A DNA stretch of 43,021 bases from Candidatus Altimarinota bacterium. GTDB lineage: Bacteria > Patescibacteriota > Gracilibacteria > UBA1369 > UM-FILTER-53-11. This document shows positions 1 to 43,021 of the stretch, piece by piece. Below the pieces are notes generated by a model. The model was given only the letters and a program-made list of their open reading frames with translations. It was not told where the DNA came from and ran no database searches. Made by a program: the position numbers and the translations under genes. Within the stretch, counting starts at the first letter, position 1, and every line of letters starts with the position of its first letter. The stretch is from positions 1 to 43,021 of the forward strand of contig JAGOUV010000005.1 of NCBI GenBank assembly GCA_018061065.1. Reading direction: 5' to 3'.

Positions 1-2
1 CC

Positions 3-431
3 CGTGTAGTTACTACTGCACCACGCCAGCATCCAGATCATCCAGAGACACTACTTCCTGCAGGTACCTTGTTGTCACTGGAGACCGTGGAAGCCCTTGA
101 GCGAAGAAGCCGTGATGGAGAGGAAGTTTCTACTACTGCTCATGTATGGAGTATGAGAGGACAAGAAGGGATGCCTCACTTGAGAACAGCGGTTCCCGAT
201 GGTTCACTTATTAAAGATAGACGTGAGTTGGCTAATCTTCGATTCCCTGCCGCGAGATTTGGACGACCATTGAGCTTTGATCGTGCACAGCAATTACTTA
301 CGTCATTTAATTTTAGACCCGGGACAACGCCTGATGAAATGATCCAATTGTTTCAAGCCGCAATTAAGACGATTCAAACGTATCACCGTGATATAGAGAA
401 GCGTCCTAGACATGGCAGCAGTGGACATTAG
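3..431 (+). CDS. 3' end of an unknown protein, truncated by the window edge
   Basis: The reading frame is open from the first bases to the TAA at 429-431, so this is the last ~142 residues of a longer gene rather than a gene starting at the internal TTG (69). The visible part is soluble and charged, with a Pro/Thr-rich stretch first and then a helical C-terminus ending in RHGSSGH. I recognise no domain. The -35 of a separate promoter lies only 20 nt beyond the stop, so the small ORF that follows is probably transcribed on its own. The function cannot be inferred. Confidence 0.6.
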   Translation, partial: RVVTTAPRQHPDHPETLLPAGTLLSLETVEALERRSRDGEEVSTTAHVWSMRGQEGMPHLRTAVPDGSLIKDRRELANLRFPAARFGRPLSFDRAQQLLTSFNFRPGTTPDEMIQLFQAAIKTIQTYHRDIEKRPRHGSSGH

Positions 432-451
432 AGTTTGCCGGAGATATTAAT

Positions 452-479
452 TTGACCTGGATTGGTTTTTTGTTAGAAT
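452..479 (+). promoter_or_regulatory. Sigma70-type promoter with extended -10
   Basis: TTGACC (452-457), a 16-bp spacer and TAGAAT (474-479), with a TG dinucleotide one base before the -10 (extended -10). The expected start is near 486-488, almost on the ATG at 490, which would make the small peptide downstream leaderless. Seen by eye and not tested. Confidence 0.55.
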
Positions 480-489
480 GAATTTTGCA

Positions 490-588
490 ATGATTATTTC
501 GTCTCTCATTCTCGTCGCGATACTTATTATGCTCAAAGTCCTTGAGCTACGTACGCCTGCGCGGGAATATGTGAGAATCCAGAAATAA
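490..588 (+). CDS. Small single-pass membrane peptide (32 aa)
   Basis: A 32-residue frame starts at the ATG at 490. It has a hydrophobic segment (roughly residues 2-20, rich in Ile/Leu/Val) followed by a basic tail ending VRIQK. An upstream in-frame ATG at 478 overlaps the -10 box and would be lost from the transcript, so 490 is preferred. A promoter immediately upstream and a hairpin terminator 25 nt downstream frame it as a single-gene unit. I do not recognise a family. It could also be a small RNA with an incidental ORF. Confidence 0.42.
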   Translation: MIISSLILVAILIMLKVLELRTPAREYVRIQK

Positions 589-613
589 GCATTACGCTCT
601 CGATCTCTCCCCT

Positions 614-641
614 CCCGCTCAGGTATAGCGGGTATTTTTTT
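614..641 (+). terminator. Rho-independent terminator after the small membrane peptide
   Basis: CCCGCT (614-619) pairs with AGCGGG (627-632) across a 7-nt loop, followed by a T-rich run (TATTTTTTTG). It lies between the two small upstream ORFs. Confidence 0.65.
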
Positions 642-656
642 GTAACCTTTATTACT

Positions 657-833
657 ATGAATATTTCATTACAACGCACAGACAGTAATCATCGACGCGC
701 ATATATGGTCCTGAAGGGGGAACAGATAATTAGCACGACTAAGAAAGTTGAGTATGTATGTACATCATGCGGAACGATTGCCGATAATTTTAAAAAATTC
801 TCAAGCACGAACGCTACAAAAGGTTGTAATTAA
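657..833 (+). CDS. Small Cys-containing protein (58 aa)
   Basis: A 58-residue frame from the ATG at 657 to the TAA at 831-833, just 18 nt before leuA. It contains a CTSCG (CxxC) knuckle near residue 35 and a Cys two residues from the C-terminus (GCN), which could be half of a zinc ribbon. It is basic overall. It sits after a terminator and ahead of leuA, so it may be the first gene of the leu transcript or a regulator of it, but it is not Leu-rich and does not look like a classical Leu attenuator peptide. No family recognised. Coding is plausible but unproven. Confidence 0.42.
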   Translation: MNISLQRTDSNHRRAYMVLKGEQIISTTKKVEYVCTSCGTIADNFKKFSSTNATKGCN

Positions 834-851
834 TTTTTATTTTTCTACTCT

Positions 852-2345
852 ATGAGTGATAAAGTTTATATCTTCGATACGACATTGCGCGATGGCGAGC
901 AAGTGCCTGGTTGTCAGTTAAATACGTTAGAAAAACTTGAGGTGGCGCGGCTTTTGCAGGAACTGGGGGTGGATGTAATTGAGGCGGGATTTCCCATCTC
1001 AAGTCCCGGTGATTTTCAGTCGGTGCGAGAGATCTCTAAGGTCGTGAGTAAGCCAATAATATGTGCTCTGACGCGCGCGCGTGAGGGGGATATTGATGCA
1101 GCGGTGGATGCCTTGAAATTTGCAAAAAGGAAACGTATTCACACGGGCATAGGAGCCTCTGATATGCATATAAAATATAAATTTAATTCAACGCGAAAAG
1201 ATATTTTGGAACAAGGCGTGCGTGCGGTGAAGTATGCGAAAAAATTTGTAGAGGATATTGAGTTTTATGGAGAAGATGCGGGACGTGCGGATAATGATTT
1301 TTTATGTCAGATGGTAGAGGCGGTGATTGCTGCGGGAGCGACCGTGGTGAATATTCCCGATACGACGGGATACTGTTTGCCTGCTGAGTTTGGCGCGAAA
1401 ATTAAATATTTATTCGATAATGTCCCCAATATTAATAAGGCGATTATCTCTGTCCACTGCCATAATGACCTGGGTATGGCGACGGCGAATTCCATGGCGG
1501 GTGTCATGAATGGAGCGCGGCAGGTCGAGGTCACGATCAATGGTGTCGGCGAGCGTGCGGGGAATACTTCACTGGAGGAGATTGCGATGATTATAAAAAC
1601 ACATCAAAAAAATATCGGCGTTCACACAGACATTAATACGCGAAAAATTTATCCGGCGAGTCGTTTGGTGTCTCGACTAATGCGCATGCCCGTTCAATAC
1701 AACAAGGCGATTGTGGGGAAAAATGCCTTTGCACATTCGTCGGGAATTCATCAGCATGGGGTACTGAAAAACCGCTTAAACTACGAGATTATTGACCCAA
1801 AGGATGTCGGTGTTCAGTCGGCAATTATTCTAACGGCGCGCAGTGGACGTGCGGCTCTTACGCATCGATTAGAGAAGTTGGGATTTGAAATAAAGAAGAC
1901 TCAGATCGATTCTTTATATAAAGAATTTTTAGTTTTGGCGGACAAGAAAAAAGAGGTTAATGACGAAGATTTAAAAGTATTAATGGGGCAAAAAGTTGAT
2001 AATAAAAAAGGAATTAAGTTGACGCTTTTGCAGGTAACATCGGGTTATCCACTTACGCCAATGGCGACGGTGAAGCTGCAGATAGATGGTGAGGAGCATG
2101 TTGCAACGGGTACGGGGAATGGGCCGGTGGATGCAGCGTTTCAGTGTGTTAACGCGATGGTAAAAAAGAAAGTACGTCTCGACGAATTTCTAGTACAGGC
2201 GATTACCGGCGGTACCGATGACATGGGGAAAGTGCATATTCAAATTACTTTTAAGGGACGCACCTACTATGGATTTGCGGCGGATACGGATACGATTGTG
2301 GCCTCTGTAAAGGCATATATTGATGCGCTTAATAAAATTGTATGA
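852..2345 (+). CDS. leuA: 2-isopropylmalate synthase
   Basis: First committed step of leucine synthesis: acetyl-CoA + 2-oxoisovalerate to 2-isopropylmalate, in the cytosol. At 497 residues it is the length of full LeuA proteins with the C-terminal regulatory domain. The N-terminal TIM barrel opens with [12 protein letters not shown], with the metal/substrate Asp at D14. HCHND near residue 202 supplies the two His metal ligands, and the NGVGERAGN motif follows. The last ~130 residues match the LeuA dimer/allosteric domain, so leucine feedback is expected from family knowledge. The stop overlaps leuB in ATGA, indicating translational coupling. No Leu leader peptide or T-box is visible upstream. 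Confidence 0.96.
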
Positions 2346-3403
2346 AAAAATATATCGCAGTATTAGCGGGTGATGGCATCGGACCTGAGGTGACTCAGCA
2401 GGCGGTGAATGTGTTGAGAAAAATCGCGCAACAGTTTAATCATGAGTTTATTTTTAAAGATGCACTTGTTGGTGCGGCAGCGATTGATGCGACGGGGAAT
2501 CCACTCCCGGATGAAACATTAGAGTTATGTAAGAAGAGCGATGCGATTTTATTTGGCGCGATTGGAGATCCGCGCTTTGATAATCCGTCTGTGGCCGTGC
2601 GGCCGGAACAGGGCTTACTTAAGCTCCGAAAAGCTCTTGAGCTGTATGCGAATGTACGGCCTATCATGACTTTTACTTCGCTTGCAGCGCAGTCGCCGTT
2701 GAAGGAAGAAGTTGTGCGTGATGTGGATTTTGTGGTGATTCGTGAATTGACTGCGGGAATATATTTTGGACAACCGCGCGTGAAAGCTGCGGATGGCTCA
2801 CATGCGATCGACACGTGTACGTATACGCGTGAGGAGATTGAGCGCGTTGCTGAATTTGCCTTTGAGCTTGCGGCAAAACGTCGTAACAAAGTTACGCTTG
2901 TGGATAAGGCAAATGTACTTGCTACGTCGCAGTTATGGCGAGAAGTGGTTACTGATTTTGCAAAAAAATATCCAGAAATCATTTTGGATTTTTTATATGT
3001 CGATAATGCGGCGATGCAAATTATTCGTAATCCGCGACAGTTTGATGTCATGCTTACAGAGAATTTATTTGGAGATATTTTGACTGATGAGGCGTCGGTG
3101 ATCACGGGATCCTTGGGAATGTTGCCGTCGGCTTCGATCGGAACAAGGCAGGGTTTTGGCTTGTATGAGCCTATTCATGGGTCATATCCGCAAGCGGCCG
3201 GGAAAGATATTGCTAATCCGGTTGGTGCAATTTTATCTGCAGCATTATTGTTGCGCTATTCATTTGGACTTGAAAAAGAAGCATCTGCGATTGAAGATGC
3301 GGTAAAGAAAGTGATTGAGGCTGGTCATGGGACAGTTGATATTGCACCGCATCATCCTCTCTCTACCATTGAGCTGTCCCGACGTATTATTGAACAATTA
3401 TAA
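2342..3403 (+). CDS. leuB: 3-isopropylmalate dehydrogenase
   Basis: NAD-dependent oxidative decarboxylation of 3-isopropylmalate to 2-oxoisocaproate. At 353 residues it matches usual bacterial LeuB. Visible family signatures are GDGIGPEV at the N-terminus, the substrate-binding [10 protein letters not shown] segment, KANVLATS, and the metal/NAD region [10 protein letters not shown] followed by [10 protein letters not shown] and EPIHGS. The start ATG overlaps the leuA stop by four bases and the stop shares its last base with the leuC ATG (TAATG), so expression is coupled on both sides. Confidence 0.96.
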
Positions 3404-4797
3404 TGAAAACTCTTTTTGAAAAACTTTGGAATAATCATGTGGTAAAACATCTTCCTGATGGCCGTGATTTGCTCTATATAGACAGACATTTAGTACATGA
3501 AGTGACGAGCCCCCAGGCATTTGAGGGACTTAGAATTGCGGGGAGAAAAGTACGCAGAACCGATCTTACTCTTGCTACGATGGATCACAATGTGCCCACT
3601 GATTCGAGAACGAATATTCTGGATCCAATTTCGCGCGAACAAATTGAAACGCTAAAGAAAAATTGCGAAGAGTTTGGCGTGACGCTCTACGGACTGGAGA
3701 GTGAGCGTCAGGGAATTGTGCATATTATAGGGCCTGAACTTGGCTTTACGCTGCCGGGAACGACCATTGTCTGTGGTGACTCACATACGGCGACGCATGG
3801 TGCATTTGGAACACTGGCATTTGGCATTGGTACGTCGGAGGTGGAGCATGTGTTGGCTACGCAGACGCTTTCCCAGAAAAAACCAAAGACGTTTAAAGTT
3901 TTGTATACAGGGAAATTACAGCCACAGGTGACTGCCAAGGACATGATTTTAAAACTCATTGGAGTCATCGGGCCTGCGGGTGGAACGGGCTATGTTTTTG
4001 AGTACATGGGTGAGGCGGTGCGGGCGCTCTCTATGGAGGCACGCATGACGATGTGTAACATGAGTATAGAGGCGGGTGCGCGTGCGGGCATGATCGCGCC
4101 TGATGAGGTGACATACGAATATATCGCAAATGGGAATCGACCTTTTGCGCCAACGGGCGAAGCTCTTAAGAAAGCCATTTCCCAATGGAAATTACTGCCC
4201 ACGGATGAGGGGGCAGTCTTTGATCGCGAGGTAATAATTGATGCGAATGAGTTGGCACCTCAGGTTACGTGGGGCACGAGTCCGGGAATGGTGGTGGATG
4301 TGACCGGCGTGGTACCGGGGCTCGATGAGGCTCCGGGTTTTGCACGCGATGATGTGCAACGTGCGCTGACGTATATGGATCTCACGCCGGGAACAAAAAT
4401 GACGGATATAAAAATCGATATGGTGTTTATTGGAAGTTGTACCAATGCACGGATAGAAGATTTGCGTGCCGCGGCAGAACTATTTAAAGGAAAAAAAGTT
4501 GCAAAGGGCGTACGCGCAATGGTGGTTCCTGGCTCCGTTGCGGTAAAAGCACAGGCGGAAAAAGAAGGTCTGCACGAGATTTTTCAGGCGGCGGGTTGCG
4601 AATGGCGTTTTGCGGGATGTAGTATGTGTCTGGGTATGAATCCTGATATTCTACAGCCGGGACAGCGGTGCGCCTCTACCTCTAATCGTAATTTTGAGGG
4701 CCGTCAGGGCAAGGGTGGACGTACGCATTTAGTGAGTCCACAAATGGCGGCAGCGGCGGCAATCGCCGGACACTTTGTAGATATAAGGAAATTGTAA
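3403..4797 (+). CDS. leuC: 3-isopropylmalate dehydratase large subunit
   Basis: With LeuD it isomerises 2- to 3-isopropylmalate through a [4Fe-4S] cluster. At 464 residues it is a typical bacterial LeuC. The three cluster Cys are visible: GSCTNAR (about C346) and GCSMCLGMN (about C406 and C409). The aconitase-like signatures [14 protein letters not shown] and MTICNM-type (here [12 protein letters not shown]) are present. It overlaps leuB by one base and is followed two bases later by leuD. The N-terminus ([14 protein letters not shown]) is the standard start. Confidence 0.96.
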
Positions 4798-4799
4798 TT

Positions 4800-5402
4800 A
4801 TGAAATCTTTTACTACACATACGGGTATCATCGCAGTTCTCGATCGCTCCAATATCGACACTGACCAAATTATTCCCAAGCAATTTTTGAAATCGATCAA
4901 GCGCACTGGATTTGGACCGAGTCTATTTTTTGACTCACGGTATAACGCCGATGGCTCCCTTAACCCGGATTTTGATTTGAATAAGCCTCAATATAGGGGC
5001 GCGAGTATTTTAGTAACCGGTGCAAATTTTGGCTGTGGCTCAAGCCGTGAACATGCGGTGTGGGCGGTGCAACAATACGGTTTTAGCGTCGTTATAGCTC
5101 CCAGTTTTGCCGATATTTTTAAAAACAACAGCACAAAAAATGGCCTCTTACTCATTGAGCTTCCCGAAGCAACAGTTAACGAAATTATGTCTTGTATGGC
5201 TGGATTTTCTGATGCTATGGAGGCTGCGGTAGATTTGCCAAATCAGGTTATTACCTTTGCCTGCTCACCTCCCCGCATTTTTCCTTTTTTCATCGATCCC
5301 GCTACCAAAGACTTTTTAATAAAAGGCCTGGACGAGATCGGCCAGACCTTTTTGAATGAACGTGAGATTGAAGCCTATGAGCGTCGTGCGATAAATTTCT
5401 AA
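4800..5402 (+). CDS. leuD: 3-isopropylmalate dehydratase small subunit
   Basis: The swivelling subunit of isopropylmalate isomerase, partner of LeuC. At 200 residues it is full length and of the bacterial type. Motifs are NIDTDQIIPKQFLK and the substrate-loop region GANFGCGSSREHAVWA, then the APSFADIFKNN segment. An AAGGA lies about 10 nt before the ATG, one of the few Shine-Dalgarno-like signals in the window. It completes leuABCD in pathway order. Its TAA overlaps the stop of the converging aminopeptidase gene by four bases, and no hairpin terminator is visible between them. Confidence 0.95.
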   Translation: MKSFTTHTGIIAVLDRSNIDTDQIIPKQFLKSIKRTGFGPSLFFDSRYNADGSLNPDFDLNKPQYRGASILVTGANFGCGSSREHAVWAVQQYGFSVVIAPSFADIFKNNSTKNGLLLIELPEATVNEIMSCMAGFSDAMEAAVDLPNQVITFACSPPRIFPFFIDPATKDFLIKGLDEIGQTFLNEREIEAYERRAINF

Positions 5403-7270
5403 GCAACGCTTTCTTTTGCGCCGAGCGCCGCTACACTTTCCATGCGTGCACGCATCGTTGCCAGGTATCCATCTGCGGGGAACATACCCTGCACGTCTTT
5501 GCGTTTTCCAAGCGCCCCCGGTTCGAGCGCAGGTGCAATATCAAAATGCACAAAAGGAGTTTTCTCTATTCCTGCGGCAGCCCTAATATATGCTGCTCCG
5601 GCCATCGCACCACGCGCTGCTGCACCACCCAGGTTTGCATTTCCCCTGCCGATATTTCCAAGATCAGCCTGTCCCGCAGTATCGGTAATTGCCTTGGTGT
5701 CAGTTGGTTCTAAACGTTCGAATTGGATTTGATCACCCAATTGTCGTGCCACATCTTCCATGGCGCGTCCTCTACTGCGGCTGTCAGTAATGACGAGTGA
5801 ATTATGACTTGAAACGAGAATTGCATGTCCCGTGAGTGTTGCAAAACTACTCACCTCAGAGATCTCTGCACCTTCTGCGGCAAGCATTCTTAAGTTCGCT
5901 CCAATAACGTCACCAAGTGCCTGTCTGCCCTCTGCATCTGTGTTCATTTCACGCGTTGTTTTTCCGCTTGCATGGGTCATTATATCTTCCATATTACGTG
6001 CAGCACCGTCATTAGTATTCGAGACGACAGCAAACGTGAAATCAATATTTCCATCGATTGGTTGTTCAGCCAAGAGCGCCATTTGTCCCGCTACGCTCGC
6101 ACCACCCATCATGTCACCCTGCATACCTTCCGCTGCTTTTCCTTTTGCACATTTGCCGCCGTCATCAAAGACGAGTGTCTTTCCCGCAACAATCTGGACG
6201 GGTTTTCCCTTGGCCGACTCTGGGCGATATTTTGCGCGTACCATGAATGGTCCATTCTCATTTACTGAGCCCTGGTGTACCGCCTTAAGGACATTGAGTC
6301 CCTGAGCATCAAGCGATCCATTAACGGTAATGCCTTCTGTGTGGGGTCCATAAATTTCAAGTTCAAGTGGTACGCCAGATGTTTTTAAGACCTCAACCAT
6401 TTTATTAATAGTCCGTACAAAAACCTCACTCGTCATAAGATTATGAGGTGCTTCCGTTAAGAATTTTACCAGTGACTGAACACGGGAAATGCCATCCCCT
6501 GCTTCAAAAGGTTTTGCCATTTTTTCTGCACCAGCATCAGCTTCTAGTACATCACTATACAGATAAACATTTTTCAACGCTTTGCGTGTAGTGCGGGTAA
6601 TGGCATCAGGAGATGCCTCTGCCCCCTCGGCTGCCTTTTCTGCAGATTTGCCATCGGTAAATTGTTCAGATGCTTCGGATCGGTAGTGTCCCGCTTCATA
6701 CCCCACATTTCCCAGTCCCATACCTACTGCACGCATAGCATGAGGTAGTGTCTCTGATTGTGAAATTGATGAATCAACATAAATTGCCAACCCATCATTG
6801 GTACCTGCCTGCTCGTTTTTTACATTTTCGCCGACTACGTCCTTAAGCTGAGTTCCAACCGCATCTCTCCATGCCATTGGTAGATAAAATCCATTATCGT
6901 CATCGGGACTTCCCTTTGTAGGACCTCCTGCAACCACATGCACCATCTCAATAGTTCCCAGTCCCTGCACCGCAACAGTCGTTGAACCTGAGCGCAATTC
7001 CTTTGAGCCCGGTTTTTTGCCTTCTTTAAATAACGCCGCCGCTTGGTGGCTAAGTGCCGGTCCCAATGCGGGATGATTCAAAATTTCCTCAGGTTTTTCA
7101 GGGTTAACAAAAACGACCATCTGTTTAGGGCCGTTTATTCCTTGCAAGCCGTCAGCTCTCGCATCGAGTTTTTGAAACTGTGGTTTACTTGCCGCCGGTA
7201 GGCGTGAGCCAATGTCGATAACTTCACTGGGCGTAATCATCTTATAAACCAACCGATGGGGAGTGAACAT
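5399..7270 (-). CDS. Divergent M17 (leucyl) aminopeptidase-family protein
   Basis: A predicted cytosolic metallo-aminopeptidase. The C-terminal half carries the M17 signature NTDAEGR near residue 445 (two metal ligands plus the bicarbonate-site Arg). Upstream are GKTLVFDDGG (Lys and Asp ligands near 363-368) and GDMMGG (Asp near 387), and downstream SFATLTGHA and the final GAAYIRAA...HFDIAP block. All five expected metal-ligand positions appear conserved. At 623 residues it is clearly longer than the usual ~480-500. The extra length is in the poorly conserved N-terminal half and in an Ala/Glu-rich stretch near residue 200. An alternative start is Met11. It converges on leuD with overlapping stops. 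A role in recycling leucine from peptides is inference only. Confidence 0.82.
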   Translation of the reverse strand: MFTPHRLVYKMITPSEVIDIGSRLPAASKPQFQKLDARADGLQGINGPKQMVVFVNPEKPEEILNHPALGPALSHQAAALFKEGKKPGSKELRSGSTTVAVQGLGTIEMVHVVAGGPTKGSPDDDNGFYLPMAWRDAVGTQLKDVVGENVKNEQAGTNDGLAIYVDSSISQSETLPHAMRAVGMGLGNVGYEAGHYRSEASEQFTDGKSAEKAAEGAEASPDAITRTTRKALKNVYLYSDVLEADAGAEKMAKPFEAGDGISRVQSLVKFLTEAPHNLMTSEVFVRTINKMVEVLKTSGVPLELEIYGPHTEGITVNGSLDAQGLNVLKAVHQGSVNENGPFMVRAKYRPESAKGKPVQIVAGKTLVFDDGGKCAKGKAAEGMQGDMMGGASVAGQMALLAEQPIDGNIDFTFAVVSNTNDGAARNMEDIMTHASGKTTREMNTDAEGRQALGDVIGANLRMLAAEGAEISEVSSFATLTGHAILVSSHNSLVITDSRSRGRAMEDVARQLGDQIQFERLEPTDTKAITDTAGQADLGNIGRGNANLGGAAARGAMAGAAYIRAAAGIEKTPFVHFDIAPALEPGALGKRKDVQGMFPADGYLATMRARMESVAALGAKESVA

Positions 7271-7359
7271 AATGATGAAAAATTAATGAATTTTCACTAA
7301 AAGACTTCACTTTATCATTGGCTTAGTTTCTCCTGCAATAGCTCTCCGCTTATTCCCGC

Positions 7360-7388
7360 TTGCCCTTATGTAAGCCCCCTTTTATACT
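7360..7388 (+). promoter_or_regulatory. Promoter of the LysRS gene
   Basis: TTGCCC (7360-7365), a 17-bp spacer and TATACT (7383-7388). The ATG follows 9 nt after the -10, so the mRNA should begin within a few bases of the start codon. No Shine-Dalgarno sequence is present. Confidence 0.65.
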
Positions 7389-7397
7389 GACCATACT

Positions 7398-9752
7398 ATG
7401 TTTTGGGTAGATGAGCTCGTGGCGCAGATAGAAGCTGCGTATCCGGGTAAGAAAAAATTCATTGTGCGTGACGAAAAAACAGCTTCAGGACGCGTGCATG
7501 TAGGTTCGTTGCGTGGCGTGGTGATCCATGGAGTGGTGGCTCAAGCACTGGCAGAAAAAGGCTATGACGTTGAGTATTTTTATGAGATCAACGACGCCGA
7601 TCCCATGGATGGCATGCCGGTATATTTGGATAAAAAAGTTTTTGACCAGCACATGGGAAAGCCGCTCAAGGACGTCCCTACCCCCGACGAGAAAACGGCT
7701 CCGGGTTTAGGTATTAAACCCGCTGAAAATTTTGCACGATACTTTGGTAATGAATTTGTAGATGTAATTAATTCAATTGGATTTAAGCCAACAATTTATT
7801 TAGGAAGTGATTATTACGCTGAGGGAAAATACGATCATTGGATCGATGTTGCGCTTGAGAATCCGGATGAAATTCGTCGTATATATAAGGAAGTTTCCGG
7901 CTCTGAAAAAGACGAGGAGTGGAACCCGGTGCAGGTTGTTTGCGAGAACTGCGGACGCGTGGGAACAACAACGGTGATTGGCTCAGAAGGACCTATGGGA
8001 GCCAAAATAGTGGAGTATCGCTGTGAGCCAAACAAAGTGAAATGGGCGGTGGGATGCGGGCACACGGGCAAGGTCGCGCCATATAAGGGGCGCGGAAAGT
8101 TGCCGTGGAAAGTAGAGTGGGCTGCCAAGTGGCAGATTTTTCCGGTGGATATTGAAGGTGCAGGAAAAGATCACTCAGTGGTGGGCGGTTCACGAGATGT
8201 TGCGGCACGAATTGCAAAAGAAGTTTTCAAGGGTGTTGTGCCTTTTAATATTCCCTACGAATTTTTGAATTTTGGTGGTGCAAAGATGAGTGCAAGTAAA
8301 GGCATTGGAGCCAGCTCGCGTGAAGTGGCAGACAGCATTACGCCCGAGTTGTTGCGCTTTCTTATGGTGCGCACGCGTTATCCACAGGCGATTGATTTTG
8401 ATACGGGTAGTGATGCAATTCCGCGTTTGTTTGATGCTCATGATGAGGCAGCGGCAGCTTATTTTGGGCATAGTGATAAGGAAAATGCCGAAGATCTCAA
8501 GCGTGTATATCATTTTTCACAATTGGATTCTTCTGAAATTGGCGAGGTGTTTTTCCCCCGCTTCTCGCGTGTTGCTTTTACGGTGCAGATTCCAAGTCTC
8601 GATTTCAAGACGGAGATGGAAAAGTTAAAAGGTGCCCCGCTCACTCCAGCAGATATTACCGAGGCTGAGTTGCGTAGAGATTATGCGCGTGTATGGCTGC
8701 AGCGGTACGCTCCGGACAGCGCAAAATTTACCGTGCAAAAAGAACTGCCTCCATTGGCTCGTGAATTAAGTGAAGATCAAAAACATTTCCTGAAGGCCGT
8801 TGCTGATTTGATGTTATCTCGCACGGAATGGCTTGGTGAAGAGCTCCACACCTCTATTCACGAGGTGCGTAAATCCTCTCCCCTGGAAGCCCGCGATGCA
8901 TTTAAGGCAATTTATATCGCATTACTTGGAAAAGATTCTGGTCCACAGGCAGGTTGGTTTTTGGATGCACTTGACCGTGAATTTGTGACGCAGCGTTTTT
9001 ATGAAATCGCAAAACTTCCTAAATTTGAAAAACCCGAAATCGCCGATTTGGTTTCGCCAGAAATTGTTATTAAAAAAGAAGTTCGCGTGCGTTTTCCTGG
9101 AGTGAAAGTCGGATTTGCCCTATTGCGTGGCGTGCATATCGGGAATTTAGGAGATAATTTTGAGTCAATTGCTGCGCCGTATTGGCAAGGTTTGGATTTT
9201 GAAAATTTGAAGAAAAAATCACCGCGCTTAGAATCATTCCGTGAGATGTATCGTGGGTTCGGAGTGAAGCCGTCGAATAATAAACCGAGTCCCGTAGCTT
9301 TGATTTCACGCCTTGCAAACGGGAAAAAACTGACCCCCATTAATTCCGCAGTTGATATGGGAAATATAATTTCTGTAAAACATCAGTTGGCTGTCGGACT
9401 TTTTGATTTAGATAAAATGACGCTGCCGATTGTTTTGGATTTTGCAAAAGGTGGTGAGATGTATAAAGGAATGGGCACTGATAGATTTGTTCCCCTTATG
9501 GCGGATGAGCTTTGTTATTTTGATTCGAGCACACCCACACCTATAGTTACCGTGCGCGATTTTAACTATCAGTATTCTGAGATAACAAAAATCACTCCGG
9601 ATACAAAAAATATAGTGGTGAATATTGATGGCAACGATGGGTGCACGCTAGCAGATGTAGAAAAAATGATGAGCGAACTTATTGAGCTATTACAAAAGCA
9701 CTGCGGTGGCACACCTGACAGCACACCTGTTTTTCTTGATGCGCGGCCATAA
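7398..9752 (+). CDS. lysS: Class I lysyl-tRNA synthetase fused to a C-terminal B3/4 domain
   Basis: It charges tRNA-Lys. The Rossmann catalytic domain has the HIGH-type motif HVGS at residues 34-37 and KMSASKG near 296. A Cys cluster (CENCG...C...CGH, roughly 177-220) looks like the zinc insertion, and a helical anticodon-binding region runs to about 530. This is the archaeal-type class I enzyme, normally ~500-550 residues. Here the chain continues to 784. Residues ~560-784 resemble the B3/4 domain of the PheRS beta chain and free-standing B3/4 proteins (VRFPGVKVGFALLRGV, SPVALISRLANGKKLTPINSAVD, GDEL-type strand, final helix). The frame is uninterrupted with no internal start signal, so it reads as a true fusion. 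A tRNA-Lys(UUU) gene lies elsewhere in the window. The B3/4 role (proofreading or tRNA contact) is inference. Confidence 0.88.
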   Translation: MFWVDELVAQIEAAYPGKKKFIVRDEKTASGRVHVGSLRGVVIHGVVAQALAEKGYDVEYFYEINDADPMDGMPVYLDKKVFDQHMGKPLKDVPTPDEKTAPGLGIKPAENFARYFGNEFVDVINSIGFKPTIYLGSDYYAEGKYDHWIDVALENPDEIRRIYKEVSGSEKDEEWNPVQVVCENCGRVGTTTVIGSEGPMGAKIVEYRCEPNKVKWAVGCGHTGKVAPYKGRGKLPWKVEWAAKWQIFPVDIEGAGKDHSVVGGSRDVAARIAKEVFKGVVPFNIPYEFLNFGGAKMSASKGIGASSREVADSITPELLRFLMVRTRYPQAIDFDTGSDAIPRLFDAHDEAAAAYFGHSDKENAEDLKRVYHFSQLDSSEIGEVFFPRFSRVAFTVQIPSLDFKTEMEKLKGAPLTPADITEAELRRDYARVWLQRYAPDSAKFTVQKELPPLARELSEDQKHFLKAVADLMLSRTEWLGEELHTSIHEVRKSSPLEARDAFKAIYIALLGKDSGPQAGWFLDALDREFVTQRFYEIAKLPKFEKPEIADLVSPEIVIKKEVRVRFPGVKVGFALLRGVHIGNLGDNFESIAAPYWQGLDFENLKKKSPRLESFREMYRGFGVKPSNNKPSPVALISRLANGKKLTPINSAVDMGNIISVKHQLAVGLFDLDKMTLPIVLDFAKGGEMYKGMGTDRFVPLMADELCYFDSSTPTPIVTVRDFNYQYSEITKITPDTKNIVVNIDGNDGCTLADVEKMMSELIELLQKHCGGTPDSTPVFLDARP

Positions 9753-9770
9753 TAAGTGTATTACACGACT

Positions 9771-10607
9771 ATGAATACTCGAGTTTATAGTGTCTTACCG
9801 CTTTTTTTAAGTTTATTTCTCAGTGCCTGTACGCCTGGCCAACCGGGAGAATCAGCAGCACCTATTTCTCAGACTCCCCCCGTCTCAAATACTATACAAT
9901 TTCAAATTTTTGCCTCTGCTCCGCTTATCGAGAATATTACTGCTTTTGGTAATGAAATTCTTTATGTCATGAGCGAAATTGATAGCACTTCACCGGCGGT
10001 TTATAGAGATTATACGAAGACATCGATTTCTTTTGATGAAGTTACGCGGCTGCGCGCTATGAATGAGCATTATCTTGTGGTCGGACGCAAAGGTGGAAAA
10101 TGGTATGTCGCACATGGCACAAAAACATCGGATAAAATTGATCAATATGGTCCGTATGAATTAGAGCCGGAAATTCCTAACTGCAATCCTGAAAGTGGTT
10201 TTGTATTTTGGAAAATTTACCAGCCTAAACTAAAGCCACTATCGCCTGGGGAAGAGTATCTACCTGATACAGGAAAGCCCGAGCCTACTCAGGAATATGT
10301 TGTCGTTGATGGCATCAAGAAATTGCCTTATAGCCAGGAGGTTTATAATAAGTACAGTATCTGTCCTAACGAACGAAATTATATATATTCACAGGCGTAC
10401 GTTAACGGAGCTCTTGCAACAAAGATGAATAATAAAGAACTCTTGGTTAACAGTGATTGGGGCTGGAATATTACCTATGATGGCAAGACAATTTCCGATA
10501 GTGAGCCAGGTATTTTTGAATCACTTGAATATTTCATTTCAGTAAACGGTAAATTGGCTTTTGTGACAAATCAAAATGGCCAAAATCGGCTTCTGATCGA
10601 GCCCTAA
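9771..10607 (+). CDS. Predicted lipoprotein of unknown function
   Basis: A 278-residue exported protein with a lipoprotein signal peptide: MNTR, a hydrophobic core, then the lipobox LSAC (Cys near residue 19) and a Pro/Ser-rich linker. I chose the ATG at 9771 over the in-frame GTG at 9756 because the GTG lies inside the -10-like TATTAC region (9759-9764) and the ATG gives a clean signal peptide. The mature part is rich in aromatic and beta-type residues. I do not recognise a domain. It begins 18 nt after the LysRS stop and converges on the mscS gene with a 15-nt gap. Confidence 0.7.
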   Translation: MNTRVYSVLPLFLSLFLSACTPGQPGESAAPISQTPPVSNTIQFQIFASAPLIENITAFGNEILYVMSEIDSTSPAVYRDYTKTSISFDEVTRLRAMNEHYLVVGRKGGKWYVAHGTKTSDKIDQYGPYELEPEIPNCNPESGFVFWKIYQPKLKPLSPGEEYLPDTGKPEPTQEYVVVDGIKKLPYSQEVYNKYSICPNERNYIYSQAYVNGALATKMNNKELLVNSDWGWNITYDGKTISDSEPGIFESLEYFISVNGKLAFVTNQNGQNRLLIEP

Positions 10608-10622
10608 GGTATTCAACAATAA

Positions 10623-11609
10623 TCATTCCGGCTCCTCCGCATCCGCATACTCAGCCACAACTGGCTCCGTAGCAACTGCAACCTGGGTTGCCGTCTGAGT
10701 TGCCAAGTCCGCCAGCATTGGTTGTCCGTAGAACAACTTCAGGCGTTCTTTGCGTGCCTCGGTCATACTATATCCATCACTCAATCCCGCTTCTCTATTA
10801 TACGGCGCAATAATTATTGCCTCATCAAAGGCGCTGCTAAGAGCGAGCGATACTTCAGATTTTATGCGTAGTGGATTGCCCGGACGCTTCACCCAAAATC
10901 TCACCGTCACATTCATACCGAACTCGTCGAATTTTCCAAATACAATTGAATACTTAGGTGTCTGCAAAATTTCAGGATGATTTTTTAGAATACGATCGAA
11001 GATCATCATTGCCTTAGTGCTGTCAGTTCCGTAACCCAGGAGCATATCAATGCTCAAACGCGTCTCGGGCATGCGAGAAAAATTGGTGATCGGCTGTGTT
11101 AGTAAATCGCTATTTTGAATCGTCACTTCTTTGTGATCGAAGGTTTGCAATGTCACTGATTGAAATTCAATTTTTTCTACGCGGCCAGTGTAATTGCGAA
11201 TTTTAATAACATCGTGAATCTCAAAAGGTGCCTTAAATAAAATCAAAAGGCCTGCCACGTAATTTTTAATAACATCGCGCACACCAAAACTCATACCCAG
11301 CGTAATCACACCGACAATAAGCGTAATATCCAGCCCCACTACTTTTAGCGCGAGCGTAACAGTTACTACAATAATAAAACCAGAAGTTATTTTTTCCAGT
11401 AAATTCAATCCAGTGCGTTGGCGCTCATGCGTAGTCTCGATTTTCTGAAAATGTCGTTTTGCGATTCGAACAACAATCAATCCCACCACAATAATCACCG
11501 CCGCCTCTAAGACGTCGATAAATTTCAGAACTACTGCGACTGCAATTTCTGAATAATTAATACTTGCTCGATCTGCCAGCCCACTTGTTAATTCGTCTAC
11601 AGCTGCCAT
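10623..11609 (-). CDS. MscS-family mechanosensitive channel
   Basis: A small-conductance mechanosensitive channel that releases solutes on hypo-osmotic shock; cytoplasmic membrane, family homo-heptamer. The 328 residues give an N-terminal TM (about 24-47), a second TM (about 73-96), and the pore-lining TM3 with the Gly/Ala-rich run GVITLGMSFGVRDVIKNYVAG. The MscS beta domain follows (FEIHDVIKI...GRVEKIEFQSVTLQTFDHKEVTIQNSDLL) and then the alpha/beta C-terminal domain with FGKFDEFGMNVTVRFWV. The acidic tail (YADAEEPE) is extra. A TATAAT (minus strand, 11634-11639) lies 24 nt upstream, leaving a short A-rich leader. Confidence 0.88.
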   Translation of the reverse strand: MAAVDELTSGLADRASINYSEIAVAVVLKFIDVLEAAVIIVVGLIVVRIAKRHFQKIETTHERQRTGLNLLEKITSGFIIVVTVTLALKVVGLDITLIVGVITLGMSFGVRDVIKNYVAGLLILFKAPFEIHDVIKIRNYTGRVEKIEFQSVTLQTFDHKEVTIQNSDLLTQPITNFSRMPETRLSIDMLLGYGTDSTKAMMIFDRILKNHPEILQTPKYSIVFGKFDEFGMNVTVRFWVKRPGNPLRIKSEVSLALSSAFDEAIIIAPYNREAGLSDGYSMTEARKERLKLFYGQPMLADLATQTATQVAVATEPVVAEYADAEEPE

Positions 11610-11752
11610 ATTTTTTTGTTTTTAAATCTGTTTATTATACCTGAAAATCGCCCTCCCAGCGACTCGCGTGCATTGCGTAATATATGGAATATTATATATA
11701 TCTGGTATGTGTGACTATTCCTATGGTCTGCTAACTCCTATATAATTGGCTC

Positions 11753-12352
11753 ATGGAAACAGCCCCAACAACGACAGAAGTTCCTGAAGCAAAGATTCGC
11801 CTCTATCCGGCGAGTGAGTATATGTTTTTGGGATTATTATTTAGTTTGATCCCCGTGTATGTAATGAGTTTTGCAAATAGCAAAGTTTTACCAAGCGGTG
11901 CCATGATTCGCAGTGCCTTGAAAAAAAGTTTGGCGGCTTTTGTCATCTTCATGATGATAGCTCTTGCGGTTGATGTTTGGGCGGCAAATAAAATTGTTAC
12001 TGCTGCGCAAGGGGCCTTAGCAAATAATACTCACTTGTTATTGCAGACCATGATCAGTCCCGATCGTACCGCCAGTATAATTAAGGATGTTATTCCTGAG
12101 GAATATAAAACGGCCATTACCATTGCTCAAAATTTCAATTATCTTATTTTTGGCGGCAACATATTATTGTTGATTATTACCACGCGCTTTCTCAGTAAAT
12201 ATGAAATTCCGGAAGTTAAGGCCATTAAAGAAAAAGGGCTTATGCAAACGCGGCCTTTATTGGTGCCTGTCATGGCGGGTTTAGCCTTTGTAGCCTTTAT
12301 AATTTGGGGATGGCCTATTTTAGTAGAATATATTCTTAGAGTAACGATTTGA
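11753..12352 (+). CDS. Four-TM membrane protein of unknown function
   Basis: A 199-residue protein with about four hydrophobic helices: near 24-44, 63-85, 132-150 and 170-196. The TM2-TM3 loop (about 90-128) is long and presumably external. No family recognised. The -10 TATAAT (11741-11746) ends 6 nt before the ATG, so it should be leaderless. It ends 2 nt before guaA and probably forms a two-gene transcript with it. The co-transcription does not by itself suggest a purine role. Confidence 0.6.
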   Translation: METAPTTTEVPEAKIRLYPASEYMFLGLLFSLIPVYVMSFANSKVLPSGAMIRSALKKSLAAFVIFMMIALAVDVWAANKIVTAAQGALANNTHLLLQTMISPDRTASIIKDVIPEEYKTAITIAQNFNYLIFGGNILLLIITTRFLSKYEIPEVKAIKEKGLMQTRPLLVPVMAGLAFVAFIIWGWPILVEYILRVTI

Positions 12353-12354
12353 TA

Positions 12355-14175
12355 ATGAAAAAAAATGAAGTTATCGCTGTGGTTGATTTTGGAAGCCAGT
12401 ATGCGCATCTAATCGCGAATCGTATACGTCGTCTGCATGTCTATGCGGAGATCGTTTTGCCGGAAACTCCACTCGAGGATTTTAAAAAATATAAGGCGAT
12501 AATTCTGTCCGGTGGACCACAGTCAGTGTACGAAAAAAATGCGCCCACCATCGATCCGGGAATTTTTACTTTAGGTGTTCCCATCTTGGGAATCTGTTAT
12601 GGCTCACAATTAGTTGCCTACTTGATGGGAGGAAAAGTGGAGCCAGGAAAGTCTAAGGAATACGGCATGGCCAGTTTGAATATTGAAAAATCAGTGGGAA
12701 TTTTTAAGGGCGTTTCAAAAAAATCACAAGTATGGATGTCACACGGAGATACCGTCACACAGCTGCCAAAAGATTTTGAGATGATTGCGCAGACGAGCGA
12801 CTGTCCGTATGCCGCGTTCGCCGATCTCAAGAGAAAAATTTACACCACGCAATTTCATTTAGAAGTAAAACACACGCATGAAGGGATGAAAATTCTCGAT
12901 GCATTTTTGAAACTCACCGGAGTAAAACGCGAATGGGGGATGAAACAGTTTTTGTCTCAAAAAATGGCTGAAATAAAGGAAAAAGTTGGTGATCGCAATG
13001 TATTTTTATTGGCGAGTGGCGGCGTGGATTCAACCGTGGCGTACGTCATGCTTGCTAAGGCATTGGGAGCTGCACGCGTCTATGGATTATTTGTTGATAC
13101 GGGATTACTCAGAAAAAATGAGGCAAAAAAAACAGCGACTCTTTTAAGAAAAGTGGGCATAAAAAATTTCCATGTATATAACGGGCAGAAAGAATTTTTG
13201 AGTGCACTTAAGGGCGTGGTGGATCCGGAAGAAAAACGCGCGATCATTGGAACGACGTTTCTAAAAGTACAGGCAAAAGCAGTGAAGCAAATGAAGCTTG
13301 ATCCCGAGAAATGGGTACTTGGTCAGGGCACGATTTATCCTGATACTATTGAGAGTAAGGGCACCAAACATGCTGATAAGATTAAGACGCATCACAATCG
13401 CGTGCCGGAAATCATGCAGATGATTGAGGAAAATAAAGTGATTGAACCGCTTGCAGAGCTCTATAAAGACGAGGTACGCGAACTTGGTACGCAATTGGGT
13501 CTTCCAAACGAGATGGTGTGGAAGCATCCCTTCCCCGGTCCGGGTCTTGCGGTACGCATGCTTTGCTCAAACGGTAAGGCCGATCTTCCCGATAAGCATG
13601 CTGAGCATGAGCGCTTGATAGCAGAGTATTTGAAAAAAGAAGGATTAGAAAATGGCTGCATTGCGCCGATTCGCAGCGTCGGTGTGGGTGGAGACAATCG
13701 CTCATACAAGCATCCCCTCTTTATTTGGAATAAAAAAAATAAGGCCGTTTCATTTGCAAAACTTGAGCATATTTCCACGTACGTGACGAATCACTTCCCT
13801 ATTGTAAATCGCGTATGTTTGTTGCTGGCTCCAGAAAAAATTACGAAGATTAAGGCTTTCAAAGCCGATCTTTCACCCAAGCGGATTGCGCTGACTCAGA
13901 AATTAGATGATATCGTCATGGGTTTTGTGGTGAAAAATAAGATCATGCGCGATGTATGGCAATTTCCTACCGTGCTCGTGCCGTTGCATATTAATAACGT
14001 AAAAAAAGACGCGGTAATTTTGCGTCCCATTTGTTCCGATGAAGCGATGACGGCACATTTTTATAAGATGAATCAGAAGTTGCTCGCCAAGTTAGTAAAA
14101 CTTCTCAAGCCCCATGTCTCTGCGGTACTTTTTGACGTCACTAATAAGCCACCGGGTACAATTGAGTGGGAATAA
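12355..14175 (+). CDS. guaA: GMP synthase (glutamine-hydrolysing), long form
   Basis: It converts XMP to GMP using glutamine and ATP. The N-terminal class I amidotransferase has LGICYGSQL (nucleophile Cys about residue 82) and the QFHLEV His/Glu pair. The ATP-pyrophosphatase carries the P-loop ASGGVDSTV. The C-terminal dimerisation region is long, including HPFPGPGLAVRML and the terminal DVTNKPPGTIEWE. At 606 residues it exceeds the common ~510-525 bacterial form. The surplus lies between the PFPGPGL motif and the C-terminal motif, as in the long (eukaryote-like) GMPS type. The ATG at 12355 is preferred to the TTG at 12349. It starts 2 nt after the upstream membrane-protein gene. Confidence 0.93.
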   Translation: MKKNEVIAVVDFGSQYAHLIANRIRRLHVYAEIVLPETPLEDFKKYKAIILSGGPQSVYEKNAPTIDPGIFTLGVPILGICYGSQLVAYLMGGKVEPGKSKEYGMASLNIEKSVGIFKGVSKKSQVWMSHGDTVTQLPKDFEMIAQTSDCPYAAFADLKRKIYTTQFHLEVKHTHEGMKILDAFLKLTGVKREWGMKQFLSQKMAEIKEKVGDRNVFLLASGGVDSTVAYVMLAKALGAARVYGLFVDTGLLRKNEAKKTATLLRKVGIKNFHVYNGQKEFLSALKGVVDPEEKRAIIGTTFLKVQAKAVKQMKLDPEKWVLGQGTIYPDTIESKGTKHADKIKTHHNRVPEIMQMIEENKVIEPLAELYKDEVRELGTQLGLPNEMVWKHPFPGPGLAVRMLCSNGKADLPDKHAEHERLIAEYLKKEGLENGCIAPIRSVGVGGDNRSYKHPLFIWNKKNKAVSFAKLEHISTYVTNHFPIVNRVCLLLAPEKITKIKAFKADLSPKRIALTQKLDDIVMGFVVKNKIMRDVWQFPTVLVPLHINNVKKDAVILRPICSDEAMTAHFYKMNQKLLAKLVKLLKPHVSAVLFDVTNKPPGTIEWE

Positions 14176-14196
14176 GGATAGTGCTAGGATGGTGGT

Positions 14197-15354
14197 ATGA
14201 AAAAACTATCTTTTTTGTCGATTGCGGTTATATCGCTGTTTCTTCTTGCTGCATGTACACAAACGTCTCCGACGCCGACACCATCAACTGACACTCCTGT
14301 TACTCCTGTCACGCCCGTTACTCCGCCCGTAGAACCCATAATTTCCCCCCTAGAAAAGCCATTTATTTACACGGAAAATATTAGGACAACAGACGCGAAT
14401 AATCGCGGTTGGCCTACTGAACGCATTTGGGTGCGTTCAGAAACTACTGAGCCGAAGGTCCTCGTTGAGGAAATTGGAAAAGTTGGAGAGTATCCTAACT
14501 CATATGACCTTTCTCCTGATGGCAAGAAGTTGTATGTAAATTTGGAGAGCAAATTAGAGCAAATTGATATTGCTACAGGCGCACGCTCGACGCTCTTCAC
14601 GCCTAAAAAACAGGTGAATAATCTAATTTTTTCATCTGATGGGAAGACGATGTTTATCTGGGATCAGATTTATGCCTCACCAAATGATTTTGGATTTTAC
14701 CTTCATAAAATAGATCTTGGTACGGGAACCGCAACTACTCTAGCGAGCGGAGATACCGGCGGAAAATATATGTTTATTAGTGCTATCCGTGACGCAGATA
14801 CGGTTATTTTACAGCAAGCACTTGGGGAAGCTTCTCGGGCATGGTTCCTAACGGTAAAGGATGGCAAAATCCATGAAATCCCAGGTGCTTCAGGGGATCT
14901 TTATTTGTCTATTTCTTCTAATGGTCGGTATGTTGCGACGGTTGAAAAAACGATTCCAAATATTTGTAATGACTTCTCCGGTAGTGAGGCGAGTCTCTAT
15001 ATATTACGTGATAGTGTGACTGGCGAGAAAATTAGGACACTCGGAGAGATGGGCAAAGGCTTTTCACGATTGTCTTATGCTGCTGACGGCAGCGAGGTCA
15101 TATATGCAACCGCACCTCCTTACGCGAACGTAAACGAATGTGAGACGCCGCGCACTACAAGCTATTACCGTGTGAAAACTACAAAGGACGCTCTTCCCGT
15201 AGCGATTACAGAAGCGCAGGCCGATACACTTCATCGTGAGTGGTACCCAAATAACTCGTTTGATATTAAGCGCACTGAAAATGCCTGGGAGGTATCACGC
15301 AATGGTAAGAAGCTTTTTGAGGTCCCTCTCAAGTACGATATTGTCCGCCTATAA
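14197..15354 (+). CDS. Predicted lipoprotein with propeller-like repeats
   Basis: A 385-residue exported protein. The signal peptide ends in the lipobox LAAC (Cys about residue 20), followed by a Thr/Pro/Val-rich tether of ~30 residues. The mature part contains repeats such as YDLSPDGKKLYVNLES, LIFSSDGKTMFIW, LSISSNGRYVATVE and LSYAADGSEVIYATA, a WD40/TolB-like beta-propeller pattern (xxxSxDGxxxxxx). The binding partner is unknown. An extended -10 (TGC-TAGGAT, 14182-14190) ends 6 nt before the ATG, giving its own leaderless promoter after guaA. Its end overlaps that of the convergent murI by 6 nt. Confidence 0.7.
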   Translation: MKKLSFLSIAVISLFLLAACTQTSPTPTPSTDTPVTPVTPVTPPVEPIISPLEKPFIYTENIRTTDANNRGWPTERIWVRSETTEPKVLVEEIGKVGEYPNSYDLSPDGKKLYVNLESKLEQIDIATGARSTLFTPKKQVNNLIFSSDGKTMFIWDQIYASPNDFGFYLHKIDLGTGTATTLASGDTGGKYMFISAIRDADTVILQQALGEASRAWFLTVKDGKIHEIPGASGDLYLSISSNGRYVATVEKTIPNICNDFSGSEASLYILRDSVTGEKIRTLGEMGKGFSRLSYAADGSEVIYATAPPYANVNECETPRTTSYYRVKTTKDALPVAITEAQADTLHREWYPNNSFDIKRTENAWEVSRNGKKLFEVPLKYDIVRL

Positions 15355-16164
15355 ACTGATTTTCTCGATTTTGGAGACGGCAACATGTGCAAATTCTTGC
15401 GCGAAGTTTTTGAATTTTTCAGTATCGTCAGTTGTCAAAAAAGTCTGCGTCCCCTTTTGTGTAAGTTGAGTTTCAATTTCCGGATGACGCTTCAAGTAAT
15501 CAACTAAGCTCTCCGCCACAATCTCACCCGAGTGCATTACTTTGACCCGTTTGCCCATGATGCGACGAATGTCTTGAATCATAAGCGGATAGTGAGTGCA
15601 GCCTAGCAGTAACGTATCAATGTGATGAGCCTTTAGAGGTCGCAGATATTTTTTTAAAATCGAAAGAGCTTCCGGTTTTTTGTGCCACCCTTCTTCTATA
15701 AAGGGCACTAGCAGCGGACACGCCTGCGAAGTTGCAGTGATGCTCTCATTTAATTTTTTAAGCTCTATATCAAAGGTATGCGATGCAATTGTTCCCCGCG
15801 TTCCGATAATACCAATATGTTTTGAGCGCGTTATCTGCGTTGCTTTTTCTACCACCGGCCTCACTACTCCCAAAATTTTTCGATCTTTATAGGGAGATTT
15901 AGGATCGCGTAAGTATTTTTCCTGCAGCTCGCGCAGTGCCTGACTCGTCGCCGTAAAACACGCCACGACAATGAGTCGCGCGCCACGTTCAAATAAATAC
16001 CGTACTGCTTGATCAGTATATTCAATAATCGTTTCTTTTGAACGATTTCCGTAGGGCGTTCGTGCATTATCACCCAAGTATAGATAATCATACTGCGGCA
16101 GCATGCGCACAATTTCTTTCATCACCGTAAGTCCGCCGTAACCAGAGTCGAAGATCCCAATCAT
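15349..16164 (-). CDS. murI: Glutamate racemase with an altered first Cys motif
   Basis: It makes D-glutamate for peptidoglycan from L-glutamate in the cytosol. I start it at the ATG at 16164, giving IGIFDSGYGGLTV at the N-terminus, rather than 24 codons upstream. That upstream extension overlaps a TATACT -10 (16171-16176, minus strand) placed 6 nt before the ATG. It is 271 residues, normal for MurI. The Asp of FDSG, the YLGDNARTPYG block and the second catalytic Cys (LLGCTHYPL) are intact. The first Cys motif reads VACFTATS where the family has ACNTA: the Cys is present but the substrate-contacting Asn is Phe. Confidence 0.88.
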   Translation of the reverse strand: MIGIFDSGYGGLTVMKEIVRMLPQYDYLYLGDNARTPYGNRSKETIIEYTDQAVRYLFERGARLIVVACFTATSQALRELQEKYLRDPKSPYKDRKILGVVRPVVEKATQITRSKHIGIIGTRGTIASHTFDIELKKLNESITATSQACPLLVPFIEEGWHKKPEALSILKKYLRPLKAHHIDTLLLGCTHYPLMIQDIRRIMGKRVKVMHSGEIVAESLVDYLKRHPEIETQLTQKGTQTFLTTDDTEKFKNFAQEFAHVAVSKIEKISL

Positions 16165-16239
16165 GGCAGCAGTATACAGCAAAATCTCGGCAGTTTTGTC
16201 GAGATCGAGATGTTTTTCATAAATATTCTTTTGCATCCA

Positions 16240-16650
16240 TCCCTCCCCGAGACCTATCCGGCGCCAAATAAAATAATTTGTATGACACCGGAGGTTTTAA
16301 ATTCGAGGAGGGAGTGGAGAGAAAGGAGACCAACCCTTTCTAATCGCCAGATTTAAGCGATGAGCCTTGCTTTGGTTTTTGTTTGTTCTGCCGAACCGTA
16401 ACGACAGCTTGTGGACGAACGCTGTAATGACATAAAGTCAAGGTACAGGTTCCAAGTTTGTTTTTGTTTAGGGGCGTGGACGGTCTGTTGTGATTCCACG
16501 CCAGTGCAAAGCAGAATGAAGGGCAAGAAATGCAGAATTAAATGTATTTTTGTTTTAATGAACTGATCTTGCCTTTCATTCCACCTTTCACGTTTTGGAG
16601 GCTGGTTGCGCCGAGTTGTAAATGACCAAATCACGTCATTGTATCTCATT
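16240..16650. ncRNA. Candidate structured noncoding RNA or regulatory region
   Basis: About 500 bases between murI and the DUF881 pair carry no convincing gene. They hold several inverted repeats. One is GGCGTGGA/TCCACGCC (16473-16480 with 16495-16502). Another is a 14-base pair of arms, GAATGAAGGGCAAG (16514-16527) with CTTGCCTTTCATTC (16568-16581), with an ATTAAA/TTTAAT hairpin inside its loop. Other pairs are ACAGC/GCTGT (about 16409-16426) and an outer TCCCTCC/GGAGGGA pair near 16247-16313. A minus-strand promoter is possible at 16638-16665. The ~390-nt span is in the size range of RNase P RNA or tmRNA, but I could not find the conserved motifs of either. Strand and family are unresolved. 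Confidence 0.33.
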
Positions 16651-16665
16651 TAGAAATTAGCGCAA
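16638..16665 (-). promoter_or_regulatory. Possible minus-strand promoter for the structured region
   Basis: On the minus strand: TTGCGC (16660-16665), a 16-bp spacer and TACAAT (16638-16643). It points into the inverted-repeat-rich region and away from the DUF881 genes. It is weak by -35 match. Confidence 0.35.
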
Positions 16666-16768
16666 TATATTATTCTATGCATGTGTGTAATTTATTCTCT
16701 TATTCGAAATTATCAGGTTAGGTCGGTGCAAAAAAATCATTTTTATGCGACACTATAAGCACACAATT

Positions 16769-17488
16769 ATGAAACGAGCGGGTGGAAAATTGATATATAA
16801 GCAGTCCGTGGTAAACGGAATTTTTATTGCGATTGGGTTGGCCATCGGTATTATTTTAATTTTGCAGATCCATTCCGGGCCCGTGACATTTGGTTCTTCT
16901 AACCAAGAACAGATCGCGTTGAGGCGTGAGTTATTTCAAGATTTTCGAGTCGATCAAGAACAATTAAGTAAAAAACTTGAGCAGTTCGATGAAAGACAGC
17001 AAGAACTTGAATCTCTTTTGGAGCAGCGCACTGCAAAAGAAACCCGCGACAAGCTTCAGCAACTTCGAGAGATAACAGGATTTTCAAATGTACAAGGAGT
17101 TGGAGTGGAGATCACTATGAATGATAATCCTACCGCTTCCCGTTTTGATTATTCTGCGCTCAATGAAAGTTTCGTACAGTCGGCTGATATACGTGATGCG
17201 GTGAATGCACTTTTTCTACAACAAGCGGGAGCAGTTTCTATTAACGGCCAACGAGTAACTCCCCTTACCCCCATTCGTTCGGCTTTTGATACTATTTTTA
17301 TCGATAACATTCAGGTCGCAGGTCCCTATGTAATTAGTGCATTGGGGAATCAAGATGCGCTTGAGGGCGCACTCACCTATATACGTAAAAATGGGATTCG
17401 TGTTTTTGTTGACCGTAAAAGCCAAATTCAAATTCCCGCACGCAAACTTTCTATCGAGGTGCGCTATCTAACCACGACGCAAAAATGA
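16769..17488 (+). CDS. DUF881-family membrane-anchored protein (first copy)
   Basis: 239 residues from the ATG at 16769, chosen because TATAAG (16754-16759) ends 9 nt before it; the in-frame ATG at 16745 lies upstream of that box. An N-terminal TM anchor (about residues 15-38) is followed by a long coiled coil (about 45-100, Gln/Glu/Leu-rich). Then comes the DUF881 domain with VQGVGVEITMND, NALFLQQAGAVSINGQRV and VAGPYVISALGN. The domain should lie outside the membrane. The family often occurs in tandem near cell-division genes in Gram-positives; its biochemical role is unknown. It overlaps the next gene in ATGA. Confidence 0.85.
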   Translation: MKRAGGKLIYKQSVVNGIFIAIGLAIGIILILQIHSGPVTFGSSNQEQIALRRELFQDFRVDQEQLSKKLEQFDERQQELESLLEQRTAKETRDKLQQLREITGFSNVQGVGVEITMNDNPTASRFDYSALNESFVQSADIRDAVNALFLQQAGAVSINGQRVTPLTPIRSAFDTIFIDNIQVAGPYVISALGNQDALEGALTYIRKNGIRVFVDRKSQIQIPARKLSIEVRYLTTTQK

Positions 17489-18090
17489 AACGGAGCTTAA
17501 TTTTAGTTACTTTCTTAATGGGAATTCTGCTCGCGCTTCAGGTGCGCTCGCTGCGTGCTGCTCAATTATTCTTACAGCGTACTGATCAACGCAGTGTGAT
17601 TTCTGAAATTCGTGTTTTCCAAATCGCCAATCAAACATTGCGCAATCAAATTGATGAAAAAGAAAAACGAATAAATGATCTGCAGAAAGCAGTAGCGGGT
17701 ACGGGAGTGGAAGATGAGATGGATCATCTTGCGCTGCTTTCGGGCATGGTTCCGGTGACGGGTCCGGGTATTGAAGTGACCATTAATCAATCGATCGAGG
17801 CATTTTGGATGACGGATATTATTGCCCAACTTGTGGGTACGGGTGCAGAGGCAGTAGCTTTTAATGATGCGCGTATTACTCAGCAAAATGCGGGTTTTCA
17901 CGATGTTGCCGGCGGTATGTTGATGCGTGGTGATTTTGTTAAACCACCGTATCGCCTTGCCGCCATTGGTCCAAAAGAAGAAATGCGCAAAGCTATTGCA
18001 CAGCCAGGAGGTATTATTGATCGTCTTGAAAAGGCACATCCTACGTTAAAAATCATCGTGACGGAGCGAGATGCGATTTTAATGAAGTAA
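17485..18090 (+). CDS. DUF881-family membrane-anchored protein (second copy)
   Basis: A 201-residue paralogue of the preceding gene, translationally coupled to it (ATGA overlap). It has an N-terminal TM (about 4-24), a coiled coil (about 30-70) and a DUF881 domain with VTGPGIEVTINQS, LVGTGAEAVAFNDARIT and FVKPPYRLAAIGP. The two copies share the topology and the G-x-G-V/I-E-V-T core but differ elsewhere, as in other tandem DUF881 pairs, which suggests a hetero-oligomer. Its stop abuts the end of the converging HTH gene. Confidence 0.83.
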   Translation: MKRSLILVTFLMGILLALQVRSLRAAQLFLQRTDQRSVISEIRVFQIANQTLRNQIDEKEKRINDLQKAVAGTGVEDEMDHLALLSGMVPVTGPGIEVTINQSIEAFWMTDIIAQLVGTGAEAVAFNDARITQQNAGFHDVAGGMLMRGDFVKPPYRLAAIGPKEEMRKAIAQPGGIIDRLEKAHPTLKIIVTERDAILMK

Positions 18091-18771
18091 CTAGTTGAGC
18101 GCCAAATACCAAATCACTGGCTGTAATGCCAAGAGTGCGTAGGCAATAACGGCAAATATAATTTTATTCGTCTGTTCTTTTTGTAATGCGTCTTTGATTG
18201 ATTCGAATTCGCGTTCTTTTTGAATAAAATCTTTTTTAAGAAGTTCAAGTGAGATGTGATCGTCACGGTGACCATGATCATTGACCTCACGAATTTCACG
18301 TACGGCAATTTGTTGAGGAGCGGTGTGCTGCGTTGTATTTTGAAGAGATACGATTTGAGACTCCAGCTGATTCATCCGGTACTGTGTATTCTCCAGTTTT
18401 TTCTGATAATCACGAATAATTACTTTTGCATCTTCATATAAATCTTTATAGAAATGCGACTCGTTCGTCTGAGCGTTGACTACCTCAGGCGTGCGTGTCA
18501 CCGGACGATTAATAGTTGGTGTGACAGCGGGAGTAGCAATGTGTTGTGCCTGTGGGGCGCGCGTGTCTACTACCGTTACTGGAACTGCATTATCCCATGC
18601 AGAGAAATTATCCACTTGCTTGCGTTCAACCCAAATACGGCCATTCTTCTGAACGGCGGTGAGCTTGCCACTGCGGATATAACGATCTATCGTACGAATA
18701 GACACACGTAGAAGTTTGCTTGCCACCTTACGGTCTATATAGTTCGCTTGTTGTGAGGAGACTGTCGACAT
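18091..18771 (-). CDS. HTH protein with coiled coil and C-terminal membrane anchor
   Basis: 226 residues. The start at 18771 (MSTVSSQQANYIDRK) is set by a promoter ending 7 nt upstream. A longer frame would run through the divergent gene. Residues ~9-57 form an excisionase/MerR-type winged HTH (DRKVASKLLRVSIRTIDRYIRSGKL). A Pro/Thr-rich linker follows, then a coiled coil (about 120-195). The C-terminal ~20 residues (FAVIAYALLALQPVIWYLAL) form one hydrophobic helix. This suggests a DNA-binding protein tethered to the inner membrane by its tail. It resembles the HTH protein at 32210-32647, which lacks the TM. Confidence 0.7.
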   Translation of the reverse strand: MSTVSSQQANYIDRKVASKLLRVSIRTIDRYIRSGKLTAVQKNGRIWVERKQVDNFSAWDNAVPVTVVDTRAPQAQHIATPAVTPTINRPVTRTPEVVNAQTNESHFYKDLYEDAKVIIRDYQKKLENTQYRMNQLESQIVSLQNTTQHTAPQQIAVREIREVNDHGHRDDHISLELLKKDFIQKEREFESIKDALQKEQTNKIIFAVIAYALLALQPVIWYLALN

Positions 18772-18778
18772 AGTGTCT

Positions 18779-18806
18779 GTACTATTTAAAAACTTCTTGA
18801 GGTCAA
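18779..18806 (-). promoter_or_regulatory. Promoter of the tethered HTH gene
   Basis: On the minus strand: TTGACC (18801-18806), a 16-bp spacer and TAGTAC (18779-18784), ending 7 nt before the ATG at 18771. It lies within the first bases upstream of the divergent methyltransferase start, so the two genes may be co-regulated. Confidence 0.5.
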
Positions 18807-18811
18807 AGTCA

Positions 18812-19345
18812 ATGCGCTTACGAAAAATCACCACTGAAGAGTTCCGTACGATCCGTCCTACGCCGCTATTGCTCAAGACATTATCACGTACGCCGTGTGT
18901 TGTACTTTTGGAAAATGTGAGAAGTGCACACAATGTTGGTTCTGTTTTTCGAACAGCCGATGGTATGCGTGCCGAAAAACTTTTATTAACGGGAATAACG
19001 CCGTGTCCGCCCAATCCGCATATCCAAAAAACTGCACTGGGTGCAACTGAGGTTGTGCCGTGGGAGTATGAAGAAAATTCGCTCGTGGCAGCCCAGAAAA
19101 TGAAAGATGCCGGAATGCAGCTAGTCGCACTTGAGCTTACCCATGAGTCGGTTTTGTATACTCAACTGACCTATCGGTTCCCCGTTTGTGTGGTGATTGG
19201 AAACGAAGTGAGCGGTGTCTCTCCTGAAATGCTCGCCCTCTGTGATGCAGCAGTGAGTATTCCGATGCTCGGGCGTGCACACTCGCTTAATGTTGCCAGC
19301 GCTACAGCAATAATGTTATATGAGGTTCTGCGACACCACGAATGA
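18812..19345 (+). CDS. SpoU/TrmH-family RNA 2'-O-methyltransferase
   Basis: A SAM-dependent methyltransferase of the knotted SPOUT fold acting on the ribose 2'-OH of tRNA or rRNA. All three SpoU motifs are visible: LLENVRSAHNVGSVFRTAD (motif 1, catalytic Arg), VVIGNEVSGVS (motif 2) and SIPMLGRAHSLNVASATAIMLYE (motif 3). The ATG at 18812 gives 177 residues and has a GAGG 9 nt upstream. A GTG at 18773 is the alternative. No extra RNA-binding domain is present, so the target base cannot be named. It overlaps ybeY in ATGA. Confidence 0.85.
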   Translation: MRLRKITTEEFRTIRPTPLLLKTLSRTPCVVLLENVRSAHNVGSVFRTADGMRAEKLLLTGITPCPPNPHIQKTALGATEVVPWEYEENSLVAAQKMKDAGMQLVALELTHESVLYTQLTYRFPVCVVIGNEVSGVSPEMLALCDAAVSIPMLGRAHSLNVASATAIMLYEVLRHHE

Positions 19346-19788
19346 TTACTATAGATATCTACAATTTTACGCAGACGAAAATTATAACTAAGCAGTTTAG
19401 TGAGTTAGCTGAGCGTGCGCGAAAAATTCTCATTAAAGATAAACGCATTACATCAAAGAAAGATTTTCTGATTGAGGTGAGTTTTGTTGGCGATACAAAA
19501 ATTACACAATTGAATAAGCAGCATCATAAAAAAAATCGTCCGACCGATGTGGTTTCGCTCAGTTATTTTGAGGCTGATCCCCGGGATCCGGATACATTTG
19601 CCGGTGAGATCTTCATCTCGGTCCCCTATGCGCGCCGTCAGGCGGCTCAGATAAAACAATCGCTTAATGAAGAGTTAAAGTTTCTTTTTGTGCACGGCCT
19701 GCTGCATGTTTTTGGCTATGATCACATGAAGGAAATTGAAGAAAAACACATGCTGGACTTGACGTACGCCGTATTAAAGAGAAAATAG
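19342..19788 (+). CDS. ybeY: Endoribonuclease YbeY (rRNA maturation factor)
   Basis: A zinc-dependent endoribonuclease of the UPF0054 family, involved in 16S rRNA 3'-end maturation and ribosome quality control. At 148 residues it is the usual length. The metal-binding motif HGLLHVFGYDH (H-x3-H-x5-H) is intact near residues 123-133. The preceding RPTDVVSLSYFE and GEIFISVPYA blocks are characteristic. It overlaps the methyltransferase gene, so both RNA-acting enzymes are made together. Confidence 0.93.
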   Translation: MITIDIYNFTQTKIITKQFSELAERARKILIKDKRITSKKDFLIEVSFVGDTKITQLNKQHHKKNRPTDVVSLSYFEADPRDPDTFAGEIFISVPYARRQAAQIKQSLNEELKFLFVHGLLHVFGYDHMKEIEEKHMLDLTYAVLKRK

Positions 19789-19794
19789 GCTCTT

Positions 19795-20769
19795 ATGCCA
19801 CAGAAAATTGCAGATCGATTAGCAGCGGAGTTGCATGAGCACGATGCTGGATCCTTATCTGATGTTTATCATACCGTTAAGCTCTCATGTCGTGCGAGTG
19901 ACGCTCGTGATGTCTTAGCACCACTTATAGATGAGGTGCTCGATACGGTTATGTGTAATGTCAATATTGTCATTCCTGAAGTAGAAGAAGAAGGTGCCGT
20001 ACTGCCCCCTCATACACTTTCTCTACGAGACTTCGATGGTATTGATGAGCGATTAACACGAATTATTCAAGATCCTACTACTCAGCTGAGTTTACGGCGA
20101 GGAGACTTAGTTAAGTATGTACCCCATGATAGAGCACATGATGAAGGAGAGATTTTGCACGAATATTTGCTTAAAGAACTGCGAAATCTAGGCGAGGGGA
20201 AATTACTGCGATGTATAGATGGTGAGCTAGGTGGAGATGTATCACTCGATGATGAATCAGCGTTGCCAAAGCATATAAGAAGAATGCAAAAAATATTATC
20301 GGGATGTACGATACTTTCGCCCGAGATAATTAGAGCTTTGTTTGTTGCTAGTGAACGGCATCATTATTTGGCTCCCCTCTTTAATGAAACCAAAGGTTTA
20401 CATGGTAGTCGTACTGATGAGGCAGTACGCGCAGGTCTGGAGTCTCTGCAGGTTGATGACACGGTTCTCGTTTTATCTAAAAGCGTTGCACGAGGCAAGC
20501 GCGGAAAACGAGGGAAGACAGAGCATCATTGTTATCCGGGAAAAGTTGTTTATAGCGGTGAGCATCCCGATGATAGGACACTCTACCAGGTTATATTGAC
20601 TCCAGATGTTTTGCCGGAGGCGCGATCACTTGTAGATGGACACGCCCTGCACTTATACAAGGCCCCTCATAGGGCACTATCAGTGTCAGATCATGAGGGA
20701 TTATGGCCTCCACATGACGAGTTGAGCGATAGTCGCTATTCTGCATTCAAGCTTGTCACGAGCCATTAG
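19795..20769 (+). CDS. Unknown soluble protein
   Basis: 324 residues, charged, His- and Asp-rich, with no signal peptide or TM. Parts have a basic run (ARGKRGKRGKTEHH, about 233-246) that could contact nucleic acid. I recognise no family. It begins 6 nt after ybeY and is probably the last gene of that transcript. Long coding frame and ordinary codon use support it being real. Confidence 0.6.
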   Translation: MPQKIADRLAAELHEHDAGSLSDVYHTVKLSCRASDARDVLAPLIDEVLDTVMCNVNIVIPEVEEEGAVLPPHTLSLRDFDGIDERLTRIIQDPTTQLSLRRGDLVKYVPHDRAHDEGEILHEYLLKELRNLGEGKLLRCIDGELGGDVSLDDESALPKHIRRMQKILSGCTILSPEIIRALFVASERHHYLAPLFNETKGLHGSRTDEAVRAGLESLQVDDTVLVLSKSVARGKRGKRGKTEHHCYPGKVVYSGEHPDDRTLYQVILTPDVLPEARSLVDGHALHLYKAPHRALSVSDHEGLWPPHDELSDSRYSAFKLVTSH

Positions 20770-20780
20770 TGTGATAGAGT
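20753..20780 (+). promoter_or_regulatory. Promoter in front of the Cys-rich leader ORF
   Basis: TTGTCA (20753-20758), a 16-bp spacer and TAGAGT (20775-20780) with an extended TG one base before the -10. The expected start coincides with the ATG at 20787, giving a leaderless short ORF. Confidence 0.45.
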
Positions 20781-20786
20781 GCAGAC

Positions 20787-20864
20787 ATGAAAACCCCATT
20801 TTCTTTCCGACAGAATTGTTGTTGCGGACTTCTACAGAAGGGGTTTTGTTGTAGCCGCATCTAA
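20787..20864 (+). CDS. Putative Cys-rich leader peptide (25 aa)
   Basis: A short frame MKTPFSFRQN-CCC-GLLQKGF-CC-SRI, beginning 6 nt after a -10 box. Five of 25 codons are Cys, in a triplet (20817-20825) and a doublet (20847-20852). It is followed by mutually exclusive pairing segments and a terminator (see the attenuator entry), the layout of a ribosome-stalling leader peptide. It could instead be chance coding across a GGGGTTTT hairpin. I treat it as a candidate. Confidence 0.35.
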   Translation: MKTPFSFRQNCCCGLLQKGFCCSRI

Positions 20865-20922
20865 TTAATCATTGTTGCCAGGTTACGCGGGCCCCTTCAG
20901 ATGAAGAGGTTCTTTTTTTATT
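20790..20922 (+). promoter_or_regulatory. Putative transcription attenuator
   Basis: Four segments can pair in two exclusive ways. AAAACCCC (20790-20797) pairs with GGGGTTTT (20840-20847). GAAGGGG (20837-20843) can instead pair perfectly with CCCCTTC (20892-20898). CCCCTTC also forms the 5' arm of a terminator with GAAGAGG (20903-20909), followed by TTCTTTTTTTATT. A ribosome stalled on the Cys codons would leave the middle segment free for the antiterminator. The controlled gene would be the 112-aa ORF at 20941. A competing reading is a plain terminator plus a separate promoter (TACTAA 10 nt before that ATG). Confidence 0.35.
20892..20922 (+). terminator. Hairpin with T-run upstream of the 112-aa gene
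   Basis: CCCTTC...GAAGAGG with a 4-nt loop and a bulged A, then TTCTTTTTTTATT. It ends either the ybeY-unknown transcript or the short leader transcript. Confidence 0.5.
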
Positions 20923-20940
20923 CGTACTAATAACTTTTTT

Positions 20941-21279
20941 ATGTCCCCTAAAAATATTTTACTTGGAGTTGTACACGCAGAACATAGCGATGGATTTTAT
21001 AAAAATGCACGAGGGAATTTTGATCATGCAACTGCCGTTACTTTTAATACACAGAATGAAATCGCAGCTAAGCTGCAGTCGATGTTGGCAACGGTTGATG
21101 GTTTTCTTAGGGAAGAAAATGGAAGCGTATTTCTGGTACTCGATGAACCCGCTATGCTCCCCCTTGGTATGGATCGAGCTGCAGTAATAAAAATTGCACA
21201 ACAAGTTAAAGAGAGAGTTCGGGGTCGCCTCACGGTAATAATCCCCGGTGATCCTCAGCCTGCAGACGATACACTGTAG
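20941..21279 (+). CDS. Unknown small soluble protein (112 aa)
   Basis: 112 residues with alternating hydrophobic strands (NILLGVVHAEH, SVFLVLDEPAMLPL, GRLTVIIPGDPQP) that suggest a small alpha/beta fold. No Cys, no TM, and no family recognised. It lies between the putative attenuator/terminator and a strong hairpin terminator, so it is probably monocistronic. An A/T-rich TACTAA box ends 10 nt before the ATG and may serve as an independent leaderless promoter. Confidence 0.55.
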   Translation: MSPKNILLGVVHAEHSDGFYKNARGNFDHATAVTFNTQNEIAAKLQSMLATVDGFLREENGSVFLVLDEPAMLPLGMDRAAVIKIAQQVKERVRGRLTVIIPGDPQPADDTL

Positions 21280-21287
21280 CAGCTCTA

Positions 21288-21327
21288 AGCCTGCCGCTTT
21301 TGAAAGCGGCAGGCTGCTTAAATTTCT
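21288..21327 (+). terminator. Strong Rho-independent terminator
   Basis: A perfect 13-bp inverted repeat (AGCCTGCCGCTTT at 21288-21300 with AAAGCGGCAGGCT at 21303-21315), followed by a T-rich tail on the plus strand. It separates the 112-aa gene from the opposing tRNA-Tyr. Confidence 0.75.
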
Positions 21328-21329
21328 TT

Positions 21330-21415
21330 TGGTGGGCAGGGAAGGATTCGAACCTTCGAAGGCCGGAGCCGACAGATTTACAGTCTGTTGCGTTTGACCG
21401 CTTCGCTACCTACCC
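21330..21415 (-). tRNA. tRNA-Tyr (anticodon GUA)
   Basis: An 86-base class II tRNA on the minus strand. The acceptor arms GGGTAGG and CCTGCCC pair over 7 bp (one G-T wobble), with discriminator A and encoded CCA. The anticodon arm CAGACTGTAAATCTG gives GTA. A long variable arm (CGGCTCCGGCC region) and the T-arm GGTTCGAATCC are present. Confidence 0.95.
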
Positions 21416-21494
21416 ACGTGTAAGCTAACAATTCAGCCATCCATTTTTCGCATAAATCAAGGATTTTTGCAAGGAGCCTTTTGTCATTATAGTG

Positions 21495-23204
21495 TTATCT
21501 AGGCCTGTCGAGGTCATAAACCAGTACCCCCGGCGTTATTTGATCGACTAATTTTCGGTTCATAATCCATTTTCTCTCTGGCGTTTGCAGCAACGACGCA
21601 CCAATAATAACCGTGCCCGTAGGTTGGGTTATCAGCTGATCGGTCGGTCGTCTTTGAATGCCGTAATAATCAAGCGCATCTTCACCATCCCAATAGTAAA
21701 CAACATAGGGAAGTTCTTCTAAATCATGCGTATCAAGGTACGTTTTAATTCGTTTAATATCCTGTGCCCAATCTAAATTGGAGTCGGTACTTATTTTGTA
21801 ACCCGCATACGGCCCGCCGGCAAGCTCGTTGAAATATGACAAATAAAAAGGATAGGCAAACATAAATTGAATCGCCACTACGCCCATGAGTCCCAGCCAT
21901 ATTTTTTTAAAACGCATTGATAATAAACTAAAGGCATATCCCCCCACTAAAAACATCGCAGGATATAATGGCATGATATGTCGCAGACCAATATTCGCCT
22001 TTGAAAACATTCCTACAATCAAAAACCATCCTGCACCTGCAGCAAGCATATGTGGCAGTGACGGCGTGTATTTTTTAGTTTTTTTTGCACGAATTAAGAT
22101 CCAAATACTTGTTAGCAGTAAGCCAATAACTATCAGTGGTGTCTTTGTGAAAATCAAGACGAGGAAGTAATACCACCATCCGGTAATGCTCATTTCTCCA
22201 AGCAAAAATGCATAGTGTCCAAACCCGGCGTGTCCTAAAACTAATAACGCTCCTTTTATATAATGATACGGCAGAGGTATCCATGAAAAAACATCTGCAT
22301 TGTTATACATATATTGCAGTGAACCATTGTATGGTTTTGAATATTCAATTCCATAGTCATCATATCCTGTCGTAAGCGGAAGCGTGTTGTCTTGAAATCC
22401 ATAGCCCACCCAAATCACGCCGATTGCGATAATAAACACCGCACAAAATTGTCCGAACTGGAGAAGTCCCGCCTTGAGTGAAGGTTTTATTTTTATGAGA
22501 TGAATAAAAAATGCCGCGACGATAAAGGGCAGTACCGCGAGCACGGTAAATTTAGAGAGTAATGCAATTCCCAAAGTAACCCCGAATAGCAGTGTCGATT
22601 TCCAGGAAGGTTTTTTGAGGAAATACCAGCAGCTTAAAAGGGCGATAAGAAAGCCAAAAGACGCAATAACGTCTGTTGTTACTAAGTGCCCGTGTCCTGC
22701 GATGAGCGGATCAAAAACATAGAATGCCGTTGCCATCGCGCCCGCCATCCATCCCCACATGCGAACGCTCACAACAGCAATAAGTATTCCGAGTAGAAGC
22801 GTTAAAAGAACAGGGCCGGTTCGTGCCCAGGTCAGAATATCATCTGCATTATTACCACTTCTATAAATAAGATCATGTCCCCACTTTCCACTTTGAATAT
22901 TTGCATCAAAATAAAAATATCCCGCGCGCTGCCAGTCAGTCGTTGCAAAAGGTACATTGATTGTATGAGCGATCACTCCAAGCGCTGATATGAATTTCAA
23001 TAGGGGCGGATGCTCTGGGTTAAAGCGGAAATCCCCTCGCGTGAGATAGGTATATCCCGCACCAATATGAGCTCCTTCATCAATCGTTTGAGAATCTTCT
23101 TGTGCGAGTTTAAATTGAATGACGCTCTGAAAAATAAGTAAGCTCGCAATAACAGCGAGCAAAATATATTGCAGTTTGCCGCTTATTTTTTCTTTTTTTG
23201 CCAC
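21495..23204 (-). CDS. GT-C membrane glycosyltransferase (PMT/GT39-like)
   Basis: 569 residues, starting at a GTG (23204). A polytopic membrane enzyme with about ten hydrophobic helices. The first external loop carries the acidic motif of lipid-phosphate-sugar-dependent GT-C enzymes: DEGAHIGAGYTYLTRGDFRFNPEHPPLLK, with the catalytic-type Asp-Glu and the HPP signature. It probably moves a sugar from a polyprenyl-phosphate donor onto a protein or glycan outside the membrane; donor and acceptor are unknown. The C-terminal ~110 residues form a soluble domain. TTCACA-17 bp-TATCGT ends 9 nt before the GTG. Surface-protein glycosylation would fit the S-layer gene nearby, but that is inference. Confidence 0.78.
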   Translation of the reverse strand: MAKKEKISGKLQYILLAVIASLLIFQSVIQFKLAQEDSQTIDEGAHIGAGYTYLTRGDFRFNPEHPPLLKFISALGVIAHTINVPFATTDWQRAGYFYFDANIQSGKWGHDLIYRSGNNADDILTWARTGPVLLTLLLGILIAVVSVRMWGWMAGAMATAFYVFDPLIAGHGHLVTTDVIASFGFLIALLSCWYFLKKPSWKSTLLFGVTLGIALLSKFTVLAVLPFIVAAFFIHLIKIKPSLKAGLLQFGQFCAVFIIAIGVIWVGYGFQDNTLPLTTGYDDYGIEYSKPYNGSLQYMYNNADVFSWIPLPYHYIKGALLVLGHAGFGHYAFLLGEMSITGWWYYFLVLIFTKTPLIVIGLLLTSIWILIRAKKTKKYTPSLPHMLAAGAGWFLIVGMFSKANIGLRHIMPLYPAMFLVGGYAFSLLSMRFKKIWLGLMGVVAIQFMFAYPFYLSYFNELAGGPYAGYKISTDSNLDWAQDIKRIKTYLDTHDLEELPYVVYYWDGEDALDYYGIQRRPTDQLITQPTGTVIIGASLLQTPERKWIMNRKLVDQITPGVLVYDLDRPR

Positions 23205-23213
23205 GATATTCTC

Positions 23214-23242
23214 ACGATACTACAAACATATATTCCTGTGAA
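23214..23242 (-). promoter_or_regulatory. Promoter of the GT-C glycosyltransferase gene
   Basis: On the minus strand: TTCACA (23237-23242), a 17-bp spacer and TATCGT (23214-23219), with 9 nt to the GTG start. This supports GTG as the start despite the absence of a Shine-Dalgarno. Confidence 0.5.
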
Positions 23243-23259
23243 ATATGTATGAAGTGAGA

Positions 23260-23335
23260 TGGAGCCGCTTGTCGGATTCGAACCGACGACCCACAGTTTA
23301 CAAAACTGTTGCTCTACCAGCTGAGCTAAAGCGGC
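23260..23335 (-). tRNA. tRNA-Thr (anticodon UGU)
   Basis: A 76-base tRNA on the minus strand. The acceptor GCCGCTT pairs with AAGCGGC; discriminator T and encoded CCA. The D-arm is TAGCTCAGCTGGTAGAGC. The anticodon loop TTTGTAA gives TGT, and the T-arm is GTTCGAATCC. Confidence 0.95.
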
Positions 23336-23379
23336 GTAAATGGTAGAATGCGAAAGCTACGCAATATTACCAACATTTC

Positions 23380-24273
23380 ATGGATTTTCAACGAATTCTT
23401 ACTGCTTTCCCTCGACTTAAGCAAAATGAGCTGCTAAAAAACCATTGTACCTTCCGCGTGGGAGGGCCGGCAGATCTGTTTTTTGAGTGGTTTAAGAAAG
23501 ATGATTTGCCTGCATTGCTGCAGTTTGCACAGCGTGACGGTATTCCCTATAAGGTTATTGGAAAGGGTACGAATACCCTTTTTACTGATAAAGGTTTCCG
23601 TGGGCTCATTATTAAAAATATGACAAATGGGCTGCAGATTATTGGAAATGACGTAATAGCAGATAGCGGGGTGCTTTTGGGGCAGGTTATTAAGGCGGCA
23701 GTGGAGCGTGGATTGACTGGACTTGAGCCGCTCTATGGCGTGCCGGGTTCGATCGGTGCGGCGGTTTGGGGAAATGCCGGGGTACCAAAAGCTCAAACGG
23801 GAAACTTCCTCAAACGTCTTACGGTTTATAATCCCCACACGGGTGCGGTAGGTCCCGTGCCTCGAGAGGTAGTTGAAATTGAATATCGGCATACCTCACT
23901 TCAGGATTCCGACGACATTATTATGGACGTGACACTGGGGTTATCAAAAGGCAGTACGGAGACCTCTAAAGAGCATATGAAAGAGGTTGATGAGATTCGT
24001 CGTGGCAAGCAGCCCACGGGATATACGGCCGGTTCTTTTTTCAAAAATCCTTCTCTGGAGCAGCCTGCTGGATGGTTAATCGATCAAGTGGGACTTAAAG
24101 GTAAACAAATAGGTGGAGCGCAGATCAGTCCTAAGCATGCGAATTTTTTTATGAATACAGGAACGGCCACTGCCGCTGATATTTTGGCACTGCGTGATCT
24201 GGCGGTAGAAGAAGTACAGAAAAAATTCGGAATTACTCTGGAAATGGAGGTTAAAATTGTGGGAGAGCGGTAA
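23380..24273 (+). CDS. murB: UDP-N-acetylenolpyruvoylglucosamine reductase
   Basis: An FAD enzyme reducing UDP-GlcNAc-enolpyruvate to UDP-MurNAc for peptidoglycan. At 297 residues it is a type II-like MurB length. FAD-binding motifs are HCTFRVGGPAD, GKGTNTLFTDKGFRGLII and GLEPLYGVPGSIGAAVWGNAG. The catalytic-domain blocks YRHTSLQ, GYTAGSFFKNP (catalytic Ser region) and ISPKHANFFMNTG are present. TATTAC (23365-23370) ends 9 nt before the ATG, giving a leaderless start. It lies just after the divergent tRNA-Thr. With murI in the same window this indicates a peptidoglycan-bearing envelope. Confidence 0.95.
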   Translation: MDFQRILTAFPRLKQNELLKNHCTFRVGGPADLFFEWFKKDDLPALLQFAQRDGIPYKVIGKGTNTLFTDKGFRGLIIKNMTNGLQIIGNDVIADSGVLLGQVIKAAVERGLTGLEPLYGVPGSIGAAVWGNAGVPKAQTGNFLKRLTVYNPHTGAVGPVPREVVEIEYRHTSLQDSDDIIMDVTLGLSKGSTETSKEHMKEVDEIRRGKQPTGYTAGSFFKNPSLEQPAGWLIDQVGLKGKQIGGAQISPKHANFFMNTGTATAADILALRDLAVEEVQKKFGITLEMEVKIVGER

Positions 24274-24347
24274 ATAATGCATGCATAATACTCATGGCTA
24301 TTCCGTCAATTAATAGTTGCCTTCTGTTTTTGACCTGATAGGGCACT

Positions 24348-24376
24348 TGCACCTACACTATGATTTGTGGTAATAT
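24348..24376 (+). promoter_or_regulatory. Promoter of the pilin-like gene (two overlapping)
   Basis: TTGCAC (24348-24353), a 17-bp spacer and TAATAT (24371-24376) with an extended TGG. A second possible promoter, TTGACC (24330-24335), 18 bp and TACACT (24354-24359), overlaps it. Tandem promoters fit a highly expressed small protein. Confidence 0.5.
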
Positions 24377-24403
24377 AACTTGATACCATTTAAAAAACAT
24401 ATT

Positions 24404-24799
24404 ATGAAAAGTATCAAAAAGGCTCTCGCGGTTACTGGAATTACTTCATTTGCAGCAATGCTCTTCAACGCTCTCGGCGTAGGAACTGCATTCGCTCAGG
24501 GTGTAATTAGCCAAGATCAAGACTCACCTAGCTTTATTACAAAGCTTTCAGGTGGTGCAACGGGCATCCGTGGCATTGTATTGGTTATCTTGGATTTCTT
24601 CCTTGGATTCCTTGGTTTGCTCGCGGTGATCATGGTGATCTACGGTGGCTTCCTTTATGTCAGCTCTGCTGGTAACGAGGACAATGTTAATAAGGCTAAG
24701 AAGATTCTTATGTATGCAGCAATCGGAATTATCCTTATCATCGTCTCATTCGCATTGGTGAACACAATCTTTGGCGCCGCTACTGGCCAGCCAGCGTAA
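24404..24799 (+). CDS. VirB2/TrbC-like pilin-type membrane protein
   Basis: 131 residues from MKSIKK (ATG at 24404; the upstream ATG at 24380 lies at the predicted transcription start). A Sec signal peptide ends near AFAQG. The mature protein has two long hydrophobic helices (about 57-82 and 99-122) joined by a short polar loop (SSAGNEDNVNKAKK), the layout of VirB2/TrbC major pilins. Similar small proteins are common in CPR genomes without a full type IV secretion system, and none is visible here, so the role is open. Codon use resembles the S-layer gene (TTC, GGT, GCT), suggesting high expression. Confidence 0.72.
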   Translation: MKSIKKALAVTGITSFAAMLFNALGVGTAFAQGVISQDQDSPSFITKLSGGATGIRGIVLVILDFFLGFLGLLAVIMVIYGGFLYVSSAGNEDNVNKAKKILMYAAIGIILIIVSFALVNTIFGAATGQPA

Positions 24800-24847
24800 G
24801 TTCATAGAGATAGTTGAAGAAAGAACCTTTTCATAATCAGGCAGAAA

Positions 24848-24876
24848 GGCCTCGTCGAAAGACGGGGTCTTTTTTA
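24848..24876 (+). terminator. Terminator of the pilin-like gene
   Basis: GGCCTCGTC-GAAA-GACGGGGTC (GAAA tetraloop, one wobble) followed by TTTTTTAT. Confidence 0.75.
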
Positions 24877-24994
24877 TAGGAATTCCATAATTCGGCTGCA
24901 AACAGTTCAAATCTCCTCAGCGTATTACTTAATACGCTATCGTCGATTTTTACCGTTTTCGCTCGAATTCTGAAATTCCTATTTCATCTCTCTC

Positions 24995-25528
24995 TCACGC
25001 CAGTGACGGTGTGGATTCAATTTTTGGTTCGAGTATTTTTTCCGCGGCTTTCTTTTTTTCAGTCGCGCTTTTGATGTAAATCCCCTCTTTCTCTATGCGC
25101 ACGATCGACTTGGCGGAAATTATTTTCTCATCGTATTGAAATACAAAAAAAGTTTTTGCCACATGCAGTGCGAGCAAGCTCATGAGATTTGTATTAATCA
25201 CATAATCCACCACGCGTCCCACATAGGTATTTGTTTTTTCTTCAAAAACTTTGCGCCATAAAATAGTCGATTCCTGCTCCTGCATAATAGTTTGTACGCG
25301 CATGACATCATCAAAAGGCACAATTGAATCGCGGCTATGCACCAGCATGTTTGCCCCAATATATTCAATATCCATAGGTACGATCATTTTTCTTTTTCCT
25401 ACGATAAAGCCCACTACCTTGCCATTTTCAGGATCGATAATAATATCGCGCACGAGTGCAATCGGTTGGCCGCCGCCGAACTCCTCTAGGACATGCATGC
25501 CTACGATCTCAGAAAAAAGTTTTTGCAT
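24995..25528 (-). CDS. PRC-barrel domain protein
   Basis: 177 residues, two PRC-barrel-like units. Residues ~1-75 have GMHVLEEFGGGQPIALVRDIIIDPENGKVVGFIV and ~85-155 have WRKVFEEKTNTYVGRVVDYVINTNLMSLLALHV, each ending in a strand like IVPFDDVMRV or IISAKSIVRIEKEGIYI. A charged C-terminal tail follows. PRC barrels occur in RNA-processing factors (RimM) and photosynthetic reaction centres, and as stand-alone proteins of unknown function. No enzyme motif is visible, and the surroundings give no further hint. Confidence 0.75.
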   Translation of the reverse strand: MQKLFSEIVGMHVLEEFGGGQPIALVRDIIIDPENGKVVGFIVGKRKMIVPMDIEYIGANMLVHSRDSIVPFDDVMRVQTIMQEQESTILWRKVFEEKTNTYVGRVVDYVINTNLMSLLALHVAKTFFVFQYDEKIISAKSIVRIEKEGIYIKSATEKKKAAEKILEPKIESTPSLA

Positions 25529-25547
25529 AGAAGTGATAACCTGTTGC

Positions 25548-25556
25548 TGGTATAAT
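25548..25556 (+). promoter_or_regulatory. Extended -10 promoter ahead of tRNA-Pro
   Basis: TGG-TATAAT (-10 at 25551-25556) points toward tRNA-Pro. No good -35 is visible at the expected distance. It would give a ~155-nt 5' leader before the tRNA. Confidence 0.35.
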
Positions 25557-25639
25557 ATAGATGAAAAGAAAAAGCTGAAAGCTTGCGTATGGGGTTTATT
25601 TCACCTAAGATCTCCAGCGTGAACGGTAAGAATCAGTTC

Positions 25640-25712
25640 TTCCTTATTGCGAGCGCACGGCGCGAGACGAGTGAAGAATCTGGCTCGGCCAGTTCTGAAC
25701 GAAGTTGAGCTT
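25640..25712. repeat. Possible degenerate dispersed intergenic repeat
   Basis: The segment with TTGCGAGCGC...GAGTGAAGAATCTGG and GTTCTGAACGAAGTT has the composition and wording of short intergenic repeats seen in many bacterial genomes (variants of GCGAGCGAAGCGAAGAATCT). No second copy is present in this window, so repeat status is inferred only from resemblance. Confidence 0.25.
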
Positions 25713-25718
25713 ATAAAG

Positions 25719-25795
25719 CGGGGTGTGGCGAAGTTGGCTATCGCGCCTGGTTTGGGACCAGGAGGCCCTGGGTTCGAGTCCCAGCACCCCGACCA
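25719..25795 (+). tRNA. tRNA-Pro (anticodon UGG)
   Basis: A 77-base tRNA. The acceptor CGGGGTG pairs with CACCCCG; discriminator A and encoded CCA. The anticodon arm CCTGGTTTGGGACCAGG gives TGG. The T-arm is GGGTTCGAGTCCC. Confidence 0.95.
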
Positions 25796-25834
25796 ATAGT
25801 ATAAACGCAGTAAGTTTATGCTTATTGAGCATAA

Positions 25835-25863
25835 TTGCTAAAATAGCGTAAATATGGTATAAT
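25835..25863 (+). promoter_or_regulatory. Promoter of the two-repeat secreted protein gene
   Basis: TTGCTA (25835-25840), a 17-bp spacer and TATAAT (25858-25863) with extended TGG. The leader is about 18 nt, A-rich, without a Shine-Dalgarno. Confidence 0.6.
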
Positions 25864-25888
25864 TTAGCTAATATAAATAACAAAAAAT

Positions 25889-26683
25889 ATGAAAACAAAT
25901 TTAAATCTCAAAGCTACCATGGGAGTATGCCTTGCCGTCGCTTTAATAAGCGTTGCGGTCTTTACGGGCACGGGTCAGCAGTATCGCGGCAGCGCGCCGG
26001 TTCTTGATACAGCTCCTCGAGTTATTTCCCGGGTGAATACTCCTGATCGTCCGGAAACAGTGCAGGTGCCACACTGGATGGAAGATATTAACGATGAACT
26101 ATTAGTTCAGGGAGAAAATATTTCCGTAAGCGTTCGCAATCCAATGCAGTGGCATGTGGGCGAAACCTACCGTGTCGATAAAACAAGTGATGCAACAATT
26201 ACTACGCAGTGTACGGTTACTCAAATTGTTGTTTCATCAATTCGCTGTACGGTAAATCGCGCTGCAGCAATAAGTGACTTTGCTGATGCAATTACGCTCA
26301 CTATTATTCCTCAGGATCCTGTGGAGCCAGCAAACCCAGGCTTTCCAGATACAGTAGAGGTTCCCCACTGGCTTGAGACTATATTTGACGATCAACTGAC
26401 TCAGGGTGAGGCGGTACTTATCAGTGTGCGTCGTCCTGCTGGCTACCATGCCGGCGAGATGTATCGTATTACTAAAGCAAGTAATAACGCTGTTTCAACA
26501 ACATGTACCGTGAACGCAGTGGTAGGCGGATCTATCAACTGCTCTGTAAATGGTGGCAATGCACTCATTAGCGACTTAACTGACGCTATTACCGTGAGTT
26601 TTATGAGTCCTGCTCCGGGACAGCGAATGGTACCGATTAGTGAAATTCTAAAACAACCACTTCCTCGCATTCCACGCCGCTAA
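25889..26683 (+). CDS. Secreted protein with two copies of a Cys-pair domain
   Basis: 264 residues. An N-terminal hydrophobic signal or anchor (about 8-27) is followed by two homologous ~83-residue units, residues 58-140 and 156-239. Each starts VPHW(M/L)E and continues with QGE, a GE-x-Y-R strand, a Cys pair exactly 12 apart (C108/C120 and C206/C218, in CTV...C(T/S)V) and (A/L)ISD-x-x-DAIT. They look like beta-sandwich units closed by a disulfide. The same pattern occurs once in the giant surface protein at 35900-40450 (residues ~807-886). I know no name for it. It is probably a cell-surface protein interacting with, or derived from, the S-layer-type protein. Confidence 0.72.
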   Translation: MKTNLNLKATMGVCLAVALISVAVFTGTGQQYRGSAPVLDTAPRVISRVNTPDRPETVQVPHWMEDINDELLVQGENISVSVRNPMQWHVGETYRVDKTSDATITTQCTVTQIVVSSIRCTVNRAAAISDFADAITLTIIPQDPVEPANPGFPDTVEVPHWLETIFDDQLTQGEAVLISVRRPAGYHAGEMYRITKASNNAVSTTCTVNAVVGGSINCSVNGGNALISDLTDAITVSFMSPAPGQRMVPISEILKQPLPRIPRR

Positions 26684-26702
26684 ATTATTAACGCAAAACA
26701 AA

Positions 26703-26742
26703 AAAGAGCGAGTCTGCCTTCATTGGCGGGTTCGCTCTTTCT
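26703..26742. terminator. Bidirectional terminator between convergent genes
   Basis: AAAGAGCGA (26703-26711) pairs with TCGCTCTTT (26732-26740), with additional inner pairing. A-run before and T-run after allow function on both strands, serving the secreted protein gene (+) and the yqeY-type gene (-). Confidence 0.65.
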
Positions 26743-26748
26743 AAATTC

Positions 26749-27201
26749 TTACGCAGGAAGTAATTCACGCACAATTTTATTTACCAACTGACCATCGGCC
26801 TTTCCTTTTACTTTTGGCATAAGTCCCCCCATTACCTTCCCAATTTCTTTTTGGCTTGTTGCACCTGTTGCAGCAATGACCTCTGCGACGACTACCCGAA
26901 TTTCCTCTTCACTCATTTGGGCGGGCAAGTACGTAGCCAAAATCGCCGCCTCAGACTCTTCTTTATCAGCTAAATCTTTGCGACCACCTTGGATATACAC
27001 CTGCGCAGCTTCCTTGCGCTGCTTCACTTCTTTGCCAATAATAGTGAGCACTTCTTCATCGCTGATATCTTTTTTTGCTCCACCGGAAACTTCGAATTTC
27101 ATAATGGCTGCTTTTGCCATTCGGAGTACATCCACCTTTTCTTTTTCACCGGCTTTCATGGCCGTTAGCATGTCCTGTTGGAGTTGTTCTTTAAGTTTCA
27201 T
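26749..27201 (-). CDS. yqeY: GatB/YqeY domain protein
   Basis: 150 residues, the usual size of stand-alone YqeY. MKLKEQLQQDMLTAMKAGEKEKVDVLRMAKAAI is the typical start, with the mid-section EESEAAILATYLPAQMSEEEI and the C-terminal GKVMGGLMPKVKGKADGQLVNKIVRELL. The fold is the tRNA-binding tail domain of GatB, so a role in tRNA-dependent amidation is suspected from homology but not established. TATAGT (minus strand, 27208-27213) ends 6 nt before the ATG. The divergent neighbour shares this small promoter region. Confidence 0.9.
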   Translation of the reverse strand: MKLKEQLQQDMLTAMKAGEKEKVDVLRMAKAAIMKFEVSGGAKKDISDEEVLTIIGKEVKQRKEAAQVYIQGGRKDLADKEESEAAILATYLPAQMSEEEIRVVVAEVIAATGATSQKEIGKVMGGLMPKVKGKADGQLVNKIVRELLPA

Positions 27202-27239
27202 GGCTTAACTATACACTAAAATTATGCTAAAATGATGGG

Positions 27240-27677
27240 ATGAGTGAAACTCCTGAACAAATTAAACTCGCTAAGGTAAGCTATCCCGAAATGCTGGATG
27301 CGATAGCGCGTTTTTTTACTGTTCCTGAGGGCAGTGCCATGCAGGTGGTAGAGAGGATGAGAGCCATTACGAGACCAGCCCGAGGAAAGTTGGGGCCGGT
27401 TACAGATCACTGGGATACATTGGAAAGCGATGCGCAATTTGATGTTGAGTCGGTAGATGATTATGTAGTTATGAAAATTATTTTTCCCGATAATCCAGGT
27501 TCACTTTGGCATTACAAAATCACCTCCGGGGGAATGGGTACGGCGGGGGGTATACGTGTGCCTTTGTTGAATTTTGAAAAATTCATGGCACGAAAAAGCG
27601 TACCTTCAGGCAAACAAACTACAGGATTTACTGCGAGTGTTAACCGTGGAATGGATGGCTACACGGACGAAAAATAA
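27240..27677 (+). CDS. Unknown soluble protein (145 aa)
   Basis: 145 residues, no signal peptide or TM. Motifs include DDYVVMKIIFPDNPGSLWHYKI, and a Gly-rich turn GGMGTAGGIRVP. No family recognised. The extended -10 TGC-TAAAAT (27225-27233) ends 6 nt before the ATG and lies back to back with the yqeY promoter. It ends 4 nt before the convergent ppdK stop. Confidence 0.58.
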   Translation: MSETPEQIKLAKVSYPEMLDAIARFFTVPEGSAMQVVERMRAITRPARGKLGPVTDHWDTLESDAQFDVESVDDYVVMKIIFPDNPGSLWHYKITSGGMGTAGGIRVPLLNFEKFMARKSVPSGKQTTGFTASVNRGMDGYTDEK

Positions 27678-27681
27678 TCTC

Positions 27682-30288
27682 CTACCTTACATCATTGATA
27701 GCTGCTTGTGCTGCGGCTAGTTTTGCAATAGGTACGCGGTAGGGTGAGCAGCTTACATAATCGAGTCCGATTTGATGGCAGAATTCAACGGACAATGGCT
27801 CACCGCCGTGTTCTCCACAGATGCCGATCTCTAAATTTGGCTTCACCTTTCTACCTAATTGCACCGCAATCTTCATCAACTGACCCACACCTTTTTGATC
27901 GATCGTTTCTGTAGGGTCACGTTCCATGAGCACTTTTTCCAGATATGTTGGCAAAAATTTTCCTGCGTCATCGCGTGAAATACCGTAGGTCATTTGAGTG
28001 AGATCATTCGTTCCAAAAGAGAAAAAGTCAGCATACTGTGCGATCTCATCTGCCGTGAGACACGCGCGTGGCAGCTCGATCATCGTTCCAATTTTTATCG
28101 GGAAGGTAATTTTCTTCTGGTACTTTGCAATAACTTGCTCTGTTAATTTTCGCATTAATTTAAGTTCGGCTGCCATACCAACAATTGGAATTTCAATTTC
28201 GGGAAGCACCTTAATCCCCCGTTTACTTACCTTAATTGCTGCCTCAATAATTGCCTGAACTTGCATTTCGTAAATCTCAGGATACGTCACACCCAAGCGG
28301 CAACCGCGATGTCCCAGCATCGGATTAATTTCGTGTAATTGCTGTGAAGCGCGCTGGAGCATTTCTATACTTACTCCCATATTTTCCGAGACCACTTGTA
28401 ATTGCTTATCGGTTTGTGGAATAAATTCATGGAGAGGTGGATCGAGTAAGCGAATCGTCACCGGAAATCCATCCATGACTTTAAAAATCCCCTCAAAATC
28501 ACCGCGCTGAAGCGGTAGTAATTTTTGCAGTGCCTCTAAACGTCCGGCTGTATCTTTTGCCAAAATCATCTCGCGAATTTTTGGAATACGATCTTCTTCA
28601 AAAAACATATGTTCAGTTCTGCATAGTCCAATTCCCTCAGCACCAAACTCGCGTGCGACCGCTACATCCAAAGGCGTATCAGCATTGGTACGTACTTTGA
28701 GCGTGCGATAGTCGTCTACCCATTTCATAAACTCAACAAATTCCTTGCTCATCTTTGGCTCTTGCAAGGCCACTTCACCCAAAATAATTTCGCCCGTGCT
28801 TCCATTTAGGGTAATCAAATCCCCCTGTTTAATTGTCATATCGCCACAGTGGAAAATATTCCGTGAGTAATCAACTTCAACATCTGCACAACCTGCGATA
28901 CAACATTTTCCCATGCCGCGGCATACCACCGCTGCGTGCGACGTCATACCTCCCGTTGAAGTTAAAATTCCCTGCGCTGCAAACATCCCCTGAATATCTT
29001 CTGGTGACGTTTCTTTGCGTACTAGAATCACTTTTTCGCCGTTTTCCGTCCATTCTACCGCCTTCTCAGGAGAGAAGACCACCTTGCCCGTTGCAGCCCC
29101 CGGTGACGCAGGCAAACCCTTTCCAATGACATCACCCTTGTGATTATCCGGAATCATCGGATGTAATAGTTGATTAAGCTGAAGCGGGTTTACGAGTAAT
29201 AATGCTTCTTTTTTCGTCACCAGTTTTTCGCGCACCATGTCAGTTGCAATTTTTAATCCTGCCTGTGCAGTCCGTTTACCATTTCTACTTTGGAGAATAA
29301 AAAGCTTCCCCTCCTCAACGGTAAATTCAATGTCCTGCATATTTTTATAATGACGTTCCAGTTTTTTCTGAATCGTCATCAGCTGAGCAAAAACCTTCGG
29401 CATAATTTTTTTAAGCTCTGAAATTTTCTGCGGCGTACGAATTCCCGCTACAACATCTTCACCCTGTGCATTGATTAGAAATTCACCATAAAATTCTTTT
29501 GCACCGGTAGAAGGGTTTCGCGTAAATGCCACACCCGTGCCCGATGTATTGCCCATATTTCCAAATACCATGCTCTGCACATTTACCGCGGTTCCTAGTA
29601 GTCCGGTAATTTTATTAATCTTTCGGTACGCCTTTGCACGCTCACTATTCCAAGAATGAAACACGGCTACAATGGCTTGCTGTAGCTGATCATACGGATC
29701 TTCAGGAAAATCTTTACCTGAGCTTTTTTTGACTATCCATTTAAATGTCTGCACTAATTCCTGTAATTCTTCTACGTTTAAATCAGTATCATTTTTTAGA
29801 TTTCGCTTTGCTTTTACTTTCTCAATAGCGGCCTCAAATTTTTCATATGCTACTTCCATAACTACATCACCAAACATGCTCACAAATCGACGATACGCAT
29901 CCCAGCAGAATCGTTTGTTCTTCGTTTTTTTAACAAGAGCCTCAACCGTTTTATCATTGAGTCCTAAATTCAAAATGGTATCCATCATGCCCGGCATAGA
30001 GATTGCCGCACCAGAACGCACAGAAACAAGGAGTGGATTTTTTGATGAACCAAATCCCTTCCCCGTTTCCTTTTCTAGCGTCTTCATAAACTTCGCCGTC
30101 GTTTGCCAGAATTGTTTTGGCACATCACGATGCTCCATGTAGTACGCGCAGGCCTCTGTTGTAATAGTGAAGCCTGGAGGCACTGGAAGTCCAACGGATG
30201 TCATCTCTGCAAGCACCGCGCCTTTACCGCCACGCAATTCCCTACTTTGTGAATCCTTATCTTTAAAATTAAAGAGAAATTGCTTCAT
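27682..30288 (-). CDS. ppdK: Pyruvate, phosphate dikinase
   Basis: It interconverts pyruvate + ATP + Pi and PEP + AMP + PPi. 868 residues from MKQFLFNF (30288), just 4 nt after the gdh stop; the upstream Met at 30306 would overlap gdh. The N-terminal ATP-grasp is RGGKGAVLAEMTSVGLPVPPGFTIT. The phosphohistidine swivel domain carries TSTGGMTSHAAVVCRGMGKCCI. The C-terminal PEP/pyruvate barrel shows EGIGLCRTEHMFFE, GTMIELPRACL, FFSFGTNDLTQMTYG and the catalytic-Cys motif GICGEHGG. Usual length is ~875-880. No Shine-Dalgarno is present, so coupling to gdh is likely. Confidence 0.96.
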   Translation of the reverse strand: MKQFLFNFKDKDSQSRELRGGKGAVLAEMTSVGLPVPPGFTITTEACAYYMEHRDVPKQFWQTTAKFMKTLEKETGKGFGSSKNPLLVSVRSGAAISMPGMMDTILNLGLNDKTVEALVKKTKNKRFCWDAYRRFVSMFGDVVMEVAYEKFEAAIEKVKAKRNLKNDTDLNVEELQELVQTFKWIVKKSSGKDFPEDPYDQLQQAIVAVFHSWNSERAKAYRKINKITGLLGTAVNVQSMVFGNMGNTSGTGVAFTRNPSTGAKEFYGEFLINAQGEDVVAGIRTPQKISELKKIMPKVFAQLMTIQKKLERHYKNMQDIEFTVEEGKLFILQSRNGKRTAQAGLKIATDMVREKLVTKKEALLLVNPLQLNQLLHPMIPDNHKGDVIGKGLPASPGAATGKVVFSPEKAVEWTENGEKVILVRKETSPEDIQGMFAAQGILTSTGGMTSHAAVVCRGMGKCCIAGCADVEVDYSRNIFHCGDMTIKQGDLITLNGSTGEIILGEVALQEPKMSKEFVEFMKWVDDYRTLKVRTNADTPLDVAVAREFGAEGIGLCRTEHMFFEEDRIPKIREMILAKDTAGRLEALQKLLPLQRGDFEGIFKVMDGFPVTIRLLDPPLHEFIPQTDKQLQVVSENMGVSIEMLQRASQQLHEINPMLGHRGCRLGVTYPEIYEMQVQAIIEAAIKVSKRGIKVLPEIEIPIVGMAAELKLMRKLTEQVIAKYQKKITFPIKIGTMIELPRACLTADEIAQYADFFSFGTNDLTQMTYGISRDDAGKFLPTYLEKVLMERDPTETIDQKGVGQLMKIAVQLGRKVKPNLEIGICGEHGGEPLSVEFCHQIGLDYVSCSPYRVPIAKLAAAQAAINDVR

Positions 30289-30292
30289 ATAT

Positions 30293-31564
30293 TTAGATAA
30301 TTCCACGTGACTTCATCATTCCAGAAAGACGCTCAAAAGCAGTTATAAATGCTCCCATGCGCAGTGAACAGTTATATTTTTTGCTTGCGCCATATACCCG
30401 TTTCCACGACTCACACATAATAATTTCTAATCGTTTCTGTACTTCCTCTCGTGTCCAATAATAATTCATCAAGTTCTGTACCCACTCAAAATAACTTACC
30501 GTCACGCCACCGGCATTCGCCAAAATATCGGGAATAACCATGATGCCACGTTTATTTAAAATATCGTCTGCCTCAGCGCTTAAAGGTCCATTCGCGAGCT
30601 CTAAAATAATCTTCGCTTTTACATTATTCGCATTTGCACTCGTGATCTGATTCTCAAGTGCAGATACCACTAATATGTCGCAATCCAATTCAAGCAATTG
30701 TTCATTCGTTACGCGGTCGCACGTAGTTCCTTTTGCAACATGATAATCTTTGCCACCAACAGTACACTCATGGATTGAACCTTTTTCTAATTTACATTTC
30801 ATTGCATTAACAACGTGAATACCTTCTTCACAGTGAATGCCACCCTTTGAATCAGAAACTGCAATTACTTTAAATCCTGCCGCTTCTAAAATTTGAGCAG
30901 CATTTGCACCAGCATTTCCAAATCCTTGAATAACGACGCGGGTTGTTTTTGGATCAATTCCCTTTTCTTTAACAATTTCATTCAGCACATAATAACCACC
31001 CTGAGCAGTTGCCGTATCACGTCCGAGTGAGCCACCGATGCTCAAAGGCTTTCCCGTGACTACCCCGAGCGCATTGTGTCCAACCTGCTTTGAGTACTCA
31101 TCTGCAACCCATGCCATGATCTGGCCATCCGTGTTTACATCGGGTGCAGGAACGTCTTTGTCTGGCCCAATAAATGGTGCAATCTTCTGAGTATACGAAC
31201 GAGTAAGCCGCTCTAACTCACCTTTTGAGAGCTGTTTAGGATCAACAATAATTCCTCCCTTTCCTCCACCGAGGGGAATACCCACGACGGCGCACTTAAA
31301 TGTCATGAGGGTAGCCAACGCTTTCACCTCTTCCATGTCCACATTGGGGTGATAACGTATACCTCCCTTGAATGGTCCGGGCACATCACAGTGTTGTACG
31401 CGGAATCCAGTAAAAACTTTTAACTCGCCAGAATCCATGCGAATCGGCATGCTTACCTGGATGATTCTTTGCGGGTTACTTAAAATGGCCTTCGCTTCTG
31501 TAGAAAGGCTCATTATTTCAGAAGACTGCTCAATCAGATTGAGGGTATTTTGGAAGAAGTTCAT
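30293..31564 (-). CDS. gdhA: Glutamate dehydrogenase (Glu/Leu/Phe/Val family)
   Basis: NAD(P)-dependent interconversion of glutamate and 2-oxoglutarate + ammonia. 423 residues, the hexameric ~45 kDa type. The substrate domain is GPFKGGIRYHPNVDMEEVKALATLMTFKCAVVGIPLGGGKGGI (catalytic Lys in GGGKGGI). PAPDVNTDGQIMAW contains the catalytic Asp. The Rossmann domain shows GFGNAGANAAQIL. ELANGPLSAEADDIL and ILANAGGVTVSYFEWVQN are also typical. Co-directional with ppdK (4-nt gap) and 9 nt after the kinase-like gene. The family also uses Leu/Phe/Val, so the substrate is likely but not certain. Confidence 0.94.
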   Translation of the reverse strand: MNFFQNTLNLIEQSSEIMSLSTEAKAILSNPQRIIQVSMPIRMDSGELKVFTGFRVQHCDVPGPFKGGIRYHPNVDMEEVKALATLMTFKCAVVGIPLGGGKGGIIVDPKQLSKGELERLTRSYTQKIAPFIGPDKDVPAPDVNTDGQIMAWVADEYSKQVGHNALGVVTGKPLSIGGSLGRDTATAQGGYYVLNEIVKEKGIDPKTTRVVIQGFGNAGANAAQILEAAGFKVIAVSDSKGGIHCEEGIHVVNAMKCKLEKGSIHECTVGGKDYHVAKGTTCDRVTNEQLLELDCDILVVSALENQITSANANNVKAKIILELANGPLSAEADDILNKRGIMVIPDILANAGGVTVSYFEWVQNLMNYYWTREEVQKRLEIIMCESWKRVYGASKKYNCSLRMGAFITAFERLSGMMKSRGII

Positions 31565-31573
31565 GGTCAGAGG

Positions 31574-32197
31574 TTACAGAAATTTATGCCAAAATACAAT
31601 TGCCTGACCCAAGAAACCTGTAAATAAAGGCACAGTTAAGTTGTCATCTAATTTTTTTGTGATAGTTTCTACAATTGTCGCCGTTGCCGCCATGGAAAGT
31701 GCCAATACTAGATCGATCGTACCCGGGAAGTAATACATCATCCCCAACGCGACAAGTATATTAGTAATCAATCCAGCAAAGCTACCTATATATGATTTGC
31801 TTCTAAAGATTTTTTGCTTACCATAAGCCACACCAAAGATTGCAGAGCTCATATCGCCAAATACCGTCATAAGTAATGCAGTGAGGGCAATAGGATAGTC
31901 GAAAGCAGAAAATGCAACGATACAAGCGACAATAAAAAATACCGAGCTGACAACATTATTTCTCTCATGCTTGCGCAAAAATAATCGTGAAAAAGCATTG
32001 GTTATTTCATTGCCCATTTCTATTTGAAGATCGATTCTTAGATACTCAAATTCGAGCAATAATAATAAAAGTCCGGTGAGGCCTAAAATTCCTACGCGGT
32101 GTGAAAAATAGTGAGCGAGAAAAATGTACCCAAAGATAATGGGAAGTCCCAATAGGTGAATACACTTACGTGCAACTTCGCGCGTGAGTCGTGCCAT
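31574..32197 (-). CDS. Diacylglycerol/polyprenol kinase-like membrane protein
   Basis: 207 residues from the ATG at 32197 (a TTG at 32206 is possible). Six to seven hydrophobic helices. The N-terminus has REVARKCIHLLG, with the R-K-x-x-H pattern of the SEC59/dolichol-kinase/VTE5-6 group. The middle is MTVFGDMSSAIFGVAYGK (Gly-Asp with small residues) and the end is VETITKKLDDNLTVPLFTGF, whose E...DDN-x-x-x-P motif is typical. It probably uses CTP or ATP to phosphorylate a lipid alcohol such as undecaprenol or diacylglycerol; the substrate is unknown. It is second in a minus-strand run of four genes. Confidence 0.7.
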   Translation of the reverse strand: MARLTREVARKCIHLLGLPIIFGYIFLAHYFSHRVGILGLTGLLLLLLEFEYLRIDLQIEMGNEITNAFSRLFLRKHERNNVVSSVFFIVACIVAFSAFDYPIALTALLMTVFGDMSSAIFGVAYGKQKIFRSKSYIGSFAGLITNILVALGMMYYFPGTIDLVLALSMAATATIVETITKKLDDNLTVPLFTGFLGQAIVFWHKFL

Positions 32198-32209
32198 AAA
32201 ATACAATCG

Positions 32210-32647
32210 TTATTTCCACATGCGCTCCCACCACGTATGTTTAGGAGACTCTAAAAGTTTGATCTGGTTCTCAAGAATAATCACGCGATCTTGAAATGTT
32301 TTGATTAAATCGAAAAACTTATTTTTGTCGCTATCCATCTGGCCGATAAGGTGTTGGATAGTCGTATTGAAACGATCAACTTCGCCTCTAAATTGCTGAA
32401 TGTGTTCATCATTGAGAGAACGGTGGTCACGGGTGGTCTCTTGGGTATCCAACTCAGGAACAGCCTGTGTAGGCTTGCTTTTCTCGAAGAAATCAACCAA
32501 AGAGTCCTTTGCGATCATGTAGTTAAAACCCTGTGGAGTCTTCTGACGCTTCACCTTAATCTTCTTATGCTTAATCATGCGACGAATCGTCTGAATTGAC
32601 TTGCCGGTAGTTTGGGCGGCCTCGATGATCGTAAGTAGCTGTTCCAT
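32210..32647 (-). CDS. HTH protein with coiled coil (soluble)
   Basis: 145 residues. The N-terminal ~50 (TIIEAAQTTGKSIQTIRRMIKHKKIKV) form an excisionase/MerR-type HTH with a wing. A polar linker follows, then a coiled coil (about 85-132, FRGEVDRFNTTIQHLIGQM...). It ends WWERMWK, an aromatic/basic tail that could sit at the membrane surface. It is similar in architecture to the HTH protein at 18091-18771 but has no TM helix. As first gene of the run to kinase-like, gdh and ppdK, it may regulate that operon, which is inference from position. Confidence 0.65.
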   Translation of the reverse strand: MEQLLTIIEAAQTTGKSIQTIRRMIKHKKIKVKRQKTPQGFNYMIAKDSLVDFFEKSKPTQAVPELDTQETTRDHRSLNDEHIQQFRGEVDRFNTTIQHLIGQMDSDKNKFFDLIKTFQDRVIILENQIKLLESPKHTWWERMWK

Positions 32648-32783
32648 ACGTACATATGAATACTCAAAAAAAGTTGGGTAATCAAGATGAGGTTAAAAGA
32701 TATTCTAGCCGGGATGGCAAGATGTGTTCCAGTAAGTTTGGTACTAGCCCCTCCAGGGTGTACTATAATCTCCGACCTCTGCT

Positions 32784-33359
32784 ATGCTCACACTCTCCTG
32801 GGATTTATTCATTATCGTAGTGTTTGCCGTTATTGTTGCCTACAGTTTTATCGTAGGTCGCGAGAACACGCTCAAAATTATTATTGGTAGTTATTTGGCG
32901 ATCCTCACTGCAGACGGCCTGGGAAATTTGCTAAAAATATATGCCCTTTCATCTCAAGAATTTTTGTTCTTCCTCAAATTTATGGGTCTGGCAAATCCCG
33001 AGTACACGCTGTTGATGTTTAAAATCCTCATTTTTATTTCCGCAATTGTCATCATCGTATTGCGTGGAGGGTTCGAGGTAACGCCCGGTGGCTTTGGCTC
33101 AGACGGTGCGCTCGGAGTAATTATGGCGCTCATATTTGGCTTCTTGAGTGCGGGACTCGTGATTAGCACGATGCTTATTTACGTCTCTGGAGCGTCTTTT
33201 GTAAGCGGAACGATGAATCTATCCAATGTTGCTCTTTCCGGCCCTTATAAGGACTCCCAAATGATTCGCATGATGATTGATAATTATAATTTTTGGTTTT
33301 CCCTTCCTGCAGTAGCGTTCTTAATTACAAGTCTGTTTGGAAAAAAAGCAGAGGCGTGA
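32784..33359 (+). CDS. Membrane protein, about four TM segments
   Basis: 191 residues, hydrophobic helices near 8-26, 31-50, 75-97 and 110-135, then an external or cytoplasmic segment and a final hydrophobic stretch (about 168-185). The Gly-rich loop RGGFEVTPGGFGSDGALG is distinctive. The layout is faintly CvpA-like but I cannot confirm that family. TATAAT (32764-32769) lies 14 nt before the ATG, leaving a very short leader. It is followed by tRNA-Lys on the same strand. Confidence 0.6.
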   Translation: MLTLSWDLFIIVVFAVIVAYSFIVGRENTLKIIIGSYLAILTADGLGNLLKIYALSSQEFLFFLKFMGLANPEYTLLMFKILIFISAIVIIVLRGGFEVTPGGFGSDGALGVIMALIFGFLSAGLVISTMLIYVSGASFVSGTMNLSNVALSGPYKDSQMIRMMIDNYNFWFSLPAVAFLITSLFGKKAEA

Positions 33360-33388
33360 TACAAATACTTCGCAATTTTCCTACATGT

Positions 33389-33464
33389 GGGTCGGTAGCT
33401 CAGTCGGTAGAGCAACAGCCTTTTAAGCTGATGGTCGCGGGTTCGATTCCCGCCCGACCCACCA
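33389..33464 (+). tRNA. tRNA-Lys (anticodon UUU)
   Basis: A 76-base tRNA. The acceptor GGGTCGG pairs with CCGACCC; discriminator A and encoded CCA. The D-arm is TAGCTCAGTCGGTAGAGC. The anticodon loop CTTTTAA gives TTT, and the T-arm is GGGTTCGATTCCC. It is the substrate of the class I LysRS encoded at 7398. Confidence 0.96.
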
Positions 33465-33485
33465 CGTTATAATTTAAACCGACGG

Positions 33486-33513
33486 GCGATAATTAATTAT
33501 CGCTATTTTTTTG
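33486..33513 (+). terminator. Terminator after tRNA-Lys
   Basis: A perfect palindrome GCGATAATTAATTATCGC (33486-33503) followed by TATTTTTTTG. Its end touches the stop codon of the opposing 108-aa gene. Confidence 0.75.
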
Positions 33514-33829
33514 TAAAGAATGCCTGAAGAAATGTTCCAAAATAAACTACCGAGTGCGGATTAATAAGATGCATAGTCAGTACGCCGTCCAATTTGCATT
33601 CAATATCGACTTTTCCATCTCGCATTAATATTTGCATTGATAGACCGTTTTTCTGCAGAAGTAAGCCGTCGCGGCTTGGAGTCACTTTGCAATGTAATTC
33701 TTCGGATAACGATTGTGCTTTCTTTAAAACATCTGGAAATAACTCCTCGGGTCTGCCGCTTCGCTCAACCTTTGGTGGTGTATTAGCTACATTAATACTA
33801 AATGTCGATGGTGCATCAAAGCGTCGCAT
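33503..33829 (-). CDS. Unknown soluble protein (108 aa)
   Basis: 108 residues with a predicted alternation of strands and helices (CKVTPSRDGLLLQKNGLSMQILMRDGKVDIECKLDGVLTMHLI). No TM or signal and no family recognised. TAGAAT (minus strand, 33838-33843) ends 8 nt before the ATG. It follows dnaJ on the same strand with its own promoter and ends inside the T-run of the tRNA-Lys terminator. Confidence 0.55.
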   Translation of the reverse strand: MRRFDAPSTFSINVANTPPKVERSGRPEELFPDVLKKAQSLSEELHCKVTPSRDGLLLQKNGLSMQILMRDGKVDIECKLDGVLTMHLINPHSVVYFGTFLQAFFTKK

Positions 33830-33854
33830 AAGACGCTATTCTATTCTTCATGCA

Positions 33855-34970
33855 TCATCCAAACAATCCTTTTTCTTCTTTTATGCTTAAGCCGGAAGCC
33901 CCTGCAGCTTGCCTATAGATGTCTTTTTCTTGCTTAGATAGTTTTGTTGGCACTTCGATAAACATCTCAGCAAAATGGTCACCTTTATGGCCACTCTTAA
34001 TATCCGGGATACCCATCTCTTTTATTTTGAATAGCTTCCCATGCTGTGTGCCAGCCGGAATTTTTACTTTCCCCACTCCATTGAGCGTCTGTACATCAAG
34101 GTTATCCCCCAAGATGGCTTGTAATGGATGAATAGTGACTTTTGAGTATACGTCATTCCCCTTTCGCTTATACAACTTACTCGCACTTACGCGCAGTCCT
34201 ATATAGAGATCCCCACTTTCTGCGCCATGAGAGCCACTATCCCCTTTTCCGGATAGTCTAATAGTCGAGCCATTATCCACTCCGGCGGGTATTCTCACCA
34301 ACAGGTCTTCCTTCTTCCGTATAAGAGTAGCTCCATTACAGGTTGGGCAGGGCTTGTCAGATTTCTTACCTCTTCCCTGACACTCGTTGCATACCTGGCG
34401 AGTACTCACTTGACCTAAAATTGTATTCTGAACACGTCGAATTTCCCCTTTACCTGAGCATTTTTCACATGTGACTACTCGACTACCCGGTGCTCCTCCC
34501 GTGCCATTGCAGGTCTCGCATGCCGCAATTCGAGTAATACTAATATTTTTTTCTACTCCAAAAGCTGCCTCTTCAAAACTTAATGATAACTCCACTTCCC
34601 TATCGTTTCCTCGTTGTTGTGCGTAAGATTGGCTTCTAGAAGCGCCTCCGCCAAAAAACGTTTCAAATATATCGCCAAAACTCTCTCCAAATCCCCCCAT
34701 CCCCCCAAAATCAAACCCTCCGGGGAATCCTCCCTGCCCACCTTGGCCTTGATTAAACGCCGCAGATCCATACTGATCATACTGACTACGCTTCTGCTTA
34801 TCCGAGAGCACTTCGTAGGCACCACTTACCTCTTTGAACTTTTCGTCGGATGTCTTATCACCTTTAGTAGTGTCAGGGTGGTACTTTTGGGCTAGCTTAC
34901 GGTATGCGCGCTTGATTTCATCTTCGCTCGCTGTTTTAGATACTCCGAGTATTTCGTATAAATCTTTCAT
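33855..34970 (-). CDS. dnaJ: Chaperone DnaJ (Hsp40)
   Basis: A co-chaperone stimulating DnaK ATPase and delivering substrates. 371 residues, a complete type I DnaJ: J domain (1-70, with YHPDTT in the HPD loop), a Gly/Phe-rich linker (about 72-105), and a zinc-finger region with four CxxCxGxG-type repeats ([30 protein letters not shown]). The beta-sandwich substrate domains follow, with [11 protein letters not shown]-type [17 protein letters not shown] and [19 protein letters not shown]. No dnaK or grpE is adjacent and no CIRCE operator is visible upstream. Confidence 0.96.
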
Positions 34971-35197
34971 AGTGTGTACTTATTTGATTACGTAATGTAC
35001 TTCCCGTCAAATATTTTGCCTACCCTACTTTGTATACACAATTTCTGTGCCTATCCACCAGCTCTTTTTATACCTACACAAGAGGGGACTAGTCAATTAT
35101 TCAATCCTCGAAAAACGGCTTGCAGCCATTGCTTATCTGCATTTTGCATTCCCGCATTTCCAATTATCTGTTGTCTACCCTCTACCTACTCACTCAT

Positions 35198-35274
35198 TGG
35201 TACCGCGTACGGGAGTCGAACCCGTGATTTCCTCCGTGAGAGGGAGGCGTCCTGGACCACTAGACGAACGCGGC
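35198..35274 (-). tRNA. tRNA-Glu (anticodon CUC)
   Basis: A 77-base tRNA on the minus strand. The acceptor GCCGCGT pairs with ACGCGGT (first pair G-T), with discriminator A and encoded CCA. The anticodon arm CCTCC-CTCTCAC-GGAGG gives CTC. The T-arm is GGGTTCGACTCCC. Confidence 0.93.
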
Positions 35275-35497
35275 ATACCTTGGTTACTCACTTATATAAT
35301 CAAAATCTATCCTAAGCAAGAGTTAATTTTTTCCTTTAAAATTGCTCCGAAGGGTGACTTTATATTGACAACTTTACTATTAATGTGTCGCTATATGCAT
35401 ATTTATCAAGCTCAAAAACATTTTAGTAATATGTCATGTGGTTTTCTGAAACAAAAAACAGTAGATTTAGTTAGAACTAAGCGAAACAGCGCAAATT

Positions 35498-35540
35498 AAC
35501 CTGTCGACCATAACCTATTACAGGTTTGACTTTACAGGTT
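35498..35540 (+). promoter_or_regulatory. Repeated AACCTGT/ACAGGTT sites around the S-layer promoter
   Basis: AACCTGT (35498-35504) is inverted relative to ACAGGTT (35520-35526), and a second ACAGGTT lies at 35534-35540, 14 bp on. The middle copy ends at the first base of the -35 and the third sits in the spacer, the positions expected of repressor or activator sites. The binding protein is unknown. Confidence 0.42.
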
Positions 35541-35554
35541 AGCTCTGATAAATT
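35526..35554 (+). promoter_or_regulatory. Likely promoter of the S-layer-type gene
   Basis: TTGACT (35526-35531), a 17-bp spacer and TAAATT (35549-35554) with extended TGA. The transcription start would be near 35561. Confidence 0.5.
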
Positions 35555-35899
35555 TTCCCCGATATTTTTATCACTAAACATCGAGTTTTCCGACTAAATA
35601 AAGCGTTTTCTGACGTTTTTGTGTCACCGATCTTTGAAAACTAGGCGCGACCGTTAATGAATTAAACATATGAACCCTGTGCAGGCTCTTATAGCTGTAC
35701 AGTTGTGATACTTTCCAACCGTTTTTCCCTCTTTGCATTATTCCTACTCTCTGATCGGTGTGGTCGACATCTAGGAAGGCAGGAAAGGGGAGTCGCTTTA
35801 TTGGTGCGGCTCACCGCATGTATGACTAATCGTCCTATATGAGTGTTGATTATCCAATTGTTAACTAGGTTTATTTTTATTACTCCTTAACTATTCACT
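35555..35899 (+). promoter_or_regulatory. Long untranslated leader of the S-layer-type gene
   Basis: About 340 nt without a convincing ORF and without a Shine-Dalgarno before the ATG. It contains the inverted pair CACCGATC (35625-35632) / GATCGGTG (35753-35760), which could close a ~136-nt structure, and a small TGCGG/CCGCA hairpin near 35803-35820. Long stable leaders are known for S-layer mRNAs. Additional promoters inside it are possible (for example near 35700-35710). Confidence 0.4.
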
Positions 35900-38800
35900 A
35901 TGAATACTCGGAGACTTCTCGGAGTTCGCAAGGCGCTTTCGCTCCTTGGAATTCTTTCTGTTCTTTCAGGTCTCGTTGTATTTGCTCCTCTTGCTTCTGC
36001 AAGTTATACAGGTGCAAATGCTCCTACCTGGGCTTCTGTTGACGTCGATGCTGCTTGCGATAGCGGTATCATCGATTGCACACTTACGCCAAACTTTGAC
36101 AAGAAATTGATCAGAGCTGAATTCGTTACTATGGGTTTGCGTTCTACTGACGTTCAGTACGACAAACCAGAGGCAGTCCATGGCGACATTGACTACTCAG
36201 ATGCTGCACAATGGTGGGCAGCTTACGCTTCAGCAGCTGGACAACTCGGCTGGTTCACAAACGATGACTTTGATGCACCAGGCGAGATGAATCGTTCTGC
36301 TACAGCAGCAGTTTTGACAAGAATGCTTGGTCTTCCAGAAGCTGATGAGGCTGTCTTGGATGGCTACTCAGATTTGGCTTCTTGCCCAGACTGGTCACTT
36401 CCTTATTGGGCATCAGTAGTTGACGCTGGTCTTATGGGTCAGGCCTCAACTAAGCTCAACTGCACTGCTACTACTAATAAGCTAGAGGGCATCGTTCTTA
36501 TGAACCGTGTTGCTCAGTATATTACGGACAACGAGATTAACGTTCTCGAGGTTGCTGCAGAGGCAGCTGGTACAGATGTAGATGCACTTCAGGCTCTCTT
36601 GGACATAGATTCAACAAATGTTGGTCCAGAACCAGAGAATCCACCTTCAGGTAGCGGTTTGACTGTTGCTATGGCATCAGACACTCCATCTACTAAGATG
36701 ACATTGTTGGCTGATACAACTTCAGCTGATGGTGCTCAGGCACTTGCTGCAGTTGCTAAGTTCAACTTCACAGCTGCTTCTGATGGTGATGTAAAAGTTA
36801 AGACTGTTAAGATTAAGAGAGAAGGTATCTCTTCAGATACTGATCTTTCAAACTTGTATCTCTACGACGGCACAACTCGCCTAGCTGAGTACACTTCTTT
36901 CTCTGACGGTGTTATCACTTTCACAAACTCAAACGGTTTGTTCACTGTTCCAGCAGGCACAACTAAGGGCGTATGGCTCAAGGTTGATGTAGCTAACGGT
37001 GTTAGCTCAAACAAGTCATTTGTATTCAAACTCTTGGCTGCTACTTCAGTCGAGACTGATGGTGCAACTGTTTCTGGTAGCTTCCCAATGGGAACTGCTA
37101 ACGAGATCGACACTGCTACAGTTGCCGACCTTGGTCAGTTTGACATCACAAACTACACAACTTTCCCAGCTACTATCGATCCAGATGGAAACTCAAAAGA
37201 GTTGTGGAGATTTAACCTTGTTGGTACAGACCAGATTATTGAGGTTCGCCGCTTGATGCTCACTGTTGTGGGAACAACATCACCTAGCGACCTTACTAAG
37301 CTTTACCTTGAGTACGCAGGTACACCTGTGAGCTCAGAGATGAGCCTTGGTTCAGACAACACAGTTACTTTCGATCTCTCTGCTGCTCCTATCAAACTTG
37401 ATAAGGGTCAGACAAAGACAGTTTTCTTGAAGGGTACTGCAATGGGTGGAACAAACCGCTCATTCAAGTTCACTGTCCGCAAAGCAGCAGATGTTGTTGC
37501 TTTCGATACGAACTACGCTGTTCAATTGAAGACAAACGGTACTGATACATTGGCTATTATCGAGCCAACTACATCAACTGGTACTTCAATCAACACAGGT
37601 TCAGTAACAATTACAAAAGCTTCAGATTCTCCATCAGTAAACGTAGCTCTTGGTGCAACAAATGTTACCTTGGCTAAGTTCAAATTGTTGGCAACTGGAG
37701 AGCCAGTAAAATTCACTGACCTTTCTGTTTCTACAACTGGTTCAATTGCTGCAACTGGTTTGGACAATGGTAAGATTTTGTTCGGTGATGATGTTGCTGG
37801 ATATGTTCAGATTGGTACTACTACTGATTTGGCATCAGCTGCATCTGATGATGGTAACTCAACAGCAGGTGGTGACGATACGTCATTCACTCCAGGTAAC
37901 AACTTGATCGTTCCTTCAGGGGAATCTTCAGCTAAGTACTTGAAGGTTGTTGCAGATGTCAAAAAATCAGACGCAACTGCTTATTCAGGAAATGAGACAG
38001 TAACAATCAAGTTGAATGCTGGAAGTGCAACTGCACAGGTATCACTTGCTTCACTTACTACTTCAGCATCAACTGCTAACCTCCTTACTGTTAAGGCTGG
38101 TTCATTGACTCCTACTAAGAACTTCTCAATTGCAAACGGTACTTCAACATTGCCTACAGGCGTTAAGGGTGCAACTGGTGTTCGCATCGGTTCATTCACT
38201 CTCGCTGCTGGTGCAGGTGAAGGAAGTTCTGTAACTCAGATCAAAGTTCAGGACACATTGGCTTCAGCTACAGAAGCTGTTACTCAAGGTGCTCTTGATG
38301 GAGCTGCTACAGCTGGTGACTGGGAGGAAGGAGTTGCCGACAATACATTGACTGCAGGTGAGACTGTTATCTTCGAGCCAGCAACACCGGCCGAATATCT
38401 CGTAGGTGAAACCTACGGTCTTGCTTTGACAGGTACTTTGACTACTGCAACTACATGTGCCGTTACTGCAACTACTTCAACTACAGTTACATGTACTGTT
38501 GGAGCTGCTGCTGCAATCAGCGACGCTGCTGATGGAATTACTCTTGCTTCTGCATTCTCTGCTGGCGTTGCTGCTACAGATACATTGGCAGACACATTCC
38601 AGAATCTTCGTCTCTGTAAGACTGGCACATACTGTACACAGCCTGGTGATCAGATCGGTACTACTACTGGTACTTTGACTGACACTGCTGCTACTACATA
38701 TACGTTCTCACCAGCATCTTCATTGAAGATTGCTGCATCTGGACAAATGACGCTTGATATCGTTGCTGACGTAAAGAGCACAGCTACATCTTTCTCAGTA

Positions 38801-40450
38801 AATAACGATGCTAACGGCATTGCTTCATTCTACTCAGCTGCTTCTACAGGCGATGTGACTTCTTCAGACACATCAACTGCCAGCGTAGTTGCTTTGCAGA
38901 ATGTTTACTTGGCTGCGAGCGGTAGCTTCTCATCAACTGTTGTTGATGGTTCTACTCCTACATCACGCCACTTGGTGATGGGTTCAGTTGACAATGAGCT
39001 TGCTACATTCAAGTTCACTGCAGCTGCTTCTGAGGATCTCAATGTCACTCAGTTGGTATTCACAAACACTGCAACTGATTCAGGTGCTCTTCAGAACGTA
39101 AAAGTTTGGAAGAAACTTGATTCTGATGCTTCATTCACTCAGCTTGGTACAACAGTGAATGCATTCGGTGATGATGGTGCTTCTGGTACAGTAACCTTCT
39201 CAGGTTTGAGCCTTATCGTTCCAAAGAACGGTAGCTTATACTTGAAACTTACTGCAGATGCTGCTCAGTTCGGTAATGCAACATCAGGTAACTCACACGT
39301 TATTAGCCTCGCAGCTTCGTCTGTAACGGCTTACGGTGCTCAATCTGGTACTGCAATAAGCTCACTACCTTCAGCAGCTTTGAGCGGACAGACATTTAAG
39401 ATCTACCGCACAAGCTTTGTTGCTGGTTTGGCTGCTGTACAGCCAGGTTCAGACTCAAATCAACGCAGCACGAGTGCTAATGATGCAATCATGAAACTCT
39501 CATTGGCTGATACGAATGGTCAGGGCGTACTCCGCGCTGCTCTTCAGGCAAATGATGAGGCTGATGGTGGCGCAGCAGGCAATGACTGGCAGGAAACTGA
39601 CGGAAATGCTGCTGTTTCAGCATCTGCTACAGTTGCTGTTGATGGAACAAACTCTATCAAATGGGCAGCTGGTGCTAATGGTGGTGGCAATGAGTGGAGT
39701 GCTGATAGTGTTATGGTATTCGACTTCGGCGCAGCTGCTGATGTGGATGCAGACAACTACAGCAAAGCATCTCTCTGGGTGCGTGCAGACTATAACGCAG
39801 CAGCAGATGACTTCCTCTTTGTAACAAACGCTACAGCTGATACTACAACTGCATCTTCATCTATAACATTAGGTGATTTGGCTGCTAATGCTTGGACATT
39901 CGTTGAGGTAACTCCAACTGAGACAACTGATCAGGTCTCACGATATGCAGGTATTGCAACTGACGCTGATGGTGTTGAAGCTGGCGGTGCAGCTAACATC
40001 TATGTAGATAACCTTCGCTTCTACAACGACTCTGTCGTATTGAACCTTGCTGGTTCATTGGTAGATTCTGATGCTGCTTCTGCATCAATCCGCGATCAGT
40101 CTGGTATCGTACGTGCTCGTGGCTACTCATACATGAGTTCAGCTGCAGCTGGTACTATTACCTTCATCATTGGTGAGGATATCGGCAACGCTGTTGCTGC
40201 AGCTGGTACGAACCTAACATTGGGTTCAACTGCTGCTTCATACGACGTTTACGTACCTTCAGCAACGATCTTTAACAACGCTACTCCTGCTGGTAACGAC
40301 TCTGTGAGTGCGACAATCAACTTGGGTACACAGGCAACAGCCGGTGATCTTCGTTGGTATGACAATGCTGTAACTGCTACATCTCCAATCACTTGGGTGA
40401 TGCCTGCAGTCGGCCAGTCAACGTCTCTCACACGCTCAATGCCTTACTAG
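35900..40450 (+). CDS. Giant S-layer-type surface protein with SLH-like N-terminus
   Basis: 1516 residues, exported (signal peptide ending APLASA near residue 34). Residues ~38-215 hold about three SLH-like repeats (LIRAEFVTMGL; YSDAAQWWAAYASAAGQLGWF...MNRSATAAVLTRMLGL; YSDLASCPDWSLPYWASVVDAGLMG) for binding cell-wall polymer. From ~250 come about five repeated beta units with a pattern such as A-x-FKF-x-A-x-x-(E/D)-D-x-x-V-x-x-L and a strand like LYLKLTADA. Residues ~807-886 are the Cys-pair domain shared with the secreted protein at 25889. Residues ~1225-1380 resemble a jelly-roll carbohydrate-binding module (GTNSIKWAAG...YVDNLRFYND). Ala/Thr/Ser-rich, few charges. Codon choice is strongly biased to TCA, ACA/ACT, GCT and GTT, unlike the leu genes, which suggests very high expression. 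Strong terminator after it. Confidence 0.85.
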   Translation: MNTRRLLGVRKALSLLGILSVLSGLVVFAPLASASYTGANAPTWASVDVDAACDSGIIDCTLTPNFDKKLIRAEFVTMGLRSTDVQYDKPEAVHGDIDYSDAAQWWAAYASAAGQLGWFTNDDFDAPGEMNRSATAAVLTRMLGLPEADEAVLDGYSDLASCPDWSLPYWASVVDAGLMGQASTKLNCTATTNKLEGIVLMNRVAQYITDNEINVLEVAAEAAGTDVDALQALLDIDSTNVGPEPENPPSGSGLTVAMASDTPSTKMTLLADTTSADGAQALAAVAKFNFTAASDGDVKVKTVKIKREGISSDTDLSNLYLYDGTTRLAEYTSFSDGVITFTNSNGLFTVPAGTTKGVWLKVDVANGVSSNKSFVFKLLAATSVETDGATVSGSFPMGTANEIDTATVADLGQFDITNYTTFPATIDPDGNSKELWRFNLVGTDQIIEVRRLMLTVVGTTSPSDLTKLYLEYAGTPVSSEMSLGSDNTVTFDLSAAPIKLDKGQTKTVFLKGTAMGGTNRSFKFTVRKAADVVAFDTNYAVQLKTNGTDTLAIIEPTTSTGTSINTGSVTITKASDSPSVNVALGATNVTLAKFKLLATGEPVKFTDLSVSTTGSIAATGLDNGKILFGDDVAGYVQIGTTTDLASAASDDGNSTAGGDDTSFTPGNNLIVPSGESSAKYLKVVADVKKSDATAYSGNETVTIKLNAGSATAQVSLASLTTSASTANLLTVKAGSLTPTKNFSIANGTSTLPTGVKGATGVRIGSFTLAAGAGEGSSVTQIKVQDTLASATEAVTQGALDGAATAGDWEEGVADNTLTAGETVIFEPATPAEYLVGETYGLALTGTLTTATTCAVTATTSTTVTCTVGAAAAISDAADGITLASAFSAGVAATDTLADTFQNLRLCKTGTYCTQPGDQIGTTTGTLTDTAATTYTFSPASSLKIAASGQMTLDIVADVKSTATSFSVNNDANGIASFYSAASTGDVTSSDTSTASVVALQNVYLAASGSFSSTVVDGSTPTSRHLVMGSVDNELATFKFTAAASEDLNVTQLVFTNTATDSGALQNVKVWKKLDSDASFTQLGTTVNAFGDDGASGTVTFSGLSLIVPKNGSLYLKLTADAAQFGNATSGNSHVISLAASSVTAYGAQSGTAISSLPSAALSGQTFKIYRTSFVAGLAAVQPGSDSNQRSTSANDAIMKLSLADTNGQGVLRAALQANDEADGGAAGNDWQETDGNAAVSASATVAVDGTNSIKWAAGANGGGNEWSADSVMVFDFGAAADVDADNYSKASLWVRADYNAAADDFLFVTNATADTTTASSSITLGDLAANAWTFVEVTPTETTDQVSRYAGIATDADGVEAGGAANIYVDNLRFYNDSVVLNLAGSLVDSDAASASIRDQSGIVRARGYSYMSSAAAGTITFIIGEDIGNAVAAAGTNLTLGSTAASYDVYVPSATIFNNATPAGNDSVSATINLGTQATAGDLRWYDNAVTATSPITWVMPAVGQSTSLTRSMPY

Positions 40451-40491
40451 TGTATAGCGTATAGTTTGAGCCTCATAACTTGAACTACTTA

Positions 40492-40521
40492 AACCCCCCG
40501 AAGAAATTCGGGGGGTTTTTT
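40492..40521 (+). terminator. Terminator of the S-layer-type gene
   Basis: AACCCCCCGAA-GAAA-TTCGGGGGGTT, a perfect 11-bp stem with a GAAA tetraloop, followed by TTTT. Confidence 0.9.
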
Positions 40522-40550
40522 GTTGTGTAAATAATTGTGTACTTAGGAAC

Positions 40551-40587
40551 CTAAAAAAAGACCCAGTGCCGTAGCGAGCCGGGTCTT
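40551..40587 (-). terminator. Terminator of the minus-strand lipoprotein pair
   Basis: AAGACCC (40558-40564) pairs with GGGTCTT (40581-40587). On the minus strand the hairpin is followed by a run of T (complement of CTAAAAAAAG). Confidence 0.72.
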
Positions 40588-40616
40588 CATCATCTCTGTT
40601 ATGAATTCTTTTGCTC

Positions 40617-41408
40617 TTACTCGGGATCCGCGATCTGAAAGATAGTCTGTCTACCACCGTCCGTCTGTGTCCGGAAGCATTCTGCCGCGTATTGATCGCC
40701 AGGTACGGGTATTACGCATGATTCACCGATTATTCGGTCATTGCCGCCATCGATGCCTGTCGCCGTTGTAGGACCCATTTCTGGAGCATCTATTGGTCGC
40801 ACAATTGTTATCACTGCTGTTCCATTTTCATCTGCGGTTGTTACCACCTGCGTGGGCACACCGTCATCAGTTCTCAAAACAATAAATTCGTCATGATCAG
40901 CTCTGCGTGTGTTATCCGGACATGCGACTGAAACGCCCACTGAATCGGGGACTACGCTTATCTGCGCAGGACGGTCCGTATCACAAACAACTGCGTATAC
41001 ATTGGGCACATGATCCACGCCATCGCAATTATCATCATCCGTGCTGTAGAATTCTTCTGCTACCGGTGGCTCTCCATTTGGGCATAATCGGCCCTGAGAA
41101 GCATCAGGAGTAAATGCGTCAGTGCTGGTGGCATCTGATGTGGATGCACTATCCGCAGTTATTGAGCCGTCTTCTTTGCCCGTATCAGGGAGAGTAGTAA
41201 TTGCGGCATCGAGCTGGCTACCCATATCCGCCAAAAGGGCGTCACGGGCTGCATCTGATACTTCTGTATCCGGCTTTTTTGATGCGTCTAGGCTACTGAC
41301 TTCTGCATCGTTTGGCTTATCGGAAAGCTCATTATGTTCTGTACAACCACTAAAAGCTGGCGCAATAGTAAGTGCCGCACCCAGCAATGTTGAACGTAGA
41401 GTATTCAT
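40617..41408 (-). CDS. Asp-rich lipoprotein with NCDG motif
   Basis: 263 residues. The lipoprotein signal ends in FSGC (Cys about 22). An acidic Asp/Ala/Ser/Thr tether runs to about residue 105. The C-terminal domain of ~155 residues (from LCPNGE) contains STDDDNCDGVDHVP, a Ca/metal-loop-like motif reminiscent of MopE-type DNDCDG repeats, then VYAVVCD, the strand VVTTADENGTAVITIV, and six or more Cys. The same domain, aligned end to end, forms the C-terminus of the upstream gene. It starts 2 nt after that gene, so the two form an operon. Function unknown. Confidence 0.65.
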   Translation of the reverse strand: MNTLRSTLLGAALTIAPAFSGCTEHNELSDKPNDAEVSSLDASKKPDTEVSDAARDALLADMGSQLDAAITTLPDTGKEDGSITADSASTSDATSTDAFTPDASQGRLCPNGEPPVAEEFYSTDDDNCDGVDHVPNVYAVVCDTDRPAQISVVPDSVGVSVACPDNTRRADHDEFIVLRTDDGVPTQVVTTADENGTAVITIVRPIDAPEMGPTTATGIDGGNDRIIGESCVIPVPGDQYAAECFRTQTDGGRQTIFQIADPE

Positions 41409-41410
41409 AA

Positions 41411-42766
41411 TTAATTGGCCGGGTCGTTAATTGTTAAAATGACCTGTGCGTTAGGATCACGACCAATGATCGTGAATTCTTCTTTTATGTAAGCATCACC
41501 AGGAGTTGTGGTAATGGCCGGTACAATAGGCTCTCCCTGTGAATCTGCCGCGCCCATGTTTGGCATGTTAGATGGATGAGTAATCGCAATTACTGCATTG
41601 CCCTCTGGGTCTGCGGTTGTAACAACGCGTGTTGCGATTCCATCATTTGTATTTAAACCAATATAGCGGTCACCGATAGCGGGGTCACGTTCACAGGCAG
41701 CCTGCACGCCATTATCCGGGGTATACGTCATCTGTGTTAAAAGATTGGGTGCTGAGTGCGCACGGCCGTTATCACAGACGCCGGCGTATGTGTCGGGAAC
41801 ATTAACGAATCCATCACAGTTTTCATCGGTTGGGCTAAGGAATGGCTCTGCTGAGGGATCGCTTGGCAAGCAAATTAGTAAGTTCTCGCCCACGGGTCCT
41901 TCGCAAACAGTATAGGTGCTGTTTTGGCATTCACCCAAAGCTTCAAAGTCAATACATGGCATAGCGCCTAGTTGGCAATTATCTGCTGCTGCATCGAGAG
42001 GAGGAGATGCGGCGTCAAGGACAGCGGCATCGACAATGGCTGCGTCGAGAATAGGGCCGTCTGCTGTGGCATCAAGGAGAGCGTCAGCGGCATCAGTCTC
42101 GGCATCAGCTTCGGCATCGTGAGGGGGCGGAAAGATAATTACATCTGCTGGTGGCGGTGTCGCATCGAGTGGGAGTTGTCCCGCATCGTGCGGTGGAGCA
42201 GCGTCCATAGGGGGTAAAACTGCGTCTTGAACTGCGCCATCAGGGCGGCCAATGTCAGGTAGTGCTGCGTCTGGAAGTCGAGCGTCGGGAAGAGCACCAT
42301 CTGGCAAAGCTCCGTCCGGTACAGCTCCGTCTCGTGAGGGTACGAATGCATCGCGAGGGGGAACTACCGCACCATCAGAAGCATCAGGCGGTAGTAGCGC
42401 TCCATCTTTGGGTGAAGTAAGGGCATCTTGTGGTGGTAAACCGCCATCCTGTCTTGGAGTTGTGCCATCTTCTGGCGACACACTTCCATCGGGCGGGGGA
42501 GGAACAGCACCATCTCCAATAGGTGCAACGGCATCGTTTATAGGAGTATTGGCATCTGAATTACTTACACCGACATCACGAACCTTCTTTTGAGGAGGAA
42601 ATGTCGTAGTACAACTAGCAGCAGTTAATGTAGCTGCAACTAATGTAGCTGCCTGAACAGCCCTACTTAGCCCGTTCATTACTCTCGATCCGCCTGGGAG
42701 AACGAGGGCAGAAGTGGTCTTATTTTCTCTAGTTGATGATGGGATTTCCCCTTTTAATATTGCCAT
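41411..42766 (-). CDS. Lipoprotein with long Pro/Asp/Ala repeat tether and NCDG domain
   Basis: 451 residues from 42766; an alternative ATG at 42679 begins directly before the hydrophobic segment. The lipobox is TAASC. Residues ~65-265 are a low-complexity tether of degenerate (P)PDGA/PxDAA units, acidic and extended. Cys-containing residues ~266-296 follow. The C-terminal domain (~297-451) has SPTDENCDGFVNVPDTYAGVCD and VVTTADPEGNAVIAI, paralogous to the downstream gene's C-terminus. Such tethers hold a globular domain well away from the membrane, possibly through the S-layer. A TATATC-type -10 lies about 11 nt before 42766, which favours the longer start. Confidence 0.62.
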   Translation of the reverse strand: MAILKGEIPSSTRENKTTSALVLPGGSRVMNGLSRAVQAATLVAATLTAASCTTTFPPQKKVRDVGVSNSDANTPINDAVAPIGDGAVPPPPDGSVSPEDGTTPRQDGGLPPQDALTSPKDGALLPPDASDGAVVPPRDAFVPSRDGAVPDGALPDGALPDARLPDAALPDIGRPDGAVQDAVLPPMDAAPPHDAGQLPLDATPPPADVIIFPPPHDAEADAETDAADALLDATADGPILDAAIVDAAVLDAASPPLDAAADNCQLGAMPCIDFEALGECQNSTYTVCEGPVGENLLICLPSDPSAEPFLSPTDENCDGFVNVPDTYAGVCDNGRAHSAPNLLTQMTYTPDNGVQAACERDPAIGDRYIGLNTNDGIATRVVTTADPEGNAVIAITHPSNMPNMGAADSQGEPIVPAITTTPGDAYIKEEFTIIGRDPNAQVILTINDPAN

Positions 42767-42806
42767 AAGGATGGTAAGATATAATAAAGGTTATAGATCT
42801 GTCAAT

Positions 42807-43021
42807 ATGTACGACACTAAATACAAAATATCGGTTTCAGTCGTTACAGTTATCGCACTTATGATTAATATTGCGATGGCTTCTGCGGCAAGTGTGAATT
42901 TTAATTCGGATCTAACTCTTAGCTTAACCACTTCACCGCTCACTATCGTAGCGGGTTCAACGGCGAGTGCTTTTGTTACGGGAACTAATAGTCTTACCGT
43001 CACAACAGGCGCAAGCGATAC
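42807..43021 (+). CDS. 5' end of a secreted protein, cut by the window edge
   Basis: An open frame from the ATG at 42807 to the end of the window (71 complete codons). It has a Sec signal peptide (KYKISVSVVTVIALMINIAMASAA, cleavage near AMASA-A when read in parts), then a Ser/Thr/Gly-rich mature start with beta character (LTLSLTTSPLTIVAGSTAS). TATAGA (42792-42797) ends 9 nt before the ATG. Divergent from the lipoprotein pair. Probably a surface or fibre protein; the rest is not visible. Confidence 0.6.
   Translation, partial: MYDTKYKISVSVVTVIALMINIAMASAASVNFNSDLTLSLTTSPLTIVAGSTASAFVTGTNSLTVTTGASD

What the first reader, a model, noticed from the sequence alone, without database searches (positions are those of the whole stretch)
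7398..9752. Class I lysyl-tRNA synthetase fused to a B3/4 (PheRS-beta-like) domain
The class I LysRS part (HVGS and KMSASKG motifs, Cys cluster, helical anticodon region) ends near residue 540, yet the frame continues without interruption for ~225 residues. That extension resembles the B3/4 domain, known as the editing module of the PheRS beta chain and as stand-alone proteins. Class I LysRS is not known to me with such a partner. A covalent proofreading or tRNA-recognition module on LysRS would be new, possibly to clear near-cognate amino acids. The motif assignments come from reading the sequence; the function is inference.
Basis: partly seen in the sequence, partly recalled or inferred. Interest (0 to 1): 0.75.

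Follow-up and report, generated by a model that had tools for sequence, protein, structure and literature searches.

The report
Lysine tRNA synthetase with proofreading domain
In this bacterium the enzyme that attaches lysine to its tRNA carries an extra C-terminal domain related to known proofreading enzymes, and the same domain type is fused to both unrelated kinds of lysine enzyme across many related bacteria, so it probably checks lysine tRNA, which was not known to have such a covalent proofreader.

Summary
Window 7398-9752 encodes one uninterrupted 784-aa protein: class I LysRS (residues 1-538) plus a C-terminal B3/4 domain (about 553-784; Pfam PF03483, E 3.5e-17). The domain model (pLDDT 96) matches CtdA, the free-standing canavanyl-tRNA-Arg deacylase (Z 26.2 over 225 residues), better than the PheRS beta editing domain (Z 18.6). 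It is not an assembly error: I read 36 genomes of this phylum with class I LysRS plus B3/4. It is the only LysRS recognised in this 98.5% complete genome. Eleven genomes carry B3/4 at the C-terminus of the unrelated class II LysRS. In a 79-domain tree the B3/4 domains of both LysRS classes (24 + 9) form one clade, apart from those on ArgRS, TyrRS and MetRS. Class I and II members are intermingled; a clade of class I alone is rejected (AU p 0.0014). So the domain follows lysine, not the enzyme scaffold. Best explanation: a covalent post-transfer editing domain that clears mischarged tRNA-Lys. The fusion and its recurrence are shown; catalysis and substrate are inferred. I found no description of LysRS-B3/4; the nearest report is a PheRS B2 (OB) domain on a few Microgenomates LysRS. 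New variant of a known kind.

The parts
7398..9752 (+). lysS: class I lysyl-tRNA synthetase fused to a B3/4 domain, 784 aa plus stop
   Evidence: Open frame; families; full-length model pLDDT 93.6
7398..9011 (+). Class I LysRS part, residues 1-538 (catalytic and helical anticodon-binding regions)
   Evidence: TIGR00467 over cut-off, PF01921; fold 1irx
7497..7508 (+). HIGH-type motif HVGS, residues 34-37
8283..8303 (+). KMSKS-type motif KMSASKG, residues 296-302
7941..8069 (+). Cysteine cluster CxxC ... C ... C, residues 182-224, possible metal site
   Evidence: metal binding not tested
9012..9053 (+). Short linker, residues 539-552
   Evidence: Model shows almost no regular structure here
9054..9749 (+). 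B3/4 domain, residues about 553-784 (Pfam core 616-769)
   Evidence: PF03483 E 3.5e-17; model pLDDT 96.2, CtdA Z 26.2
9339..9365 (+). B3/4 core motif INxxVDxxN, residues 648-656; D653 and N656 nearly invariant across B3/4
9396..9416 (+). GLFDLDK, residues 667-673: F669 in LysRS-type domains, commonly Glu in CtdA-like and ArgRS-fused ones, His in most TyrRS- and all MetRS-fused ones; candidate specificity position
9555..9587 (+). RDFNYQYSEIT, residues 720-730: LysRS-type DFNYxD motif in place of the CtdA-like RRWNWRE; the window departs at Y726

Best explanation
The protein is the cell's lysyl-tRNA synthetase with its own post-transfer editing domain. The class I core charges tRNA-Lys. The C-terminal B3/4 domain, a CtdA/PheRS-beta-type deacylase fold, receives the 3' end of the charged tRNA on the same protein and hydrolyses it when it carries a wrong amine-bearing amino acid, such as a lysine analogue or biosynthetic neighbour. 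Shown here: the fusion, the fold, the purifying selection, the recurrence, and the shared ancestry of the domains on both LysRS classes to the exclusion of those on other synthetases. Inferred: hydrolytic activity, action on tRNA-Lys, action in cis, and the amino acid removed, which I cannot name with confidence.
For: Fold: CtdA, shown to deacylate canavanyl-tRNA-Arg (PMC10018355), is the top structural match, Z 26.2 over 225 of 231 residues; PheRS beta editing domains follow, bacterial ones at Z 16-19. Family core residues (D653, N656, D670, E687, D709, G771) are kept. Recurrence: class I LysRS-B3/4 is read in the window's genome, G001, G003, G024 and G779, and in G115, G247, G094 and 28 further genomes of other classes; class II LysRS-B3/4 in 11 genomes. 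Lysine-specific clade: 24 class I-fused and 9 class II-fused domains form one clade (99/86), intermingled, with class I alone rejected (AU p 0.0014), while in the LysRS1 catalytic tree the fused enzymes are not one clade (AU p 6e-5). Positions such as 669 and 720-726 vary with the partner synthetase. No class II LysRS over the curated cut-off in the genome.
Against: No activity was or could be measured. Many relatives have class I LysRS without the domain, and G002, nested among fused relatives, appears to have lost it, so it is dispensable. The motif of CtdA (CRRWNWR) is changed in the LysRS-type clade, and the window also lacks the otherwise 97% conserved D726 (Y here). Inter-domain placement is uncertain (pTM 0.74). 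Class I LysRS is reported to be less accommodating to lysine analogues than class II (PMC1475646), so the need for editing is not obvious.
Confidence: 0.6

Rival explanations
1. The B3/4 domain is a tRNA-binding appendage without hydrolytic activity. It holds tRNA-Lys for a synthetase whose class I form needs tRNA for amino acid activation, as OB-fold appendages do on other synthetases.
For: Class I LysRS needs tRNA for activation (PMC7373986). Tacked-on RNA-binding domains are common, and a few Microgenomates LysRS are reported with a PheRS B2 OB domain (PMC5370408). The CtdA motif is altered here.
Against: Some class II LysRS carry both a tRNA_bind domain and B3/4, so B3/4 does not simply replace a binding module. 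The B3/4 core is conserved and positions differ by partner synthetase, which suits side-chain recognition better than generic binding.
Confidence: 0.17
2. The domain is a trans-acting deacylase carried on LysRS for convenience; its real substrate is another tRNA, such as canavanyl-tRNA-Arg as for CtdA.
For: CtdA is the closest solved relative and acts free of its synthetase (PMC10018355).
Against: LysRS-fused domains form a clade apart from ArgRS-fused and CtdA-like free ones; B3/4-ArgRS fusions exist separately in the same order; the residue at 669 is Phe rather than the Glu common in ArgRS-type and CtdA-like domains. The G034 class II fusion, which groups with CtdA-like free proteins, may be such a case.
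Confidence: 0.12
3. The extension is a decaying or functionless remnant that rides along with LysRS.
For: Apparent loss in G002 and absence from many relatives; Y726 in the window.
Against: Purifying selection, high-confidence fold, conserved core, and presence in dozens of genomes with intact frames.
Confidence: 0.06

Closest known systems
CtdA, canavanyl-tRNA-Arg deacylase (PDB 9f7e, 9mkl; PMC10018355)
   Same: Whole-domain fold (Z 26.2 over 225 of 231 residues), length and family core residues
   Different: Free-standing and specific for canavanyl-tRNA-Arg; here fused to LysRS, about 20% identical, in a separate clade from CtdA-like free proteins, with the RRWNWR motif and the common Glu at 669 changed
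PheRS beta-chain B3/4 editing domain
   Same: Same Pfam family and core fold (bacterial chains Z 16-19 over about 175 residues)
   Different: Internal domain of a class II synthetase that edits Tyr-tRNA-Phe; aligned over fewer residues; here C-terminal on LysRS
Class I LysRS (PDB 1irx)
   Same: Residues 1-538: family score over cut-off and fold (TM 0.87 by target)
   Different: No C-terminal B3/4 domain
Microgenomates LysRS with C-terminal PheRS B2-like OB domain (Mukai et al. 2017, PMC5370408)
   Same: Patescibacterial LysRS with a piece resembling PheRS beta at its C-terminus
   Different: B2 is an RNA-binding OB fold, not the B3/4 editing domain

Membership tests
Class I lysyl-tRNA synthetase | Scores over the curated cut-off of the family model | tested here: met
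   TIGR00467 345.9 bits against 147.55; fold 1irx
Class I lysyl-tRNA synthetase | HIGH and KMSKS signature motifs | tested here: met
   HVGS 34-37 and KMSASKG 296-302
Class I lysyl-tRNA synthetase | Charges tRNA-Lys with lysine | not testable with these tools
   Supported indirectly: no class II LysRS over the cut-off in this genome and a tRNA-Lys(TTT) in the window
B3/4 domain family (PF03483) | Scores over the gathering cut-off | tested here: met
   63.0 bits against 29.3, E 3.5e-17
B3/4 domain family (PF03483) | B3/4 fold | tested here: met
   CtdA Z 26.2, bacterial PheRS beta Z 16-19
CtdA (canavanyl-tRNA-Arg deacylase) | Groups with CtdA-like free-standing proteins in a tree | tested here: not met
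   Falls in a LysRS-fused clade (99/86) apart from the CtdA-like free proteins sampled
CtdA (canavanyl-tRNA-Arg deacylase) | Deacylates canavanyl-tRNA-Arg | not testable with these tools
   Needs a biochemical assay
CtdA (canavanyl-tRNA-Arg deacylase) | Free-standing protein | tested here: not met
   Fused in one frame to LysRS
PheRS beta chain | Full PheRS beta domain set around B3/4 | tested here: not met
   pheT_bact scores 16.4 bits against 402.65 and only over residues 616-719
Synthetase with post-transfer (cis) editing domain | Hydrolysis of mischarged cognate tRNA by the same polypeptide | not testable with these tools
   Inferred from fold and lysine-specific clade

The most novel reading that the evidence does not exclude
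A lysine-dedicated post-transfer editing domain exists in Patescibacteria and has been exchanged between the two evolutionarily unrelated LysRS enzymes (class I and class II), staying with the tRNA and amino acid while the catalytic core was replaced. LysRS would thereby gain a covalent proofreading site not previously described for it.
Probability: 0.5. Interest if true: 0.85.

Novelty: new variant of a known kind. Interest (0 to 1): 0.68.

Why it matters
LysRS is the one synthetase with two unrelated forms, and its known editing (class II, pre-transfer cyclisation of homocysteine, homoserine and ornithine; PMC7373986) needs no separate domain. A B3/4 domain that sits on both forms, forms its own clade and moves between them is a natural experiment suggesting that quality control can follow the tRNA rather than the enzyme. 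It makes a direct question testable: which amino acid threatens tRNA-Lys in these reduced bacteria? It also shows B3/4 as a module placed on LysRS, ArgRS, TyrRS and MetRS in one phylum.

Tried and rejected
Assembly or frameshift artefact: rejected, same fusion in many genomes. PheRS beta as the nearest relative: rejected in favour of CtdA. One ancestral class I fusion inherited vertically with no loss: rejected on the catalytic tree (AU p 6e-5). In the first 51-row B3/4 tree, class I monophyly was not rejected (p 0.286); only the wider sample rejected it. All LysRS-fused domains in one clade including G034: rejected (p 7.7e-4); G034 is a separate fusion of a CtdA-like protein. Regulatory RNA: no T-box or riboswitch reaches the Rfam threshold in the window. 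Phage or plasmid source: only weak matches to free-standing relatives. A remnant of B3/4 behind the unfused LysRS of G002: none found. The literature tool cannot search 'B3/4' because of the slash, and most subscription papers are not held, so a description of LysRS-B3/4 elsewhere cannot be excluded.

Full report
What is there. Window 7398-9752 (+) encodes a single 784-aa protein without interruption. Residues 1-538 are a class I LysRS by family score (TIGR00467 345.9 bits, cut-off 147.55), motifs (HVGS 34-37, KMSASKG 296-302) and predicted fold (1irx, TM 0.87 by target). Residues 616-769 match Pfam B3_4 (E 3.5e-17), and the predicted structure extends the domain to about 553-784 with pLDDT 96.2. 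No class II LysRS passes the family cut-off in this genome; the four matches are weak, as expected of related class II synthetases. The protein is therefore probably the only LysRS of the cell.

What the domain is. Foldseek and VIA-align place CtdA, a free-standing canavanyl-tRNA-Arg deacylase, first (Z 26.2, 225 residues, rmsd 2.8), then PheRS beta editing domains (bacterial chains Z 16-19). By sequence CtdA is also the best solved match, though weakly (E 0.0015). CtdA was shown biochemically to deacylate canavanyl-tRNA-Arg without ArgRS (PMC10018355).

How widespread it is. Of 89 genomes of the window's order, class I LysRS-B3/4 is complete in four (the window's, G001 65%, G003 62%, G024 47% identity) and probable in G004, whose contig begins inside the gene. 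Full-length fusions also occur in G115, G247 and G094 of the same phylum, in G779 of the same class, in 27 further genomes read from the class of G247, and in G715: 36 in all. In the class of G247, 40 of 280 genomes have the LysRS-type domain at E below 1e-70, nearly all in frames of 740-890 aa; 29 new loci were read, of which 27 are class I LysRS, one is class II and one starts at a contig end. Class II LysRS with C-terminal B3/4 was read in 11 genomes (G034, G428, G089, G125, G355, G369, G685, G702, G735, G733, G734), some with added HD, DUF2000 or tRNA_bind domains.

The evolutionary pattern. In a tree of 79 B3/4 domains, 24 class I-fused and 9 class II-fused domains form one clade (99/86) that excludes the domains on ArgRS, TyrRS and MetRS and the free-standing ones. 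Class I and II are intermingled within it, and a clade of class I alone is rejected (AU p 0.0014). A smaller first tree agreed on the joint clade (100/97) but did not reject class I monophyly (p 0.286). In the LysRS1 catalytic tree, fused enzymes are not one clade (AU p 6e-5), and unfused G002 is sister to fused G003, so gain, loss or exchange has occurred more than once. One class II fusion, G034, is independent: its domain groups with free-standing CtdA-like proteins of the same order (100/100).

Why lysine editing is the best reading. Two LysRS enzymes of unrelated fold share only lysine and tRNA-Lys. A domain that stays with both, and is distinct from those on other synthetases, most likely recognises tRNA-Lys or its misacylated forms. 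Position 669 is Phe in LysRS-type domains (91%), commonly Glu in ArgRS-fused (66%) and free ones (50%), and His in most TyrRS-fused (61%) and all three MetRS-fused ones; the CtdA-like RRWNWRE motif reads DFNYRD in LysRS-type domains. These positions are candidates for side-chain recognition; that is inference, since no pocket was mapped here. The second-position difference rate is a third of the third-position rate in the domain, so it is constrained.

What is not shown. Catalysis, substrate and action in cis are inferred. The LysRS-type clade lacks the CtdA motif and the window has Tyr at 726 where 97% of LysRS-type domains have Asp. The relative placement of the two halves is uncertain (pTM 0.74). 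Class I LysRS is reported to accept fewer lysine analogues than class II (PMC1475646), so the amino acid guarded against is open.

Known or new. The searchable literature holds CtdA (PMC10018355, which does not mention fusions or LysRS) and a report of a PheRS B2 OB domain on a few Microgenomates LysRS with domain swapping in TyrRS (PMC5370408). I found no account of B3/4 on LysRS, but the tool cannot search the term with a slash and holds only open-licence papers. The components are known kinds; the combination and its movement between LysRS classes appear new.

Noticed in passing
L051, L054, L056, L057, L060, L119, L120, L128, L129, L130: ArgRS with an N-terminal B3/4 domain is frequent in the window's order and relatives; a natural candidate for canavanine editing in cis.
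   Followed up: partly
L059, L063, L070, L117, L189, L191, L206, L207: TyrRS with an N-terminal B3/4 domain; L206 and L207 also carry a tRNA_edit (PF04073) domain, so two editing-type domains on one TyrRS.
   Followed up: partly
L190, L196, L197: MetRS with a C-terminal B3/4 domain, forming its own clade.
   Followed up: partly
L116:91-3447:+ (G355): Class II LysRS followed in one frame by HD, B3/4 and DUF2000 domains, 1119 aa.
   Followed up: no
L118 (G369), L154 (G685): Class II LysRS with both a tRNA_bind domain and B3/4, in different order.
   Followed up: no
L112:446-3412:+ (G414): Aldehyde dehydrogenase family domain fused in frame in front of a class I LysRS, 989 aa.
   Followed up: no
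L205:1453-2619:+ (G735): B3/4 plus tRNA_bind protein (389 aa) without a synthetase, grouping with TyrRS-fused domains.
   Followed up: no
window 3403-7270: Aconitase-family large and small subunits (leuC/leuD-like) followed on the other strand by an M17 aminopeptidase, next to lysS.
   Followed up: no
G000 contigs C3 and C12 (L001, L002): Two B3/4 matches at contig starts (profile positions 3-145 and 105-174) that look like one pheT split by the assembly.
   Followed up: no
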